Source: an uncultured Acholeplasma sp.
GTDB taxonomy: Bacteria > Bacillota_I > Bacilli_A > Acholeplasmatales > Acholeplasmataceae
DNA: 64,000 nucleotides
Reading direction: 5' to 3'
Assembly (NCBI GenBank): GCA_937868795.1
Contig: CALMNM010000152.1
Span: 1 to 64,000, forward strand
The stretch's first letter is position 1; every line of letters begins with the position of its first letter. Below are positions 1-64,000 of this stretch, piece after piece. Made by a program: the position numbers and the translations under genes. The notes under the pieces are model-generated. The model saw only the letters and a program-made list of their open reading frames with translations, had not been told where the DNA came from and searched no databases.

Positions 1-121
1 TCATCCTTTCTAGAGATATGAGTTACATATCTCTTCAACCATGATAAAAATAATGATGTTGTTTCATCTATACCCTAGGTGAAATGCCCCCGATGATGAC
101 ATCAACATCATTATTATATCA
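1..121 (-). promoter_or_regulatory. Structured leader before an off-window gene (probably infC)
   Basis: Downstream of thrS on the minus strand there is an extended -10 (TGATATAAT, 113-121), then an exact 12-base inverted repeat (49-60 with 104-115) followed by a T-rich run, then a 9-bp hairpin (12-20 with 26-34), and finally an AAAGGATGA ribosome site running off the left edge. The 12-base repeat could end thrS transcripts. The rest looks like the leader of the next gene. In Bacillus-type genomes infC-rpmI-rplT is autoregulated by L20 through such a leader; that identity is inferred from synteny only. Confidence 0.4.
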
Positions 122-133
122 TATTATTTTAAA

Positions 134-2056
134 TTATTTTTTATTTTCTTGACGAATTTTCGTTAAAAACTCAGAAAATGGGATGGTAATCTGCTCTTGA
201 GAGCCATAAGGACGATAAGTAACCTGTGATAATTCCTTTTCTTTATCACCAATAACAAGGGAATAAGGAATTTTCATCGTCTGCGTTTCTCTGATTTTGT
301 AACCCAATTTTTCTTCTCTTAAGTCACTTTCAACACGGAAGCCTTCCGCCTTGAGGGTTTCATGAATCTTAATGACATAATCGCTATGATGCAATACATT
401 AACCGGTAAGACTTTGACCTGTACTGGCGCGAGCCAAAATGGGAAAGCGCCTTTATATTCTTCAATGAGGTAAGCGACAAAGCGTTCCATCGTCGAAACA
501 ATCCCGCGGTGAATAACCACAGGTCGATATATATTTCTTCCATCTTCGCCTACATACGTTAAATCAAAGCGTTGGGGAAGTAGGAAATCGATTTGAATCG
601 TCGATAGCGTTTCAGCATTCCCTAGTGCAGTCTTCACTTGAACGTCGAGTTTAGGCCCATAGAAAGCAGCTTCACCAATGGCTTCATAGTAACTAGCACC
701 AATTTCATCCATCGCTTCTTTGAGCATCGCTTCAGCTTTAATCCACATGTCATCATCTGGGAAATACTTATGCGAATCTTTGGGATCACGATAACTTAAT
801 CTAAACGCATAATCGGTGATATTAAAGTCTTTGTAGACTGCAAGCATCAATTCTACAGTACGCTTAAACTCATCTTTGATTTGATCAGGACGTACGAAGA
901 TGTGGGCATCATTCAAGGTCATTTCTCTGACGCGCTGCAAGCCGGATAGTGCACCACTCTTTTCATAGCGATGCATCATACCTAGTTCTGCGATACGTAA
1001 GGGAAGTTCACGGTAACTGTGCACGTCGTTTTTGTACATAATCATATGATGAGGACAGTTCATCGGACGGATGACGAGCATTTCGCCTTCCCCCATGTCC
1101 ATGGGAGGAAACATCGAATCTTGATAGTGATCCCAATGTCCTGAGGTTTTATATAAGTCAACATTTGCTAAAATAGGCGTATAGACATGGAAATACCCTA
1201 AGCTGATTTCTTTATCAGTGATATAGCGTTCAATCACACGACGTACGGTCGCTCCTTTAGGTAACCAGAAAGGTAGACCTGCACCGACTTCTTTTGAAAT
1301 CAAGAATAAATCGAGTTCTTTGCCCAATTTACGATGATCGCGTTGTTTGCGTTCTTCAAGAAGATGGAGATAAGCTTCAAGGTCTTTCTTATTCAAAAAT
1401 GACGTTCCATAGACACGAACAAGCATTTTATTGTTTGAATTACCCCGCCAATACGCACCTGCTAAATTCAGTAGTTTAAAATGCTTAATCATCTTGGTTG
1501 AAGCGACATGACCCCCACGGCATAGGTCGGTAAATTCTCCTTGAGAATAAACTGTGAGTCCATCATTCTTAAATTCTTCAATCAATTCGAGTTTATAAGG
1601 ATCATGGGCGAAGATCTTTTTCGCTTCTTCATAGCTCACTTCTTTACGGGTAATGACATAGTTTTCTTCAGAGAGTTCATGCATCACTTTTTCAATCTTT
1701 GGTAAATCTTCATCGGTCACCTTGATGTCATCGCCAAAATCGACATCATAATAAAAGCCTTCTTCGATCGCTGGACCGACACCAAAACATGCGTTTGGAT
1801 ATAAACGCTTAATGGCTTGTGCTAAAAGATGTGCCGTACTATGATTGACGACATCCAAGACACGTTTATCTTTTTCTGTTAATATTTCGAGCTTTCCATC
1901 TTCAAAAAGCTGTCGAGATAATTCGACATATTGATCATTAAAAACACCGGCGATGGCTGATTTAGCAAGACTCATGGAAAGACTTTCAGCCACCTCTTTG
2001 ACGCTCACACCATCATTAAATGCTTTGATGCTGCCATCTGGAAATTGAATTTTCAT
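134..2056 (-). CDS. thrS: Threonyl-tRNA synthetase
   Basis: This class II synthetase charges tRNA-Thr with threonine in the cytosol. The 640-residue protein has the full family layout: an N-terminal TGS domain (about 1-60), the second editing-type domain with [10 protein letters not shown] and a DLCRGGH motif, the catalytic core with RPMNCPHHM supplying the zinc cysteine, motif 2 around MTLNDAHIF and motif 3 around [13 protein letters not shown], and a C-terminal anticodon-binding domain starting near [11 protein letters not shown]. The ATG is preceded by AAGAAGGGGTG. It is the last gene after dnaI on this strand, but it has its own promoter and T-box leader, so it should respond to uncharged tRNA-Thr. 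Nothing essential is missing. Confidence 0.98.
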
Positions 2057-2077
2057 ACGAACACCCCTTCTTTAAAT

Positions 2078-2311
2078 AAAAAAACGCCCTATGCTAAGGA
2101 CGTTGATTACGTGGTACCACCTTAGTTCTAGCAAGCTAGCACTTATCATATCGTTAACGGGACGAACCGGGCACATCTTTCGAGGCCAACTCAGAGGGAG
2201 TAACTCGATCATGTTCGCAGCTTGCACCATCCTGCGTCGCTATAAGTTGATCTTATCGTGTCCTCTTCATCGTTACTATAACTATTATAGCACGTTCTTA
2301 TGCTTTTTCAA
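2078..2311 (-). promoter_or_regulatory. T-box leader of thrS with promoter and attenuator
   Basis: The promoter is TTGAAA (2306-2311), a 16-base spacer and an extended -10 TGCTATAAT (TATAAT at 2284-2289). The T-box core AAGGTGGTACCACG is at 2110-2123. The antiterminator can form from CTAAGG/CCTTAG (2120-2125 with 2094-2099). It competes with a terminator stem (2083-2089 with 2098-2104) followed by a run of T. A stem I-like part with AGCGA, GGTGCAAG and CCTCTGAG lies upstream. I could not fix the specifier codon with certainty; an ACT in the expected region is a candidate. Uncharged tRNA-Thr should favour readthrough into thrS. Confidence 0.93.
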
Positions 2312-2314
2312 GGC

Positions 2315-3130
2315 TTAACCTTGTTTGTATTGATCACTTGACAATTTCACATAAGTCATTAAATCTTTAAGACGTTGGATGAGTCTTGCTGCTTTCACTC
2401 TGTTCATTTCATCCTTCGTGACGGTGAGTGCATCCACGAGTTGGACAAACTCAAAATTAGATGTCATGAAAACGGGAAGTTTCGCGGATAAACGATATTG
2501 CATGATGGGAACCAAGACTTCATCACGGAACCATGGCGTCATGTTTTCTCCACCCATATCATCCATCATTAAGACGTCTGCTTGTTTGAGCTGATTAATT
2601 CTCTCTTCAAGATTTCCTTCATTCATCCCTTGTCTTATGGATCTAACAAGATCTGGCATATAGACATAAAGTACGTTGATGTTACGCTGGGCGAGTTCTT
2701 CAGCAATCGCGGAGATGAGATAACTTTTTCCTGTGGCATACTTGCCATAGATGTATAAACCCTTCATGTAATGATCTCGTTTATAGTGATCTAAAAACTC
2801 TTGAGCCAGACGAAAAGCCTTTTCACGTTCATCGTTAAAGACGTCGAACTCAGCCAATGTCGCATTTTGAATGTAGACTTCGCTGTCATAGAATTTCAAG
2901 TGTTTCTTGATCTTTAAGCGTCTCATTTCTTCTTCTTTTTCTTTTGTGGGCTCATAGACGATTTCGATATAAGGATCGGTCTTTAGGACAGCTTTATAGC
3001 CATCTTTGATCAATTGTTGATCACGGTCTTGCAAGTAGATAAAGACCTTATACACATCGACATCAGGAATTCTTAAATTTTTCGTTTCAGGATCGTTATG
3101 CACGACTTTCTTCATTTCATCTAGAGTCAT
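2315..3130 (-). CDS. dnaI: Primosomal protein DnaI, helicase loader
   Basis: DnaI is the AAA+ ATPase that loads the replicative helicase at oriC and at restarted forks, working with DnaB and DnaD. The 271-residue protein has Walker A GKYATGKS at residues 129-136 and Walker B VLMMDDMGG around residue 190. The N-terminal helicase-binding part is present, but the whole protein has no cysteine, so the zinc ribbon known from Bacillus DnaI is absent. An AATGGAGGGAT ribosome site precedes the ATG. It lies 2 bases after the dnaB stop, so the two are surely cotranscribed, which fits their joint role. DnaC-type loaders are the only close alternative, and context favours DnaI. Confidence 0.95.
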   Translation of the reverse strand: MTLDEMKKVVHNDPETKNLRIPDVDVYKVFIYLQDRDQQLIKDGYKAVLKTDPYIEIVYEPTKEKEEEMRRLKIKKHLKFYDSEVYIQNATLAEFDVFNDEREKAFRLAQEFLDHYKRDHYMKGLYIYGKYATGKSYLISAIAEELAQRNINVLYVYMPDLVRSIRQGMNEGNLEERINQLKQADVLMMDDMGGENMTPWFRDEVLVPIMQYRLSAKLPVFMTSNFEFVQLVDALTVTKDEMNRVKAARLIQRLKDLMTYVKLSSDQYKQG

Positions 3131-3132
3131 CG

Positions 3133-4296
3133 TTATCCCTCCATTTTCGCTAAATCTGAAATATAATCATCCATCCAATCAGGTTCTGCGACGCTAACAC
3201 GTTGGATCTTTTTCTTTTGTTCATATTCGGTTTCAAGGCTTGATGAGAACTTAATGGCATCTTCAGTCGTTTGGACACCTTTATTCAACCAGTCATGGAG
3301 TACTTTTTCCAAATAATTGATATTGGGAAGTACTCCATCTTTATGTTTAAGTACCAACATCAAGATGACATTGACGATGCCTGGTTCAACCGCATTTCTC
3401 TCAAGAAGTTGGGTTGCTGTTTGTAGTGCGAGTCCTTGCTGATCGGTCTTCGCATATTTTTGAATAATGACTTGCGGAGCGACCTGGTCAATTAAGGTCG
3501 GCATCGGTAAATCTTTCTTCTTCACGGTAAGTAGTTGATGCTTTTCTTCATAGTGTTGTTTAGCTTTTAAGTTTAATTGAGCAAAACTAACCATCTTATT
3601 GCCCCGTGCTGCGGCTTCATAGATCGCTACGAGGTCTGCGACATCAAACTGGTAAACAAAGGCAATCTTGTTGATTTGGTCTTTGAATTTCTCTGTTAAG
3701 AGTTGTGAGGTCTTCAAACGTTCTGATAAGTGATCCACAAAGGATTCATAATTGAATTGATAATGAAGATGGGATCCTCCATTGGTGGTTCTTCCTTGAA
3801 GGGGGTGATTTACCGATAACAGATTGAGACTCTTAAACTCGTAGAGTTCATCAAACGATTTGGTGATGTTTTCATACCCCTCGGTTTCCACCATATCCAT
3901 CTTGAATAATTCCGTGAGCATCGTGACATTCTTTTCCCCGATCTCAGATTGTAAATAACTCCCGAAAATGGTATCGACAAGAAAGCTTTTCGCCGTCAAG
4001 GGGGCTTTCATTTGGTAAATGAAATCATCCTCTTTCTTATAAACGACAAGAAGATTTAAAGCTTCAAGTTTGTGGCGGATTTTTAGGAAATCTGCCTGTT
4101 TTAGATTGATTAAATCCAAAAGTTCGCTGTGTTGATAGGTCTTCCTAGAGGTCTTATTCACAAGTTGATAAAGCGTCGTATAAAGGGCATGTGCTTCAAG
4201 TCCCATCAAGGGTTGATAAAGAAGCGCCAACACTTTAAAATCAGCCGCGGATAGGTCGGTATGCGATTGAATGTAAAACATGCTACTATTCTTCAT
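3133..4296 (-). CDS. dnaB: Replication initiation and membrane attachment protein DnaB
   Basis: This is the Bacillota DnaB initiation protein, not the helicase. It helps DnaD and DnaI load the helicase at the origin and during restart. The 387 residues show a winged-helix-like N-terminal part (LSAADFKVLALLYQPL) and a C-terminal DnaB/DnaD-type helical region (residues about 200-360). No strong membrane segment is visible. The start overlaps the end of coaE by 11 bases and dnaI follows directly, the same arrangement as in Bacillus except that nrdR is missing between coaE and dnaB. The protein is somewhat shorter than the Bacillus one (about 470 residues). Identification rests on length, fold pattern and context. 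Confidence 0.9.
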   Translation of the reverse strand: MKNSSMFYIQSHTDLSAADFKVLALLYQPLMGLEAHALYTTLYQLVNKTSRKTYQHSELLDLINLKQADFLKIRHKLEALNLLVVYKKEDDFIYQMKAPLTAKSFLVDTIFGSYLQSEIGEKNVTMLTELFKMDMVETEGYENITKSFDELYEFKSLNLLSVNHPLQGRTTNGGSHLHYQFNYESFVDHLSERLKTSQLLTEKFKDQINKIAFVYQFDVADLVAIYEAAARGNKMVSFAQLNLKAKQHYEEKHQLLTVKKKDLPMPTLIDQVAPQVIIQKYAKTDQQGLALQTATQLLERNAVEPGIVNVILMLVLKHKDGVLPNINYLEKVLHDWLNKGVQTTEDAIKFSSSLETEYEQKKKIQRVSVAEPDWMDDYISDLAKMEG

Positions 4297-4894
4297 GACG
4301 TAATCCTCTGATGTAACTTGTAATCTGTTCTTCTAAATCTTTAATGGTTTGTGTGTTATCAAAAATAACATCGGCTAACTCTTTTTTCTTTTCGATAGAC
4401 ATTTGACTTTGAATACGCTTCATCGCATCCTCCAAAGAAAGTTGGTCACGCATCATTAAACGTCTTTTTTGTGTCTCTATGTCCACATAAACTAAACACA
4501 CTTCATCACATTGATCTTCATAGCCAACTTCAAAAAGTAACGGCATATCAATGACAATGATTGGCTCATGCTCAAATTGTTGTTTTTGCTGTTCAATCTT
4601 TTTAAATACATAGGGATGGACAATTGCATTTAATTCTTTACGCTTGGTTTCGTCACCAAAAATGATATTCGCAAGTTTTTTTCTTCCATCAGTATGTATA
4701 GAGACATCAAAATGATCTTCAACGCTCTTAATCATGTCTTTTTCATGTTCCCAAAGTTCATGAACAATGTGATCATTATCGATCACTGGAATGCCGCTTG
4801 CTCTAAAAATGGCGGAAGCCGTGGATTTTCCTGTGGCAATTCCTCCAGTAAGTCCAATGATGATGGGTTTAGTGTTGACAGGTTGGACAGACAT
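4286..4894 (-). CDS. coaE: Dephospho-CoA kinase
   Basis: CoaE phosphorylates the 3'-hydroxyl of dephospho-CoA, the last step of coenzyme A synthesis. The P-loop GLTGGIATGKST lies near the N-terminus and VIDMPLLFE in the middle is typical of the family. An ATG 45 bases further upstream is in frame, but I chose the ATG at 4894. That start is preceded by AAAGGA at a 10-base distance and gives 202 residues, the usual size; the longer form would add 15 residues that only read mutM in another frame. Even so, the start overlaps the end of mutM by 26 bases, which implies translational coupling. Order mutM-coaE is the Bacillus order. Confidence 0.95.
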   Translation of the reverse strand: MSVQPVNTKPIIIGLTGGIATGKSTASAIFRASGIPVIDNDHIVHELWEHEKDMIKSVEDHFDVSIHTDGRKKLANIIFGDETKRKELNAIVHPYVFKKIEQQKQQFEHEPIIVIDMPLLFEVGYEDQCDEVCLVYVDIETQKRRLMMRDQLSLEDAMKRIQSQMSIEKKKELADVIFDNTQTIKDLEEQITSYIRGLRHEE

Positions 4895-5681
4895 AGGTTC
4901 CACGTCCTTTGACCTTGGTTTTGATAATGGTGGTACCACAAATAGGGCAGGGTTCCCCTGCTTTGGTATGGACCATCAGCTCATTTTGAAATCTTCCATG
5001 AACACCATCCATCGCTTCAAACGTACGAATGGTCGTTCCTCCGAGAAGGATTGCCTTCTCTAAAACTAGTTTTGCTGCATCTAATATTTTGTTCACTTCT
5101 AGGTCAGTGATATGAATCCCCAACCGAGTGGGATCTATCCCAGCTCTAAAGAGGGTTTCATCAACATATATGTTGCCTAATCCACTGATGACTTTCTGAT
5201 CGAGTAAAATGGCTTTAATCTCCGTTTTTCTCTTTTGAATCAAGGCTTTAAATTCTTGAAAATCAATTTCATTCGGTTCTTTTGCAAGATCCTTCAAAGG
5301 TCCTTGTGTTAAATAATCTTTTTGGCTTATAAGATGCATTGTGCCAAATTTTCTCACATCATGATAGGTGAGTTGCATCCCATCTGACAGATGAAAACAA
5401 AGATGATCATGCTTGGTTAGGCGTGTACCTCGTGGATGATAGAAAAATCTTCCTTCCATCCGAAGATGAACGATGAGAACATCATGATCCAAGTGGATAA
5501 TGAGATGTTTCCCCATACGATCGATCCGGTTTATTTTCTGTCCGATGAGTCGTTCACTAAACTCATGTTCATCCATCTGGATAATCTTGGGATACAGAAT
5601 CTCAACTTCAGTGATCGTTTTATCGAGTATCAAGGTTTCTAGGGTTCGGCGTACGGTTTCTACTTCAGGGAGTTCTGGCAT
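4869..5681 (-). CDS. mutM: Formamidopyrimidine-DNA glycosylase (Fpg)
   Basis: This bifunctional glycosylase/AP lyase removes 8-oxoguanine and formamidopyrimidines from DNA. After Met removal the protein begins PELPEVE, giving the catalytic N-terminal Pro and Glu. The helix-two-turn-helix segment GLGNIYVDE is present, and a C-terminal four-cysteine zinc finger (CPIC and CPTC) ends the protein. Its length of 270 is normal for Fpg. It lies 9 bases after polA and overlaps coaE, so it belongs to the polA operon. Endonuclease VIII is the sister family, but the zinc finger and PELPEVE start favour MutM. Confidence 0.97.
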   Translation of the reverse strand: MPELPEVETVRRTLETLILDKTITEVEILYPKIIQMDEHEFSERLIGQKINRIDRMGKHLIIHLDHDVLIVHLRMEGRFFYHPRGTRLTKHDHLCFHLSDGMQLTYHDVRKFGTMHLISQKDYLTQGPLKDLAKEPNEIDFQEFKALIQKRKTEIKAILLDQKVISGLGNIYVDETLFRAGIDPTRLGIHITDLEVNKILDAAKLVLEKAILLGGTTIRTFEAMDGVHGRFQNELMVHTKAGEPCPICGTTIIKTKVKGRGTYVCPTCQH

Positions 5682-5690
5682 CGCTTTATC

Positions 5691-8309
5691 CTACTTTAAC
5701 TCGTACCAATCATGGCCAACATCACATGAGGTTTTTAGTTCTACTTTTAAATCCATGGCCTTGGACATCATGGATGGGACGATTTCTTTCATTTCTTCAA
5801 GCTCATTCGAAGGGACTTCAAGAATGAGTTCATCATGCACTTGAAGAAGAATTCTGGACTGTTTATCATGATCTTTTAGATAACGGTGTAGATCCACCAT
5901 GGCTTTTTTCAAGATGTCCGCTGCACTACCTTGAATTGGGGCATTAAGTGCGGTTCTTTCGCCAAATGCTCGCTGCATAAAGACAGGCGATTTAAGTTCG
6001 GGGATATAACGTCTACGATGCATGAGTGTTTCCACATACTCATGATCTTTCGCAAATTGAACGATATCTTCCATATATTTCTTAATTTCGGGATAAATGG
6101 ATAAATAGCGGTCAATAAACGCTTGAGCTTCTTTCGGAGTGACTTTGATATCTTCAGATAAACTCCACGCCCCAATGCCATAAATAATCCCAAAGTTAAC
6201 TGCTTTAGCAGCACGCCGTTGTTCAGAGGTGACCTGATCGACGTGGAACACATCTTGTGCGGTCTTGGTATGAATGTCTTGATTTTGATTGAACGCTTCA
6301 ATGAGTGACTTAACGTCAGCCATATGGGCAAGAACTCTTAGTTCAATTTGTGAATAGTCAGCGCCTAAAAACGCATGGCCTTTTTCGGGAATAAAGATTT
6401 TTCTAATCTTTCGTCCTTCTTCTGTACGAATGGGGATATTTTGTAAATTGGGATCTAAGGAAGATAAACGTCCTGTTGTGGTGAGAGCCTGCATATATAT
6501 GGTGTGCACTTTCCCATCCTCAAAAATGTTTTGTTTGATGCCTTCGATATAAGTTGAAAATAGTTTGGTGAGTTGACGATAATCCAAAATCTTCTCAATG
6601 ATGGGGTGATAGGATTTGAGTTCGTTGAGGACTTCAGCTCCAGTGGAATACCCCGTTTTTGTCTTTTTTCCGTTGGGAAGATTGAGTTTATCGAATAAGA
6701 TTTCACCGAGTTGTTTTGGTGAGCCAATATTGAACTCTTCACCAGCAAGTTCAATGATGTCTTTTTCGATGTCTTTAATTCTTGATGACAAATCCTCAGA
6801 TTGTCGAGCAAGTTCTTCTTGATCGACGGTCAATCCTTGGTATTCCATCTCTGCAAGCACTTCAGATAAGGGGATTTCTAAGTCATTGAGTAAGGCGAGC
6901 TGTTCTTGATTCTTCAAAGTATCTAGTTGTGAATCTCTGAGTTCATAAATGGCTTTCGCTTTGGATGCAATATGTCGATAATAAATGTCTTCATCGGGTA
7001 ATGCTTTTTTCGCACCTTTTCCATAAACAACATCATCATAAAGAATATCCTCATAAGAAAATGCAGAGACAATCCGTTTAAACTCCTCTTTTCCTAAATG
7101 GGAGTTGATCAAATATGCAGATAACAACAAGTCATAAATAACTCCCTGAATATCTTTTTGATGCCAAAGCAGAAAGACCTTAACCGCTTTGAAATCATAG
7201 GTGAGTTTCGTGTAATCTTCATCGTAGAGATAGTGTTCAAATTCATGAGAATTAAGGGCAAATTTGGCAGGAAGTACATAATAAGATGTGCCATCAGTTA
7301 AACCAATACCCCATAATTCCGCTTTATGGTAATTGTAGTCAGAAAACTCAAAATGAATCGCCATCTCAGGCTTTAAAATCGTCTTTAGGGTCTCATCATC
7401 TGTGATCACCTGATGTTGCCAATCCGATTTGACTTCAGTTTTGGTCTCCATTTTTTTCACGAAGACATGTAGGTCAAGCCCTTGGAAAAAACTCATCAGT
7501 TTTTCTTTTTTTATTGGCTGTTTTTTCAGATCGGCAATGGTTAATTCAAGTTCAGCGTCCACATCAATGGTCACGAGTTCTTTACTCATCTTAGCGAGTG
7601 CTTCATGCTCGCGGATATTCTCACCGAGTTTCCCTTTGATCTGATCTTTATGTTCTAAAATACGATCAAGTGTTTGGTATTCCTGTAATAGTTTGATCGC
7701 TGTCTTTTCGCCTACACCAGGAATCCCTGGAATGTTATCGGAAGGATCACCCATTAAACTCTTCAAATCAATCATTTGTTCGTGCGTCAATTGGTAAGTA
7801 TCATAAAGACTTTTGGGGGTAAAGGATGCAACCTCAGTCATGCCTTTTTTGAGTAGATTAACGGTGATCTTGTCATCCACAAGTTGGAGTAAATCGCGAT
7901 CGGATGAAAAGACTTCGACTTGATAACCATCTCTAGCTGCACGTTTCGCCATCGTTCCAATGATATCATCGGCTTCATACCCGGGTTTTGAATAAAGTTT
8001 TACACCCTGAAGCGTAATATATTCATTCACTAAAGGAATTTGTTGCGCGAGCTCTTCGGGCATCTTTTGACGACCTGCTTTATATCCATCATAGGAAAGA
8101 TGTCTTTTCGTAGGTTCTTTGGTGTCAAAAGCGACCAAGACTTCTTCAACGTCTTCGGTCACAATTTTTTCAAACATTCCGACAAACGCAAAAACGGCAT
8201 TGGTATAAATGCCAGAGGCAGTTTGCATGATTTTAGCCCCAGGATAAGCGGTGGCGTAGTAAGCACGGAACAAGATGGAATTGCCATCGATTAAGACTAA
8301 TTTCTTCAT
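5691..8309 (-). CDS. polA: DNA polymerase I
   Basis: Pol I fills gaps and removes RNA primers. The 872 residues hold an N-terminal 5'-3' exonuclease (VLIDGNSILFRAYYA; GYEADDIIGT; GDPSDNIPGIPGVGEKTA), a middle exonuclease-like domain and a C-terminal polymerase with motif A DYSQIELRVLAHMADV, motif B RRAAKAVNFGIIYG and motif C QVHDELILEVP. The middle domain lacks the DxE metal ligands (it reads IHFEFSDYN), so the 3'-5' proofreading activity is almost certainly lost, as in Bacillus and Thermus enzymes. AAAGGAGTG precedes the ATG. It is the first gene of the operon with mutM, coaE, dnaB and dnaI. Confidence 0.98.
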   Translation of the reverse strand: MKKLVLIDGNSILFRAYYATAYPGAKIMQTASGIYTNAVFAFVGMFEKIVTEDVEEVLVAFDTKEPTKRHLSYDGYKAGRQKMPEELAQQIPLVNEYITLQGVKLYSKPGYEADDIIGTMAKRAARDGYQVEVFSSDRDLLQLVDDKITVNLLKKGMTEVASFTPKSLYDTYQLTHEQMIDLKSLMGDPSDNIPGIPGVGEKTAIKLLQEYQTLDRILEHKDQIKGKLGENIREHEALAKMSKELVTIDVDAELELTIADLKKQPIKKEKLMSFFQGLDLHVFVKKMETKTEVKSDWQHQVITDDETLKTILKPEMAIHFEFSDYNYHKAELWGIGLTDGTSYYVLPAKFALNSHEFEHYLYDEDYTKLTYDFKAVKVFLLWHQKDIQGVIYDLLLSAYLINSHLGKEEFKRIVSAFSYEDILYDDVVYGKGAKKALPDEDIYYRHIASKAKAIYELRDSQLDTLKNQEQLALLNDLEIPLSEVLAEMEYQGLTVDQEELARQSEDLSSRIKDIEKDIIELAGEEFNIGSPKQLGEILFDKLNLPNGKKTKTGYSTGAEVLNELKSYHPIIEKILDYRQLTKLFSTYIEGIKQNIFEDGKVHTIYMQALTTTGRLSSLDPNLQNIPIRTEEGRKIRKIFIPEKGHAFLGADYSQIELRVLAHMADVKSLIEAFNQNQDIHTKTAQDVFHVDQVTSEQRRAAKAVNFGIIYGIGAWSLSEDIKVTPKEAQAFIDRYLSIYPEIKKYMEDIVQFAKDHEYVETLMHRRRYIPELKSPVFMQRAFGERTALNAPIQGSAADILKKAMVDLHRYLKDHDKQSRILLQVHDELILEVPSNELEEMKEIVPSMMSKAMDLKVELKTSCDVGHDWYELK

Positions 8310-8329
8310 ACGTACACTCCTTTTACTCT

Positions 8330-8377
8330 ATTATAACATTCGATTTTTTCAAACTTTTCCACAAACTTTGTGGAGAA
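8330..8377 (-). promoter_or_regulatory. polA promoter with inverted DnaA-box-like pair
   Basis: An extended -10 TGTTATAAT (TATAAT at 8330-8335) has no good -35 box. At the -35 position lies the perfect palindrome TCCACAAACTTTGTGGA (8358-8374). With its flanks it forms two inverted nonamers, TTTTCCACA (8355-8363) and TTCTCCACA on the other strand (8369-8377), close to the DnaA box TTATCCACA. DnaA binding is an inference. Confidence 0.5.
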
Positions 8378-8382
8378 AAAAA

Positions 8383-8407
8383 GGGTCATTTAAACCTAAA
8401 TTGACCC
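8383..8407 (-). terminator. ffh terminator overlapping its stop codon
   Basis: GGGTCA and TGACCC (8402-8407 with 8383-8388) form a stem followed by seven T on the minus strand. The ffh stop codon TGA (8386-8388) is inside the stem. Confidence 0.85.
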
Positions 8408-9792
8408 TTCCCTTTGCCCTTACCTTTTTTAACGGATGGTGTTGGCATCATCCGTGATGGATTCTTCTGCAAGCCTTCAAGTTCTCGTTCATCCATATTC
8501 ATCATTTTCTTCATCATTTTCTTTTGTGTTTCTAGTGCTTGCCGCAACCGATTGAGATCTGCAACACTCATCCCAGCGCCTCTTGCTACACGTTCTCTTC
8601 TTCTAGAAGAGGTATCGATGAGTTTAGGATCTTTTCGCTCCGCTTCAGTCATCGAAGAAATCAAAGCACTCATCTTATCAAACTGACGATCATCCACTTG
8701 TGACATCGCTTGTTTCATCTGTCCTGCACCTGGTAAAAAGCCGAGTATTTTTGAGATGGATCCCATCCGTTTAATCATTTTAAACTGCTTCATCAAGTCA
8801 TTATAATTGAAGGAATCACTCATCAACTTTTCCATCATGTTTTGTGCTTCATCTTCATCGATGGATTCAGTCGCTTTTTCAATTAAGGATAAGACATCAC
8901 CCATACCAAGAATTCGTGAGGCCATTCTCTCAGGATGAAAGACTTCAAACGCATCCATTTTTTCGCCTGATGAAGCGAATTTAATGGGGATACCCGAAAC
9001 CTCTTTAATCGATAATGCAGCACCACCACGCGTATCACCATCAAGCTTTGTGAGAATCGCGCCTGTTGCTTCTAATTGATCATGGAATGATTTACAGATG
9101 TTGGCTGCATCTTGCCCTGTCATCGCATCTACCGTGAGTAAGATCTCATCGGGCTTCGCCAACGCTTTCACGTCCACAAGTTCTTGCATCATCTTTTCAT
9201 CGATGTGTAATCGCCCTGCCGTATCGATGATTACGACGTCAAATTTCTTTTCTTTCGCATACGCTAAACCGTCTTTAACGATGGTTCTCGCATCGATCAA
9301 ACCTTTTTGAAAGACTTCAATTCCGACTTGTTTTCCGATAGTTTCTAGCTGTTCAATCGCTGCGGGACGATAGACGTCAGCGGCGATGAAAAGCACATTT
9401 TTCTTATCCGTTTTACGAATATAAACCCCAAGTTTCCCAATGGCTGTGGTTTTCCCAGAACCTTGTAAACCGATGGTCATAATGGTCGTCAATCCTGAAA
9501 GATTATAACGTAGTCCTTCTGCTTCATTTCCCATGACACGCTTTAATTCGTCATGAACAATCTTGACGACTTGTTGTCCTGGATTTAATCCCTTAAGTAT
9601 TTTTTCACCGATAGCTTGTTCTTTAACATTTTGAATAAACTGTTTAACCACTTTGAAATTAACATCAGCTTCAAGTAAAGAAAGGCGCACTTCGCGCATC
9701 ATTTCATCGATATCATTTTCTGTTAAATATCCGCGACCCGTCAGACGGCGCATTGCCATCTGCAAACGTGAGGATAAGGAATTTTCAGCCAT
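8386..9792 (-). CDS. ffh: Signal recognition particle GTPase Ffh
   Basis: Ffh binds signal peptides on nascent chains with the SRP RNA and docks with FtsY at the membrane. The 468 residues show the N domain, a G domain with GLQGSGKTTAIGKLG, DVYRPAA, DTAGRLHID and TKLDGDTRGG, and a methionine-rich M domain (runs such as KKMMKKMMNMDE) ending in a KGKGKGKG tail. I chose the ATG at 9792, which shares one base with the ylxM stop (TAATG). An upstream in-frame ATG would add 11 residues read from inside ylxM. It is the last gene of ftsY-ylxM-ffh, ended by a strong terminator. The SRP RNA gene itself is not in the window. Confidence 0.98.
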   Translation of the reverse strand: MAENSLSSRLQMAMRRLTGRGYLTENDIDEMMREVRLSLLEADVNFKVVKQFIQNVKEQAIGEKILKGLNPGQQVVKIVHDELKRVMGNEAEGLRYNLSGLTTIMTIGLQGSGKTTAIGKLGVYIRKTDKKNVLFIAADVYRPAAIEQLETIGKQVGIEVFQKGLIDARTIVKDGLAYAKEKKFDVVIIDTAGRLHIDEKMMQELVDVKALAKPDEILLTVDAMTGQDAANICKSFHDQLEATGAILTKLDGDTRGGAALSIKEVSGIPIKFASSGEKMDAFEVFHPERMASRILGMGDVLSLIEKATESIDEDEAQNMMEKLMSDSFNYNDLMKQFKMIKRMGSISKILGFLPGAGQMKQAMSQVDDRQFDKMSALISSMTEAERKDPKLIDTSSRRRERVARGAGMSVADLNRLRQALETQKKMMKKMMNMDERELEGLQKNPSRMMPTPSVKKGKGKGKGQFRFK

Positions 9793-10106
9793 TATTCGTC
9801 CAACTTTCTTAATGCATCGAGCCATTTAGCATCGATTTTATCTTCAAGAAGATGATAAAGTTCTTCTCTTTTTTGATTTTTTTCCTTAAGTTTTAGGTGG
9901 GTTTCATAGAAAAGCAGGTGATCTTCAGCTTTCTTAAGATGATCATAAACCGCGTTTCGAGTCACATGAAAAACATCTGCAATTTCTTGAAGAGAATAGT
10001 CTTCACGGTAATAATACTCAAAATAAGCTTGTTGCTTATCGGTAAGTAAAACACCGTAATAATCATAAAGTTCATTGAGCCATTCTTTTTTTTCTAGTGA
10101 TTCCAT
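9792..10106 (-). CDS. ylxM: SRP-associated DNA-binding-like protein YlxM
   Basis: YlxM is a small helix-turn-helix protein of the UPF0122 family, encoded beside ffh in Bacillota. In streptococci it modulates SRP GTPase activity. The 104 residues begin with LNELYDYYGVLLTDKQQAYFEYYY and carry a sigma-70 region-4-like helix-turn-helix, YSLQEIADVFHVTRNAVYDHLKKAE. It starts 8 bases after the ftsY stop behind AAGGAGT and overlaps the ffh start by one base, so the three are translated as a coupled set. Function beyond SRP context is not visible from the sequence. Confidence 0.93.
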   Translation of the reverse strand: MESLEKKEWLNELYDYYGVLLTDKQQAYFEYYYREDYSLQEIADVFHVTRNAVYDHLKKAEDHLLFYETHLKLKEKNQKREELYHLLEDKIDAKWLDALRKLDE

Positions 10107-10114
10107 AGGACTCC

Positions 10115-11071
10115 TTAGAAGAAATCACGGAAAAGTCCGTAAATATATTGTTCGATATCAAACATGACGAGATCGTCAATCTTTTCACCCAGTCCGACAT
10201 ACTTAATCGGTAAATGGTATTGATGGCGAATAGCGAGCACTATGCCACCTTTCGCAGTTCCATCGAGTTTGGTTAATACAATACCGCTCACTTCTGTGAC
10301 TTCATTGAATACTTCCGCTTGACGCATGCCATTTTGACCTGTCGTCGCATCAATCACCAATAAGGTTTCTTGAGGGGCATTAGGTAAGGTTTTTTGAATG
10401 ACACGCTTCATTTTTGATAATTCATTCATCAGGTTCACTTTGGTTTGAAGCCGTCCTGCTGTATCCACTAACACCACATCATAATGTTCTTTTTTGGCGA
10501 GTTCTAAGGCATCAAAAATAACGGATGAGGGATCACTGCCTGCAGGTTTGGAAAAGACAAAGGTTTGACTGCGTCTTCCCCATTCGGTCAATTGATCAAT
10601 CGCACCAGCTCTAAAGGTATCTCCTGCAACCATCATGACTTTACGTCCTTGATCTTTAAGTTGTTTTGCTAGTTTACCAATCGTTGTGGTTTTACCAACA
10701 CCATTGACACCTACGAATAAATAAACATTGGTTTCACTTTCATCATAACGAAAATCTGTTTGAACAAGTTCTCCTTGAAGATAAATTTCAAACATTTTAT
10801 CCACGATGATTTCAGAGAGATCTTTCGGATCAGTAATCGCTTTAAGGTTGACTTCTTTTTTGAGTTCATCGATAAAGTAAATCACTGTATCTACACCGAT
10901 ATCTGCTTGAATAAAGAGTTCTTCAAGCGTATCATAGAGATCCTCATTGATGGCTTTGGACTGGGCTAAAATCGCTTTTAAATTACCAAAATTCTCTTTG
11001 GTTTTATGAAGACCCAGCGTATAGCGTTCATTCTTATTCTTTTTTCCAAAAAGTTTTTGAAATAATCCCAT
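10115..11071 (-). CDS. ftsY: SRP receptor FtsY
   Basis: FtsY is the membrane-associated GTPase that receives SRP-ribosome complexes and passes them to SecYEG. The 318 residues contain the NG domains: VGVNGVGKTTTIGKLAKQL, AGDTFRAGAIDQL, DTAGRLQTK and TKLDGTAKGG. The N-terminal acidic A domain of proteobacterial FtsY is missing, and only a short basic start (MGLFQKLFGKKNK) precedes the N domain; this start may act as a lipid-binding amphipathic helix. It is the first gene of ftsY-ylxM-ffh and has an extended -10 promoter (TGGTATAAT) about 30 bases upstream. Confidence 0.98.
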   Translation of the reverse strand: MGLFQKLFGKKNKNERYTLGLHKTKENFGNLKAILAQSKAINEDLYDTLEELFIQADIGVDTVIYFIDELKKEVNLKAITDPKDLSEIIVDKMFEIYLQGELVQTDFRYDESETNVYLFVGVNGVGKTTTIGKLAKQLKDQGRKVMMVAGDTFRAGAIDQLTEWGRRSQTFVFSKPAGSDPSSVIFDALELAKKEHYDVVLVDTAGRLQTKVNLMNELSKMKRVIQKTLPNAPQETLLVIDATTGQNGMRQAEVFNEVTEVSGIVLTKLDGTAKGGIVLAIRHQYHLPIKYVGLGEKIDDLVMFDIEQYIYGLFRDFF

Positions 11072-11093
11072 CGTGTCACTCCAATCCTGAGAT

Positions 11094-11102
11094 ATTATAC
11101 CA
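11094..11102 (-). promoter_or_regulatory. ftsY operon promoter (extended -10)
   Basis: TGGTATAAT lies just upstream of ftsY with no convincing -35 box. It sits directly after the tpx terminator. Confidence 0.6.
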
Positions 11103-11116
11103 TAGGTGAAAAGAAA

Positions 11117-11137
11117 ACCGAAAGTTATTCTTTCGGT
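11117..11137 (-). terminator. tpx terminator
   Basis: ACCGAAAG and CTTTCGGT pair over a 5-base loop and are followed by TTTCTTTT. The stem overlaps the tpx stop codon. Confidence 0.85.
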
Positions 11138-11625
11138 AATTTTTTAACAAAACTGATGAGTTCATCGAACTTCAAATGTTGGCTCATTTCATCCACATAT
11201 TCTAAATAGATGATACGTCTTTGTTCATCTAAGACAAAAACGGAGCGCGCTTGCAAGCGAAGTTCTTTGATGTTTGTTCCATACTTTGTCGCGAAGTCCA
11301 AATCCAAATAATCGGATAGCGTGATGACATTATCAAGACCAGAGTTACCACACCAACGTGCTTGAGCGAAGGGTAAGTCATTGCTGATGGTGAGCACAAT
11401 GACATCATCACGTTCCGTCAATTCACTATTCACGGTGCGTGTTTGTCTGTCGCATACGGTCGTATCAAGTGAGGGAACGACACTTATGACGATATATTTT
11501 GACTTGTAGTCACTCAGGTTTTTTACTTCACTTTTGGTATTTAATGCGTGAAAATCCGGGGCCAGATCCCCAATCTTTTTTGTGTCTCCTAGGAGTGTAA
11601 TGGGTTTTCCTTTGAATGTTTTCAT
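11125..11625 (-). CDS. tpx: Thiol peroxidase (2-Cys peroxiredoxin, Tpx type)
   Basis: Tpx reduces hydrogen peroxide and alkyl hydroperoxides using thioredoxin. The peroxidatic cysteine is in SLDTTVCDRQT and the resolving cysteine in ARWCGNSG, the spacing of the atypical 2-Cys Tpx group. I chose the ATG at 11625, preceded by AAGGA, giving 166 residues, the normal length. The reading frame stays open for 48 more codons upstream, but that part reads through the promoter and the terminator of an upstream RNA. It is a single-gene unit with its own extended -10 promoter and terminator. It may also receive readthrough from the small RNA region just upstream. Confidence 0.95.
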   Translation of the reverse strand: MKTFKGKPITLLGDTKKIGDLAPDFHALNTKSEVKNLSDYKSKYIVISVVPSLDTTVCDRQTRTVNSELTERDDVIVLTISNDLPFAQARWCGNSGLDNVITLSDYLDLDFATKYGTNIKELRLQARSVFVLDEQRRIIYLEYVDEMSQHLKFDELISFVKKLPKE

Positions 11626-11656
11626 GTGTTCCATCCTTTTTCTAGCGTACATACCT

Positions 11657-11665
11657 ATTATAGCA
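11657..11665 (-). promoter_or_regulatory. tpx promoter (extended -10)
   Basis: TGCTATAAT lies 32 bases before the tpx start codon, downstream of the terminator of the upstream RNA. The -35 region is weak. Confidence 0.6.
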
Positions 11666-11683
11666 TAATCTTGATAAAGTAAA

Positions 11684-11781
11684 TAAAAAAGCGGCCCCCC
11701 TGAACCAGGGAGACCTAAAGGGGACGGATTGTGTGAGATAGGCACACAATCCTTGGGGATAAGTAACATCCTCTCGGATGT
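11684..11781 (-). ncRNA. Candidate structured small RNA, about 98 nt, family unknown
   Basis: A 5' hairpin ACATCC-GAGA-GGATGT (11766-11781) starts exactly where the promoter predicts the first base. A second, perfect 10-bp hairpin follows (GGATTGTGTG with CACACAATCC, 11726-11752). A third stem (11693-11715) ends in a T-rich run to 11684 and is a classic terminator. Between the stems are C-rich unpaired stretches, TTATCCCC and GTCCCCTTT, which are complementary to Shine-Dalgarno-like AAAGGGGA. I do not recognise the family. It lacks the SRP RNA GGAA loop region and has no tRNA, 6S or known riboswitch signature. It could be a trans-acting small RNA of the RoxS/RsaE style or a leader attenuator of tpx. 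Confidence 0.65.
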
Positions 11782-11787
11782 AAAGAT

Positions 11788-11816
11788 ATCATATCATCTT
11801 TAAATCGTTTTGTAAA
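11788..11816 (-). promoter_or_regulatory. Promoter of the small RNA
   Basis: TTTACA (11811-11816), a 17-base spacer, then TATGAT (11788-11793). The predicted start is at about 11781, the first base of the 5' hairpin. Confidence 0.75.
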
Positions 11817-11829
11817 GCCCTAGTTCATG

Positions 11830-13614
11830 TCAATCCTTTTTGATATATTTGCATGATGGGAAGCCTGAACATGCAGTGAATTCACCATACTTAGAGGTTC
11901 TTATGACCAAAGGTTTCCCACAAACGGGGCAGAGTTCTCCAGTCTTTTGTGGTTGAATCTTCTTCATTTCTTTTTGGGCAGTTTCGACCATCGGTGTAAA
12001 GCTATGATAGAATCTTGAAATCAAATGGGATCCTTTTTGCTTTCCCTCTGCAATCTCATCCAACACCGTTTCCATCTTTGAGGTATATTCAACATTGATG
12101 ACTTTATCAAAGAATAAATCGAGTTGTTCGACGGTGAGTCGACCTTGTTTGGTTGGCTTGAAACGTTTTTCTTCAATTTCCACATAATCTCTATTCTTTA
12201 ACGTTTGAATAATTTGTGCGTAAGTGGATGGACGACCGATACCAAGTGATTCCAATTCCTTGATCAATGTAGCTTCAGAATAACGTGTTTTTGGTTGTGT
12301 CACCTTTTCGATAGATAACACATCTTTCGCATTCAGTTCTTGACCCAAAATGAGATGGGGAAGAATTTTGTCCTTTGTTTTTTGATCATTATAGACTTTT
12401 AAGTGTCCATCAAAACGTTCCACTGATCCTTCGACCATGTATGCATGGAGTTGGGATGTTAAGGTTATCTTGGTGACATCAAAAATAGCTGGAGCCATTA
12501 AGGATGACAAAGCGCGGGTATAAATACGCTTATACAGCCGGAATTCATCTTTAGATAAATAAGGTTCCATCTTTTCAGGTGTTCGTTGGATCGAGGTTGG
12601 CCGAATGGCTTCATGGGCATCTTGGGCATTGGCCTTGGTGGAGACGCTATATTTTCCAAGATATTTAGGTCCAAAATGATCTTTAATATAGTTTTGTGCT
12701 TCATGGATGAAGGGTTCTGCTAAACGATTGGAATCGGTACGCATATAGGTGATGAGACCAACACGTTCGCCATCGATATCAATCCCTTCATATAAAGCTT
12801 GTGCCACCATCATGGTACGCGTCGCACTCATGCCCAGTTGGTTAATAGCATCCTGTTGTAAGGTTGAGGTGATAAAAGGTGCTTTAGCATTTCGTTTCGA
12901 TTCTTTGGTTTGAATATCACTCACCACAAATGGATTGACTGATTCTTTGACGATGAGATCTGCTTCTTCTTTGCTTAATCGCTTTTTCTCTGGGATCATA
13001 TAATCCGCTTTTAAATGAGAGAAATGAGCTTCGATTTCATAATAGGTTTCTGGGATAAAGGCTTCAATTTCCTTTTCCAGATCAACGATTAGTTTTAGTG
13101 CTACTGATTGAACACGACCAGCGGATTTCGATTTGATCTTGTTTTGAAGCAATTTAGATAACTTAAAACCAATAATGCGATCTAAGATTCGTCTCGCTTC
13201 CTGGGAGTAAACCAAATGTTGATCGATGGGTCTTGGATGATTCAGTGCTTCGAGAATCGCAGGTTTAGTGATTTCTCTAAAGACAATACGATTGCTTTCT
13301 TCTGCATTAAGTCCTAATAATTCTGATAAGTGCCAAGCGATTGCCTCACCTTCACGGTCAGGGTCAGTCGCGATTAATACATCTCTACCCTTCGCTTTTT
13401 GGACTAATTCTTTCACGAGTGCTTGTTTGCCACTGATGATTGTGTAATTGGGTTTGAAGTGATTATTGATCTCCAATCCCAATCCTTCAGGTCCTGAGGT
13501 TGCAAGGTCTCGCACGTGTCCTTTTGAAGACAAAACAAGCACGTCATTACCGACATAACTTGCGATGGTTTTCGATTTAGATGGTGATTCGACGATGATG
13601 AGTTTCTTTGCCAT
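11830..13614 (-). CDS. topA: DNA topoisomerase I
   Basis: This type IA topoisomerase relaxes negative supercoils. The 594 residues begin with the TOPRIM domain (IVESPSKSKTI; ATDPDREGEAIAWHL), and the active-site tyrosine lies in LITYMRTDSNRL. The protein ends in a single four-cysteine zinc finger (CPVCGK and CSGFPSCK). Bacillus TopA is about 690 residues with several zinc modules, so this form is shortened at the C-terminus. The usual partner dprA is not upstream; rnhB is the next gene. A near-perfect promoter and an AATAGGAGTG ribosome site precede it, so it is a single-gene unit. Confidence 0.97.
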   Translation of the reverse strand: MAKKLIIVESPSKSKTIASYVGNDVLVLSSKGHVRDLATSGPEGLGLEINNHFKPNYTIISGKQALVKELVQKAKGRDVLIATDPDREGEAIAWHLSELLGLNAEESNRIVFREITKPAILEALNHPRPIDQHLVYSQEARRILDRIIGFKLSKLLQNKIKSKSAGRVQSVALKLIVDLEKEIEAFIPETYYEIEAHFSHLKADYMIPEKKRLSKEEADLIVKESVNPFVVSDIQTKESKRNAKAPFITSTLQQDAINQLGMSATRTMMVAQALYEGIDIDGERVGLITYMRTDSNRLAEPFIHEAQNYIKDHFGPKYLGKYSVSTKANAQDAHEAIRPTSIQRTPEKMEPYLSKDEFRLYKRIYTRALSSLMAPAIFDVTKITLTSQLHAYMVEGSVERFDGHLKVYNDQKTKDKILPHLILGQELNAKDVLSIEKVTQPKTRYSEATLIKELESLGIGRPSTYAQIIQTLKNRDYVEIEEKRFKPTKQGRLTVEQLDLFFDKVINVEYTSKMETVLDEIAEGKQKGSHLISRFYHSFTPMVETAQKEMKKIQPQKTGELCPVCGKPLVIRTSKYGEFTACSGFPSCKYIKKD

Positions 13615-13638
13615 GCTATCACTCCTATTTCCATATCA

Positions 13639-13666
13639 ATTATAGTGTAACGATTTCATTTGTCAA
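13639..13666 (-). promoter_or_regulatory. topA promoter
   Basis: TTGACA (13661-13666), 16-base spacer, TATAAT (13639-13644): a consensus sigma-A promoter. In other bacteria topA promoters respond to supercoiling; nothing here shows that directly. Confidence 0.85.
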
Positions 13667-13765
13667 GTCAAAAGTTTATGGCTTCTTCCTATATATATTA
13701 AAGAATATATATCTTTTTTTCACCTTAATATTATGTTAATTTTTCGACAATTACTTCTTTCTAAA

Positions 13766-13795
13766 CAAAAAAGAAATGTCACTTGGACATCTCTT
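13766..13795 (-). terminator. rnhB operon terminator
   Basis: AAGAGATGTC and GACATTTCTT pair with one mismatch and are followed by a T run. The stem overlaps the rnhB stop codon. The AT-rich stretch to topA (13660-13765) holds nothing else I can name. Confidence 0.75.
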
Positions 13796-14435
13796 CATCC
13801 TCAAAATTCATGGACAATTGCTCACCTCTGAGCATGGATTTGATCGGTTCATACGTTTTTCTATGAATGGGGGTAATGCCATAGGTTTTCAGTGCTTGAA
13901 GATGCTCTTTTGTTCCATAGCCCATATGATTCTTAAAACCATATTCAGGAAAGAGTTTATCCATTTCAAGCATATACTGATCTCTTGTTGTTTTCGCGAT
14001 GATGGATGCTGCAGCAATCGAAACAGACTTTTGATCCCCTTTAATGATCGATTCCATCGGTATATCAATTTCCATCGGCATCGCATCGGTTAATATATAG
14101 TCTGGTTTAATCTTTAATGTAGAGAGCGCTGATAACATCGCTTCTCGACTCGCTCGATAAATATTGATTAAGTCAATTTCTTCTACTGATGAAATACCGA
14201 TACCAATTGCGAGGGCTTGTTCTTTAATTTCGGCTAACGCAAGTTCTCTTTGGCGTGCTGATAATTTCTTTGAATCATTTACATAGATAAATTTCGCATC
14301 TTTTTTTAAGATGACTGCAGCTGCGACGACAGGTCCTGCTAGAGGTCCACGACCCGCTTCATCCACACCAGCGATATAGCGGATTCCTTTGTCATAGAGA
14401 GCTTTTTCTATTTCATACATCTTAAGGTCGGTCAA
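13779..14435 (-). CDS. rnhB: Ribonuclease HII
   Basis: RNase HII cuts the RNA strand of RNA-DNA hybrids and removes single ribonucleotides from DNA. The first motif [21 protein letters not shown] gives the Asp-Glu pair; later acidic residues are in ILTDAMP and [21 protein letters not shown]. The length of 218 is normal. The start overlaps the end of rbgA by 14 bases, so the two are coupled, the same pairing as in Bacillus (rbgA-rnhB). It is the last gene of the operon that begins at 18980. Confidence 0.97.
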
Positions 14436-15267
14436 AGGTAAGACCTCCTAATTGGCGACCTCTAATATCTGTTAAGATGATCTGATAGACGCGTTGATAA
14501 TCAATCTCGCCGCCTTTGATTAAACAACCTCTTGATTTACCGATCGTATCGAGCATCTCGACGTAAGATAACTCACGCGTTAACCCGTAACGCTCATAAA
14601 GACGATCTGGATAATGCTCTTTAAGAAATTCCAACGCATAATGAACAACATCATCTTCGGGTAGAATCTTATCTTTTATCGCCCCTGTGATGGCTAAATG
14701 ATAGCCCACTTTAGGATCTTCAAACTTTGGCCAAAGCACACCAGGGGTATCAAGGAGTTCAAAATCATCACCTAGTTTAATCCATTGTTGACTCTTGGTT
14801 ACTCCAGGTGTATTGGCTGTTTTAGTAGCAGATGATTTTGAAATCTGGTTGATCAGTGTCGATTTTCCTACGTTAGGAATCCCTAAGATCATGGTTCTTA
14901 GAGCTCGTTTTTGAAGACCTTTTGATTTTTCTCTTGCAAGTTTATCTTTTAAAACTTCTTCTGCTAATGGACGGATCTTTTGCACATTTTTTCCTGTTTG
15001 TGCATCAATTAAAAGCGTGGTATACCCTAAGTTTTGATAATATTTTCTAAACACTGATGTCATGTGTTCATCCGCGAGATCCATCTTATTTAATAATAGG
15101 ATTATAGGCTTATGTTGGATAATCTTATAAAGTTCAGGATTCATAGAAGAAAGAGGGAGTCTCGCATCGAGTAAAACGAACACGATATCCATAAGCTTAA
15201 TACGTTCCTTGATTTCTTTAAGTGATTTAAACATATGACCAGGAAACCATTGGATTTGTTTAATCAT
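14422..15267 (-). CDS. rbgA: Ribosome biogenesis GTPase RbgA (YlqF)
   Basis: RbgA is needed for late assembly of the 50S subunit. It is a circularly permuted GTPase: the G4 motif LLNKMDL comes before the P-loop [10 protein letters not shown] and [10 protein letters not shown]-terminal RNA-binding domain ends near [16 protein letters not shown] chose the ATG at 15267, which forms an ATGA overlap with the lepB stop; it gives 281 residues and the family start [12 protein letters not shown]. An upstream in-frame start adds seven residues from within lepB and is less likely. Confidence 0.96.
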
Positions 15268-16100
15268 GAGAGTCCCCCTAACGGCCATAAGCGATAAATG
15301 GCTTTTCCTACGATGTCTTTTTCATAGAGTGCTCCAAAACTTCTTGTATCATAGGAAGCTGGAAATAATCCATAACCATTGGCGTTATCCCCAAAGGCAA
15401 AATAACGACCTTCCTTGACACGTCCGTTTTCCAAACCTTCAAGCATGATTTCTCTTTGGCCATTGGTTACATAATAAGGTTCATCGGTCGGTGCAATGAT
15501 CACTGTGCCATTGATCTCAATTTCAAAACTTGCCGTACTCTCATCATAATTGACAAAACGTAATTGATCTCCAGGGACTGCATAGATTCGTTTGACAAAG
15601 AAAATTTCATCATGTACCTTATCGATTAAGCCATGATTATCGCGTTCAATAAACATCGATGAGGGTACGAGGGGATAACTTTCTTCTGTAATCCTTATAA
15701 TAATGATATCTCCACGCTCTGGTTCATATTTGAAGTGATAGACCAAAATACGATCATTTTCCGAAAGTGTGGGCATCATTGAACTATGTTGGACATCAGA
15801 CGGTAAGATGAAGAACATGAATACCATGAAGATTCCCATCAGACTAACTGATAGAAACGTCAACCAATCAAGGATTTCAAAGCGATACTTTGCCCAAGAT
15901 CCCTGAGTGATATCACGATCATGTTTTCCCTCTTTAATTGAAAGCACCACGGATAAAAGCGAAAAAATCGTGGCGACAACAAATCCTGACATGCCCCACG
16001 ATAACGCAAGTTTAGAAACATTCAATGCATAAAGGATGATGGTAGTCATCATGAAGATCACGGTGATGATTAAGGTTTTGTAGGCTTTTTTGACGCTCAT
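15264..16100 (-). CDS. lepB: Signal peptidase I
   Basis: LepB cleaves signal peptides from exported proteins at the outer face of the membrane. The nucleophile serine is in SSMMPTL and the general-base lysine in FFVKRIYAVPGD; the later GDNANG box is also present. At 278 residues it is larger than Bacillus SipS (about 185). Three hydrophobic segments precede the catalytic domain (roughly residues 7-27, 35-55 and 78-100) instead of one. The ATG at 16100 is preceded by AGGATG; an ATG four codons upstream lacks a ribosome site. It lies between ftsK and rbgA in one operon, and its product would serve the sec-dependent proteins of this cell. Confidence 0.92.
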   Translation of the reverse strand: MSVKKAYKTLIITVIFMMTTIILYALNVSKLALSWGMSGFVVATIFSLLSVVLSIKEGKHDRDITQGSWAKYRFEILDWLTFLSVSLMGIFMVFMFFILPSDVQHSSMMPTLSENDRILVYHFKYEPERGDIIIIRITEESYPLVPSSMFIERDNHGLIDKVHDEIFFVKRIYAVPGDQLRFVNYDESTASFEIEINGTVIIAPTDEPYYVTNGQREIMLEGLENGRVKEGRYFAFGDNANGYGLFPASYDTRSFGALYEKDIVGKAIYRLWPLGGLS

Positions 16101-16122
16101 GAGTTGACACATCCTATAATTT

Positions 16123-18201
16123 TTATTGATTAAACATATCCTTAAGTTCTTCTAATGTCACAAGAACTTCACGTGCTTTGGTTCCTTGTCCACGTGAAAC
16201 AATTTCATATTCTTCCATCATTTCAAAAAGGCGTTGTGCACGATTGAATCCAATTTCAAATTCTTTTTGAATCGTATTGATCGATGCATTGCCTGTTTGA
16301 ACAACGTAATAAGCCACATCATGGAATAAATCATCGGTGATGACTTCTTTACTTCTAAGTGATTGTTTTAACGCATCATGTTCAAAGATATAGCGTGCTT
16401 GTGACTGTTTGCGGATAAAATCGGTAACCGCATAGATTTCATCATCCGGAATATAAGCGCCTTGAAGACGATGGGTGCGATCTGCACGCTTCAATAACAT
16501 ATCCCCTTTACCGAGTAACGTTTCTGCCCCTGCGCCATCCAAGATGGTGGTGGAGTCGACAAATGAAGATACTTTAAACGCAATTCTTGCGGGAATATTC
16601 GATTTAATCGTTCCTTTGACCACATCAGTCGTTGGACGTTGAGTTGCTACTAAAAGGTGAATGCCTGCTGCGCGTGCTTTTTGGGTTAAGCGCTGAATCG
16701 AATCTTCCACATCGTGAGGAGCAACCATCATCAAATCCGCGAGTTCATCAATCACGATCACGATATAAGGCATCTTGTCGTGGTCGACTAATCCTCGTTT
16801 GACATTATCATTAAATGATTTGATATCACGTGCTCGTGATCCAGCAAACGTTTGATAACGTTTTTCCATTTCATTGACAGCCCAGTTTAAAGCAGCTGCA
16901 GCCATCTTGATATCCGTGATGACCGGAGTGACTAGGTGGGGAAGATCATTATATGGAGTGAGTTCAACCATTTTGGGATCGATTAAAATCAGACGCAAAT
17001 CTTCAGGAGAGTTCTTGAGTAATAAACTGACAAGCACGGTATTGACACAGACAGATTTTCCACTATTGGTGGCACCTGCGATGAGTCCATGCGGCATCGC
17101 TTGAATATCAACATAAATGTTTTCTCCATCGATATCAACGCCTAAGGCGATCTTTAGTGGATGATCGTGATCATCTAAAAATTCTTTGGTGTCAACAACA
17201 TTACCAAAGGCGACAATTTCGGTCTTGACGTTCGGGACTTCAATACCCACATAAGGTTTTCCTGGGATTGGTGCTTCAATACGAATGGATTTTGACGCGA
17301 GATTCATCATCAAATTTTCTTGAATTGCAGTGACACGTTTTACGTTGACCCCTGGTTCAAGAGCGATTTCATAACGGGTGACTGTGGGTCCTTTTTTACT
17401 TCCTGAGACTTCACCTTCAACGCCAAATTGATTGAGTGTTGAATTGATGACATCAATTTGATCGAGTAACCATTGTGGTTTTTCATCCAAGTCACGCATT
17501 TTCTTTGAAAATAATTTGACTGGAGGATACTGATAAACCTCTTTATCTTCAGGAATGTAGATCACATCCTCAATAGGTTCTTCTGTTTGCTTCATGGCAG
17601 GTTTTGATTGACCAAAATCAGAGGTCACGACAGGTTTTTCATTGGGTTTTCTTCGGTAGGTTTCAAATACTGGCTCTTCTTCCACCTTACGCTCATTAAC
17701 AACAGGTTGTACTTGTGCAATGATGGGTTTTTGAGGTTCCGGTTTTACCTTGAAGGGCATTTCATCCTCTTCTTTGGTGAGTGTCTTGACATGTTTAGCA
17801 ATCGGTTTAAACACTTTTTTAGGTTCTTGTTCTTTAACCTCTTTTTGATCTGATTCGACATAACTTGAAGGTCCAAAGTATTCTTCTCTGGTCTTCATTG
17901 AGACAATATTCGTAAATTCATAATATTTGTTTCCGTGTATTTTAATCGCTTCTTCTTCACTTAATTTAGGCTTTGTTCTAAAGGCATCAAAGCGACGTTT
18001 TGTATCTCCTGTATCCTTCACAGTAAAAGGAACTGTCACAACATCCTTGACACGATGACCAAAAATAGGAGACACAAATCGCGTCTTCTTATAGATATCC
18101 TTACCACGTATGCCTTCAAGCTTTACAAATTGATAAATGATGAAGGGTGGCTTTTCAATGATTGGTTCTTGATTGATTTTTTCTTTTCTCACGGACATCA
18201 T
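16123..18201 (-). CDS. FtsK/SpoIIIE-family DNA translocase, soluble (SftA-like)
   Basis: This hexameric DNA pump moves chromosomes out of the closing septum. The C-terminal motor has Walker A GATNSGKSVC, Walker B VIVIDELADLMM, LLVATQRPTTDVVKG and a gamma winged-helix (INTIQKEFEIGFNRAQRLFE) that reads polar DNA motifs. The first 230 residues are charged, Pro/Glu/Lys-rich and have no membrane segments, so this is like Bacillus SftA (YtpS) rather than membrane-anchored SpoIIIE. It overlaps the upstream unknown membrane protein gene by 4 bases (ATGA). That neighbour could supply a membrane anchor; this is an inference. SftA is the best name but I leave the symbol open. Confidence 0.92.
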   Translation of the reverse strand: MMSVRKEKINQEPIIEKPPFIIYQFVKLEGIRGKDIYKKTRFVSPIFGHRVKDVVTVPFTVKDTGDTKRRFDAFRTKPKLSEEEAIKIHGNKYYEFTNIVSMKTREEYFGPSSYVESDQKEVKEQEPKKVFKPIAKHVKTLTKEEDEMPFKVKPEPQKPIIAQVQPVVNERKVEEEPVFETYRRKPNEKPVVTSDFGQSKPAMKQTEEPIEDVIYIPEDKEVYQYPPVKLFSKKMRDLDEKPQWLLDQIDVINSTLNQFGVEGEVSGSKKGPTVTRYEIALEPGVNVKRVTAIQENLMMNLASKSIRIEAPIPGKPYVGIEVPNVKTEIVAFGNVVDTKEFLDDHDHPLKIALGVDIDGENIYVDIQAMPHGLIAGATNSGKSVCVNTVLVSLLLKNSPEDLRLILIDPKMVELTPYNDLPHLVTPVITDIKMAAAALNWAVNEMEKRYQTFAGSRARDIKSFNDNVKRGLVDHDKMPYIVIVIDELADLMMVAPHDVEDSIQRLTQKARAAGIHLLVATQRPTTDVVKGTIKSNIPARIAFKVSSFVDSTTILDGAGAETLLGKGDMLLKRADRTHRLQGAYIPDDEIYAVTDFIRKQSQARYIFEHDALKQSLRSKEVITDDLFHDVAYYVVQTGNASINTIQKEFEIGFNRAQRLFEMMEEYEIVSRGQGTKAREVLVTLEELKDMFNQ

Positions 18202-18980
18202 TCCCCTACAGTAAGTTCTTCTTTCACATCTTTTTTCAGATCATCGTAGATTGCATCAACATTCATGTCGATTGATTTTTCTTCATTAAAGACTTTCTTT
18301 GAGTATATTTTATACGTTTCTTCACCGGTGATTTTAATGAGTGCTACACCGATTTGAATCGAGATGAGCTTTAATGCAATTTCTTTGCTAAAGCGACGAA
18401 TCCAATAGACAGGATTCACTGCATTGAGAATAGCACCAGCTGCTTTGGTAATACCAGAATATTTTTTCGCTGTTTTGACGATAACATTGCTTTCAAACTT
18501 GGTCTTTACCTCATTCATTTCAACAATTTTTGCAAGCGTCCATCCACGTGTCAGTTTTAAAATTTTTGAAGAATTCATTAATTCTTGAAAGCGGTCAGTG
18601 ATGTAGTGATTGAGCAACATGGTTTCATCCAAGGTAAGTTCAAGATAGGGATACTTGGATTTCGGATAAAATTTCTTGGCGATATCCACAGACAGTTCAC
18701 GATTCACTTCTAAGAGATGTTTTCCAAAACCTGCAGCTTCTCTCGCTTCACTATCTTTAAAAAGAACAATCGCGTCTTGAATGAGCCATTTGATTTCTTC
18801 TTCGTCAATATCTTGCTCATCGGCATGTCTAAGCTTTAATCCCTTATTCATGCTTTTTAAAATCGCGTAAACGTAAATCATGAATAAAAGTAAAAATCCG
18901 AAGCTTATGCCTAGGAAAAAACTGATGAGAGTCGATAGATCAAGTCGGATGGGTCCTAAGGTAAGAAATACACTGAGCAT
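18198..18980 (-). CDS. Conserved-looking membrane protein of unknown function
   Basis: I do not recognise this 260-residue protein. One clear membrane segment lies at residues 15-40 (LSTLISFFLGISFGFLLLFM), followed by an acidic patch (DEQDIDEEEIKW) and a long helical, mostly soluble domain. A weakly hydrophobic stretch (ITKAAGAILNAVNPVYWI) lies near residues 185-205. A good AGGAGGAT ribosome site precedes the ATG. It is the first gene of the operon with the FtsK-like translocase and overlaps it by 4 bases. A plausible job is to act with the soluble translocase at the membrane. The middle region vaguely resembles GTPase-associated membrane proteins, but I see no motif that settles it. Confidence 0.75.
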   Translation of the reverse strand: MLSVFLTLGPIRLDLSTLISFFLGISFGFLLLFMIYVYAILKSMNKGLKLRHADEQDIDEEEIKWLIQDAIVLFKDSEAREAAGFGKHLLEVNRELSVDIAKKFYPKSKYPYLELTLDETMLLNHYITDRFQELMNSSKILKLTRGWTLAKIVEMNEVKTKFESNVIVKTAKKYSGITKAAGAILNAVNPVYWIRRFSKEIALKLISIQIGVALIKITGEETYKIYSKKVFNEEKSIDMNVDAIYDDLKKDVKEELTVGE

Positions 18981-19000
18981 GGATAATCCTCCTAATGAAT

Positions 19001-19009
19001 ATTATATCA
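19001..19009 (-). promoter_or_regulatory. Promoter of the ftsK-lepB-rbgA-rnhB operon (extended -10)
   Basis: TGATATAAT lies 20 bases upstream of the first gene. The -35 box is not convincing. Confidence 0.55.
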
Positions 19010-19049
19010 CGATGTCCATCTCAAATGAGAAAAATCCTTTTTCTATAAA

Positions 19050-19071
19050 AAAGGAGCACATTGGCTCCTTT
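19050..19071 (-). terminator. Terminator of the pilD-pilMN-pilO block
   Basis: AAAGGAGC and GCTCCTTT pair over a 6-base loop, followed by a T run, 3 bases after the PilO-like stop codon. Confidence 0.9.
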
Positions 19072-19074
19072 AAT

Positions 19075-19638
19075 TTAATCCACTACGATTTCGTTATAAA
19101 ATGTATAGACGATAATGGATGCGATCGTCTCACCGTCATTTAAGCTGACATCTAGTGCATCGATATAGTAAATACGATCCATATCAATCATTAACTCAAT
19201 AAAATCTTTAATATGTGTCGGATCATCAGTCGTAATATCAAAACGAATTTCGATATATCGAACGGTGTTAGGTAAGTTTTGATCAAAGGGATTATTGACT
19301 TCAAGATCGACTTCATAACGATATTCAGCTGCCATTGACATGCCCGAGGCATGTTTCAAGTAGAGGAAATCATTTTCCAATTCTAGCATAGTGACTTCCG
19401 TTGGAAATGCGGTAATGATATCACCTATAGAATGGAATGTTTCTTCTTGTTCGGTCTCCAATAAATGATTCAGTTGGCGATCCAAGATGAGTTCATCCGC
19501 CTGCAAAGATTCAAGTCGATCTGTCTGAACACCAATCATCCATGTTCTTACGGCAAAGATAATCGCGAATAAGAAGACAATAACATAAATGGTCTTAACC
19601 TGGTTAATCTTTTTGCCAAAAACGTTAACTTTACGCAT
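19075..19638 (-). CDS. Type IV pilus PilO-like inner-membrane alignment protein
   Basis: This 187-residue protein has a short cytoplasmic start, one membrane segment (about residues 15-33, TIYVIVFLFAIIFAVR), a coiled-coil-like stretch (DRLESLQADELILDRQLNHLLETEQ) and a folded beta-rich end. That is the layout of PilO, which pairs with PilN in the membrane to link the pilus motor to the outside. Sequence identity to known PilO cannot be judged here; the call rests on architecture and position right after the PilM-PilN fusion, with an 8-base overlap. It is the last gene of its block. A PilP-like or secretin gene is absent, as expected without an outer membrane. Confidence 0.72.
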   Translation of the reverse strand: MRKVNVFGKKINQVKTIYVIVFLFAIIFAVRTWMIGVQTDRLESLQADELILDRQLNHLLETEQEETFHSIGDIITAFPTEVTMLELENDFLYLKHASGMSMAAEYRYEVDLEVNNPFDQNLPNTVRYIEIRFDITTDDPTHIKDFIELMIDMDRIYYIDALDVSLNDGETIASIIVYTFYNEIVVD

Positions 19639-21091
19639 AATGAACGATCACCTCCATCATTAAATCATCAATCATGAAGGTTGATGGCGTTTCGGTGATG
19701 AATCGTGTGTCTGTCTTAACATCAATAATTCCATGTGCTTCATAGATGGCAAGCACACTATCATTGAGATCATAGAGTGAATTGGATGTTATTACCATCG
19801 TAATGGTTTGTTCACTTCGATTGATTGCATAATTTATCATGTTAACAGACGGTGATAGCTGAGCCTCCATCGACATGATGTAATCAAGAATAAAAGGTTC
19901 TTGATCCATGAGATAATCATAGGTTTCGCTATGTGACTTTTCAGCTGAACTCATCGGGTTCTCTGGAATCATGTCTAGTAAAATGGACTCAATTTGGGCA
20001 GAGAGAATATTATTCAAATGGGTTTGATTTATGATATCTTCACGCATGGTAGCAAATGGAATGTAGATGAGTAAAATCACTGTGAACATAGCAAAGGTTA
20101 ATACGTTAAGATAGCCAAACCAAACATTAAGTTGATGCACTCGATCAAGATTAAACGGTACATTTTTAAATTCTTCAAGTTCCTTAACCCGTGGTATAGA
20201 ACCCAAGTAAGCCATTTCAACCACCTTGGATGTGTGAAATGAAGCAAGATTTGTCTCATCAATATCCACAATTTGATACGAGTGATTGGTTAGCTTTGTC
20301 GTTAATTTATCGCTAAGGATTTTCTTTGGAATATCCTCAGATAAATTAAAGAACGCTATATGTTCTACTGTTGCCTTACCTTTATTGAGATTGTATTTGT
20401 AATAGTTGATGACACGTTCAATCAGACTTTCCATCATGTCATAATACTGACTTGATGATTCTTCTGAATCTTCGATCATCGAAAATACTGGAAAACCATG
20501 TTGAAGGATCTTAATCATGATCATCCGGTCATGTAAAGTAACCATCATCAGATGATCATATCGCTTATTATCTTTCAAAAGATAATAATTATATAGATCA
20601 GCTGCAGGAAGATTAAAGCGTATGTTTTTTACTCCTAATCTTTCAAAAACATCGACATAATCATTTAACAAATCGTGATTTGCTATAATGATCAATATTT
20701 TAATTTGAGTATCATCTTCGAAAATTTTGTAATGAGCTGTAATGGGGTTTTCAAAGGGGAGATGAATCGTTTTGCCAATTTGTTCAATTATGTATTGGTC
20801 AATTGCCTTTTTGTCCAAATCTTGTTTTGGGATAACCAAATCACGCATTAAGACATTTTGATCATGAAGGATATAGTTGATCATCTTGGGTTTAACTTTA
20901 TGTTGCTTGAACAAATATTGGAGTTTCTTGAAGAATAATTCAGGCTCAACGATATTGCCATTATCTAAAATCCCAGGCTCTAAATCGACATGCCCGGATT
21001 TAAAAGATTCTATTGCATCTGGTTGAGCAACATAAAATCCGATGCGATGATCGGTGATGAATAAGTTCAATTCATTCTTTTTGCCAAACAT
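19631..21091 (-). CDS. Type IV pilus PilM-PilN fusion protein
   Basis: The 486 residues combine two pilus proteins that are usually separate. Residues 1-300 look like the actin-like cytoplasmic PilM (LFITDHRIGFYVAQPD at the start; VVEMAYLGSIP near its end). Residues about 311-317 read PFNLDRV, followed by one membrane segment (326-348, GYLNVLTFAMFTVILLIYIPF). An extracytoplasmic PilN-like tail follows, with a coiled coil and a small alpha/beta domain. In other bacteria the N-terminal tail of PilN binds PilM; here the two are covalently joined. The gene is flanked by pilD and the PilO-like gene, which supports the reading. The PilN half is the more certain by topology, and the PilM half by context and fold pattern. 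Confidence 0.75.
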   Translation of the reverse strand: MFGKKNELNLFITDHRIGFYVAQPDAIESFKSGHVDLEPGILDNGNIVEPELFFKKLQYLFKQHKVKPKMINYILHDQNVLMRDLVIPKQDLDKKAIDQYIIEQIGKTIHLPFENPITAHYKIFEDDTQIKILIIIANHDLLNDYVDVFERLGVKNIRFNLPAADLYNYYLLKDNKRYDHLMMVTLHDRMIMIKILQHGFPVFSMIEDSEESSSQYYDMMESLIERVINYYKYNLNKGKATVEHIAFFNLSEDIPKKILSDKLTTKLTNHSYQIVDIDETNLASFHTSKVVEMAYLGSIPRVKELEEFKNVPFNLDRVHQLNVWFGYLNVLTFAMFTVILLIYIPFATMREDIINQTHLNNILSAQIESILLDMIPENPMSSAEKSHSETYDYLMDQEPFILDYIMSMEAQLSPSVNMINYAINRSEQTITMVITSNSLYDLNDSVLAIYEAHGIIDVKTDTRFITETPSTFMIDDLMMEVIVHYA

Positions 21092-21095
21092 TGAA

Positions 21096-21845
21096 TCACA
21101 TCCTTATCCAAGAAAGATAGCCGTTGATAAGCCATTCACCATAGTAGTACGCAAGATAGACACCTATGGCTAAGAAAGGTACCAATGGAATATATGTTTG
21201 TCCTTTTTTCTTAATCACACTATAAATTAAACCAAAGATTGAACCCAAAAATAATGATAGAAACGACAATACAGGGGTAAGTAACCAACCGATAAATATA
21301 TAGAGTTTGATATCTCCACCACCAAGGGCTTCTTTCTTCGTGGCTTTTTGATAGATGAATGCCAATAAATATAAGAAAACAAATATTGAAACACTTGAAA
21401 TCAAATGAATGACCCAAGACCCTTGGATGATCCTTATAATCATCAAAGGAACGAGTCCAAGCATCCAAATTCGATCAATGACAATCCGATAACGAATATC
21501 AGCAATAGTTTCTATCATCAGTACAGATATCATTATCGCTGCAATCCAAAACGGTAATGTAAACCCATCAAAAAGATAAGCTATCGAGAATAATAGACCC
21601 CCAAATATTTCAATTAAAGGGTGATAGTATGGGATTGGGGAGTGACAAGTCGAACATTTCCCTCGGTTGATGATAAATCCTAAAACAGGAATGACATCAA
21701 CTAATTTCAACTGTTTATCACAATGTTCACAATGACTTCGACCTAATAATGTTTCCCCTTTGGGTATTCGAGTCGCTAAGACATCGAAAAAGGATAAGAA
21801 GATCATTCCGTAAAGGAAAACAATGATTGCGATGAGTGCCGTCAT
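21096..21845 (-). CDS. pilD: Prepilin peptidase/N-methyltransferase PilD
   Basis: This membrane aspartyl protease cuts prepilin leaders after the conserved glycine and methylates the new N-terminus. The 249 residues contain the four-cysteine methyltransferase zinc site (CEHC and CSTC, residues about 39-67) and the two catalytic aspartates: one in IETIADIRYRI, the other in the GGGDIKLY motif (GxGD family). Seven or so hydrophobic segments fill the rest. It is the first gene of the block with the PilM-PilN fusion. A single enzyme of this type in the locus would process all four prepilin-like proteins nearby. Confidence 0.95.
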   Translation of the reverse strand: MTALIAIIVFLYGMIFLSFFDVLATRIPKGETLLGRSHCEHCDKQLKLVDVIPVLGFIINRGKCSTCHSPIPYYHPLIEIFGGLLFSIAYLFDGFTLPFWIAAIMISVLMIETIADIRYRIVIDRIWMLGLVPLMIIRIIQGSWVIHLISSVSIFVFLYLLAFIYQKATKKEALGGGDIKLYIFIGWLLTPVLSFLSLFLGSIFGLIYSVIKKKGQTYIPLVPFLAIGVYLAYYYGEWLINGYLSWIRM

Positions 21846-21866
21846 GATATCATACCTCTTATCTTA

Positions 21867-21872
21867 ATTATA
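21867..21872 (-). promoter_or_regulatory. Possible pilD promoter
   Basis: A TATAAT hexamer lies between the pilin terminator and pilD, with a weak -35 region. It would separate pilD-pilMN-pilO from the pilin unit. Confidence 0.4.
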
Positions 21873-21919
21873 ACTTAAATTTCTATGTTTGAGTTATCTG
21901 GGTTTTAATTCTAAAAAAA

Positions 21920-21940
21920 GAGGTCTCCGATGGAAACCTC
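21920..21940 (-). terminator. Major pilin terminator
   Basis: GAGGTTTCC and GGAGACCTC pair over a 3-base loop and are followed by seven T. Confidence 0.92.
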
Positions 21941-21960
21941 TCAGGTGTTCAAATCAACGA

Positions 21961-22344
21961 TCAAGGTGTAAGAGTAGCTTCCCCTGTTGTACCATCAATG
22001 GTGTAGGCACCAATCTCAATGATTGTTGCTGGTGCAACCGGAGCTGCGGTAATGACATTACCAGAAATCGTAAATAAAACTCCTGCTTCAAATGGATCTG
22101 CTGATAAGTAGCCATCAGAGACAAGCGTATCAGCTGAGACTTCGGTTGCTGATTCATCAGAAAAGTATAGTCTAGCAGCTTCAACAGCATTATCAAATTC
22201 AGCTTCTGCAGCGTTCAAGCGTTGACGATCAATTAAACCACCAATGGTTGGTACGGCAATGGCCGCAATAATTCCTAAAATAACAATGACCGCTAATAAT
22301 TCTACAAGTGTAACACCTTTTTTGTTGCGTAATGTTTTTAACAT
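21961..22344 (-). CDS. Major type IV pilin (prepilin)
   Basis: This is a classical type IVa-style prepilin of 127 residues. A short basic leader (MLKTLRNKKG) is followed by the cleavage site G/VTLVE with glutamate at +5, a 20-residue hydrophobic helix (LLAVIVILGIIAAIAVPTIGG), and a compact Ala/Glu-rich globular domain. I chose the ATG at 22344, preceded by AAGGAGA at 6 bases; an upstream in-frame ATG lies before that ribosome site. No C-terminal disulfide pair is present. Its own promoter and strong terminator isolate it from pilC upstream and pilD downstream, which fits a subunit needed in much larger amounts than the machinery. Confidence 0.93.
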   Translation of the reverse strand: MLKTLRNKKGVTLVELLAVIVILGIIAAIAVPTIGGLIDRQRLNAAEAEFDNAVEAARLYFSDESATEVSADTLVSDGYLSADPFEAGVLFTISGNVITAAPVAPATIIEIGAYTIDGTTGEATLTP

Positions 22345-22388
22345 AGAATATCTCCTTTTCATTATAAATTAATCATATTTATGTCTTA

Positions 22389-22416
22389 ATCATACCATAA
22401 GTTTCACTTTGTGCAA
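22389..22416 (-). promoter_or_regulatory. Major pilin promoter
   Basis: TTGCAC (22411-22416), a 16-base spacer, and extended -10 TGGTATGAT (TATGAT at 22389-22394), between pilC and the pilin. Confidence 0.72.
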
Positions 22417-22452
22417 TCGCCACCAAGTCATTTTTAAGAAATTCTTAATAAC

Positions 22453-23673
22453 TTAGATTTGACTACCAAGCGATAACATCGGCATCATCAATGCTAGAAT
22501 CATTAAACCCACGATGCCATAAACGACAATCAACAAGATCGGTTGAATTGCCCCTCTGATTTGTTCAACTCTCAAGTCAGCGACTCCATTATAATAAGTC
22601 GATAGATTTTCCATCAATTTTGGAATATCACCACTTCGCTCACCTGTCGCAATCATTTTTCCCATGATCGCATCAATATACGGGCTTTCTTCAAATGATT
22701 TACTAAAAGGTTTCCCATCTTCAATATAGAGCAATGTTTTGGTCATTAAATCCTTATAAATCACATTTTTTATGACATTTCGTGTCGTATTGAGTGCGTG
22801 GATCGAATTGATTCCTCGGCCCATCATCTGTGATAATGAATTGGCAATCATGATTTGATTATTCATCTGAATAAGCTGCCCAAAGATAGGTGCTTTTAGC
22901 ATCAATGCTGTCAATCCATAATGAACTTTTGGTACATAGCGATTCAATAAATAGACCGTGAGTGTTACGACAAAAATAGTGAGGAAAATGGGGATTGCAT
23001 AATTTTTAGTAAAATCACCTGCATTCAAGAAAAATTGTGTCACTGCAGGCAACTCAGCACCTTCAAAAGATGCGTATAAATCTGTGATATTAGGAAATAC
23101 AAAGATCAGCATCCCCGCAGAAATTAAGAGCGCTAATAAGAGATACACCACGGGCATTCGAACGGCTGATTTAATCTTGGAGATGATCTTCATTTGATTT
23201 TCATAATAAACCGACATGCGAAGGATGGTATCTGGCAAATCACCAGAAACTTCACCCACTTCAATCATTTGGCATAGAAGATTAGGAAATTCTTTGGGAC
23301 GTTGATTAAGAGCTCTGGAAAATGAATAACCATTATATAGTTGTTGGTAGAGCTCAAAATACAACTTTCTTAGTAAACGATTCTCCTGTTGCAAACTCAG
23401 TAATTCTAACGCGGGTAAAATTTTAACTCCCGCTTTTAATAATGATCCCAATTGTTTGAGGAAGAAGACCAGTTGTTTGGGTTTAAGCATACTTCCAAAA
23501 CTGATCTGATCGAGTTTAGACAGCAAACTGCGATATTCCGTTAATCGGATGATCTCATAATTTTTTGTCTGTAAAAATTTTAGACAGACGTTACGGTTCA
23601 GTGCTTCAACGGTGCCTTTGACAATCTTTTTATCTGCATTGTATGCGACATAGCGATAATTTCTTAACTCCAT
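22453..23673 (-). CDS. pilC: Type IV pilus platform protein PilC
   Basis: PilC is the polytopic inner-membrane platform that the PilB ATPase turns to add pilin subunits. The 406 residues hold two GspF domains: the first around LVFFLKQLGSLLKAGVKILPALELL, the second around IANSLSQMMGRGINSIHALNTT with GEVSGDLP and GERSGDIPKL motifs. Three membrane segments are visible (about residues 168-190, 215-240 and 375-400). The start follows the pilB stop by 10 bases. The N-terminal YRYVAYNADKKIVKGTVEA strand pattern is the usual cytoplasmic start of this family. The competence protein ComGB is the close alternative, but the length and locus fit PilC better. Confidence 0.95.
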   Translation of the reverse strand: MELRNYRYVAYNADKKIVKGTVEALNRNVCLKFLQTKNYEIIRLTEYRSLLSKLDQISFGSMLKPKQLVFFLKQLGSLLKAGVKILPALELLSLQQENRLLRKLYFELYQQLYNGYSFSRALNQRPKEFPNLLCQMIEVGEVSGDLPDTILRMSVYYENQMKIISKIKSAVRMPVVYLLLALLISAGMLIFVFPNITDLYASFEGAELPAVTQFFLNAGDFTKNYAIPIFLTIFVVTLTVYLLNRYVPKVHYGLTALMLKAPIFGQLIQMNNQIMIANSLSQMMGRGINSIHALNTTRNVIKNVIYKDLMTKTLLYIEDGKPFSKSFEESPYIDAIMGKMIATGERSGDIPKLMENLSTYYNGVADLRVEQIRGAIQPILLIVVYGIVGLMILALMMPMLSLGSQI

Positions 23674-23683
23674 CTCATCCCCC

Positions 23684-25339
23684 CTATTCGCTTGCGACTT
23701 TCATGACTTCTTCAAGGGTAGTGATACCTTGTCTAACCTTCAAGAGTCCTGCTTGAAAGAGGGTGAGCATGCCTTGACGACGTGCTTCTTTTTCAAGTAA
23801 ATCGATCGTCGCGCGTTCAGCGATGAGTTTCTGCAAATTGGACTTGATGGGTAGCACTTCGAAAACACCCACTCGTCCCGCATATCCTTTATAATTGCAT
23901 GAGGGGCATCCTTTTGCACGTTTCACCTTATCGATGTCCAATGCATAACGTTTAAAAATGGCTACTTCTGCGGGGTTAGGATCATCATCATAACTGCACT
24001 GAGTGCATAATCTTCTGACGAGTCTTTGCGATACAACACCTGTTAATGAAGATGCCAATAAGAAGGGTTCAACATTCATATCGAGTAAACGAACAATAGT
24101 TTTGACTGCATCATTCGTGTGAATCGTTGATAGAACTAAGTGCCCGGTCAGTGAAGCACGAATGGAGATTTCAGCGGTTTCAACGTCACGGATTTCCCCA
24201 ATCATAATAATGTTAGGATCTTGTCTTAAAATGGATCTCAAGGCATTTGCGAATGTCAGATGAACATCCGGATGCACTTGAACTTGATTAATTCCAGCGA
24301 CTTTGATTTCTACTGGATCTTCAACCGTAACAATATTTACATCCTGTCTATTGAGTTCATGCAAGCATGCATACAGGGTTGTCGTTTTACCGGATCCAGT
24401 GGGTCCACTAACCAAAACGATTCCATTAGGTTGCGCAATCATATCTCTGATGACACGCTCATCCTTTTCATCTAACCCCAAGGATTTTATTCGAGACATT
24501 TGACCTGAAAGATCCAAAATACGCATCACGACCTTTTCACCACGAACCGTAGGAAGCGTTGAAATACGTAAATCGATGGATTTTTGTTGTATGAATGTCT
24601 GAATTCGTCCATCTTGGGGAATTCTTGTTTCAGTAATATCCATGTTCGCCATGACTTTAATACGTGAGATCATTTGATTGAGAATCTTAATGGGGAACTC
24701 CCGAACAACCTCTAAAATACCATCGACGCGATAGCGAACGAGAATCTTATCATCCATAGGATCGATATGAATATCGGATGCTCTTTGAAAAACTGCAGAG
24801 GCCAAAATTTGATTAACAAGTTTGACCATCGGTGTATCATCGTATTCATCTTCAAGGTCTTCTTCTTGTTCAGTGATAATGCTTTGTTTGACGCCTAAAG
24901 CCTCAAGTGTACGAGTAAAACCATAATACTTTTCAATTTGGGTAATAATATCATTTTTGGGAGAAGAAAAGGCTTTTGGTCGATATCCTGTTAATGCACG
25001 AAGTTCTTCAAATGCTTCAAAATCTAGTGGATCTGATGTAGCATAAAAAATTTTATTCCCTTCCAGTCTCAAGGGAATGAGCACATGACGGCGACAAAAT
25101 GCTTCATCGACCATACCAAGTGCTTTTTCATCGATGGTGTAATTCGCTAAAGCGACACGTTTGACGCCAGTTGAATCTTCTAACGCATGCAGAATTTGTC
25201 CCTCTGATAAGATACCCAAACGGACAAATGTTTCACCAAGACGCTCACTTTTCTCTTGCTTTTTTAATGCATCTGTGAGGATTTCTTTCGTAATGACACC
25301 TTGTTCTAACAAGAGGTCCCCAATGCGTTTAAGTGCCAT
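23684..25339 (-). CDS. pilB: Type IV pilus assembly ATPase PilB with MshEN domain
   Basis: PilB is the hexameric ATPase that powers pilus extension. The 551 residues start with an MshEN (GspE N-terminal) domain whose two RLG-type motifs begin at residues 5 (RIGDLLLEQG) and 33 (RLGETFVRLG). In other PilB/MshE proteins such motifs bind cyclic di-GMP. Walker A GPTGSGKT is at 312-319, an Asp box near 341, Walker B IIMIGEIRD near 378-385, a His box (STIHTND) near 405, and a zinc site with Cys 445, 448, 478 and 481. ComGA lacks the MshEN domain and is shorter, so this is a true PilB. No PilT paralogue lies in the window. Confidence 0.96.
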   Translation of the reverse strand: MALKRIGDLLLEQGVITKEILTDALKKQEKSERLGETFVRLGILSEGQILHALEDSTGVKRVALANYTIDEKALGMVDEAFCRRHVLIPLRLEGNKIFYATSDPLDFEAFEELRALTGYRPKAFSSPKNDIITQIEKYYGFTRTLEALGVKQSIITEQEEDLEDEYDDTPMVKLVNQILASAVFQRASDIHIDPMDDKILVRYRVDGILEVVREFPIKILNQMISRIKVMANMDITETRIPQDGRIQTFIQQKSIDLRISTLPTVRGEKVVMRILDLSGQMSRIKSLGLDEKDERVIRDMIAQPNGIVLVSGPTGSGKTTTLYACLHELNRQDVNIVTVEDPVEIKVAGINQVQVHPDVHLTFANALRSILRQDPNIIMIGEIRDVETAEISIRASLTGHLVLSTIHTNDAVKTIVRLLDMNVEPFLLASSLTGVVSQRLVRRLCTQCSYDDDPNPAEVAIFKRYALDIDKVKRAKGCPSCNYKGYAGRVGVFEVLPIKSNLQKLIAERATIDLLEKEARRQGMLTLFQAGLLKVRQGITTLEEVMKVASE

Positions 25340-25341
25340 GA

Positions 25342-26535
25342 TTATCCTCCCTTCTCTACAATGTGTTGATGGATGATTTCATCAATGGGTAGATAATGTT
25401 CAATATAGATTGTGATCGTCTGCACATCACCTTGGTAAGGGGTCATTGTTCTTAATGTTTCATAAATCGCGCCATTCGTTCCATTTTGAATCACCACTTG
25501 ATAGATAAATTCTGTCGCCGTTTCAGTGATGATTACACCGGGAGTCAGTGCATCGATGGTTTCATCATCATAGATAATGGTTTGATAAGCTATAACCTCG
25601 AGAAGTTGTGTGGTACTTGCATATTCAGTAATGTAAGGATATCCCATTAACTCGAATCGTAACGATGTTTCAGAAGGATTGGAAATGTGGATTCGATAGT
25701 CATTCATTGAGCTATTATAAAAGGATAGATCAAAATCATTTACTTCCAAAATTCTCACATTTTGTCCTTGGGTTGCCCAACTCGGTAAGTATTGATAGAT
25801 TTCGAAATCGAGAGACGTGAAATGTGAGTCATCAATGATACTCAGTATTCCAGATGCGATGATCGATAATTGTTCGTTGTTCAGCGTGAGATCATTGAGT
25901 GCATCTAGCAAAGAAAAACGTGACATTTTAGGAATAACGATGTCCGTTACTGCAGTAATAATGTCATCGACATCATCACTTGATATGCTAGTCATCGTCT
26001 CTGTATTTAAAACGTAATCCATTAAATCTGTGTCTAGATAATTTACCAAATCATAGGATTTGATTCGAGATAAAGTCATCACATCATCCAGGACATCATC
26101 AAAGAATGTTTCATCATCAAATGTATCCATAATGGTTGCCCCCATGATTGATGTCATGGTATTGAGCCATACTGATTTTTCTGATTCATTCACATTGAAT
26201 ATAGCAAGATTGTTTTGGTTAGACACAAGTGTTTCTGTGGTTTTTTCCATGTCGAAAGCAAAAATGTTAAGATTTACCGGTATTTGGTAACCTTGATAGC
26301 GAATCGTATATTGTGCTTGTTCTTGCCACGTTTGAATACCTTGTGAAATTACCGATTCTCTTTCATCAGCCGAACGATTACCTAAAAATATAAACCCGAT
26401 ACTGGTCTCGTCAGCTTCTGCCCCAATCTCTAGGGTAATCAACATCACAGAAGAAAAAATCACAACCAAACCAAAAAGGATGAGACTGATGACCCAATAT
26501 ACGTTCTTTTTGAATAATTTTAGATTAATTTTCAT
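25342..26535 (-). CDS. Secreted/anchored pilus-locus protein, possible VanW-like domain
   Basis: I do not recognise this 397-residue protein with certainty. It has a cytoplasmic basic start, one membrane segment (residues about 13-35) and a large outside domain. The segment ILEVNDFDLSFYNSS through YRIHISNPSE and LRFELMGYPY, followed by an Ile/Thr-rich strand (EFIYQVVIQNGTNGAIYETLR), follows the pattern of VanW domains (NDLDFKFxNNTxYPIYI...GY, then a G5-like tail). This match was made by eye and is divergent. I chose the ATG at 26535, 5 bases after AGGAGG; the TTG directly upstream is too close to the ribosome site. It lies between the GspK-like minor pilin and pilB with gaps of 2 to 17 bases, so it is part of the pilus operon. 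Confidence 0.6.
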   Translation of the reverse strand: MKINLKLFKKNVYWVISLILFGLVVIFSSVMLITLEIGAEADETSIGFIFLGNRSADERESVISQGIQTWQEQAQYTIRYQGYQIPVNLNIFAFDMEKTTETLVSNQNNLAIFNVNESEKSVWLNTMTSIMGATIMDTFDDETFFDDVLDDVMTLSRIKSYDLVNYLDTDLMDYVLNTETMTSISSDDVDDIITAVTDIVIPKMSRFSLLDALNDLTLNNEQLSIIASGILSIIDDSHFTSLDFEIYQYLPSWATQGQNVRILEVNDFDLSFYNSSMNDYRIHISNPSETSLRFELMGYPYITEYASTTQLLEVIAYQTIIYDDETIDALTPGVIITETATEFIYQVVIQNGTNGAIYETLRTMTPYQGDVQTITIYIEHYLPIDEIIHQHIVEKGG

Positions 26536-26552
26536 CAAATCCTCCTAATTTT

Positions 26553-27689
26553 TTAGCCAATCTTAGGACTTGTGTACACAAAACTTCCGTCCGATCCACC
26601 CTGTAACGCTAGAGGTAAGGCATAATCGAAAAATTTATCGTAAATGGTCATGAGATTAAATGAATCAATCGTTAAACCGTCAAGTTCAATATCATTAGCA
26701 ATAATTCCGCCTATGATTGCACCATCTTGTGCAGAAAAGTCATCACAAATAAAGAAACCATAGCCATTTAAGTCATAATCCGCGGTGATATCTTTTTCAG
26801 AAAACATAAAGGAAGGTCTCGTTGCGGTCCCCAAAATGAGTTCGTTGTCAATATTAATATTCTCATCTGAATATAGAGTTCCCTCAAAGGTTGTGGTTGT
26901 GTTCTTCTTATATCTAAACGTCGCACCACCAGAGACCACCACATTTCCGTAGAGTTTTGCCCCTTCACGAATGGTAATACTGCCTTTGATAAATAGAATG
27001 TATCCTTCTTCAATCACTAATGTTTTACCTGCATTAAGGGTGAAATTACCCGTAAATACATAATGATCGGAAATGGTTCCACCATATCGAAACGAGTTGC
27101 TACTAGAAATGGTGGTGAAACTATCGCTGTTCCAAACATCAACCACCAAATCAGAGATTGTTTTATTGTTATCTGTACTTTCCACTGGGTCAATATTATG
27201 TTCAGCTGTATAAATCTCAATGAGGCTTGAGGCTGTATCTAAGGCGACCTCATCTGCTTGTTCAGGATCTACAACTGGAATGAAATTTTCAAGGTTGTCC
27301 TGTTCTTCTTCAGGAATGACCACTTCCCCAGTCGTACTTAGATAACTATTTATGATCTGAGTATCTGTATAGGCTTGAGTGACACTATAAAGCGTGTAAC
27401 TCTCAGATGGTGTAATGGTTACGCCTAAATAGGATTCAATGGCAGAAATATTGCTAGCATTTTTAAGAAAATCAGGATCGTTATTAAGTTCACGCATAAT
27501 AATCTGCATCGAGGCATCCACACGATAAATGGCATTATTGTAGTCTTCAGTCTTTTCTATGTTCTTCTCAACTAATCGTGCTTGTTCGATGGTTGTGATC
27601 ATCAAGGTAGCAGCAGCGCCTAAAAGAAACGTCGTTAAGGCGATTACTGTGGGTAAAGCAGATCCTTTGTGGTTTTTGAATAATTTCAT
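26553..27689 (-). CDS. PilX/GspK-like minor prepilin with beta-rich repeat domain
   Basis: The 378-residue protein has a prepilin-like start: basic MKLFKNHKG, cleavage site G/SALPT, then a hydrophobic helix (VIALTTFLLGAAATLMITT). Position +5 is Thr, not Glu, as in GspK and many PilX proteins that sit at the pilus tip. The C-terminal half has short repeating beta turns (GNFTLNAGKTLVIEEG, GSITIREGAKLYGNVVVSGG), suggesting a beta-helix of the kind seen in adhesin-like PilX proteins. The ATG at 27689 has an ideal AAGGAGA; the open frame continues 26 codons upstream through the previous gene but without support. It likely caps or starts the pilus, and may mediate adhesion. Confidence 0.75.
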   Translation of the reverse strand: MKLFKNHKGSALPTVIALTTFLLGAAATLMITTIEQARLVEKNIEKTEDYNNAIYRVDASMQIIMRELNNDPDFLKNASNISAIESYLGVTITPSESYTLYSVTQAYTDTQIINSYLSTTGEVVIPEEEQDNLENFIPVVDPEQADEVALDTASSLIEIYTAEHNIDPVESTDNNKTISDLVVDVWNSDSFTTISSSNSFRYGGTISDHYVFTGNFTLNAGKTLVIEEGYILFIKGSITIREGAKLYGNVVVSGGATFRYKKNTTTTFEGTLYSDENINIDNELILGTATRPSFMFSEKDITADYDLNGYGFFICDDFSAQDGAIIGGIIANDIELDGLTIDSFNLMTIYDKFFDYALPLALQGGSDGSFVYTSPKIG

Positions 27690-27711
27690 TTTTTCACTCT
27701 CCTTAATGGAG

Positions 27712-28293
27712 TTATCTAATATCAATGTCAAACGTGTAAGAAGCTGTATAGGTATAGATAGCATCACTACTTAAGTCAACAGCGATATGTATCGTTATCT
27801 CAATGGTAACTTGTGTGCCATTAATAAATGATGCTTCATTGATGATTTCTGCACCAGCAGCATCTAAAACCTTGAGGGTCGATGTGTCCAAGATAATAAA
27901 ATCACTTGGGCTCACCTCTGACAAAATGTTGTTATTGTTGATTTCAAAGACACCATTGACCAGTTTAATCATTAATAGTAACGGGGGTATATAATCGGTG
28001 GTCACAATGCTTTCGCCTACAACTTCATCGATGAAGTGCTTTTCAAGAATAATACATTCACTGCTTCCTCCACAAAACGAGAGATCTGTGGGCTCAAACT
28101 GACGCATCGTACTTTCCAATATTTCTACAGTGACCATGCCTTGTGTATTCGCTCGAGCATTTTCTAATGCTTTATCAGAGGCATTAATGAGTAAACTAAC
28201 AATTTGGACAATCAGTGCTGTCGCGATACCCATGATGACGATGGCAGCCAGTAGTTCAACAAGGGTGATCCCTTTTTTATTGATAGGTATCAT
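27712..28293 (-). CDS. Minor type IV prepilin (GspJ/PilW-like)
   Basis: This 193-residue prepilin has a short leader (MIPINKKG), the cleavage site G/ITLVE with Glu at +5, and the hydrophobic helix LLAAIVIMGIATALIVQIVSLL. The soluble domain contains two cysteines (FCGGSSECIILE) that could form a disulfide. Its size and place between an I-like and a K-like prepilin fit GspJ/PilW. A GAAGGT ribosome site precedes the ATG. The start overlaps the upstream minor prepilin by 17 bases, and the next prepilin starts 22 bases after its stop. PilD at 21096 should process it. Confidence 0.85.
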   Translation of the reverse strand: MIPINKKGITLVELLAAIVIMGIATALIVQIVSLLINASDKALENARANTQGMVTVEILESTMRQFEPTDLSFCGGSSECIILEKHFIDEVVGESIVTTDYIPPLLLMIKLVNGVFEINNNNILSEVSPSDFIILDTSTLKVLDAAGAEIINEASFINGTQVTIEITIHIAVDLSSDAIYTYTASYTFDIDIR

Positions 28294-28744
28294 AAATCAT
28301 ACCTTCGATCAATACATCCCGTGTATTATAGTAAACAATCATAATCTGATAATGAATAATTTTAAATTCGACAGAGTCATCAGTTTGGGGAAATACAATG
28401 GTAACTTCCTGATCATATAACGTTTCATTGACGATTACACCAAAGATAATATCGCAATTAAATAATGCATCGTTACATGAATTGATATCAAAACTTACCT
28501 CTTGTCCGGGTGTTTGATCTAGCCAAGCTTTGACGAGATCGTAGTCTGCATTGGATGAGATATTGGTTCTAATTCGTGTACCCACTTCAACAGCTTCAAA
28601 TCTCTTTTCGGTGGCGATAGTCTGATTGCGCATATTGATGGTAATCGTGACAGCTGCAATCAAAACAAGTGAAATAATGACAACGGATGCGATGGCTTCC
28701 ATGGTTGAGAATCCAAGTTTATTTAGTTTCAGCAAGTCAATCAC
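28277..28744 (-). CDS. Minor type IV prepilin (GspI/PilV-like)
   Basis: This 155-residue protein has leader residues ending in LNKLG, the site G/FSTME with Glu at +5, and the helix AIASVVIISLVLIAAVTITI. A Cys pair (SCNDALFNCDII) could form a disulfide. It is the first gene of the pilus operon. The GTG at 28744 sits only one base after AAAGGGG. A TTG nine bases on (28735) has better spacing and would shorten the leader by three residues, so the exact start is uncertain. With the next two genes it makes an I-J-K set, the group that starts pilus assembly in related systems. Confidence 0.82.
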   Translation of the reverse strand: MIDLLKLNKLGFSTMEAIASVVIISLVLIAAVTITINMRNQTIATEKRFEAVEVGTRIRTNISSNADYDLVKAWLDQTPGQEVSFDINSCNDALFNCDIIFGVIVNETLYDQEVTIVFPQTDDSVEFKIIHYQIMIVYYNTRDVLIEGMIYDTYQ

Positions 28745-28758
28745 ACCCCTTTAACCTT

Positions 28759-28764
28759 ATTATA
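28759..28764 (-). promoter_or_regulatory. Possible promoter of the pilus operon
   Basis: A TATAAT hexamer lies 15 bases upstream of the first minor prepilin. TAACAA 16 bases further upstream is a weak -35 box. Confidence 0.4.
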
Positions 28765-28861
28765 TAATAAAAGAATGGGTTTGTTATCTTACGTTTCACT
28801 TAAGCGACCCTTGACTTTTGTAAATCTTAAGTCATGAAAACGTATCCTTAATGGTCTTTTC

Positions 28862-28889
28862 TTGCAATTTTATGAATGTGTGGCATAAT
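28862..28889 (+). promoter_or_regulatory. Promoter of the HAD phosphatase gene
   Basis: TTGCAA (28862-28867), 16-base spacer, then an extended -10 TGGCATAAT (28881-28889). It is divergent from the pilus operon promoter. Confidence 0.6.
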
Positions 28890-28907
28890 GATATATGAGG
28901 TGTTAAT

Positions 28908-29726
28908 ATGACATATCTAATCGCCTGTGACCTCGATGGAACGACGTTAAATCATCAGGGAGAAATTACAGAAAAAACAAAAAAGGTCTTACAATTATTA
29001 AAATCACAAGGTCATTTGATTGTGCTGGCAACTGGCCGTCCCTATAGTGGAGCGATTGCCAAATATCAGGAACTTGATCTTGATACTCCTCTTGTTACCG
29101 ATAATGGCGGTTCCATTGAAAACCCTAAGGATCCCTCATTCGCAAAACAGCGTACCTATATTCCTGTAGCCATGATGCATGATATTTTTCGGTTTAGCAA
29201 ACCTTTTATCGTGACGACATTCTTTTCGATTGATGATGTTGTGTATGCTTATAAATATGATAAAAAACTCGAAGCTTTTTTTAGTGGTCTGACGAGTTCA
29301 AAAGTTGTCGAAGCAGAACATACAGCGTTTGATGTGGAACCTACAGGACTTGTCTATTTGATTGAAGCAGATAAACAAGAAGTTTTTGAAGGATTCATTC
29401 GTGATCGATTTGGACACACACTTTCGACACGCCTTTGGGGTGTTGATAATGGTGCTGCTGTTTATGAGGTCTATCTAAAACATATTTCAAAGTCTTCAGC
29501 CATCAAATACCTACTTGATTATTATGATATGACAAATGAACAGTGGATTGCCTTAGGGGATGGCATCAATGATGTCGAAATGATCAGAGATGCAGGACTC
29601 GGTGTGGCGATGCAAAATGCGGTTCCTGAGCTAAAAGCTGTTGCCAAACGCATTACGGAGAGAACGCATGATGACGATGCGGTTGCTCACTTCTTAAATG
29701 ACTATTTTCAATTAAATGCCTTCTAG
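28908..29726 (+). CDS. Cof-type HAD-IIB sugar-phosphatase family hydrolase
   Basis: This haloacid-dehalogenase hydrolase of the Cof subfamily usually removes phosphate from small sugar phosphates, flavin mononucleotide or pyridoxal phosphate. The 272 residues have motif I DLDGTTLN with the nucleophile and acid/base aspartates, motif II VLATGRPYSG, a C2B cap domain (about residues 80-190) and motifs III/IV with the lysine and GDGINDVEMI. GAGGTG precedes the ATG. It is one of only three plus-strand genes, a single-gene unit between its own promoter and a terminator. The true substrate cannot be read from the sequence. Confidence 0.93.
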   Translation: MTYLIACDLDGTTLNHQGEITEKTKKVLQLLKSQGHLIVLATGRPYSGAIAKYQELDLDTPLVTDNGGSIENPKDPSFAKQRTYIPVAMMHDIFRFSKPFIVTTFFSIDDVVYAYKYDKKLEAFFSGLTSSKVVEAEHTAFDVEPTGLVYLIEADKQEVFEGFIRDRFGHTLSTRLWGVDNGAAVYEVYLKHISKSSAIKYLLDYYDMTNEQWIALGDGINDVEMIRDAGLGVAMQNAVPELKAVAKRITERTHDDDAVAHFLNDYFQLNAF

Positions 29727-29732
29727 GAAGGC
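29718..29732 (+). terminator. Terminator of the HAD phosphatase gene
   Basis: GCCTT and AAGGC pair across the stop codon and are followed by seven T. Confidence 0.8.
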
Positions 29733-29751
29733 TTTTTTTAATGCAACAAAA

Positions 29752-29769
29752 AATCCCCAATTAGGGATT
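29752..29769 (-). terminator. Terminator of the AT-rich orphan gene
   Basis: AATCCC and GGGATT pair on the minus strand, then a TTTTTTG run. It faces the HAD phosphatase terminator. Confidence 0.75.
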
Positions 29770-29781
29770 CATTCGATCTCA

Positions 29782-30315
29782 TTATCTAAAAGATGATACA
29801 TACTGGTAAATAGATTTGATATTTTTGTATGATAATTTATCAAAATTTGCATTTTTTAAAAAATCATTGGTGTTTCCATGATTCATTTTCAAATCAGTAT
29901 AGATTCGATAATTGCTAATTTGTTTTTCTTCTTGCGTCTTTCTTATTTTTTGATAGTAAACCTTCTTTAGCATGTCATTTTTTTTCACATAAAGATTTGT
30001 GTATGATCTATATAACTGACTCAATTCATCAAAATCATCAAGATTGTTAACCATTTTATCTACATTGGCGTATGTTAAATTCCCATATTTATCATTGAGT
30101 TGAGTATACATTTTAAATAGTGTGGGTAATTTATCCTTTTTATTGAGCAAAGTCTGTGTGACCTCTTCATTAAAAAATACATAAAATGAATATACTGTAA
30201 GTAATCGTACATTATTTTGTACATATTTTTCATTTTTGAATAAACTCAAAGAATGCTCGTGACTCATATCTTTAGCGTAATTAGACAAAAATCGTTTAAA
30301 TGTTGTTCTTTTCAT
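29782..30315 (-). CDS. Orphan AT-rich protein of unknown function
   Basis: I do not recognise this 177-residue protein. It is basic, rich in Lys, Asn and Tyr, has no membrane segment and no cysteine, and looks fully helical (KRFLSNYAKDMSHEHSLSLF; RSYTNLYVKKNDMLKKVYYQ). Its codons are clearly more AT-rich than those of neighbouring genes. It lies directly downstream of the 3' end of tRNA-Arg with its own TTGACA-17-TAAAAT promoter and its own terminator, a position favoured by incoming DNA. Phage- or element-derived origin is an inference. No integrase, toxin or restriction motif is visible. No strong ribosome site precedes the ATG at 30315. Confidence 0.65.
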   Translation of the reverse strand: MKRTTFKRFLSNYAKDMSHEHSLSLFKNEKYVQNNVRLLTVYSFYVFFNEEVTQTLLNKKDKLPTLFKMYTQLNDKYGNLTYANVDKMVNNLDDFDELSQLYRSYTNLYVKKNDMLKKVYYQKIRKTQEEKQISNYRIYTDLKMNHGNTNDFLKNANFDKLSYKNIKSIYQYVSSFR

Positions 30316-30360
30316 AACATCACTCTATTCTTTTTATATTAATACTATTATTATAATTGT

Positions 30361-30389
30361 ATTTTATCAGCATTTTGTGATTTTGTCAA
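30361..30389 (-). promoter_or_regulatory. Promoter of the AT-rich orphan gene
   Basis: TTGACA (30384-30389), 17-base spacer, TAAAAT (30361-30366). The -35 box touches the T run of the tRNA terminator. Confidence 0.7.
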
Positions 30390-30390
30390 T

Positions 30391-30414
30391 AAAAAAAGCC
30401 ATATCTCAGGCTTT
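30391..30414 (-). terminator. tRNA-Arg terminator
   Basis: AAAGCC and GGCTTT pair on the minus strand, then a run of T, just after the tRNA. Confidence 0.8.
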
Positions 30415-30424
30415 AGTACTATAG

Positions 30425-30501
<77 letters not shown>

Positions 30502-30522
30502 ATGGGTAAGTCAGCAATGACT

Positions 30523-30551
30523 ATTATATCTTAATCACTGCTGAATTACAA
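30523..30551 (-). promoter_or_regulatory. tRNA-Arg promoter inside an inverted repeat
   Basis: TTGTAA (30546-30551), 17-base spacer, TATAAT (30523-30528). The -10 box is flanked by near-inverted arms CAGCAGTGA and TCATTGCTG, which could also act as a weak end for the upstream ABC operon. Confidence 0.65.
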
Positions 30552-30554
30552 GTA

Positions 30555-32450
30555 TTATTCGGTATCAAATTGACTGTAATACAGCTTAGCATAAAATCCA
30601 TTTTTCGCTAAGAGTTGTTGATGGTTGCCCTGTTCAATGACATTTCCATCATTCATAACAAAGATGATATCGGCATCTTTGATCGTTGATAAGCGATGTG
30701 CGATGACAAAACTGGTTCGATGCTTCATCAATGCTTCCATCGCATGTTGGATCAACACTTCTGTTCTTGTATCAACCGATGAGGTTGCTTCATCGAGGAT
30801 GAGCATCGGACGATCCGCTAGCATTGCACGTGAGATGGTGAGTAATTGTCGTTGTCCTTGACTGATATTGGATCCACCTTCAGAAAGTAAAAATTCATAC
30901 CCATTGGACAGTGATTCGATAAAGTGATGAGATTGCGATAATCGGGCACTTTTTATCATTTCTTCTTCAGTTCGATCCAACGATCCATACATGATGTTCT
31001 CACGAACCGTACCTTCAAAAAGCCATGTATCTTGTAGAACCATTCCAAAGAGGGATCGAACATCACTTCGCTTCATATCTCTAATATCAACACCATCGAT
31101 GGTAATCGTTCCCGATTTAATTTCGTAAAAGCGCATGAGTAGGTTAACCATCGTTGTTTTACCAGCCCCAGTAGGACCGACAATCGCGACTTTTTGTCCA
31201 GGTTTCACTTCTGCTGAGAAACCTTTAATCACATCGATATCTTCATGGTACCCAAAGTGAACATCCTTGAAAACGACATGCCCTTTCATTTTCTTGATGG
31301 TTGTAAGATCATCTCTTTCAGGACTTTCATCCTCCTGATGAAGTAAACCAAAGATACGTTCAGCAGCAGCTGCAGTGGACTGTAACACATTGGCGATACT
31401 ACCAATCTGTTGGACTGGTTGATTGATTTGACGTGTATATTGAATAAATGTCTGAATGATCCCAACTTCAATAGCAAGCAATGGATTATCTGAAAGCACT
31501 AAGAGGGCTCCAACCACGGCGATAGAAATATACGCGAGGTTTCCAAAGAAAAATTGCACCGGCATCATAATGCCAGAAATGAACTGTGATTTAACAGAAG
31601 TTTTATAGAGATCATCATTGATTCGATCAAAGACTTGATGTGATTTCTTTTGGTGATTAAAGACTTTAACGACCGTGTGTCCACTATAGGTTTCTTCGAT
31701 ATGTCCGTTAAGTTCACCATAAAATTTCGCTTGACTTCTAAAGTATTTTTGAGATAATCTCACAAACTGTCTTGCTGCAAAAAAGGACCCAATGGTCGTC
31801 ACTAAAACAATTCCCATCAATGGTAAACTTAAAAACGACATGATGACGAAAATCCCAATGATGAGTGCGATAGAACGGAAGATTTCAGAGATACTTTGGG
31901 TGAGTGTCGCGTTGATGGTTTCCACATCATTGGTCATACGACCTAAGAGATCACCAAACTGTTGACTATCAAAAAACTTGAGTGGTAGTGTGTTCAGCTT
32001 AGCTGATAGTTCACGGCGCATTGAATACGTTAAATTTTGTGTCATCCCAATGAGTAGAAACGATTGGAAATAGTTTAGTAAAGCCGATGAAATGTGAATG
32101 AAGACGATGGATAACGCAATTTCACCAATCGATAATCTGATGCCAAAAACAACATCAACTAAACCAAATTCAAGCTCATTAAATTGACCAGAAGCTGCCA
32201 CGTATGCACGAGCCACTTCAGAGGTAATAAGACCTAAAAACCAAGGGGCGAGTACAGAGAGTAACGCTGCAGAAATCGCCATAAAACCCGCAAATAAAAT
32301 TTGGAATCGATAGGGTCTTAAGTACTTCAAGAGTTTCTTCATCGTTCCTTTAAAGTCGGAAGCTTTTCCCGCATAAATCATACCACGGGGACCACGCATC
32401 AACGGTGCTTTAGTCTCTTCTCTCTTCTTTTGATCATTTTGTGCGTTCAT
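30555..32450 (-). CDS. ABC exporter, half-transporter with intact ATP site
   Basis: This 631-residue half-transporter has an N-terminal membrane domain of six segments (about residues 50-330) and a C-terminal ATPase. The ATPase has Walker A GPTGAGKT, signature ISQGQRQ, Walker B MLILDEATSSVD with the catalytic Glu, and the H-loop VIAHRLST. It pairs with the upstream half-transporter, with a 4-base overlap (ATGA). The family (LmrCD, BmrCD, TM287/288) exports drugs, lipids or peptides as heterodimers. Here the catalytic Glu and His are in this subunit, while the partner lacks them. A MarR regulator leads the operon. Substrate unknown; multidrug export is the usual guess. Confidence 0.92.
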   Translation of the reverse strand: MNAQNDQKKREETKAPLMRGPRGMIYAGKASDFKGTMKKLLKYLRPYRFQILFAGFMAISAALLSVLAPWFLGLITSEVARAYVAASGQFNELEFGLVDVVFGIRLSIGEIALSIVFIHISSALLNYFQSFLLIGMTQNLTYSMRRELSAKLNTLPLKFFDSQQFGDLLGRMTNDVETINATLTQSISEIFRSIALIIGIFVIMSFLSLPLMGIVLVTTIGSFFAARQFVRLSQKYFRSQAKFYGELNGHIEETYSGHTVVKVFNHQKKSHQVFDRINDDLYKTSVKSQFISGIMMPVQFFFGNLAYISIAVVGALLVLSDNPLLAIEVGIIQTFIQYTRQINQPVQQIGSIANVLQSTAAAAERIFGLLHQEDESPERDDLTTIKKMKGHVVFKDVHFGYHEDIDVIKGFSAEVKPGQKVAIVGPTGAGKTTMVNLLMRFYEIKSGTITIDGVDIRDMKRSDVRSLFGMVLQDTWLFEGTVRENIMYGSLDRTEEEMIKSARLSQSHHFIESLSNGYEFLLSEGGSNISQGQRQLLTISRAMLADRPMLILDEATSSVDTRTEVLIQHAMEALMKHRTSFVIAHRLSTIKDADIIFVMNDGNVIEQGNHQQLLAKNGFYAKLYYSQFDTE

Positions 32451-34195
32451 TGTTCAAGTTCCTCCTTTGAGAGTTGTGAGGAGGCAATTTCTTGATAAAC
32501 TCGACAGGTTTTCATGAGTTCTTCGTGGGTTCCATGACAGACCATATCACCCTTATCAAGAACGATGATTTGATCCGCATGACGAATGGTATTGATCCGC
32601 TGAGCGACAATGAGTTTTGTCGCACCTATCTTTTCATCAAGCATTTTTCTTAACGCTTGATCGGTACGATAATCAAGTGCTGAAAAGGAATCATCAAAAA
32701 TATAAATGGGGGGATTCTTGGCAATCGCACGCGCAATCGATAGACGTTGTCTTTGTCCACCTGAAACATTGGTACCGCCTTGTGCAATCGCGTAGTCATA
32801 GCCTTGATCCATCTCTTGAATGAATCCATACGCTTGAGCAATCTTCGCTGCTTCATCTAAATCGTCTTCGCTTGCATGTTCAGAAAAAAGGATATTTTCT
32901 TTAATCGTGCCACCAAATAAGATTCCTTTTTGAGGAACATAACCCATCAGACGATGAAGATCTTCTTGTTTCATCGATTTGATATTGATATCATCAATAA
33001 AAATATTCCCTTTTGAGGGTTCATAGAATCTAGGAATTAAATTGATCAAAGTCGATTTTCCCGAACCAGTAGAACCGATAAACGCGGTCGTTGATTTGGG
33101 TTTAACCGTAAAACTGATATCTCTTAAGACGGGTTCTAAAGCATCGGGATATTGAAAGGTGACATGATCAAAGGTGATTTTTCCTCTGATTTTTTCAGGT
33201 AACACCATGGGTTCATCAGGATCATGAATCAGCGTATCCATATCGAGAACTTCCATAATACGACGAGCAGAGATCGCAGCTCTTGGAATCGATACAAAAA
33301 TGAAAGACATGAACATGAATGCCATGATGGCACGCATCGCATACTGCATCAGTGCCATGAGTGATCCCGGTGTAAATCCATCAATACCCATAAACCGTGT
33401 TGAACCAACATAAACTATGATCAAACTTGTGATCCCCATAATCAATCCCATGAATGGCCACATGATAGATGACACACGATTCACAAAGACATTGAGTCTC
33501 ATGGACTCTTTAGCGGCATCATCAATTCGCTTTGCTTGGTATTCTTGTGTGTTATAGGCTCTGACGACACGAAGACCAGACAAATTTTCTCTAGTGACTA
33601 AATTTAATTTATCCACCAATTTTTGAACAAGTTCAAATTTGGGTAATGTGATGGAAAAGACGATAAAGAGCATAATAAGTAAACTTAAAATAGACGCGAT
33701 CAAAAACATCGATAAGGTCGGATGCTGCATGATCGAGAATGTGATGGCACCGATGGCAAGCATCGGAGCTAAGATGATCATACGTAAAAGCATATTAACA
33801 ATTTGTTGAAGTTGCTGAATATCATTGGTGGTTCTGGTGATTAAGGACGATGTTGTGAAGTGATCCATCTCATAAAGTGAGAAAGTTTCAATCTTTTCAT
33901 AGACAGCGCGTCTTAAATCTTTCGCAAACCCCGCAGAGATTTTAGACTCCATATAACCAGAAGTAATGGTGACAAGGATCGACAAAAAAGTTGCCCCTAA
34001 CATCAATCCTGCATAATACCAAATTTGAGGTACATCAGGATTAACGCTGGTTTCGTTCAATCCTAGACCATTACTGACCAACATTCCGAGTAAAGAAGGC
34101 AGTAATAAATCTAAAAAAGCACGAAGAGCAACGAATGTAAAAACAAGGGCCACACCAAAACGGTATGGCTTAAGATAGCGTAGAGCACGAATCAT
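32447..34195 (-). CDS. ABC exporter, half-transporter with degenerate Walker B
   Basis: This 582-residue half-transporter carries six membrane segments (about residues 15-310) and an ATPase with Walker A GSTGSGKST and signature VSGGQRQRLSIARA. Its Walker B reads IYIFDDSFSALD, with Asp where the catalytic Glu should be, and the H-loop is IVAQRINT, with Gln instead of His. These losses mark the degenerate site of heterodimeric exporters. The pair with the next gene would therefore have one active ATP site. It starts 33 bases after the marR stop and is probably controlled by it. Confidence 0.92.
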   Translation of the reverse strand: MIRALRYLKPYRFGVALVFTFVALRAFLDLLLPSLLGMLVSNGLGLNETSVNPDVPQIWYYAGLMLGATFLSILVTITSGYMESKISAGFAKDLRRAVYEKIETFSLYEMDHFTTSSLITRTTNDIQQLQQIVNMLLRMIILAPMLAIGAITFSIMQHPTLSMFLIASILSLLIMLFIVFSITLPKFELVQKLVDKLNLVTRENLSGLRVVRAYNTQEYQAKRIDDAAKESMRLNVFVNRVSSIMWPFMGLIMGITSLIIVYVGSTRFMGIDGFTPGSLMALMQYAMRAIMAFMFMSFIFVSIPRAAISARRIMEVLDMDTLIHDPDEPMVLPEKIRGKITFDHVTFQYPDALEPVLRDISFTVKPKSTTAFIGSTGSGKSTLINLIPRFYEPSKGNIFIDDINIKSMKQEDLHRLMGYVPQKGILFGGTIKENILFSEHASEDDLDEAAKIAQAYGFIQEMDQGYDYAIAQGGTNVSGGQRQRLSIARAIAKNPPIYIFDDSFSALDYRTDQALRKMLDEKIGATKLIVAQRINTIRHADQIIVLDKGDMVCHGTHEELMKTCRVYQEIASSQLSKEELEQ

Positions 34196-34228
34196 GACGA
34201 TCCCAACTTTCTAAAATCTGAAAAGAGA

Positions 34229-34660
34229 TTAGGCGATTTTCCCCATAGCACTAATCTTATCGAGAATGCGCATTAATGATTCTGTATCTTCTTGGCCTAA
34301 ATAATCAACAAGCGATTTTAAAGGTTGATAGTATTCATCTCTAATAGATTCAACAAATGCTTTTCCTTCAGGTGTCAAACGAATAAATGTCACGCGTAAG
34401 TCTTTATGTGAGACTTCTTTTTCTAGATATTTTTTGGCGACTAAATCATTCACTTTGTGGGTGACTGCAGGAAGCGTCACACGGAGGGTCTTGGCAACAT
34501 CCGTTAATTTCAATCGTTGATTGGTATCACAAAAAGCGACACAAAACATCACCATGATATCCGCATCAGACAATTTGGTTTGTGAACGCTTGTAAACACC
34601 CGACAAACGAAAGGCTTGTAGCGAGCGATCAAGCTTTTGTAAAAGCTGATATTCTTTCAT
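34229..34660 (-). CDS. MarR-family transcriptional regulator
   Basis: This 143-residue winged-helix regulator heads the marR-ABC-ABC operon. The recognition helix region is LKLTDVAKTLRVTLPAVTHKVNDL, followed by the wing (KKYLEKEVSHKDLRVTFIRLTPEG). MarR proteins bind palindromes as dimers and release DNA on binding small aromatic ligands, so autoregulation together with the exporter is the standard expectation. A 34-base imperfect palindrome overlaps its own promoter. GGAGGATTTT precedes the ATG. The ligand and drug range cannot be read from the sequence. Confidence 0.9.
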   Translation of the reverse strand: MKEYQLLQKLDRSLQAFRLSGVYKRSQTKLSDADIMVMFCVAFCDTNQRLKLTDVAKTLRVTLPAVTHKVNDLVAKKYLEKEVSHKDLRVTFIRLTPEGKAFVESIRDEYYQPLKSLVDYLGQEDTESLMRILDKISAMGKIA

Positions 34661-34681
34661 AAAATCCTCCTAAAAATGCGT

Positions 34682-34729
34682 ATTATACCCCTTCATTTTA
34701 CCTTAATAATGAGAATAAGTAAAGTAAAA
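34682..34729 (-). promoter_or_regulatory. marR promoter and candidate operator
   Basis: The TATAAT -10 is at 34682-34687. An imperfect inverted repeat with 16-base arms (34696-34711 and 34714-34729; 12 of 16 positions match) covers the -35 region: TTTTACCTTAATAATG on one side and the reverse of TTTTACTTTACTTATT on the other. This is where a MarR dimer would be expected to bind. Confidence 0.5.
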
Positions 34730-34749
34730 CTTCAGGTTCTTTCTTTAAT

Positions 34750-35376
34750 CTATTTCAGTACGTTTTGATAGATTTCTCGTCTTTGCTCAAGTGATTTTCG
34801 CGAACTCCCCTTCGCTTGGTCAATGATCTGATTAATCTGTGTCAGTTTAAACTGATAATAATCCTTCGCTTCAGCCTTATGTTTTAAAATAGGACCCGTG
34901 ATAAGTTCATCGTTAGTCAGGGACATATGACCTCGTTTGACTTCCATGATCACGTAATAAAATTTATCATGGATAACCCATTCATCGGTAATATTCCATT
35001 CGTGATGCAGCAAATATTCTCTAACAATTTCATGCTTGTCATTAGGTTGTAGGAGAAAGACTTCATCTCCTTTTGGGGCATGGCGCATAATTTCGGTGAT
35101 TAAATGTGCCCCCATTCCAGCAATAAGCGCAAGATCAAAGGTATCTTTAATGTTTAAAAAGCCATCCGAGAGAATGAAAGTCACGGGATAGTTCTCTAGA
35201 TTTTTCATCGCTGATTTTAGGGGTTGTTCTCTTAAATCACTGGCGATCGCTTCTTTGATAAATCCATGATCAAACGCTTCTTTCAACACATACCCATGAT
35301 CTGTTCCAATATCTAATACTTTTGGATAACCTTTAAGGCGTGATGCAAGAAACGAAATGCGTTTATTTTTTGCCAT
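34750..35376 (-). CDS. trmK: tRNA (adenine-22 N1)-methyltransferase TrmK
   Basis: TrmK methylates A22 in some tRNAs. The 208-residue protein begins with [23 protein letters not shown], the TrmK SAM-binding motif, followed by [16 protein letters not shown] and [15 protein letters not shown] chose the ATG at 35376; a GTG four codons upstream has no ribosome site either. Both lie inside the end of rpoD, so translation must be coupled to it. The rpoD-trmK order is the Bacillus one. It is the last gene of the phoH to rpoD operon. Confidence 0.92.
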
Positions 35377-36631
35377 AATAGAATTCACGAAGTTTGTTTT
35401 GTCGTGAAGGACTTCTTAGTTTGCGTAACGCCTTGGCTTCAATCTGACGAATACGTTCTCTGGTTACCCCAAATTCACGTCCGACTTCTTCTAAGGTGTG
35501 GTTTTTACCATCAAATAAACCATAGCGAAGGCGTAAGACTTTTTCTTCACGGTCAGTTAGGGTTTCTAAGACTTCATCAAGGGTCTGTTTGACCATTTCT
35601 TGAAGCATGTATTCATGAGGGGTGAGGGCATTCGGATCTGAAATAAAATCCCCAAGTGAAGAATCTTCTTCTTCCCCAACATGCGCCTCTAACGAAATAG
35701 GTTCTTTCGCAATTCTTTGAATATTTTGGACTTTTTCAGTCGAAATACCCATTTTTTGAGCAATTTCTTCCACTGAAGGTTCTCTTCCTAAATCTTGGAT
35801 CAATTGTCTTTGAATACGAATCATCTTGTTGATGGTTTCTACCATATGCACAGGGATACGAATAGTTCTCGCTTGGTCAGCAACCGCACGTGTGATCGCT
35901 TGACGAATCCACCAAGTGGCATAGGTTGAAAACTTAAAGCCTTTTTCGTAATCGAATTTATCTACAGCACGCATCAACCCCATATTTCCTTCTTGAATAA
36001 GATCTAGGAAAAGGAGGCCACGTCCAACGTAACGCTTCGCAATGGAGACAACCAAACGATAGTTAGCTTCAACTAACTTATTTTTGGCAAATTGGGCTTT
36101 TTCAACCGCACGCTTAAGTTCTTGGAGATCGTCTTCAGGCAACTCTAGTGTCCCTTGTTCGATTTCGTCAAGTTGTTCTTTGGCGTAACGACCATTTGAG
36201 ACAGCGACAGCATACTTCTTTTCATCTTCTTGATTGAGTAGAGGAATCTGGCCAATTTCTTTTAAGTACATCCGAACCGGATCATCGATTTTAATCGTTG
36301 ACGCTATCGATTCGATATTGATCAGTTCTTCCTCTTCGACTTCAAGACCGGAAAGGGAAAGATCATCGGGTTCAATATCTTCAAGTTCAAAATCAGGTTC
36401 TTCCTCTTCCTCTTCAACTTCTACGGTTTCTTCTTCTACTTCATCTTCAGGAAGATCATCAGTAAAATCTTCACTTGTCATGATATCGATATTCTCATTA
36501 AGTAGTGCGCGCTCAATTTCAAAATAGTCTTCACTATTCAGATCGGCATACTGCATGACATCTTCTTGTGCAATAAATCCTTCTTTTTGACCTTTTTTAA
36601 TGAGCTGTTGTATGATCTTTTCACGATCCAT
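35363..36631 (-). CDS. rpoD: Primary sigma factor RpoD (SigA)
   Basis: RpoD directs RNA polymerase to housekeeping promoters. The 422 residues have a region 1.1-like start, region 1.2 ([16 protein letters not shown]), region 2 ([20 protein letters not shown], [20 protein letters not shown]), region 3, and region 4.2 ([21 protein letters not shown]). Between 1.1 and 1.2, residues 54-102 form a very acidic stretch with long Glu runs. The gene overlaps dnaG by 11 bases, the classical dnaG-rpoD pair. The TTGACA and TATAAT promoters throughout the window fit this sigma factor, and region 2.4 to 3.0 would recognise the extended -10. Confidence 0.98.
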
Positions 36632-38381
36632 TTGACGCTTCCTCCTTATATTTATCTAAACGTTTTTTAAGTTGATCACGTTCATTGACCAACGTTTCAC
36701 TCACTTCTTGGAGTGTATCTATTTGATGATTTAAATAGTTAAACCGACGATGATCATTAGCGAGAATCACGAGTGCGATATATTTATCGACTTCGTGTTC
36801 ATCGATGGAAAGATTTTTCTTCCATACGATGTCCTTTAGTATATATTTTTCCATCACGTCGCGCTGATCCGTGTTTAAGGTATCCATAAAGTTTTCAACA
36901 TTCATGTCCAAATGCTCATGATAGTAATGATCAATCGATAATCTTATGGATGCTGTGATGACTTCAGCGAAATCCGAAGATTTGAGTACATTCATCACTT
37001 TATTGGATATACTTTTTGATCGAAGCATTGCCATGATCAAGAATCGTTCTGCCTGCTCGTACTTATTCGGCATTTTTGTTCTTTCAATTGTAGGTAATTT
37101 GACAGGCTCTTTTTCTTTAGGACGTTTAACAACTTCGAGTTCTTCCATAGGTATCGAAAACTCAGCGGATAAACGTTGTAAATAATGGGCTCGTATCGAA
37201 GGATCTGCATATTGAACCATCGAAACGATTTGTCGTTTAAAGTCTTTTAAATCATTGGCATTCTTTAAATCCTTGCCTATTTTATAATATCGATAACGAA
37301 ATTGATAGCTATCTTCCGTGAATTCACCAAATAACTTTTCATATGCTTCAGGACCATAGGATTTAATAAAGTCATCTGGATCCATCTTTTCGGGAATGGT
37401 GAGTACTTCAATCTTCAATTGTTCCTTCTCTAAAATAGGAATTGCGTGATCGCTCGCCTTAAGTCCTGCTTGGTCACCATCGTAAGCGATAATGATGGAT
37501 GGTGAGACAGATTTAATCAATTTAGCCTGGTCTTTCGTGAGTGCAGTTCCCATGGTGGCGACACCATGCATGATGCCAGCTCCATAAGAGGAGATCACAT
37601 CGAAAAAGCCTTCATAAAGTACGACTTGTTTCACTTTTCTTATTTCCGGAAGTGCTTCATAAAAATGGTAGAGCAACATCCCTTTTTTGAAAATGATGGT
37701 TTCGGGACTATTGATGTATTTTGCGGGTTCCTTTGCATTCAGTGTTCGACCTGAAAATCCAACCACACGTCCTTTCGCATCCGTGATAGGAAAGATGACG
37801 CGATCACTAAAGAGATCATAATAATCCCCTTGATCACTTTGTTTGACCACACCAAGTTTAATCATATCAGAGACAGCAAAGTTCTTGTTTTTGAGTACTT
37901 GATACAGTGTTGATCCGAAAGATGGGGCATAACCTAAGCGAAAATGTTTGATCAAATCATCATTCATCTGGCGATCAAAAAGATAACGAAGTGCTTCTAA
38001 ACCTTTTTCACTATGCCGCAGATTAAACTCATAAAAATTGGCAACTTCACTCATCAATGCATAATAATTTTCATAGGGGTCTTTTCGTACATTGGTTTTT
38101 TTAACTTCGATACCAGCGCGAATCGCGAGTTCAGATGCTGCTTCTTCAAAGGAAATGTTTTTAATCTTTCGAAAGAAGTTTATTGGGTTTCCCCCTTCAC
38201 CACAACTCATGCATTTAGCGATGTTTTTTTCTGGAGATACCGAAAAACTTGGTGTTTTTTCTTGATGGAATGGACATAAACCTACGAAATTTTTACCCGT
38301 CTTTTTGAGCGTGACAAACTCGCTAACCAAATCAACGATCGCGGTTTTCTCATTTATTTGATCAATGAGTTTTTGGTCCAT
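36621..38381 (-). CDS. dnaG: DNA primase
   Basis: DnaG makes RNA primers for lagging-strand synthesis. The 586 residues start with the CHC2 zinc finger ([15 protein letters not shown] with CMSCGEGG), followed by the RNA polymerase domain with TOPRIM motifs ([25 protein letters not shown]). A C-terminal helicase-binding domain starts near residue 430. It lies 14 bases after glyQS and overlaps rpoD. The length is a little below that of Bacillus DnaG (603). The gene follows the Bacillus order without the ccpN-yqfL genes that lie between glyQS and dnaG there. Confidence 0.98.
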
Positions 38382-38395
38382 GACATCCTCCTTGA

Positions 38396-39766
38396 CTAGA
38401 ATTGGTGATTCTTTTCAATGTATGCTTTAAGTTCTTGAATAGAGATTCGTAATTGACCCATCGTATCTCGATCTCGCACAGTAACGGTTTGATCTTCCAT
38501 TGTTTGGTGGTCAATCGTGATGCATAATGGGGTTCCAATCGCATCTTGTCTGCGATAGCGTTTCCCAATATTTTGTGTCTCATCATAGATGACATCAAAC
38601 GATTTGCTGAGTTCTTGGTAAATCTCAAACGCCTTTTCACTATGATCACGTTTTACAAGGGGCAGGATGGCCGCTTTATAAGGTGCGAGCGCTGGATGAA
38701 TGTGAAGAATTTGACGAATATCGCCACCTTCTAGCACTTCTTCGTCATACCCATTGGTCAAGAACGCTAAGACGAGACGTTCAACACCCACAGAAGGTTC
38801 AATGACATAAGGTAGGTAGCGTTCATTGGTTTCAGGATCTAAGTATTGTAGATTCTCACCTGACTGATTTTGATGCGCCTTTAAATCATAATCTGTTCTA
38901 GATGCAATTCCCCAAAGTTCATCAAATCCCCAAGGAAATTGATATCTGATATCGGTAGTCGCATTCGAATAGTGGGAGAGTGCTTCTGGTTTGTGATCAT
39001 CAAAGGCTAAGTTTTCTTGTTTCAAGCCTAAATCTTTGAGCCAGTTCATGCAGAAATTCTTCCAATAGCTAAACCATTCAAGTTCAGTTCCAGGTTTACA
39101 GAAAAACTCGAGTTCCATCTGTTCAAATTCACGGGTTCTAAAGATGAAGTTACCTGGTGTGATTTCGTTTCGGAATGATTTACCTACTTGGCAAACACCA
39201 AAGGGAATTTTCCGACGTGTCGTCCGTTGGATATTTTTGAATTGGACAAAGATTCCTTGTGCGGTTTCAGGACGTAAATAGATCTGATTGGCTTGTTCTA
39301 AGACAACCCCTTGATACGTTTGAAACATCATATTGAAAGCACGGATAGGTAACCAATCAGACTTTCCACAGTTAGGACAAGCGACCTTATGATCGAGTAG
39401 ATATTGATACATGGTTTCTGTCTTCCATCCATCGGGATGGACATTTGCATCATGATCTTCGATTAATTTATCGGCGCGAAAGCGATTGTTGCACGCACGA
39501 CATTCTGTTAGTGGATCCGAAAAACCTCCCACATGTCCACTTGCTTTCCAAACTTCCGAATTCATCAGGATGGAAGAATCAATTAAGACATTATAAGGAT
39601 TTTCTCTTTGAAATTTGCGAATCCATACATCTTTGATATTGCGTTTTAATAAACTTCCGAGAGGACCATAATCCCAAGTATTCGCTAACCCACCATAGAG
39701 TTCGCTTCCTTGGAAAATATATCCTGTCGATTTTGCATATTGTACGAGTTGTTCAAGTGTAACCAT
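38396..39766 (-). CDS. glyQS: Glycyl-tRNA synthetase (single-chain, class II dimer type)
   Basis: This is the alpha2-type glycyl-tRNA synthetase of 456 residues. It is the archaeal/eukaryote-like form found in Mycoplasmatota and many Bacillota, not the GlyQ/GlyS tetramer. The start TLEQLVQYAKSTGYIFQGSELYGGLANTWDYGP is diagnostic, with motif 2 FRNEITPGNFIFRTREFEQME, motif 3 YVIEPSVGVERL and zinc-like CxxC pairs (CRACNN; CPNCGKS). It starts 21 bases after the recO stop. No T-box precedes it, so unlike thrS it has no tRNA-sensing leader here and is expressed with the operon. Confidence 0.96.
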   Translation of the reverse strand: MVTLEQLVQYAKSTGYIFQGSELYGGLANTWDYGPLGSLLKRNIKDVWIRKFQRENPYNVLIDSSILMNSEVWKASGHVGGFSDPLTECRACNNRFRADKLIEDHDANVHPDGWKTETMYQYLLDHKVACPNCGKSDWLPIRAFNMMFQTYQGVVLEQANQIYLRPETAQGIFVQFKNIQRTTRRKIPFGVCQVGKSFRNEITPGNFIFRTREFEQMELEFFCKPGTELEWFSYWKNFCMNWLKDLGLKQENLAFDDHKPEALSHYSNATTDIRYQFPWGFDELWGIASRTDYDLKAHQNQSGENLQYLDPETNERYLPYVIEPSVGVERLVLAFLTNGYDEEVLEGGDIRQILHIHPALAPYKAAILPLVKRDHSEKAFEIYQELSKSFDVIYDETQNIGKRYRRQDAIGTPLCITIDHQTMEDQTVTVRDRDTMGQLRISIQELKAYIEKNHQF

Positions 39767-39787
39767 GTCTGCACATCCTTTTAATGT

Positions 39788-40441
39788 CTATTGTAGATTT
39801 TTTAAGGTTAATTGTAAATGAAACTGATAGTATTTAAAGATAAAGTCTTTAACTTTAGTTAAATCATTCCAAGGTTGATCGGATAGTTCATGATAAGGGA
39901 CCAGGGATAACCTTAGTAAATCTAATGCCCCTTTGACATCGAGATCCACAGGGAATCCCTCACCCTCATAAATGAGCGATCCTCTTTCAATGGAGACGCC
40001 TTTGATTTTCCGTCCATCCCCGGATAAATGGATCTGATAACCTAGAGGTTCAATCAATTTAACTGTAAAAGATAAGCTAGAAAGTTCAAGTCGAGGTGCC
40101 ATCAAGGCAAGATTGACTTCATGGTAGAGTTGTCCATGATCCATATTCTCCATAATGGTATGATCAATAAGTTCTAAGATGATACCTGCAGATTTTGTTT
40201 GATGAAAATCTGACTTTATACCATGGTAATCATCAATGATTTTCCCTTCCTGCAAGGTCATGAAGGGTTTTGCTTGATCTTTAAAATCGATTTTTGTTAA
40301 ATATTGGGCCAAAATCCGGTAAGGTGAATTCACCTTTTGCGAACCTTGAGCAAGCAACGTCTTTTTCCCCATCATGGTATACACATAACATAAACGTGCA
40401 TGCTCTTGATAAGGTTGAACTTTATAGATAATGCCTTCCAT
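39788..40441 (-). CDS. recO: DNA repair protein RecO
   Basis: RecO helps load RecA onto SSB-coated DNA in the RecFOR pathway. The 217 residues start with an OB-fold (EGIIYKVQPYQEHARLCYVYTMMGKKTLLAQGSQKVNSPYR), typical of the family, followed by a helical domain. The zinc-finger cysteines present in some RecO proteins are absent. The start shares one base with the era stop (TAATG type), and glyQS follows, as in Bacillus. At 217 residues it is slightly short (Bacillus 255). RecF and RecR are not in this window. Confidence 0.88.
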   Translation of the reverse strand: MEGIIYKVQPYQEHARLCYVYTMMGKKTLLAQGSQKVNSPYRILAQYLTKIDFKDQAKPFMTLQEGKIIDDYHGIKSDFHQTKSAGIILELIDHTIMENMDHGQLYHEVNLALMAPRLELSSLSFTVKLIEPLGYQIHLSGDGRKIKGVSIERGSLIYEGEGFPVDLDVKGALDLLRLSLVPYHELSDQPWNDLTKVKDFIFKYYQFHLQLTLKNLQ

Positions 40442-41340
40442 TAAACATCATCTCCATACCCAAGTGACTTTAAGTCAGAAGGGCGATTTCTCCAATCCTT
40501 TTTGACCTTAACCCAAAGTGTTAAGTGCACCTTGGTGTGGAGTAAGTGATTGATTTCTTTTCTTGCTTCCATCCCAATTTTCTTCATTTTTTCGCCACCC
40601 TTGCCAATCAATATCTGTTTTTGGGTGGTGCGTTCAACGATGATGAGGGCGGATACATCAAGGGTATTAAGTTCATGATTTTCTGCCAAGGATTCAATCA
40701 CAACAGCCACGGCATGAGGTACTTCTTGTTCGGTATGATAAAGGATTTTTTCACGTATGAGCTCACTCATCAGTTGTTCTTCGGTTTGATCTGTCTTCAT
40801 ATCCTCAGGGAAAAATCGTGGTCCTTCTTCAAGATGTGGGAGGATGATTTCTTCAATCTTATCAAGATAGGTATGTTCTTTCGCGGATATCGGGATGACA
40901 CCTAAAAAGGGGTAACTATCTAAATAACTGACAATAACTTCATCGATAGCAGACTTCGAAGGTAATGTATCAATCTTATTGATGACTAAAACGACTTTAG
41001 CATCCGCTTGTTTGAAATAGCGAATAACATGTTCTGCGGCTTCATCTTTTTTTCTGTCTACGACATATAAGATCAGATCAACATCGGAAATCGCAGAAAC
41101 TGCGACTTTATCAATGGTCTTGTTTAATAAATCTTTTCCTTTATGCAATCCTGGTGTATCAACAAAGATGATTTGATAATCTGGTTTGGTCAAGACACCC
41201 ATGATACGATGACGCGTTGTTTGTGGTTTTGGACTCATAATGGCGATCTTTTCACCCATGAGTGCATTGATTAAGGTGGATTTTCCCACGTTAGGTCGTC
41301 CGATAATCGCAACGAACCCCGATACGTGTTTATTCGTCAT
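40441..41340 (-). CDS. era: GTPase Era
   Basis: Era is a GTPase for 30S subunit maturation that binds the 3' end of 16S rRNA. The 299 residues hold the P-loop [29 protein letters not shown] and a C-terminal KH domain (HTKVHLTLWVKVKKDWRN). I chose the ATG at 41340, inside the end of cdd, which gives the family start MTNKHVSGFVAII; the ATG four codons upstream has no ribosome site. The cdd-era-recO order is the Bacillus one. Confidence 0.97.
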   Translation of the reverse strand: MTNKHVSGFVAIIGRPNVGKSTLINALMGEKIAIMSPKPQTTRHRIMGVLTKPDYQIIFVDTPGLHKGKDLLNKTIDKVAVSAISDVDLILYVVDRKKDEAAEHVIRYFKQADAKVVLVINKIDTLPSKSAIDEVIVSYLDSYPFLGVIPISAKEHTYLDKIEEIILPHLEEGPRFFPEDMKTDQTEEQLMSELIREKILYHTEQEVPHAVAVVIESLAENHELNTLDVSALIIVERTTQKQILIGKGGEKMKKIGMEARKEINHLLHTKVHLTLWVKVKKDWRNRPSDLKSLGYGDDV

Positions 41341-41731
41341 GAGGTTTTTCATCTAAGACAAAGGCGTATGGTAACAATCCGTCTGGTGTGGTTTCCAACG
41401 TTTCACCTTTGGTATTCGCTAAAACGATCTTTGTTCCTTTAGGTAGAAGTTCATGCATGACTTGACGGCATGCGCCACAGGGGGATACGGGACCATGATC
41501 GTTAGCAATCACAGTGAGTGAGACGATGTCTTCTTTTTTATACCCTTGCGAATAAAGCGAATATAAAGCATTTCTTTCTGCACAGGAGGTCAATCCAAAT
41601 GATGCGTTTTCAATGTTTGCTCCATGGACAAATGATCCATCCTTGAGTTCGATGGCTGCCCCTACTTTAAAATGAGAATAGGGTGTATATGCTCTTTCAC
41701 GAGCTTTGAGTGCTTCTTGAATATTTTTCAT
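41330..41731 (-). CDS. cdd: Cytidine deaminase
   Basis: Cdd converts cytidine and deoxycytidine to uridine forms in pyrimidine salvage. The 133-residue zinc enzyme has the catalytic Glu in SCAERNALY and the two further zinc cysteines in PCGACRQVM. YTPYSHFKVGAA near the start is the substrate-binding motif. It overlaps the ybeY end by 4 bases and era by 11 bases. Diacylglycerol kinase dgkA, which lies between ybeY and cdd in Bacillus, is missing here. Confidence 0.97.
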   Translation of the reverse strand: MKNIQEALKARERAYTPYSHFKVGAAIELKDGSFVHGANIENASFGLTSCAERNALYSLYSQGYKKEDIVSLTVIANDHGPVSPCGACRQVMHELLPKGTKIVLANTKGETLETTPDGLLPYAFVLDEKPHDE

Positions 41732-42150
41732 GAGGGAATCCTTTCTAGGTTGGCATTCTTAAGAATCTCTTCTTGTTTTGTCATCATTAATGCTTCATCT
41801 TCCTTGGTATGATGATCATACCCGAGCAAATGGAGATAGCCATGCACTGCAAGAAAGCCGATTTCTCTTTCGATGGAATGCCCATAATCTTGAGCTTGTC
41901 TTTTTGCTTGTTCAATCGAGATAAATACGTCACCTAAAGAACGATCTTTACTGTCATCGTTGGGAAAACTTAAGACATCAGTGGGTTTATCTATATTGCG
42001 ATAAGCTAAATTGAGACGATGAATTTCTTCTTGGGTGACAAAGATGAGCTGCATGCTAAGTCTTTGCTTTTCGGGTTTAAAGATACGATTGATCAATGCT
42101 TGAATGTGATCGAGTGATTGTTCGGTTTGATTATAGAGATTAACTTTCAT
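41728..42150 (-). CDS. ybeY: Endoribonuclease YbeY
   Basis: YbeY is a metal-dependent RNase for 16S rRNA 3' maturation and ribosome quality control. The zinc site is HGYLHLLGYDHH in the C-terminal part, the H-x3-H-x5-H pattern of the family. PTDVLSFP upstream is also conserved. I chose the ATG at 42150 (140 residues), about 10 bases after AAAGG; the open frame extends 21 codons further, but only as a shadow of phoH. It overlaps the phoH stop by 11 bases. Confidence 0.95.
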   Translation of the reverse strand: MKVNLYNQTEQSLDHIQALINRIFKPEKQRLSMQLIFVTQEEIHRLNLAYRNIDKPTDVLSFPNDDSKDRSLGDVFISIEQAKRQAQDYGHSIEREIGFLAVHGYLHLLGYDHHTKEDEALMMTKQEEILKNANLERIPS

Positions 42151-43093
42151 CGCCATCATACCTTTCGAGAATACGCTGGACAAGGGGGTGTCGAACGACA
42201 TCGCGCTTATCAAACTGAATTATTTTTATATCATCCATATGATCGAGTAGTTGAAGTGCTTCATTGAGTCCAGGAGGAATCCCCTTGGGCAAATCACTTT
42301 GCGAGGGATCGCCGGTGATCACCATTTTGGAGGCAAATCCTAAACGGGTTAAAAACATCTTCATTTGAACACGCGTCGTATTCTGTGCTTCGTCTAAGAT
42401 CACGAAGGCATTTTCTAAGGTACGACCTCGCATGTACGCCAGTGGTGCAATTTCAATCACGCCTTTTTCCATTAAAGAGAGTGTGGTTTGTGTGCCTAAC
42501 ATTTCATATAAAGCATCATATAAAGGAACCAAATAGGGATCGACTTTCTCTTTTAGGTCACCAGGTAAAAAGCCAAGACTTTCTCCTGCTTCAACCACCG
42601 GTCGCGTTAAAATCAATTTCTTTACTTTATTGTTTTTGAGTTCAGCGACCGCTTGAGCAACGGCTAAATACGTCTTTCCAGTTCCTGCGGGTCCGACACC
42701 AAAAACTAGATCGTAATTGGTGATAGCTTCCACATAGTGTTTTTGATTAAATGTTTTTGGATAAATCGAACGTCCTTGATCATTGATTAAAATCCGTTTA
42801 CGATTTTTATAGAGGTCAAACACACCTTCAAGCTCATTTTTTTCAGCGAGTTTGATGATATACATGATGTCTCTCTCCGAGAGTTGAACCTGATGTTCTG
42901 CGAGCTCAATAAGAACCGAAAAAATCGCTTCCAGCAATGGAAGATGTTTCTCTTTGGCATCGGTAATAATCTCAGATCCCATCACGGAAACATTCACTCC
43001 TAGGTATTGCTTGAAAACGAGTAAATTACGATCTTGAACGCCGACAAGTCTTGCGATGGCTTCGGCATGATGAATTTGTTGATTTAATTTCAT
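42140..43093 (-). CDS. phoH: PhoH-like ATPase (YbeZ type)
   Basis: This cytosolic P-loop ATPase is encoded next to ybeY in most bacteria and is linked to RNA metabolism; its exact reaction is unsettled. The 317 residues have an N-terminal KH-like part and an ATPase with Walker A GPAGTGKT, LTRPVVEAGESLGFLPGDL, Walker B VILDEAQNTT and ITGDPSQSDLP. I chose the ATG at 43093 behind AAGGAGAG, rather than one 14 codons upstream. It is the first gene of the long operon that runs to trmK and is preceded by an extended -10 promoter. Confidence 0.95.
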   Translation of the reverse strand: MKLNQQIHHAEAIARLVGVQDRNLLVFKQYLGVNVSVMGSEIITDAKEKHLPLLEAIFSVLIELAEHQVQLSERDIMYIIKLAEKNELEGVFDLYKNRKRILINDQGRSIYPKTFNQKHYVEAITNYDLVFGVGPAGTGKTYLAVAQAVAELKNNKVKKLILTRPVVEAGESLGFLPGDLKEKVDPYLVPLYDALYEMLGTQTTLSLMEKGVIEIAPLAYMRGRTLENAFVILDEAQNTTRVQMKMFLTRLGFASKMVITGDPSQSDLPKGIPPGLNEALQLLDHMDDIKIIQFDKRDVVRHPLVQRILERYDGDES

Positions 43094-43117
43094 TAAATCT
43101 CTCCTTACCGTAAAGAT

Positions 43118-43126
43118 ATTATACCA
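43118..43126 (-). promoter_or_regulatory. Promoter of the phoH-trmK operon (extended -10)
   Basis: TGGTATAAT lies 25 bases upstream of phoH. It probably drives about 8.3 kb with no clear internal terminator. Confidence 0.6.
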
Positions 43127-43180
43127 TAGACCCAAAAAGAAAAAAGCACATCATGTACTTTTTCAAATCAAAAACCATAT

Positions 43181-43201
43181 AAAAACGCACCCTAGAGTGC
43201 G
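43181..43201 (-). terminator. rpsU terminator
   Basis: CGCAC and GTGCG pair over six bases, followed by TTTTT. A second weak hairpin with a T run lies at about 43140-43160. Confidence 0.8.
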
Positions 43202-43211
43202 ATTTTTGAAG

Positions 43212-43385
43212 TTACTTCTTCTTTGAGCGGTTTGCGCGAATCCGTTCCTTGCGTTCTACTGATGGCTTCAAATAGAACTCACGTCTGCGTGCTTCTTGGA
43301 GAGTTCCTGACTTAGAAACGTCACGTTTAAAGCGACGTAAAGCATCTTCAATTGATTCTTTTTCGCGAACGATTGTTTTAGGCAT
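43212..43385 (-). CDS. rpsU: Small-subunit ribosomal protein S21
   Basis: S21 is a small basic protein of the 30S subunit near the mRNA exit. The 57 residues include [26 protein letters not shown]-type sequence (here residues about 9-35) and a Lys/Arg-rich tail ending RSKKK. I chose the ATG at 43385, 7 bases after GGAGGG; an upstream in-frame start adds ten residues across that ribosome site. It is a single-gene unit with a perfect consensus promoter and its own terminator, in keeping with high expression. Confidence 0.97.
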
Positions 43386-43426
43386 AGTCTGCCCTCCTTC
43401 CACGCTGAGATTCATTAGCCTTAATC

Positions 43427-43455
43427 ATTATATAGCATTTTTTTTCATTTGTCAA
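43427..43455 (-). promoter_or_regulatory. rpsU promoter
   Basis: TTGACA (43450-43455), 17-base spacer, TATAAT (43427-43432): exact consensus. Confidence 0.9.
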
Positions 43456-43461
43456 AATCTT

Positions 43462-44154
43462 TTAGGTATTTTTAATGGATAGATAAGAAAGGGCATAAAG
43501 TGCAGCGAGTTCTGTAGGAAGAATGTTTTTTCCTAGTGACACTGCGATCGCATTAATCGATTTAAAGTAATCTCGTTCCTGTTCGGTAATCCCACCTTCA
43601 GGTCCGATGATCACAGCAATCTTCATGGTAGACTTCACTTCTGGGAGAGCCTCATTAAGCGTCATCGACTTTTCATTTTCATCCGCTAAAAGCACATGAT
43701 CAAAATCGTGCCAATCGACATTTTTCATCGATGATAGTAAATGGATCGAGGGTACATCAAAACGATGAGCAAGTTCCGCAGCTTCTTTTGCAATCAGTTC
43801 AAGTCTCTTCTGTTTATTGGCTTCATTATCCAGTTTTGCGATACTTCGCATCATGGGAATAAAGAGGATCGAAGATGCCCCAAATAGGGTTGCATATTTC
43901 GTGACTAGTTCATTCTTAGGATGTTTAGGTAAGCCTTGAATCAACGTAATATAAGGGGTTTTATAACCTTCAAGTTCTTGAATCTCTTTAAAGAAAACGC
44001 CTGAATTATCAATGATTAAGGATGACAAAAAGCAGCGCTGATCATAGCATACAATCACCTGATCATCGGTCTTCATACGCATCACTTTGGTAATGTGAAG
44101 TGCATCTTGCCCTGTGATTTGATTGGACTTCTGATTTAAGAAATAACGTTGCAT
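43462..44154 (-). CDS. rsmE: 16S rRNA (uracil-1498 N3)-methyltransferase RsmE
   Basis: RsmE methylates U1498 of 16S rRNA. The 230-residue protein has an N-terminal PUA-like part and a C-terminal SPOUT knot with IGPEGGITEQE and LGKNILPTELAALYALS, both diagnostic. I chose the ATG at 44154, 4 bases after AAAGGGG; the frame runs 13 codons upstream into a terminator. The secG terminator hairpin sits right before the ribosome site, so either readthrough or an unseen promoter must serve it. It ends just upstream of the rpsU promoter. Confidence 0.94.
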   Translation of the reverse strand: MQRYFLNQKSNQITGQDALHITKVMRMKTDDQVIVCYDQRCFLSSLIIDNSGVFFKEIQELEGYKTPYITLIQGLPKHPKNELVTKYATLFGASSILFIPMMRSIAKLDNEANKQKRLELIAKEAAELAHRFDVPSIHLLSSMKNVDWHDFDHVLLADENEKSMTLNEALPEVKSTMKIAVIIGPEGGITEQERDYFKSINAIAVSLGKNILPTELAALYALSYLSIKNT

Positions 44155-44169
44155 AGAACCCCTTTGATG

Positions 44170-44195
44170 AAAAAAGCGTTTCCGAGGAAACACTT
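44170..44195 (-). terminator. secG terminator, just before rsmE
   Basis: AAGTGTTTCC and GGAAACGCTT pair with one mismatch and are followed by a T run. It lies between secG and the rsmE ribosome site. Confidence 0.8.
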
Positions 44196-44214
44196 CGTTT
44201 TCATAGTCTCTTGT

Positions 44215-44439
44215 TTAGTGTAGAAAATTTGAAAGTATAACAAAAGCGAATAATAAGATGCCAAGAACGAAGGATGCTCGAACGAGAAACAATTCAAGTC
44301 CTCTTGACTTTCTATTCTTAAATAACTCGGATTTTTCACCACTAAATGCATCTTTAATGTCATCGTTAGAATGCTGTAATAACACTGCACCGATGAGTAG
44401 TAAAGAGACAATAATAATTAAATAATCTGCCCAATTCAT
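44215..44439 (-). CDS. secG: Preprotein translocase subunit SecG
   Basis: SecG is the small membrane partner of SecYE. The 74 residues have two membrane segments (about residues 4-22 and 50-72) with the intervening loop LQHSNDDIKDAFSGEKSELFKNRKSRG, which matches the family pattern of an exposed polar loop. I chose the ATG at 44439 behind TTAGGAGGAGT; an upstream start adds seven residues without reason. The usual rnr-smpB genes do not follow; rsmE does. Confidence 0.9.
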   Translation of the reverse strand: MNWADYLIIIVSLLLIGAVLLQHSNDDIKDAFSGEKSELFKNRKSRGLELFLVRASFVLGILLFAFVILSNFLH

Positions 44440-44463
44440 AGTACTCCTCCTAAAACTCAATTA

Positions 44464-44492
44464 ATGATATCAAATTTCTTATCTTTTGTCAA
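44464..44492 (-). promoter_or_regulatory. secG promoter
   Basis: TTGACA (44487-44492), 17-base spacer, TATCAT (44464-44469). Confidence 0.8.
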
Positions 44493-44553
44493 TCAAGGAT
44501 GATAATATGTGAAGGATTAGAATATCTTCTCTTGATCGTGCCATACTAAGTCA

Positions 44554-45078
44554 TTATGGGGTGATCGTCTGCGTATTTTTATGTGCGGGTACACCGATTA
44601 ATCTACTGTGTGCGGGGGCATCCTTTAAAACAACGGCACCAGCGCCAACGATACTATGATCACCGATATGAATCGGTCCAATCAAGGTTGCATTTGCATA
44701 AATGATGACGTTGTTACCAATCTTTGGATGACGATCTACTTTTTCAAAGGTATTGGCCCCTAATGTCACACCATGATATAAGACGCAATTATCACCCACC
44801 GTGGCGGTCTCTCCGATGACCAATCCCATACCATGATCAATAAAAACACCATGACCAATCTTGGCTGCAGGATGAATATCAATCCCTGTTTTTCTTCGGG
44901 TCGCACTTGCGATAAGTCTCGCCCAATTTTTCCGACCTTTAAGCCACAATTTATGGGCTCTACGATGTCTTCTTAACGCGATTACACCTGGATAAGTCAA
45001 AAAGACCATAAGACACGAAGGTGCTGCCGGATCAAATTTTTTCGCTGCAAAAACATCTTCTTTTGTACATTTAAGCAT
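44554..45078 (-). CDS. cysE: Serine O-acetyltransferase
   Basis: CysE acetylates serine to O-acetylserine, the first step of cysteine synthesis. The 174 residues match the short EpsC-type form: an N-terminal helical part (FFTYPGV-like; here VFLTYPGVIALRRHRRAHKLW) and a left-handed beta-helix with hexapeptide repeats (IHPAAKIGHGVFIDHGMGLVIGE-type, residues about 68-150). The catalytic His lies in DHGMG, and HGVTLG follows. The ATG overlaps the cysK stop, so the pathway genes are coupled. I see no clear terminator after it. Confidence 0.95.
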   Translation of the reverse strand: MLKCTKEDVFAAKKFDPAAPSCLMVFLTYPGVIALRRHRRAHKLWLKGRKNWARLIASATRRKTGIDIHPAAKIGHGVFIDHGMGLVIGETATVGDNCVLYHGVTLGANTFEKVDRHPKIGNNVIIYANATLIGPIHIGDHSIVGAGAVVLKDAPAHSRLIGVPAHKNTQTITP

Positions 45079-46007
45079 TAGATATCGTAAAGAGGTGTGG
45101 AAAGATATCGTTCACCTGTATCACAGACGATAAAGACAATTCTTTTTCCCTCATTTTCCTTTCTTTTGGCAAGTTCAATCGCTGAGAATAAAATAGCACC
45201 TGAAGAAATCCCAGCGAAGACTCCTTCAGTTTTTGCAAGCAGTCGTGCATAGTTGAATGCATCGTCATTAGACACTTGAATGATTTCATCAATGACCTTT
45301 TGATTGAGAACACCTGGGATAAATCCTGCTCCAATCCCTTGAATTTTATGCGGTCCTGGTTGTCCTCCCGATAAAACGGGTGAATCTTTAGGTTCTACTG
45401 CGACAATCTTGACGTGAGGAAGATGTGCCTTTAACACTTCACCTACACCCGTAATCGTTCCTCCGGTGCCCACTCCAGCGACGAAGTAATCCACGTCGTA
45501 ATCAGTATCTTTTAAGATTTCTAATGCTGTTGTTTTCCGGTGGATTTCAGGATTTGCAAAGTTTTCAAATTGCATCGGAATGATCACGTTCTTTTGCATA
45601 CTTTGGATTTCTTGAGCTTTGGCAATAGCCCCTTTCATCCCAAGTTTACCTTCTGTTAATATCACATCAGCACCAAGTGCTTTGACGATTTGTACACGCT
45701 CTTTGGACACGGTTTCAGGCATTGTTAAAATTAATTTGTATCCTCTTGCAGCACAAATGAATGCGAGTCCAATACCGGTATTTCCCGACGTGGGTTCACA
45801 AAAAATCGTGTTCTGATTAACAAATCCTTTTTTCTCAATGGATTCAATTAAAGCATACGCCAAACGATCTTTGACGCTGGATAAAGGGTTATGACTTTCT
45901 AATTTAGCAACGAGTTCTGCCTTGAGTCCAAGTGTTTTTTCAAGGTTATGCAAACGTAAAAGCGGCGTATTGCCGATGAGTTCGGTATAATTCTGTTTAA
46001 TATTCAT
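45078..46007 (-). CDS. cysK: Cysteine synthase (O-acetylserine sulfhydrylase)
   Basis: CysK makes cysteine from O-acetylserine and sulfide using pyridoxal phosphate. The 309 residues include the PLP lysine in SSVKDRLAY, EPTSGNTGIG, the phosphate loop GVGTGGTITG and IQGIGAGFIPGVL. The ATG at 46007 lies 5 bases after GAGGTGA; the frame continues 11 codons upstream without support. With cysE it gives a two-step serine-to-cysteine route. The pair is divergent from a metallo-hydrolase gene. The C-terminal side YLSTPLYDI is typical of CysK rather than cystathionine beta-synthase. Confidence 0.96.
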   Translation of the reverse strand: MNIKQNYTELIGNTPLLRLHNLEKTLGLKAELVAKLESHNPLSSVKDRLAYALIESIEKKGFVNQNTIFCEPTSGNTGIGLAFICAARGYKLILTMPETVSKERVQIVKALGADVILTEGKLGMKGAIAKAQEIQSMQKNVIIPMQFENFANPEIHRKTTALEILKDTDYDVDYFVAGVGTGGTITGVGEVLKAHLPHVKIVAVEPKDSPVLSGGQPGPHKIQGIGAGFIPGVLNQKVIDEIIQVSNDDAFNYARLLAKTEGVFAGISSGAILFSAIELAKRKENEGKRIVFIVCDTGERYLSTPLYDI

Positions 46008-46028
46008 GGTTTCACCTCTAGCAACGTC

Positions 46029-46034
46029 ATTATA
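46029..46034 (-). promoter_or_regulatory. Possible cysK promoter
   Basis: A TATAAT box lies 22 bases upstream of cysK, with TGCACA 17 bases upstream as a poor -35. An inverted AAACG...CGTTT repeat (about 46060-46081) lies further upstream in the divergent region and could be an operator. Confidence 0.4.
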
Positions 46035-46115
46035 CTTCAACGGAACTTTTTGTGCATGTAAAACGATTTTGAGAACGTTTACTTTAGTAAATCATCTTCA
46101 TATTCATGATTTTTC

Positions 46116-46143
46116 TTGGCATTATGGGATTTTGTGCTATAAT
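46116..46143 (+). promoter_or_regulatory. Promoter of the metallo-hydrolase gene
   Basis: TTGGCA (46116-46121), 16-base spacer, extended -10 TGCTATAAT (TATAAT at 46138-46143). Confidence 0.7.
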
Positions 46144-46159
46144 ACGATAGGTGATTTTA

Positions 46160-46759
46160 ATGGAAATAATGAGGTTTTCGCTAGGTAATTTAAAAAGTAA
46201 CTGTTATATCCTAAGCGAAGCAAATCAAGCAATCATCATCGACCCAGGTTATGAAAGCGATGATGTGATTCGGTACATAAACAAGCAAAACTTAAACGTA
46301 GAAGCAATTTATATTACGCATGGACACTTTGATCATGTAGGTGGAGTTAAACAGCTAAAGGATCTTTTTAACTGTAAAGTGTATGCACCAATCAAGGATA
46401 AGATATGGATGGGAAAATCCAGTTATAATCAGTTGGGTTATGAAGTCCCAGTCGATCTATGGGTTAAGGATATGGATACGTTTGAAGCGTTAGGACTCAT
46501 GTTCACTGTTTATGAAACCCCAGGGCATTCAGAAGGAAGCACTGTCCTGAGTGTTGATCACATCTTGTTTTCAGGAGATACACTTTTTTTCCAAAGCATT
46601 GGTCGCACAGACATTCCTTTGTCAGATCCACAAGTGATTTATCGTTCTGTTAAACGGATCTATCAACTCTTCGATGAAGACATTATGGTTTATCCAGGAC
46701 ACGGACGACCCACAGATATTGGGCACGAAAAAAAATTCAATCCCTTCGTTAGAGGATAG
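46160..46759 (+). CDS. Metallo-beta-lactamase-fold hydrolase (glyoxalase II-like)
   Basis: The 199-residue enzyme has the binuclear metal motif THGHFDHVGG, a later His in ETPGHSEGS, an Asp in LFSGDTLF and a final His in VYPGHG. The set matches the short glyoxalase II-like group (Bacillus YqgX type), which hydrolyses thioesters such as bacillithiol or glutathione adducts. The ATG at 46160 lies 6 bases after AGGTGA; a GTG three codons earlier is inside that site. It is a single plus-strand gene that ends in a terminator shared with the gene facing it. The substrate is not known. Confidence 0.9.
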   Translation: MEIMRFSLGNLKSNCYILSEANQAIIIDPGYESDDVIRYINKQNLNVEAIYITHGHFDHVGGVKQLKDLFNCKVYAPIKDKIWMGKSSYNQLGYEVPVDLWVKDMDTFEALGLMFTVYETPGHSEGSTVLSVDHILFSGDTLFFQSIGRTDIPLSDPQVIYRSVKRIYQLFDEDIMVYPGHGRPTDIGHEKKFNPFVRG

Positions 46760-46762
46760 AAA

Positions 46763-46788
46763 AACGCATCTAGTAAACTAGACGCGTT
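46763..46788. terminator. Bidirectional terminator
   Basis: AACGC-TCTAGT pairs with ACTAGA-GCGTT around a 2-base loop. T runs lie on both strands, so it ends the metallo-hydrolase gene and the facing rRNA methyltransferase gene. Confidence 0.9.
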
Positions 46789-48067
46789 ATTTTTTTATTG
46801 TTAAACAGACAAGTGTTTCTAAACTGGTTGTTTGAGGGAACATGCGTAAGGGAACAATCTTATTGATATGATAACGTTCGTTGAGCATTAATAAATCTCT
46901 TGACAATGTCTTGATGTCACAGGATAAATAGAAGACTTGTTCAAATGCTTTATCGATGATCGATTGAATCAATTCTTGAGTTAAACCAAAACGTGGGGGA
47001 TCAACGATGAGTACATCACCATGAATCTCATGGAAAAATGCTTCTGCTTTACCTTCAAGGATCGTCACTTGATCGAGATGATGCTCTTCTTTGATGCGCT
47101 TGGTCATCTTGATGGCATCCTGATTGGATTCAATAAAGGTCATCGTACTTACTTTATCAAGTAGATAATAACCAATGCTACCAACTCCACTGTAAGCATC
47201 AATGACTTTCGCATTGGGCATGATGTCCTCTTTGATGACATCATATGCCATCTGAATGACAGGAATGTTGACCTGAAAGAAGGATTGATCACTGACGGGA
47301 TAAATCCATGAACCGATGGCTAAATCAATCGTCGGTTTCCCGTAGATTAAATGACTTACATCACTTAGTATATGACGTTCATCTTTCTTGATGTTACAAG
47401 TCACACCGATGATTTCTGGAATGGTTAGAAAGAGTGATAGAAGAGAATCCAATCCACGAAATGACTTTTTATATGCCACCAATGTCACGAGTGCTTGATT
47501 CTTTTCATTGGTGCGAAACGCGATGTGACGCAAGACATTGGGCTCAATAGGGATTCTTGCCTGTTGAATACGTAAAAGGATTTTATTCGTCAAAGGATCC
47601 GACAAAATGAAATCATGGGTCTTGATCAGTGATTGATTATTGAGTCCATATAAACCAAGTGACAAGATGGGCTCACTGAGGACATGAAAGACAGATTTGT
47701 TACGATAATGCGTGAAATGATGATCAGTTAATGTATCTTCAACATTGAGTTCAAGACCTGATATTTTTTTTATAGTTTCTTGAGTGATTCGTCGTTGCCA
47801 TATGAGTTGTTCCTCATCAGCCATGTGAAGAAGATCACAACTTTCTAAGATAACATCGATCTTTTTACGTTGGGGACTTGCTTCAATCAAATGAATGATT
47901 TTTGCCTCTGCAAAGCGCTTTTTCAGCGATGTAATGGCGATTTCTGCAACCTCATCTTTCAGCATAGCTTTGACAAAAATCACATACTCTTCATGCTTAA
48001 TGACACCCTGTCCTAAAAAATCGACATCGAGTGCTTTACCAATTATTTTGCTACCAACAGTTAACAT
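46787..48067 (-). CDS. 23S rRNA (uracil-5)-methyltransferase, RlmCD/RumA family
   Basis: This family makes 5-methyluridine in 23S rRNA (U747, U1939) or tRNA. The 426 residues hold an N-terminal TRAM domain (VDFLGQGVIKHEEYVIFVKAML), a SAM domain with DAYSGVGSIGYYL and DPPRFGL, and the catalytic Cys in YLSCDIKTLSRDL (usually SCNPxTL). The four cysteines that hold an iron-sulfur cluster in RlmD are not here: the equivalent region (ILESCDLLHMADEEQ) keeps one. The ATG at 48067 follows AAGGAGG and overlaps sdaA by 17 bases. Which uridine it methylates cannot be told. Confidence 0.9.
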   Translation of the reverse strand: MLTVGSKIIGKALDVDFLGQGVIKHEEYVIFVKAMLKDEVAEIAITSLKKRFAEAKIIHLIEASPQRKKIDVILESCDLLHMADEEQLIWQRRITQETIKKISGLELNVEDTLTDHHFTHYRNKSVFHVLSEPILSLGLYGLNNQSLIKTHDFILSDPLTNKILLRIQQARIPIEPNVLRHIAFRTNEKNQALVTLVAYKKSFRGLDSLLSLFLTIPEIIGVTCNIKKDERHILSDVSHLIYGKPTIDLAIGSWIYPVSDQSFFQVNIPVIQMAYDVIKEDIMPNAKVIDAYSGVGSIGYYLLDKVSTMTFIESNQDAIKMTKRIKEEHHLDQVTILEGKAEAFFHEIHGDVLIVDPPRFGLTQELIQSIIDKAFEQVFYLSCDIKTLSRDLLMLNERYHINKIVPLRMFPQTTSLETLVCLTIKK

Positions 48068-49265
48068 CTTCTTCCTCCTTGAAGTAGAACGCAAGTCCAC
48101 CTTGTGAGGTTTCTTTGTATGATTGATGCATATCCAAACCGGTTTGGTACATGGTTTGAATGACAGTATCTAATGAAATCTTTCTGGAATCGGTTAAGAA
48201 AAATGCAAGTCCACACGCATCGATGGCACGGAGTGCCGCCACAGCATTGCGTTCAATACATGGGATTTGAACATATCCATTGACCGGGTCACAGGTTAGC
48301 CCAAGATGATGCTCCATCGCGATTTCTGCAGCATATTCAATTTGGTCCATCGAAAGATTAAATAAGGTTGCATGCGCAGCAGCAGCCATCGAACATGCAC
48401 TGCCTACTTCTGCTTGACATCCCGCGACTGCACCCGAGATGGATGCATTATGCTTAATCAAATTCCCAATCAGTCCTGCTACGGCTAATGCATTGATAAT
48501 GCGTTCATGGGTGATCACTTGATGTTTTTCATGCATGTAATATAAGACTGAAGGTAATACTCCACAGGCACCACAGGTAGGTGCAGTGACGATGATACCA
48601 CCGCTGGCATTCTCTTCAGAAACCGCAAACGCGTAACTCGCAACGAGTCGGTTTTCAGTAATTTCTGGGACTTCATTGGCTTTGATTTTGCTATAGAGTT
48701 CTGGTGCTTTACGTTTCATCTTCAATGGACCAGGTAGAATCCCGTGCGTCGCAATCCCACGCACGATCGATAAACGCATCGCTTCCCAAATCTCATCGAG
48801 AAATGTTTTGATACCTTCTCCTTCTACTTGATAGACATAATCGTGAAGGGTGAGATGATTTGCTTTACAGTATTTTTTGATCTCTTTAAATGTTTGATGT
48901 GGGTAGATATGAACTTCATCAGAAACTTCTCCCTGAAATACAATCCGTCCTCCACCTGTGCTCATCACTTCATATTCATTGAAGATCTTTTGTCCTTCAA
49001 ATGCTTTAATTAGAAGTGTATTCGGATGCTTTCCAAGATCAATTGACGTCAAAAAAGCCACATTGCATGGCGCGAGTGACTCTTTGATGGCTTCTTCGGT
49101 TAGATGTCCTTTTCCCGTAAGTGCTAAAGAATTATAGAGTGTGATTTCAAAATAATCCGCAGATGGGCAACGCTCTTTCACAATCTTAGCTGCCTTTGCC
49201 GGACCCATCGTATGCGATGAAGATGGCCCATAACCAACCTGGTAGAGCGAACGGATAGATAGCAT
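48051..49265 (-). CDS. sdaA: L-serine dehydratase (iron-sulfur, single chain)
   Basis: SdaA converts L-serine to pyruvate and ammonia using a 4Fe-4S cluster. The 404 residues start with the beta-domain motif GPSSSHTMGPAKAA and carry the alpha-domain cysteines in TAPTCGACGVLPS, AGCQAEVGSACSM and GLTCDPVNGYVQIPCIERNA. The two subunits of Bacillus SdaAB are fused here, as in the E. coli SdaA layout. AAAGGAA precedes the ATG at about 10 bases. It follows the carboxypeptidase gene by 15 bases; that enzyme could supply amino acids for it. Confidence 0.95.
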   Translation of the reverse strand: MLSIRSLYQVGYGPSSSHTMGPAKAAKIVKERCPSADYFEITLYNSLALTGKGHLTEEAIKESLAPCNVAFLTSIDLGKHPNTLLIKAFEGQKIFNEYEVMSTGGGRIVFQGEVSDEVHIYPHQTFKEIKKYCKANHLTLHDYVYQVEGEGIKTFLDEIWEAMRLSIVRGIATHGILPGPLKMKRKAPELYSKIKANEVPEITENRLVASYAFAVSEENASGGIIVTAPTCGACGVLPSVLYYMHEKHQVITHERIINALAVAGLIGNLIKHNASISGAVAGCQAEVGSACSMAAAAHATLFNLSMDQIEYAAEIAMEHHLGLTCDPVNGYVQIPCIERNAVAALRAIDACGLAFFLTDSRKISLDTVIQTMYQTGLDMHQSYKETSQGGLAFYFKEEEDVNCW

Positions 49266-49280
49266 GAATAATCAGTTCCT

Positions 49281-50771
49281 TTAGCGTTGATACTTATGTT
49301 TTAAATAGTCGACGTAATAATTGGGGTTAAATGCTTCTTTTGTCGCAATCATCAAAATCTCTTTAGGCGATTTGGATGATGCAAATTGATGAATATGTTC
49401 CTTCGTCCAAGCATTGATCGCTTTAATATTGTTGTTTAATAATGCTTCTTCGATGTTTAAATCTTTATTCATCGCTTGATAGATTTGTGCTGCATACGCA
49501 GAACCGAGGGCATAAGTTGGGAAATAACCAATCGCTCCACCAGACCAGTGAATGTCTTGGAGGACACCTTCTTTATCTGTCTTTGGACGAATGCCTAAAT
49601 AGTCATAATATAATCTGTTCCAACGCTTGGGTAGATCTTTCACTTTGAGTTTACCGCTAATCAGTTCTTTTTCAATGTCATATCGAACCATGATGTGCAG
49701 TGCATAAGTGAGCTCATCGGCTTCAACACGGATTAAAGAACGTTCAGCCTTATTGATGAATCGAACAAATTCATCGAGTGAAACACCCTTTAGTTCTTTA
49801 CTGAAGATATCTTGTAGTTTAGGATAATGCACCGTCCAGAAAGCTTTTGAACGACCAAACATATTTTCATACATACGTGACTGTGATTCATGAATGCCCA
49901 AACTGGTCCCACCATGTAGGAATGTATCATCGTACTTCGGATCATTTTGAATCTCATAAAGTGCATGTCCCATTTCGTGAATGGTGGAGAAAATAGAGGA
50001 CGTAAGATTATTTTCGTAATAATGCGTAGTGATTCTAGTATCTGTTGATGTCACTCCTGATGTGAATGGATGCGCGGATTCCTTGAGCAGTCCACGAGTC
50101 CGATCATAGGCGAAAACATCGATTAAATACTCAGAAAATTGTTTTTGTTTATCGCGTGGAAATACACCTTTGGCAAGCTTTCTTGAGAACTTATCTTTGG
50201 TTGATGTAACCTCTTTGACAAAGGGAACCAATTTTTCTTTTAATGTGTTGAAGAACAAATCATATTCCTTTTGCGTAAACCCTTCTTCAAACATATCTAA
50301 AAGAATATCATAACCTTTTAGTTCATCAGTCTCAAGATATTTCACCAATTTGCGATTAAAAGCAAAAATCTTTTCTAGTGTGGGTTGATACATGGCAAAG
50401 TTGTTTTCATTCTTTGCCTTAGCCCAAACGTGTGATGCCTGAGAGGAGAGAACTTGATACTCGAGAAGTTCATCTTTCGGTACTTTTTTTACCATGCGTA
50501 ACGCTTTTTCAGCATGTTTAATTTCTACCTTTAGATCCTTGTCTTCAATTTCATCAAGGTGAGCATAGAGATAGTCAACAGCTTCTAAATACTCAGGTGC
50601 AGACTCAATTTTGTATTGTTCTTCTGCTAAAACTTGATATTGTTTCGTACGATATTCGACCGATGCATCAGGTGCTTCTGTTTCTTGGTCCCAGCTCATC
50701 AGCCAGACAAAATAACTATAGGCTTTAATTTTCTTACGATACTCAACATACGTTTTTAGGTAATTTTCCAT
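49281..50771 (-). CDS. Carboxypeptidase M32 (Taq type)
   Basis: This zinc metallocarboxypeptidase removes C-terminal residues from peptides in the cytosol. The 496 residues are almost all helical. The HExxH zinc motif is in TIHEMGHALYE, and downstream HESQSRMYENMFGRS and ADELTYALHIMVRY carry the further ligand Glu and the substrate contacts of the family. GVFPRDKQKQF and HPFTSG are also typical. It has its own extended -10 promoter and heads a three-gene operon with sdaA and an rRNA methyltransferase. Confidence 0.94.
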   Translation of the reverse strand: MENYLKTYVEYRKKIKAYSYFVWLMSWDQETEAPDASVEYRTKQYQVLAEEQYKIESAPEYLEAVDYLYAHLDEIEDKDLKVEIKHAEKALRMVKKVPKDELLEYQVLSSQASHVWAKAKNENNFAMYQPTLEKIFAFNRKLVKYLETDELKGYDILLDMFEEGFTQKEYDLFFNTLKEKLVPFVKEVTSTKDKFSRKLAKGVFPRDKQKQFSEYLIDVFAYDRTRGLLKESAHPFTSGVTSTDTRITTHYYENNLTSSIFSTIHEMGHALYEIQNDPKYDDTFLHGGTSLGIHESQSRMYENMFGRSKAFWTVHYPKLQDIFSKELKGVSLDEFVRFINKAERSLIRVEADELTYALHIMVRYDIEKELISGKLKVKDLPKRWNRLYYDYLGIRPKTDKEGVLQDIHWSGGAIGYFPTYALGSAYAAQIYQAMNKDLNIEEALLNNNIKAINAWTKEHIHQFASSKSPKEILMIATKEAFNPNYYVDYLKHKYQR

Positions 50772-50798
50772 GATTGACCTCGCTTATCATTTTCTTCT

Positions 50799-50827
50799 AT
50801 TATAACATTAAAGGATTGGTAATCCTT
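50799..50827 (-). promoter_or_regulatory. Promoter of the M32 peptidase operon with inverted repeat
   Basis: The extended -10 TGTTATAAT is at 50799-50807. A perfect inverted repeat AAGGATT-ACC-AATCCTT (50811-50827) covers the spacer and -35 region. It may be an operator or a weak terminator for the upstream mgtE gene. Confidence 0.5.
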
Positions 50828-50842
50828 AAATCCCACAAATTC

Positions 50843-52180
50843 TCATAAAAAAGCTAATGTCGCAATCCCAAAATAAATCATCAAGGCGACAAGGTCGTTG
50901 ATCGTTGTCATCATCGGTCCAGAAGCAGCTGAAGGATCCTGCCCGAATTTATTCATCAAAATAGGGACAAAGACACCCATTTGAGAAGAGATAAACATGG
51001 ATCCAAACACAGCACTGAAAACCACGAGACCCATCTGATAAGGTTCTTGAGTTCCTGAAGTGGGAAGTAAAGTCAGATATAATGTGACAAAGCCAAATGC
51101 TAATAGACCCAATAATATGCTATTAAATAGACCTACACCAAATTCCTTAACGATATGTCGTTTTGGGAGTGATTGTTCATCAAATTCCTTTTTGTGTATG
51201 CCCAAAATGGTCACCGCTAGTGCTTGGGTACCGATATTTCCCGCCATCCCTAAAATCATGGGTTGGAATAAAACAATGGCTGATACCTGTATCAGTGTAG
51301 CTTCAAATGATGATAAAACACTTGCGTTAACAAGGTTAAGAAGAACGGCAAGCATCAACCAAGGGAGACGTTGCTTTGCACGTTCAAATGGTGTAAAATC
51401 AGACTCGTGATCGCCTAATAATGCCAAATTCTGATAATCAGACTCCGTAGTTTCAATGAGTTCATCAAAGATATCATCTGCAGTAAGAATGCCTAACATG
51501 TGAAGATCAGGGTCCAAAACAGGAATAACATTTCTATCGTAATTAACCACAGTTTGAATCGCCTTTTCTATCGGTTCATCAAAGTAGACAAACTGGAAAT
51601 CTTCTTCCATGATCTTTTGAATTGAGGTAGAACTTCTCGCGATAATGAGATCTTTTAAATCGATATAGCCAAGCAACTTACCCACTTGATCCACCACATA
51701 AATGGTATCGATATAGTCGATATCTCGAGAATCTTTGATCACATGATCGGTCGCTTCTTTAATCGTATTCTCAATCGAAATCGTCATAAAATCTGGAGAC
51801 ATGATCGATGCTGCCTCATCCTCATCATACGTGAGTAAAAGCGCCATGGTCTTCTGCTTGATTTTGGATAAATATCCCATCATTTGAATCCGCATGTCAT
51901 CATCGATGTCACTTAAAAATTCCTTTAAATCATCCGATTCCATGTTTCTAAATAAAGAACGTTTTTTGACATCATCCAGATAGCTTATAAGATCAAGTTG
52001 ATCATCAACATCGAGTTCAACAAACATATCCGTCATCTTATCAAGTCCCATCAAATCTAAGAGTCGTTTCTTTTCTTCAACTTCAAGATTAGGATAGAGT
52101 CCTGCTAAGTCATAGGCTAAAATCGGTTTAATGATTTTTTTAAATTGTGTATCGTTTGCTTTGAAGTTTAATCTTTTCAT
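50843..52180 (-). CDS. mgtE: MgtE-family divalent cation channel, second copy
   Basis: The 445-residue protein has the full MgtE layout: an N-terminal helical domain with acidic repeats (about 1-130), two CBS domains (about 135-255) and five membrane segments. The pore motif reads DPSAASGPMMTTINDLVALMIYF and keeps the ion-binding Asp. MgtE lets Mg2+ in and is closed by Mg2+ on the soluble domain. The gene overlaps the other mgtE by 4 bases. A heteromeric channel is possible, because MgtE works as a dimer. Joining to zip and a DtxR regulator suggests it may serve Mn2+, Zn2+ or Co2+ instead of, or beside, Mg2+. Confidence 0.93.
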   Translation of the reverse strand: MKRLNFKANDTQFKKIIKPILAYDLAGLYPNLEVEEKKRLLDLMGLDKMTDMFVELDVDDQLDLISYLDDVKKRSLFRNMESDDLKEFLSDIDDDMRIQMMGYLSKIKQKTMALLLTYDEDEAASIMSPDFMTISIENTIKEATDHVIKDSRDIDYIDTIYVVDQVGKLLGYIDLKDLIIARSSTSIQKIMEEDFQFVYFDEPIEKAIQTVVNYDRNVIPVLDPDLHMLGILTADDIFDELIETTESDYQNLALLGDHESDFTPFERAKQRLPWLMLAVLLNLVNASVLSSFEATLIQVSAIVLFQPMILGMAGNIGTQALAVTILGIHKKEFDEQSLPKRHIVKEFGVGLFNSILLGLLAFGFVTLYLTLLPTSGTQEPYQMGLVVFSAVFGSMFISSQMGVFVPILMNKFGQDPSAASGPMMTTINDLVALMIYFGIATLAFL

Positions 52181-53505
52181 CCAATCAAACCTCCCAGCAA
52201 TAATGTCGCCATTCCAAAATAAACGAGTGATGCTGTCACATCAATTAAGGTAGTAATAAATGGACCAGAAGCTACAGCTGGATCTAATCGAAGGCTATGG
52301 AGTCCAAGTGGAATAAGGATGGCTAATATTGGCGCTAAACTTAGCATCACCCAAAGTGAAAGACCAATGATCAAACTAATAACGATAGCATGCTCAGTCA
52401 TGTTATCGTTAATAAAAGAAAAGAGATACGTGACAACAAACGCGATAATACCAATCACCAGGCCATTGAGAACACCTGTCATGATTTCTCGTATTGAATT
52501 TTTAAATAGTCCCTTTTCATGGGATGCCATCATCTTTAAAGTGACAGCAAGCGTCTGTGTTGCCACATTCCCAGCGGACCCTAAAATGAGGGGTTGAAAG
52601 ACGATTAAAATCGCAACTGCGGTAATGACATGCTCAAATTGACGTGTCACCATCGAAAGTGGAATAGACACGATGAGCAATGTAAAAAGCCACGGTAACC
52701 GATGAAGGGCAGTTCGAATGGATCCGTGTTCTTCTTCGGTTTCAGGTAAAGCAGCAAGCTTTTCATAATCTTCTTGAGCTTCTTCCTGATAAATATCTAA
52801 GGCATCATCCAAAGTGATCATCCCAACAAGTTTTAGTGCTTCATTTAGAACAGGCATTTCATAAATCCCATAGTTCCTAATGCTTTGTACTGTTTTGCTG
52901 ATCGGATCCTTATCATAAACAAAAGGGTATTCTTCAATCAGTTCGCTAACTTCCATGGGGGATTTAGCTTTTAGAAGTGCTCTTAATGTGATAGAACCTA
53001 CATACGTACCATCTTCTTCAGTGATAAATAAGGTATTGATGGATTCAACTTCATCCGCTTCCTTAATCACTAATTTGGTTGCTTGTTTGACATCCATTTT
53101 TGGATGCAATTCGATGAGCAAATTGGTCATCGCTGATCCCGTTTCATCCTCATCATATCCGATAAGTTCAAGGACATCAGCATCTTCAGCCAATTTTTCA
53201 ATCAGTTCTGTCTGTTCATCTTTTTCGAGTTCCTGAATAATATCTGCTGCATCATCAGGTTCCATCATCTCAACCAATTCTACCTGTTTGTCCAAATCAA
53301 AATCGGTAAGTACTTCAGCAGCGTCTTCTACTTCAAGATAACTGACGAGTTCTGCCAGTTTTTCACTGCTTAATAGTAAATAAACTTGAGATTTTTCTTC
53401 ATCGCTTAATTCGTTAAAAAGATTAGCTAAGTCGTGAGCATGCGTATCCTCGATAAACTGAATTAGTTCTTTTCTATTTTCATTTTGAAGTAACTCTTTG
53501 AGCAT
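52177..53505 (-). CDS. mgtE: MgtE-family divalent cation channel, first copy
   Basis: This 442-residue paralogue of the next gene has the same domain order. An acidic helical N-terminal domain (VEDAAEVLTDFDLDKQVEL; EPDDAADIIQELEKDEQ) comes first, then CBS domains and five membrane segments, with the pore motif DPAVASGPFITTLIDVTASLVYF keeping its Asp. The N-terminal EADEVES and EYPFV motifs follow the classical MgtE more closely than copy two does. I chose the ATG at 53505, 5 bases after GGTGAG; a GTG three codons upstream is part of that site. It starts 21 bases after the dtxR stop. Confidence 0.94.
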   Translation of the reverse strand: MLKELLQNENRKELIQFIEDTHAHDLANLFNELSDEEKSQVYLLLSSEKLAELVSYLEVEDAAEVLTDFDLDKQVELVEMMEPDDAADIIQELEKDEQTELIEKLAEDADVLELIGYDEDETGSAMTNLLIELHPKMDVKQATKLVIKEADEVESINTLFITEEDGTYVGSITLRALLKAKSPMEVSELIEEYPFVYDKDPISKTVQSIRNYGIYEMPVLNEALKLVGMITLDDALDIYQEEAQEDYEKLAALPETEEEHGSIRTALHRLPWLFTLLIVSIPLSMVTRQFEHVITAVAILIVFQPLILGSAGNVATQTLAVTLKMMASHEKGLFKNSIREIMTGVLNGLVIGIIAFVVTYLFSFINDNMTEHAIVISLIIGLSLWVMLSLAPILAILIPLGLHSLRLDPAVASGPFITTLIDVTASLVYFGMATLLLGGLIG

Positions 53506-53526
53506 GCATCTCACCGACCTTTCTTT

Positions 53527-54186
53527 TTATGTTTTCATGATTTTTCCAAACAGCATCGATGCTGTTTTTAGAGTCAAATTCTTAATGTTATTTTGTGTCT
53601 TAATGACAATCATGCCATTAAACTCATTCTTTTCTATTACATCAAATTCTTGATAAAGTACAATATCTTGTTCATTTAAATACGTCAATAATTCTTTATG
53701 ATCCAATACACGCATTAAAACAAACCGATCTCCAGGCTTTGTCTCGATGAGAGACGTTGTCGCAACTTCTAACGTATGTCCAGAAAAATCCGGGATAGGA
53801 TTACCGTGTTGACAGAACTTGGGTTCTCCTAAGTACTGATATAGTTTTTCAAGGACATCATGCGTGGTTGCATGTTCAAGTTGCTCAGCAGCATCATGGA
53901 CATTTTCCCAAGGAAAACCCAATTTTTCCGTGAGAAAAACTTCCCAAATTCGATGAGCGCGAACCATCCGTATGGCTACATCTTTTCCCTTTTTAGTCAG
54001 GGATATTCCTTTGTAAGGAATAAAGTTAACCAAATGCTTTTGCACGAGTTTTTTAATCATTTCATTCACACTTTGATCGGTAAATCCTAAGCGATCTGTG
54101 AGTTCATTGGATTTGATTAATGACTGCTTGCGTTCAACGGTTAATTCATAAATCGATTTTATATAATCTTCTTCTGCTCGATTCAT
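53527..54186 (-). CDS. DtxR/MntR-family metal-dependent repressor
   Basis: The 219 residues hold an N-terminal winged helix (MNRAEEDYIKSIYELTVERKQ; LGFTDQSVNEMIKKLVQKHLV), a metal-binding dimer domain (AHRIWEVFLTEKLGFPWENVHDAAEQLEH-type, about residues 75-140, with CQHGNPIP) and a C-terminal FeoA/SH3-like domain. With bound Mn2+ or Fe2+ such proteins repress transport genes. I chose the ATG at 54186 (GAGGTG ribosome site); a GTG two codons earlier sits too close to it. It is the second gene of zip-dtxR-mgtE-mgtE, and a perfect palindrome lies at the promoter of the operon. Confidence 0.93.
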   Translation of the reverse strand: MNRAEEDYIKSIYELTVERKQSLIKSNELTDRLGFTDQSVNEMIKKLVQKHLVNFIPYKGISLTKKGKDVAIRMVRAHRIWEVFLTEKLGFPWENVHDAAEQLEHATTHDVLEKLYQYLGEPKFCQHGNPIPDFSGHTLEVATTSLIETKPGDRFVLMRVLDHKELLTYLNEQDIVLYQEFDVIEKNEFNGMIVIKTQNNIKNLTLKTASMLFGKIMKT

Positions 54187-54196
54187 CCTCACACCT

Positions 54197-55021
54197 CTAT
54201 CCTAATGCGACATCTAAAACCATCATAATAATAAAGCCAATCATGACCCCTAAAGTGGCAAAGTGAGCACCTTTAGGTGTTTGTTTTTGTTGTGCTTCGG
54301 GGATAAGTTCTTCCACGACAACATAAATCATAGCTCCTGCAGCAAAAGCGAGAGCATAGGGTAAAACAGACGAAACATAGGTCACCAATATGGCACCTAA
54401 CACTGCTGCGACAGGTTCAACTAATCCTGATGCCTGACCAAGCATAAATGCTTTGGTGCGACTCATCCCTTCTTGTCTTAATGGAATCGAAACTGCTGCA
54501 CCTTCAGGAAAGTTTTGAATCCCAATCCCAATGGCTAATCCGACGGCAGAAAGCGTCGCGGCCACGAGATCACCAGAGAAATATTGGATAGCACCAAAAG
54601 CAACCCCCACTGCTAATCCTTCAGGAATATTGTGAAGTGTAATGGCAAAGACTAACAAGATGTTTCGCTTCAGGTTGGTCTTTATCCCTTCTTTATCATG
54701 ATTAAACCCAAAATGCATGTGGGGAACAATTTTATCGGCTAAATAAAGGAAGACCCCACCTAAAGCAAAACCAACAGCAACCACAAACCAAGCGGTTGCT
54801 CCTTGGCCTTCTGCCATGTTGATCGCTGGTGATAACAAACTCCAAAATGATGCTGCAATCATCACCCCTGATGCAAAACCAAGCATCAGATTAAACATAT
54901 TACGCTGAATGTTTTTAAAGAGGAAGACAAGTGCGGCCCCAATAGCCGTCATTCCCCAAGTAAAGAGCGTCCCTAACAATGCTTGTACCCAAACCTCTAA
55001 TCCCATAAACCATGTAAGCAT
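54197..55021 (-). CDS. ZIP-family metal transporter (ZupT-like)
   Basis: ZIP carriers import Zn2+, Fe2+ or Mn2+ across the membrane. The 274 residues have eight membrane segments with the two metal motifs HNIPEGLAVG (segment 4) and NFPEGAAVS (segment 5), plus a charged loop (FGFNHDKEGIKTNLKRN). AGAGGTGG precedes the ATG. It is the first gene of the operon, 21 bases behind a DtxR-type palindrome. Which metal it carries cannot be told; control by a DtxR-type repressor points to Mn or Fe as the signal. Confidence 0.94.
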   Translation of the reverse strand: MLTWFMGLEVWVQALLGTLFTWGMTAIGAALVFLFKNIQRNMFNLMLGFASGVMIAASFWSLLSPAINMAEGQGATAWFVVAVGFALGGVFLYLADKIVPHMHFGFNHDKEGIKTNLKRNILLVFAITLHNIPEGLAVGVAFGAIQYFSGDLVAATLSAVGLAIGIGIQNFPEGAAVSIPLRQEGMSRTKAFMLGQASGLVEPVAAVLGAILVTYVSSVLPYALAFAAGAMIYVVVEELIPEAQQKQTPKGAHFATLGVMIGFIIMMVLDVALG

Positions 55022-55041
55022 AGTGTTCCACCACCTCTATA

Positions 55042-55096
55042 TTAAGGTATTCCTTAATTCTATTTTAAGTATACTCCTCATGTTGCGGCAAGTCAA
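55042..55096 (-). promoter_or_regulatory. zip-dtxR-mgtE promoter with DtxR-like operator
   Basis: TTGACT (55091-55096), 17-base spacer, TATACT (55068-55073). Just downstream, over the expected transcription start, lies the perfect palindrome ATTAAGGTATTCCTTAAT (55041-55058), close in form to DtxR/IdeR/MntR boxes (TTAGG...CCTAA). Binding by the DtxR protein of this operon is the natural inference. Confidence 0.78.
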
Positions 55097-55120
55097 CACT
55101 AATCATCAGATTAAAGTTCT

Positions 55121-55147
55121 AAAAAAAATAGGTACTAGAAGTACCTA
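55121..55147 (-). terminator. Aldo/keto reductase terminator
   Basis: TAGGTAC and GTACCTA pair over a 5-base loop and are followed by a T-rich run. Confidence 0.9.
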
Positions 55148-55160
55148 CTTTACATCATTC

Positions 55161-56156
55161 TCATCCCTTTAAGATGGCATCAATATCTTTTATCTCATCT
55201 TCGGTAAAATCCAGATGCTCCAACGTCTTTAAGTTTTCATGAAGTTGAGCGATTTTTGATGTTGAAATCAGGGTTGATGTCATATAAGGATTTCTTAAAA
55301 CCCATGCAAGGGCAAGTTGCGCGATGCTTTGACCTCGTTTTTGGGCGATAACATCGAGTTTTTTCAACATTTCTCTTAGTTCAGGTGTAATATCTTTTTC
55401 TTTTAGCCACATGGAATTAGGGTTTTTTGCCCTAGAGTCTTCTGGAATACCCCCAATATACTTGTTGGTAAGTTTCCCTTGAGCTAAAGCTGAAAAACAA
55501 ATGGTTCCGACTCCTAACTCATGTTGTGTTTCAAGTAGATGATCTTTTTCAATCCAACGATTGAGCATCGAATAGGAGGGCTGAGTGATTACATAAGGGA
55601 CATGAAGTTCATCTAAAATCTGATGTGCACGTTTGAGTTGTTCACTATTGTAATTGGATAAGCCTACATAAATCGCTTTGCCTTGCAATACGATATCACG
55701 AAGTGCAAGCATCGTTTCTCTTAAATCCGTATCATAATCATAGCGGTGATGATAGAAAATATCGACGTAATCTAATCCCATACGTGCTAAGGATTGGTCT
55801 AGGGATGCCATCAAGTACTTTCTAGAGCCAAAATCACCGTAAGGACCCGGCCACATATAATATCCTGCTTTGGTTGATATAATCAACTCATCACGGTATG
55901 CTCTAAGTCCATCATCCAATATTCTACCAAACATGGTTTCTGCGTAACCTGGAGGTGGCCCATAATTGTTGGCGAGATCAAAATGGATGATTCCATGATT
56001 AAACGCCGTAAATATCATGTCTTTGCAGGCTTCATAATCGTTATCTTTCCCAAAGTTTTGCCATAAACCAAAAGATAAAACTGGGAGTTTAAGGCCGGTG
56101 TTACCTGCACGACGAAACATCATCTTTTCATATCTATCTTTATTTGCAGTAAACAT
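55161..56156 (-). CDS. Aldo/keto reductase (YghZ-like)
   Basis: The 331-residue NADPH-dependent reductase belongs to the AKR14/YghZ-like group (in E. coli this reduces L-glyceraldehyde 3-phosphate and methylglyoxal). The start FRRAGNTGLKLPVLSFGLWQ and GIIHFDLANNYGPPPG give the Asp and Tyr of the catalytic tetrad, with the Lys in IISTKAGY and the His in DIFYHHRYD. STSK near the end binds NADPH phosphate. I chose the ATG at 56156, 7 bases after AAAGGAAG. It is a single-gene unit between its own promoter and a terminator. Substrate unknown; methylglyoxal detoxification would be shared with the glyoxalase-II-like gene. Confidence 0.93.
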   Translation of the reverse strand: MFTANKDRYEKMMFRRAGNTGLKLPVLSFGLWQNFGKDNDYEACKDMIFTAFNHGIIHFDLANNYGPPPGYAETMFGRILDDGLRAYRDELIISTKAGYYMWPGPYGDFGSRKYLMASLDQSLARMGLDYVDIFYHHRYDYDTDLRETMLALRDIVLQGKAIYVGLSNYNSEQLKRAHQILDELHVPYVITQPSYSMLNRWIEKDHLLETQHELGVGTICFSALAQGKLTNKYIGGIPEDSRAKNPNSMWLKEKDITPELREMLKKLDVIAQKRGQSIAQLALAWVLRNPYMTSTLISTSKIAQLHENLKTLEHLDFTEDEIKDIDAILKG

Positions 56157-56178
56157 TTTATCGCTTCCTTTCATCCTT

Positions 56179-56207
56179 ATTGTAATGAGTTTTATCTCAA
56201 TTGTCAA
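56179..56207 (-). promoter_or_regulatory. Aldo/keto reductase promoter
   Basis: TTGACA (56202-56207), 17-base spacer, TACAAT (56179-56184). It sits just after the terminator of the ABC operon. Confidence 0.8.
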
Positions 56208-56213
56208 AAAGAA

Positions 56214-56235
56214 AAAAACTTAGCGGTCGCTAAGT
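56214..56235 (-). terminator. Terminator of the second ABC exporter operon
   Basis: ACTTAGC and GCTAAGT pair over four bases and are followed by seven T. Confidence 0.9.
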
Positions 56236-58047
56236 TTAAGTCTCACTTGTTTCTAAAATAAGCGGTGATTCTTTTTCTTCATACTGAAGTTTATAGAGGT
56301 TGTAATATAATCCACCTAATTTCAAAAGTTCTTGGTGGCTGCCCTCTTCTTTGATCTCACCTTTTTGCATGACAATGATCTTATCTGCGTGTTGAATGGT
56401 AGATAGACGATGGGCGACGATGAGCATGGTTGAGATATTCATCATTTTCTCTAACGATTCTTGAATTAAGCTTTCTGTTTCACTATCAATATTTGCAGTC
56501 GCTTCATCCAAAATCATTAAACTGGGTTTATAAACCAGAGCGCGTGCAAAACTGATCAATTGTCGTTGTCCAGCAGAGAAATTATTTCCACGTTCTAATA
56601 CGACGTGATCATAGGAATCAGGTAATCGTTCAATAAACGTATTCGCACCGACATATTCACTCGCATGAATCACTTCATCACGGGTAATTGACTCATCTCG
56701 AAGCGTGATATTTTCACTGATCGTTCCACTGAATAAGAAAACATCTTGGAGCATTTGACCGATATGTTTTCTTAAAGAGGATCGCTTAATCTTTTTAATA
56801 TCCGTTCCATCAATTAGAATTTGACCCTTTTGAATCTCATAATTACGAACGATCAATCCTAAAATCGTTGTTTTCCCAGAACCTGTCGCACCTACAAAGG
56901 CTACGGTATCTCCTGGATTCACCTTAAAGCTAATACCTTTTAGGACCCATTCATCGGGGATGTAAGAGAACCAGACATCTTTAAATTCGATTTGACCAGT
57001 AAAGGATGCAAGTTCAATCGCTTCGGGATCATCGGTAATTTCAGGTTTGGTATCTAGAACATCAAAAACTTTTTCTGCAGATGCAAATGCATTTTGGAGT
57101 GTATTAAACTGTTCAGCAAGCTGTTGAATAGGTTCGAAGAAATCACCTACATAATTATAATAGGTAAATAGGAATCCCGCGGTAATTACTCCCGCTAATA
57201 CTTCTTGATATCCAATGTAGAGGACTAAAAGTAATCCAACGACAGATAATGCATAAATCGTCGGACGATAGATACCAAAGACAAGAATTTCTTGTAGGTA
57301 ACTATTTCTTAATTTCATACTGTTGTCCTTGAATTCGGATTTCTTCTTTTCTTCTTGATTGAAGATTTGAGTTACTTTCATGCCAGATAAATTTTCCGAG
57401 AGGAAGGCATTAACTTCTGAGACGTTTTGTCTAACTCGTCTATAGGATGCTCTTGAATACTTACGAAAGACCATCGTTGCTAAAAAGACAAAAGGAATCA
57501 CAAGAACCACAAACAGAGAAATCTTCCAACTGATAATAAAAATTACGATCAAGATAGCAAAAAGATATAAGACGTTTCGTACAAGATTAACGCCTACATT
57601 GGTGTACATTTCACTGATAGTATTTGTATCATTGCTGACTCTTGTGACAAGCTTCCCAACGGGGACTTGATTAATTTGTCCAATCGTGAGGTTTTCGATG
57701 TGATTAAAGACTTCATCGCGAAGTGATACAACGGTCTTTTGTCCTACTTTTTGCAGCATTAGTCCTTGAACATAACCCACAAAATTCCCGATGATCAGTA
57801 AAACAATGAATAATAGCGAGAGATAAAAGATATATTCGATTTTCCCATCGCGTGTCATTGCGTTGTCACTCACCGTGTCTACCGTAAGGCCAATAAGTAG
57901 CGGTGGCATGAGTTGGATACCTAATCCAATAAACATTAAGATAATAATGATAATAAATTCTTTCGTATAGGGTTTTGCATAACTAAGAAGGCGTCTGATG
58001 ACCTCTTTATCACTGCGTTCTCGAGTATTATCCTTGAAGTCCTTCAT
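56236..58047 (-). CDS. ABC exporter, half-transporter with intact ATP site (second pair)
   Basis: The 603 residues have six membrane segments and an ATPase with Walker A GATGSGKT, signature FSAGQRQ, Walker B LMILDEATANID with the catalytic Glu, and IVAHRLST. It pairs with the upstream half-transporter, which it overlaps by 20 bases. I chose the ATG at 58047 with AAGGGGG; a start ten codons earlier reads from within the upstream gene. As with the other exporter in this window, the second gene of the pair has the intact catalytic site. No regulator gene is adjacent here. Substrate unknown. Confidence 0.92.
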   Translation of the reverse strand: MKDFKDNTRERSDKEVIRRLLSYAKPYTKEFIIIIILMFIGLGIQLMPPLLIGLTVDTVSDNAMTRDGKIEYIFYLSLLFIVLLIIGNFVGYVQGLMLQKVGQKTVVSLRDEVFNHIENLTIGQINQVPVGKLVTRVSNDTNTISEMYTNVGVNLVRNVLYLFAILIVIFIISWKISLFVVLVIPFVFLATMVFRKYSRASYRRVRQNVSEVNAFLSENLSGMKVTQIFNQEEKKKSEFKDNSMKLRNSYLQEILVFGIYRPTIYALSVVGLLLVLYIGYQEVLAGVITAGFLFTYYNYVGDFFEPIQQLAEQFNTLQNAFASAEKVFDVLDTKPEITDDPEAIELASFTGQIEFKDVWFSYIPDEWVLKGISFKVNPGDTVAFVGATGSGKTTILGLIVRNYEIQKGQILIDGTDIKKIKRSSLRKHIGQMLQDVFLFSGTISENITLRDESITRDEVIHASEYVGANTFIERLPDSYDHVVLERGNNFSAGQRQLISFARALVYKPSLMILDEATANIDSETESLIQESLEKMMNISTMLIVAHRLSTIQHADKIIVMQKGEIKEEGSHQELLKLGGLYYNLYKLQYEEKESPLILETSET

Positions 58048-59806
58048 GGTTTGCACCCCCTTCCACGAGATTTTCAAGTGTTTGACGTTTCACCATATCC
58101 TGATAGAGGGGTGAGGTTTTCATCAATGTTGTGTGATTGCCTATAGCGACCACTTTACCTTGATCTAAAAGAATAATTTTATCCATCTTTTTGACCGTTG
58201 AAATACGATGCGCAATAAAAATGGTTGTTCTTCCTTTGCGAATGCGATGAAGATTTTTTATGATTGCTTCTTCTGTTTTCGTATCAACAGCGGACACAGA
58301 ATCATCCAAAATGAGTATTTCAGGATCTTTGGTTAGTGCACGTGCGATGGAGATACGTTGTTTTTGACCTCCCGATACCGTGACTCCACGTTCACCTAAA
58401 ATGGTATCAAATTGATCTTTAAACTCAATGATATTCTCATAGACATCAGAAAGTTTTGCCGATTCGATCACATCATCTAATTTTGGTTGATCCAAAGCAA
58501 AACCGATGTTATTAGTAATCGTATCTGAGAACAAGAAATTATCTTGTGGAACATACCCCATAGTTTGTCTTACTGATTTAATCGATAATCTCATGATATC
58601 GTGACCATCAAGAAAAATCATCCCAGGTTGTAGGTTGTAGGTTCTTAAGAATAAATCGACAAGAGACGATTTCCCACTTCCCGTGCGTCCTAAAATCCCC
58701 ACCATTTCCCCTTGTTTGATCTCAAATGATACATCGTGCAACACAGGTTGATCACCATCGGGATACTTAAACGTTAAATGTTCAACTTTTAAAGTTCCCT
58801 TAAGATTGGAAACGTCATATGCATCTTCGCTATCTTTCACATCTAAGGGGTGATTTAAGAATTTTTCTAAGCGTGTCGCTGAAGCTTTAGCCTGACTCTG
58901 AATATTGATAAATTGAGAAAGCGCCATCGTCGGCCAAATCAGAGTAAAGAAATAGGATAAATATTCCGTGAGCTGACCAGAGGTTAGGTCTGTTGCGGTT
59001 CCGTTGACCACCGATAAGGATCCTAATACGATGATGACAAGAATGACGATATTTAACGCAATACCAATCAAGATATTGACGATAATAATATATTTCATGA
59101 AACGAATATTCTTATCGTATAAATCCATATTTCGATCATTAAAAAGAATTGCTTCTTTCACTTCGCGAACGAAAGCTTTGATGACGGTAATCCCTGAGAA
59201 ATTTTCTTGAGTAAAGTCTGATAAACGTTCAAACGAATCCTGACGTTCCTTGAAACGCTTTGAAATAGTTTTTCGGATAAAGACTAACGCTATGGTCATG
59301 AAGACCATGGGAATGACTGCATAAAGCGTGAGTCGCGTGTTTAAATTAAACATCCGGTAAAGTGCGAATCCACCGAGCATTAATCCATCAACAAGCATCA
59401 ATACACCGGGACCGAATGACATACGTATCGCCTCTAAGTCATTGATAAAGTAGGTCATGAGTCCTCCAACTTTTTCCTGACTATAAAAGCTTTGTGATAA
59501 CTTAGTCGCGTGACTAAACATCACATTTCTCAGTTCATATTCGATACGTCGTGAAGCTCCAAAAATCGTATAACGCCATAAAAAGCGACCAAGCGTAATG
59601 AATAGAGCTAAAACGCCAATACGAAGAATGGATTGTTCAATCAGTGTTCGATCAGGTGTTGTTGACTTTAAGGTATCGATAATCCCACCTACAAGTTTAG
59701 GGATATCGAGTTGAATCCAGTCAACCGCAATTAAAACGAAAACACCCACAATAAAGTAGAGGGCGTATTTCGCATAGTATCTACGGAAATGTTTGCCTAA
59801 TAACAT
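58028..59806 (-). CDS. ABC exporter, half-transporter with degenerate Walker B (second pair)
   Basis: The 592 residues hold six membrane segments (about residues 15-300) and an ATPase with Walker A GRTGSGKSS and signature VSGGQKQRISIARA. Walker B is ILILDDSVSAVD, with Asp for the catalytic Glu. The H-loop His is kept (FIAHRIST), so the damage is milder than in the marR-linked pair. It is the YheI-like member of a YheI/YheH or TM287/288-type heterodimer. The ATG at 59806 follows AAAGGAA; the frame extends 13 codons upstream without support. No clear -10/-35 was found before it. Confidence 0.9.
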   Translation of the reverse strand: MLLGKHFRRYYAKYALYFIVGVFVLIAVDWIQLDIPKLVGGIIDTLKSTTPDRTLIEQSILRIGVLALFITLGRFLWRYTIFGASRRIEYELRNVMFSHATKLSQSFYSQEKVGGLMTYFINDLEAIRMSFGPGVLMLVDGLMLGGFALYRMFNLNTRLTLYAVIPMVFMTIALVFIRKTISKRFKERQDSFERLSDFTQENFSGITVIKAFVREVKEAILFNDRNMDLYDKNIRFMKYIIIVNILIGIALNIVILVIIVLGSLSVVNGTATDLTSGQLTEYLSYFFTLIWPTMALSQFINIQSQAKASATRLEKFLNHPLDVKDSEDAYDVSNLKGTLKVEHLTFKYPDGDQPVLHDVSFEIKQGEMVGILGRTGSGKSSLVDLFLRTYNLQPGMIFLDGHDIMRLSIKSVRQTMGYVPQDNFLFSDTITNNIGFALDQPKLDDVIESAKLSDVYENIIEFKDQFDTILGERGVTVSGGQKQRISIARALTKDPEILILDDSVSAVDTKTEEAIIKNLHRIRKGRTTIFIAHRISTVKKMDKIILLDQGKVVAIGNHTTLMKTSPLYQDMVKRQTLENLVEGGANHEGLQG

Positions 59807-59839
59807 GATGTATTCCTTTCCAAGACAAGGGTCTTGACA

Positions 59840-59870
59840 AATCAAAAGACGTTCGAGACGTCTTTTGATT
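59840..59870. terminator. 13-bp perfect inverted repeat, terminator or operator
   Basis: AATCAAAAGACGT pairs exactly with ACGTCTTTTGATT over a 5-base loop. On the minus strand TTTTGATTTG follows, so it can end the SHOCT-like operon. It also lies about 35 bases upstream of the ABC exporter start and could bind a regulator. Confidence 0.65.
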
Positions 59871-59895
59871 AAACAATGAAATCTCTTTTATATAA

Positions 59896-60293
59896 TTATT
59901 CTACTACAATGCGAACAACATCGCCATCTTTGGATTCAACATTGACAATTTCACCCATGACGCCTTGGCTAATCATTTGAATGAGTGCATCGATATCGAT
60001 ATCTGCATCTTCTAGGTTAACATTGAATTTCCAGTTTTTAAGAGTTTTGCAAATTCGACAGGAATTTGAATCTTGATCACATCACCATCTGCTGAATCGA
60101 CAAAAATCTTCAACATACGAAATGGTGCTTTTTTCCCTTCACCAAATCCTGGGAATGTGGGAACAGCTGGAACTTCGGGAACTTCAATAGCAAGAGCAGC
60201 GAGTAATTTTTCAGCTTCGTCTGCTTTGATGATACCTTTGGCTAATAAATCGAGTATTTTCATTCTTTCTTCTTTTAATTGATCTTTTGACAT
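59896..60293 (-). pseudogene. SHOCT-like domain protein gene with a frameshift
   Basis: The first frame gives an N-terminal SHOCT-like helical hairpin (MKILDLLAKGIIKADEAEKLLAAL), a Pro/Val linker (PEVPAVPTFPGFG) and the start of a small beta domain (MLKIFVDSADGDVIKIQIP). It stops at 60012 after KTGNSMLT. The next frame continues with NVNLEDADIDIDALIQMI and GEIVNVESKDGDVVRIVVE to a stop at 59896, which completes the domain as known in Bacillota homologues. One missing T in the AAATTC run (60025-60030) would explain the break (KTGN-F-NVN). It could be a real recent mutation, a sequencing error or recoding. It is the last of three linked genes. Confidence 0.8.
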
Positions 60294-60317
60294 GGTTTTT
60301 CACCTTTCCTTTTTAGA

Positions 60318-60740
60318 TTACTTTTTCTTTAATAATTCGAGCGCATCTGTGACTGAGATTTCGCCTTTTTCGATCTTTTCTAAAATGCTAGACTTGTTCA
60401 CTTTAGGTTGTGCTTCTTCTTTTTCTTGGACTTTCATGAAGGTATCATCTTCTTCAGATACGGAATAGCCTAAACCGACGATGACATCATCAAGCATCTT
60501 CTTAACGGTGGGATAACTGATATTGAGTTCTTTTTCAATCGCTTTAATGTTGCCGCGATTCTTAATAAAGATTTCAATAAAGTAGAGTTTTTCCGTTTCA
60601 AGATAATTGAACTTCGACAGTGTGAATGATCCTTCAACGGATGTACCACAATGATCACAATGCAATTTTTGAACACGCAATTCATGTTTACAAACAGGGC
60701 ATGTCGATAATACTGGGTTAACTTTTAAATTTTTATCCAT
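60318..60740 (-). CDS. DUF2089-family zinc-ribbon/HTH regulator-like protein
   Basis: The 140-residue protein has an N-terminal zinc ribbon (CPVCKHELRVQKLHCDHCGT), a helix-turn-helix (RGNIKAIEKELNISYPTVKKMLDDV) and a C-terminal SHOCT-like hairpin (ILEKIEKGEISVTDALELLKKK). This is the DUF2089 arrangement, thought to be a DNA-binding regulator. The gene is followed after 24 bases by the SHOCT-like gene and preceded by a small membrane protein with the same kind of hairpin. The shared hairpin suggests that the three proteins contact each other. The target genes are unknown; the operon itself is the usual candidate. Confidence 0.88.
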   Translation of the reverse strand: MDKNLKVNPVLSTCPVCKHELRVQKLHCDHCGTSVEGSFTLSKFNYLETEKLYFIEIFIKNRGNIKAIEKELNISYPTVKKMLDDVIVGLGYSVSEEDDTFMKVQEKEEAQPKVNKSSILEKIEKGEISVTDALELLKKK

Positions 60741-60751
60741 CTTTCTTCTCC

Positions 60752-61105
60752 TTAAATCGTGTAGATTTTAATTTTTTCATTCGTCTTGGTTAAGACATTG
60801 ACTTTCACACCTCTGATTGAAATAAGATCAAATAATTCACTTGCAGTTAATGGAAGTTGATCACTGACCTTTTCTTTCATTCGTCTTCTCATCACCATTT
60901 TGATGATGAAAATGGGTATGGGTAAAGCGAACAGGACCTTCAAGAAGATGTTGACCCCTTTGGATTCGGGGATGTTTAGCGAAAGTTTGACAAAGGATGC
61001 ACGTCTTGGCTTTCGTTCTTTGTACTTTGGATACAACATCTTGTAGGCTTGTTGTGAACTGATCTTTTTATCAGTCAATTGAGTCAATACTTCATCTTTT
61101 GTCAT
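60752..61105 (-). CDS. Small membrane protein with N-terminal SHOCT-like hairpin
   Basis: I do not recognise a named family. The 117 residues start with a helical hairpin (TKDEVLTQLTDKKISSQQAYKMLYPKYKE) similar to the SHOCT-like parts of the two following proteins. After a basic stretch there is one membrane segment (about residues 54-70, IFLKVLFALPIPIFIIKMV) and a beta-rich end (FDLISIRGVKVNVLTKTNEKIKIYTI). The layout is like the linked SHOCT-like gene but with a membrane anchor in the middle. It heads the operon behind a perfect consensus promoter, with an AAGGTGAG ribosome site. A membrane stress-sensing role is possible but not shown. Confidence 0.75.
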   Translation of the reverse strand: MTKDEVLTQLTDKKISSQQAYKMLYPKYKERKPRRASFVKLSLNIPESKGVNIFLKVLFALPIPIFIIKMVMRRRMKEKVSDQLPLTASELFDLISIRGVKVNVLTKTNEKIKIYTI

Positions 61106-61145
61106 TTTTCACTCACCTTCATTAATTTTTTTAATTTACACCTTA

Positions 61146-61174
61146 ATTATATTCAATACTTTTTAAAATGTCAA
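61146..61174 (-). promoter_or_regulatory. Promoter of the SHOCT-like/DUF2089 operon
   Basis: TTGACA (61169-61174), 17-base spacer, TATAAT (61146-61151): exact consensus. An AT-rich stretch leads to the first gene. Confidence 0.88.
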
Positions 61175-61256
61175 TCATTTTTGATAAAAAAATTAAAAAA
61201 ATGAATTTCGAGATTAATTTTATTGATTATTACTTTAATTTTAGGCCGTTTTATCG

Positions 61257-61262
61257 TATAAT
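61257..61262 (+). promoter_or_regulatory. Possible pepT promoter
   Basis: TATAAT with a weak TTTAAT -35 at a 17-base distance, 32 bases before the pepT start. Confidence 0.5.
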
Positions 61263-61293
61263 AGAAGAGAAATTTAGGAAAGTAGGGATGATC

Positions 61294-62505
61294 ATGAATC
61301 GACTCATCGAACGTTTTATTCGTTATACCAAAATCGATACTCAATCAAACCACGACACAAAAACCCATCCTTCAACAGAAAAACAAAAGAATTTATCGAA
61401 AGTCCTTGTTGAAGAATTGAAGACGATGGGACTCGATGCGTTTATGGATGATTACGCGTATACGTACGCGAAAATAAAAGGAAATACACCAAATGCTCCT
61501 GCAATTGGACTCGTCGCACACGTGGATACTTCTCCCGATGCGCCCGGTGCTAACGTCAACCCAAGAATTATCCAATCTTATGATGGCTCAAAGATCGTCC
61601 TTAATGAAAGTTTATCCATGTCACCTGAACAATTCCCAAGTTTGTCTCGCGTGATCGGTGATGATATTATTGTCACCGATGGAAACACACTCTTAGGTGC
61701 TGATGATAAATGTGGTGTTGCTGAAATTATGGAAGTCGCTCAATACTTCATCTCTAATCCAGATGTTCCACATGGTGATATCTATATTTGCTTTACCCCC
61801 GATGAAGAAATCGGTGAAGGTGCAGATCACTTCAATTATGAATGGTTTAAAGCGGATTTCGCTTATACAGCTGATGGTGATGAAGTGGGTGGGATTGAAT
61901 ATGAAAACTTTAATGCGGCTGGTGCTGATGTCTATTTCATCGGCAAATCCATTCATCCGGGTTCTGCAAAGAACAAAATGATCAATGCCCTTCATTTAGC
62001 GATGGAATTTCATGGTATGCTACCCGTTTTTAAAAATCCCGCATATACCGAAGGTTATGAAGGATTCAATCACTTAACCGGATTGAAGGGTGAAGTTGAG
62101 AAAGCACATGCGCACTATATCATCCGCAATCATGATATGTCCAAATTCAATGAACAAAAAATTGAGTTTGAAGTCATTGCAGAATATATGAATCGTAAGT
62201 ATGGTTATCAAGCAGTTGATGTGAAGATAAAAGACTCATACTTCAATATGTATGAAATCATTAAAGATCATATGCAAGTGATTGATCTTGCGAAGAAGGC
62301 AACAGAAAGTGCAGGTGTGGTTCCTTTCACCAAAGCGATTCGTGGAGGTACTGACGGTGCGAGACTCACGTATGAAGGACTGATTTGTCCCAACATCGGT
62401 ACCGGTGGTTATCAATTCCATGGACGCTATGAATTCGCATCCATTCAACAGATGGAAAAAGCAGTCAAAATCTTTATTGAGATCATTAAACTCGCAGCTA
62501 AATAA
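61294..62505 (+). CDS. pepT: Peptidase T (tripeptide aminopeptidase)
   Basis: PepT removes the N-terminal residue from tripeptides in the cytosol. The 403 residues begin RLIERFIRYTKIDTQS. They show the M20 zinc motifs: LVAHVDTSPDAPG with the first His and Asp, LLGADDKCGVA with the bridging Asp, FTPDEEIGEGADHF with the catalytic Glu, and the final His in GGYQFHGRYEF. The frame is open for 42 codons more upstream, but I chose the ATG at 61294: it follows AGGGATG and lies downstream of the promoter. It is the third plus-strand gene and a single unit. Confidence 0.97.
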   Translation: MNRLIERFIRYTKIDTQSNHDTKTHPSTEKQKNLSKVLVEELKTMGLDAFMDDYAYTYAKIKGNTPNAPAIGLVAHVDTSPDAPGANVNPRIIQSYDGSKIVLNESLSMSPEQFPSLSRVIGDDIIVTDGNTLLGADDKCGVAEIMEVAQYFISNPDVPHGDIYICFTPDEEIGEGADHFNYEWFKADFAYTADGDEVGGIEYENFNAAGADVYFIGKSIHPGSAKNKMINALHLAMEFHGMLPVFKNPAYTEGYEGFNHLTGLKGEVEKAHAHYIIRNHDMSKFNEQKIEFEVIAEYMNRKYGYQAVDVKIKDSYFNMYEIIKDHMQVIDLAKKATESAGVVPFTKAIRGGTDGARLTYEGLICPNIGTGGYQFHGRYEFASIQQMEKAVKIFIEIIKLAAK

Positions 62506-62512
62506 AAAAGAT

Positions 62513-62535
62513 AAGCGACATGAGGCATGTCGCTT
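62513..62535. terminator. Bidirectional terminator after pepT
   Basis: AAGCGACAT and ATGTCGCTT pair over a 5-base loop, with T runs on both sides. It ends pepT and the facing small membrane protein gene. Confidence 0.9.
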
Positions 62536-62539
62536 TTTG

Positions 62540-62818
62540 TTAGGATTGATAATATAAACTTATCAAGGGGATCACGATGATTCCAAGATAGAACATGATT
62601 TGATGGTAGGTTTGAAATTCTGTAAAAGGGCGTTTAAAGATCCACTCTGATTTTAAGATAATCAAATTATCAATTAAAAGCAGCATGAATGATATTCCTG
62701 AAAAAAGAATTTTCGTTTCTAGTGGACCCACAAAAGCCATATTGTTATATGAAATGACATTGATCAATACATATAATAACCAACCTAGGAGTAAATAACT
62801 ATATTTTAAGATTGCCAT
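62540..62818 (-). CDS. Small membrane protein of unknown function
   Basis: This 92-residue protein is nearly all hydrophobic, with three membrane segments (about residues 6-26, 36-56 and 70-90) joined by short polar loops (YNNMAFVGPLETK; KSEWIFKRPFTEFQTYH). I know no family for it. The start overlaps the end of the Sel1-repeat gene by 13 bases, so the two are translated together. It may be a membrane partner for the Sel1 protein, though this is only inferred from the overlap. Confidence 0.7.
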   Translation of the reverse strand: MAILKYSYLLLGWLLYVLINVISYNNMAFVGPLETKILFSGISFMLLLIDNLIILKSEWIFKRPFTEFQTYHQIMFYLGIIVIPLISLYYQS

Positions 62819-64000
62819 GTCGATTTTTGGAGTTTCTCATAATTGTTGATCGAATATATCAATTTAACTGCAGCCTCTAATCCTTGGTCTGCAGCTTTTT
62901 GCCATAGGGCTTTCGCCTTTTGTTCATCTTTAGGAACGACACTACCTTCAAAATAGAGCATACCTAAATTATACTGAGCAATGGCAAGATTTGCTTCAGC
63001 AGCTTTTTCATACCAAAATAATGCCTTTTGAATGTCTTTTTCGACACCATCACCACGGTGGTACATGACTGCTAGGTTATATTGGGCATTAGGGTGATTT
63101 TGTTTTGCTGCTTCTTCTAATAATTTAGCAATATTCACATAGTCTTTATTCTCTTGTTTAATAAGAATCATGGCTAAATGATAAAGTGCATTTCTGTTCT
63201 TTTGTAACGCAGCTTTTTCATACCAAAACACCGCTTGATCGATGTCTTGCTCAACACCTTTAGCATTTTGAAAATATAGTCCTACATAATATGCTGCCTC
63301 AACATGATCTTGTTTTGCAGCGACCATAAACCATTCAAAAGCCTTCATTGGGTATTTGGGTTCGTGTTCGTGATAATACATGGCAAGCGTAAATGCAGCG
63401 AGGGCATACTGCTGTTGAGCTGCTTTTTCTAGATAAAAGACAGCTTGACTGAATCTTTCTTCTTCTAATGCAATAATTCCTAGTGCATAAAGCGCATAAG
63501 GGTGATCTTGTTCTGCTGCAAGCGTATAATACTTGATCACTTGTTCCATATTCTTGTCATCATGTGAGATGGTTTCATAGATCATTCCAAGCATATATTG
63601 TGAGTCACTGTAACCTAAATTTGCGGATTTTAAGAACCATTCAATGGCGGAAAAAATATAACGTTGAACATAAAAACCATAGTAATAATACGTGCCAATA
63701 ATATGAATACTCACAGGATCTTGTGCATCTGCTTCAAGTTTGAGTCCTTCAAAGTTTTGTTGAAAGTAATCTTTTGCGATGGCATCGTCTTTTTCAACAC
63801 CCATCCCACTATGATACATCAAGCCTAAAGCATAGCCACATTTATACGATCCTAAAGCTTCACCCTTCTGGTAATGTTCCATCGCTTTTTTAAAGTCAAC
63901 AGAAATCCCATCGCCTAAACCATAAAAACGTCCTAAAAAATAATGGGCATCTGCATGACCTAAAGCAACCGCTTGAGAAAAATGCTCGATTGAAACCATA
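62806..64000 (-). CDS. Sel1-repeat protein, cut by the window edge
   Basis: At least 397 residues of helical Sel1-type (TPR-like) repeats of about 36 residues are seen. Each follows A-x-x-LG-x-(M/F)Y-x-x-G-x-G-V-x-D-x-x-K-A-x-x-(W/H)(Y/F)-x-K-A, for example YNLAVMYHRGDGVEKD and YNLGMLYFEGSVVPKD. Such proteins act as scaffolds for protein contact. The first visible repeat is incomplete, so the gene probably begins to the right of the window; the ATG at 63999 is not a safe start. No signal peptide or catalytic domain is visible in this part. A small membrane protein gene follows with a 13-base overlap. Confidence 0.9.
   Translation of the reverse strand, partial: MVSIEHFSQAVALGHADAHYFLGRFYGLGDGISVDFKKAMEHYQKGEALGSYKCGYALGLMYHSGMGVEKDDAIAKDYFQQNFEGLKLEADAQDPVSIHIIGTYYYYGFYVQRYIFSAIEWFLKSANLGYSDSQYMLGMIYETISHDDKNMEQVIKYYTLAAEQDHPYALYALGIIALEEERFSQAVFYLEKAAQQQYALAAFTLAMYYHEHEPKYPMKAFEWFMVAAKQDHVEAAYYVGLYFQNAKGVEQDIDQAVFWYEKAALQKNRNALYHLAMILIKQENKDYVNIAKLLEEAAKQNHPNAQYNLAVMYHRGDGVEKDIQKALFWYEKAAEANLAIAQYNLGMLYFEGSVVPKDEQKAKALWQKAADQGLEAAVKLIYSINNYEKLQKSTWQS

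Follow-up and report, generated by a model that had tools for sequence, protein, structure and literature searches.

A deeply conserved small RNA with C-rich unpaired segments encoded behind topA in Acholeplasma and related bacteria

Introduction

What is the short structured unit that lies between topA and tpx in the DNA of an uncultured Acholeplasma sp.? It is found in a stretch of 64,000 nucleotides (positions 1 to 64,000 of contig CALMNM010000152.1), which is called the window here. An initial annotation had preferred to read the unit as an independent small RNA of no known family, the other reading being a riboswitch-like attenuator of tpx.

Small RNAs with C-rich single strands are known from several Gram-positive bacteria. 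LhrC of Listeria and csRNAs of streptococci, which often occur in several copies per genome, pair with ribosome-binding sites via unpaired C- or U/C-rich stretches; they belong to other bacteria, have other structures, and are set apart from the present RNA by these known features and by the Rfam scan described below. RsaE/RoxS RNAs act on ribosome-binding sites of metabolic mRNAs and are induced by regulators of the ResDE/SrrAB type. Pairing of C-rich regions with Shine-Dalgarno sequences has been established for RoxS (PMC4409812) and for IsrR, which is under the control of Fur (PMC9410917). Apart from 6S RNA, S. aureus and B. subtilis are known to share a single trans-acting small RNA, RsaE (PMC4409812), and thus deep conservation of trans-acting small RNAs is unusual.

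Organization of the unit

The unit is encoded on the minus strand, a point absent from the initial annotation, and all features given below for the window are on this strand. It occupies about 11782 to 11685 in the intergenic region between topA (11830..13614), encoding DNA topoisomerase I, which is the conserved upstream neighbour, and tpx (11125..11625), encoding a thiol peroxidase with Redoxin/AhpC-TSA domains, which lies outside the RNA. The predicted RNA (11685..11782) is about 98 nt long with predicted ends, as judged from its fold and from the match to the covariance model R3 (11782-11717, 50.8 bits, E 1.2e-9).

Every part of the unit that had been claimed, a TTTACA-17-TATGAT promoter, two hairpins, two C-rich unpaired segments and a terminator, is found here. 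The promoter is of the sigma-A type, with the -35 element TTTACA (11811..11816), the same hexamer being present in 38 of 45 homologues, and the -10 element TATGAT (11788..11793) at a 17-bp spacer, and the RNA is predicted to start near 11782/11781. Hairpin 1 at the 5' end (ACAUCC-GAGA-GGAUGU, 11766..11781) has 6 bp and a GNRA loop; this cap had been noted before and is present in the window as GAGA, but it is not a feature of the RNA family, in which the loops vary. The single strand after hairpin 1 reads UACUUAUCCCCAA, and the C-rich segment 1, ACUUAUCCCC (11755..11764), is the predicted seed 1. Hairpin 2 (GGAUUGUGUG-CCUAUCU-CACACAAUCC, 11726..11752) is a perfect 10-bp stem with a 7-nt loop; it is followed by a single strand reading GUCCCCUUUA, and the C-rich segment 2, GUCCCCUUU (11717..11725), is the predicted seed 2. 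Both segments are unpaired in the minimum-energy fold. The intrinsic terminator (11685..11715) has a 10-bp stem, in the stem-loop GGUCUCCCUG-GUU-CAGGGGGGCC (11715-11693), and then GC and UUUUUU.

The fold energy is -39.8 kcal/mol as compared with -25.3 +/- 3.2 in shuffled sequences (z = -4.5; 0/200 as good), and thermodynamic prediction gives a single dominant fold with the terminator intact (minimum-energy structure frequency, 0.60). The start of tpx (11625) lies about 60 nt past the U run of the RNA. A separate tpx promoter is located downstream of the RNA terminator, with the -10 element TATAAT (11657..11662) and TG one base before it, forming the extended -10 TGCTATAAT (11665-11657). This distance and the own extended -10 of tpx, both stated earlier, are confirmed in the sequence.

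Relation to known RNAs

With Rfam 15 at the gathering threshold, the whole window gave nothing for the RNA and one tRNA only, and around the RNA only chance-level matches appeared at E up to 10, with RsaE absent from them. In 16 homologous loci, the matches to Rfam at E up to 0.5 were only tRNAs and one weak unrelated match elsewhere in a locus. The statement that the RNA belongs to no known family thus holds for the window and these 16 loci. It might be argued that the RNA is a diverged member of RsaE/RoxS (Rfam accession presumably RF01820) or of another Rfam class that the models miss, in view of the C-rich unpaired regions of the same kind in a related bacterial group. However, this reading, already without support, is very unlikely: RsaE gave no match even when E values as high as 10 (window region) or 0.5 (the 16 loci) were admitted, and the locus (topA-ftsY) and the hairpin layout are different.

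The likeness to these regulators is therefore one of kind. Like RoxS/RsaE of Bacillus and Staphylococcus, which are short, widely conserved and provided with several C-rich regions that pair with Shine-Dalgarno sequences (PMC4409812), the present RNA has two such segments, for which pairing is predicted, although it has no covariance-model match to RoxS/RsaE and differs in hairpins and locus. It shares with IsrR of Staphylococcus the hairpins, the terminator and exposed C-rich regions, of which IsrR has three, pairing at ribosome-binding sites (PMC9410917). On the other hand, two C-rich regions of IsrR are in loops whereas both segments here are between hairpins, and no Rfam family, IsrR included, gives a covariance match here. 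It has an independent promoter and terminator, as expected of a trans-acting small RNA, and by its testable features we class it as a new family within this known kind.

A literature search found no publication describing a topA-linked C-rich small RNA. Intergenic regions of Tenericutes have been analysed, with a report of an Acholeplasma motif before aroF (PMC8632094), and promoters have been mapped in A. laidlawii (PMC5138195); topA and tpx are unnamed in the main text of the former, and topA and thiol peroxidase are unmentioned in that of the latter. The RNA family is apparently undescribed, although the A. laidlawii copy might be one of the unnamed candidates in the supplement of PMC8632094.

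Distribution of homologues

Homologues were collected first by DNA and pattern searches, then with a covariance model (R1) and with enlarged models (R2 and R3). The DNA and pattern searches recovered 13 full homologues, all within the same taxonomic family; their consensus is UGCAUCC-loop-GGAUG[CU]UACUUAUCCCCUAU-n-GUGUAC-loop-GUACAC-AAAAUCCCCUUA-terminator. R1 matches 43 of 88 genomes of this family at E <= 0.1, including a few weak or chance matches, mostly with E < 1e-8 and nearly always once per genome. Carriers within Acholeplasmataceae include A. laidlawii (predicted RNA in record L093, 1210 to ~1310), A. oculi, A. granularum, A. equifetale and others, and homologues are present in most Acholeplasmataceae searched, apart from reduced phytoplasma-like genomes. 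There is no homologue in the genus g7, with genomes of 0.3-0.9 Mb which, to judge from this size, look like phytoplasmas, and likewise none in g5, g10, g12 and others.

With R2 and R3 the range extends to two further families of the order and, in other orders of the class, to several more; the core in these families reads ACUUAUCCC[CU]UACAUA and ACAUCCCCUUCC. In total, at least six families besides Acholeplasmataceae have homologues, and most of these families lie outside the order; in 392 genomes sampled across the phylum all matches are confined to this class. Dozens of genomes share this combination of promoter spacing, hairpins, C-rich segments and terminator, which is far beyond chance; the small RNA is a real, deeply conserved family.

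Several hits were dropped as chance, being devoid of the architecture or apparently coding (pattern hits L020, L021, L026 and L027; model hits L075, L076, L078 and L317), and the viral pattern hits L371 and L372 were rejected for absence of the fold and overlap with open frames. In one family, a second chromosomal copy is located away from topA (L126, L129, L135 and L136), preceding in L126 and L129 a gene resembling that for a small heat shock protein. Two RNA copies lie about 450 bases apart in L119 of family f19 (1550-1613 and 2068-2132, minus strand), a possible local duplication.

Conservation of stems and seeds

Covariation in relatives had been proposed as a check on the unit, which passed it. 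Among 66 distinct sequences, in an alignment that, like the other large ones, was fitted to the covariance model, 98.1% of helix cells are standard-paired as compared with 81.3% in shuffles, double-sided changes that preserve pairing occur in 11 of 12 helix pairs, and the covariation score is 0.525 versus 0.215, with 0/500 shuffles as high. The stems of both hairpins covary, the signal collapses when the partner is slid by 1-3 columns, and RNAalifold recovers both stems. For 11 close relatives, a MAFFT alignment made without fitting to the model points in the same direction more weakly (2 double-changed pairs; 17/500 shuffles).

Few positions of the RNA are as constant as those of the C-rich segments, with CUUAUCCC and AUCCCCUU barely varying. 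Among the distinct sequences of A6, the CUUAUCCC positions of segment 1 are 86-100% identical with CCC invariant; UAUCCC of this segment is 98-100% identical, and CCCC of segment 2 is 83-100% identical. The seeds vary less than the bases that form the helices, with the exception of the outer pairs of hairpin 2, which are nearly invariant.

This pattern bears on the idea that the unit is a small protein gene or a fragment of the topA 3' UTR. It lies directly behind topA, and in this genome the tpx frame is open upstream through the RNA; however, homologues differ by indels and stem-preserving substitutions with no codon-like pattern of change, the unit has its own promoter at a fixed spacing, and copies are found far from topA. 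Already disfavoured, this idea is hardly tenable.

Independence from tpx

As for the promoter and INDEPENDENCE, the core promoter was analysed in 45 loci: the spacer of the best promoter measures 17 bp in 43 of them, and in 43 of them exactly 5 nt separate its end from the first base of the model. Of 71 homologous loci, 70 have a terminator; the 5' side of its stem occurs in 54 different sequences, and thus it is kept as a structure and not as a sequence.

In Acholeplasmataceae, the copy linked to topA stands behind this gene and on its strand in all loci with a readable neighbour. The gene after the RNA is tpx in most loci of Acholeplasmataceae, ftsY in three genomes without tpx there (L047, L048 and L056), and neither in the Acholeplasma genomes L057-L059, L061-L063 and L065. 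In A. laidlawii, about 100 nt after the unit are without an obvious gene start. The commonest order in other families is topA-RNA-ftsY, then a ylxM-like gene, suggesting that tpx was probably inserted later at the topA-RNA locus. Other downstream genes include that for an ABC transporter.

These arrangements bear on the two readings of the initial annotation. If the RNA were a cis-acting attenuator or riboswitch of tpx, its hairpins would sense something and its terminator, which lies on the same strand about 60 nt ahead of the tpx start, would gate tpx, the next gene in most Acholeplasmataceae. However, the RNA is kept after topA whatever gene follows, before ftsY or unrelated genes and in A. 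laidlawii without an obvious gene close behind, which argues against such an attenuator and for an independent trans-acting RNA. Copies on prophages and a plasmid, and the own promoter of tpx after the terminator, argue in the same direction. One constant class of downstream gene, expected for a riboswitch, is not seen among the loci (tpx, ftsY, ABC transporter and others), and no anti-terminator pairing competing with the terminator appears in the predicted fold, which dominates at the frequency given above. The attenuator, already largely refuted, is thus highly improbable, and the independent small RNA, with its own terminator, is favoured. Comparison among genomes, at the level of sequence, establishes this independence from tpx along with the architecture, covariation, seed conservation, promoter and terminator.

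Possible mode of action

We consider it fairly likely that the RNA is transcribed independently and acts in trans, its C-rich segments pairing with Shine-Dalgarno regions of mRNAs. Transcription from the sigma-A-type promoter would begin at or beside the opening base of hairpin 1, and this hairpin would protect the 5' end of the RNA. The two C-rich strands, (A)CUUAUCCC(C) and AUCCCCUU, would be held unpaired by the two hairpins, and the intrinsic terminator would end the RNA ahead of tpx. The most likely partners of the C-rich segments are G-rich Shine-Dalgarno regions (GGGGAU-like) in a limited set of mRNAs, and this pairing would block translation or alter mRNA stability. By analogy, the action is probably anti-Shine-Dalgarno, as in RoxS/RsaE and IsrR; transcription of the RNA, its pairing with mRNA and the ensuing repression are inferred.

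Complementarity of the segments to Shine-Dalgarno sequences had been pointed out in the initial annotation. Sites for the first seed are not enriched at starts. The counts of GGGGATAA near starts against a permuted 8-mer were 277/196 in genomes with the RNA and 123/72 in those without it (p = 0.30). Sites of GGGGATAA at starts exceed the reversed pattern, equally in genomes without the RNA; in view of this and of the permuted seed, target enrichment is not claimed. In carriers, GGGGATAA is found just before the start of genes for alanine dehydrogenase, the nrd beta subunit, thymidylate synthase, GMP reductase and purine phosphoribosyltransferases, these names being assigned by reading the sequences. 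Among the candidates tested, none kept a complementary site generally across its orthologues. Alanine dehydrogenase was rejected as a conserved target, with GGGG at the site only in three genomes of the genus Acholeplasma. The nrd beta subunit, picked post hoc, was not upheld, with GGGG in 6 of ~16 RNA-bearing genomes and in 0 of the readable starts in RNA-less genomes. In the records upstream of nrd beta (L257-L273), GGGG-type ribosome-binding sites are seen solely in RNA carriers, also a post hoc observation on few cases.

The main rival to base-pairing is protein binding, in which the two AUCCCC repeats are bound by an RNA-binding protein, for example of the KH or S1 type, and the RNA acts as a decoy or otherwise titrates or guides this protein. 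Two near-identical single-stranded motifs flank a constant hairpin, there is almost no variation in the unpaired letters and in the outer pairs of hairpin 2, and the seed is not enriched at start codons with no shared target found, all of which fit this rival. Nevertheless, C-rich strands beside hairpins are the known layout of base-pairing RNAs in Gram-positive bacteria (PMC4409812, PMC9410917), and no candidate protein was identified, so that protein binding appears unlikely. Base-pairing is the best-supported mode, its support coming from the anatomy and not from the target searches.

Copies on mobile elements

Several copies give evidence for carriage of the RNA by mobile elements. In four IMG/VR prophage contigs (L140, 11309-11370; L142, 7078-7137; L143, 12892-12953; L144, 2764-2830, minus strand), a close variant with unchanged seeds stands directly behind large serine recombinases arranged in tandem (Resolvase/Recombinase domains), at a distance of about 40-60 nt. 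A plasmid of Tenericutes bacterium MO-XQ has another such close copy with these seeds near 15010-15084 (CP017949.1), and a divergent copy with a longer hairpin 2 is located in an 82-kb phage-like contig (L141, 4356-4442) with SSB and AAA genes nearby. Chromosomal copies in other families lie beside recombinase genes or their remnants, and the C-rich seeds of the chromosomal RNA are retained in the extra copies. In L117 and L118, read by eye, an element of recombinase and RNA is apparently inserted beside a hydG-like gene, with only recombinase remnants left, from ~960 to 340 bases upstream of the RNA. One tentative and somewhat doubtful reading is that temperate phages have acquired a housekeeping small RNA which is fixed behind topA in several orders, and that prophages place a near-copy with the seeds unchanged right after their tandem serine integrases, near the end of the element; an incoming element may thereby seize the post-transcriptional network of the host.

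Biological significance

The topA-linked RNA spans several orders at a fixed place, in a host group with little described RNA regulation. One of the carriers, A. laidlawii, can be cultured. The phage and plasmid copies with the same seeds provide a natural test of whether mobile elements exploit the small RNA network of the host.
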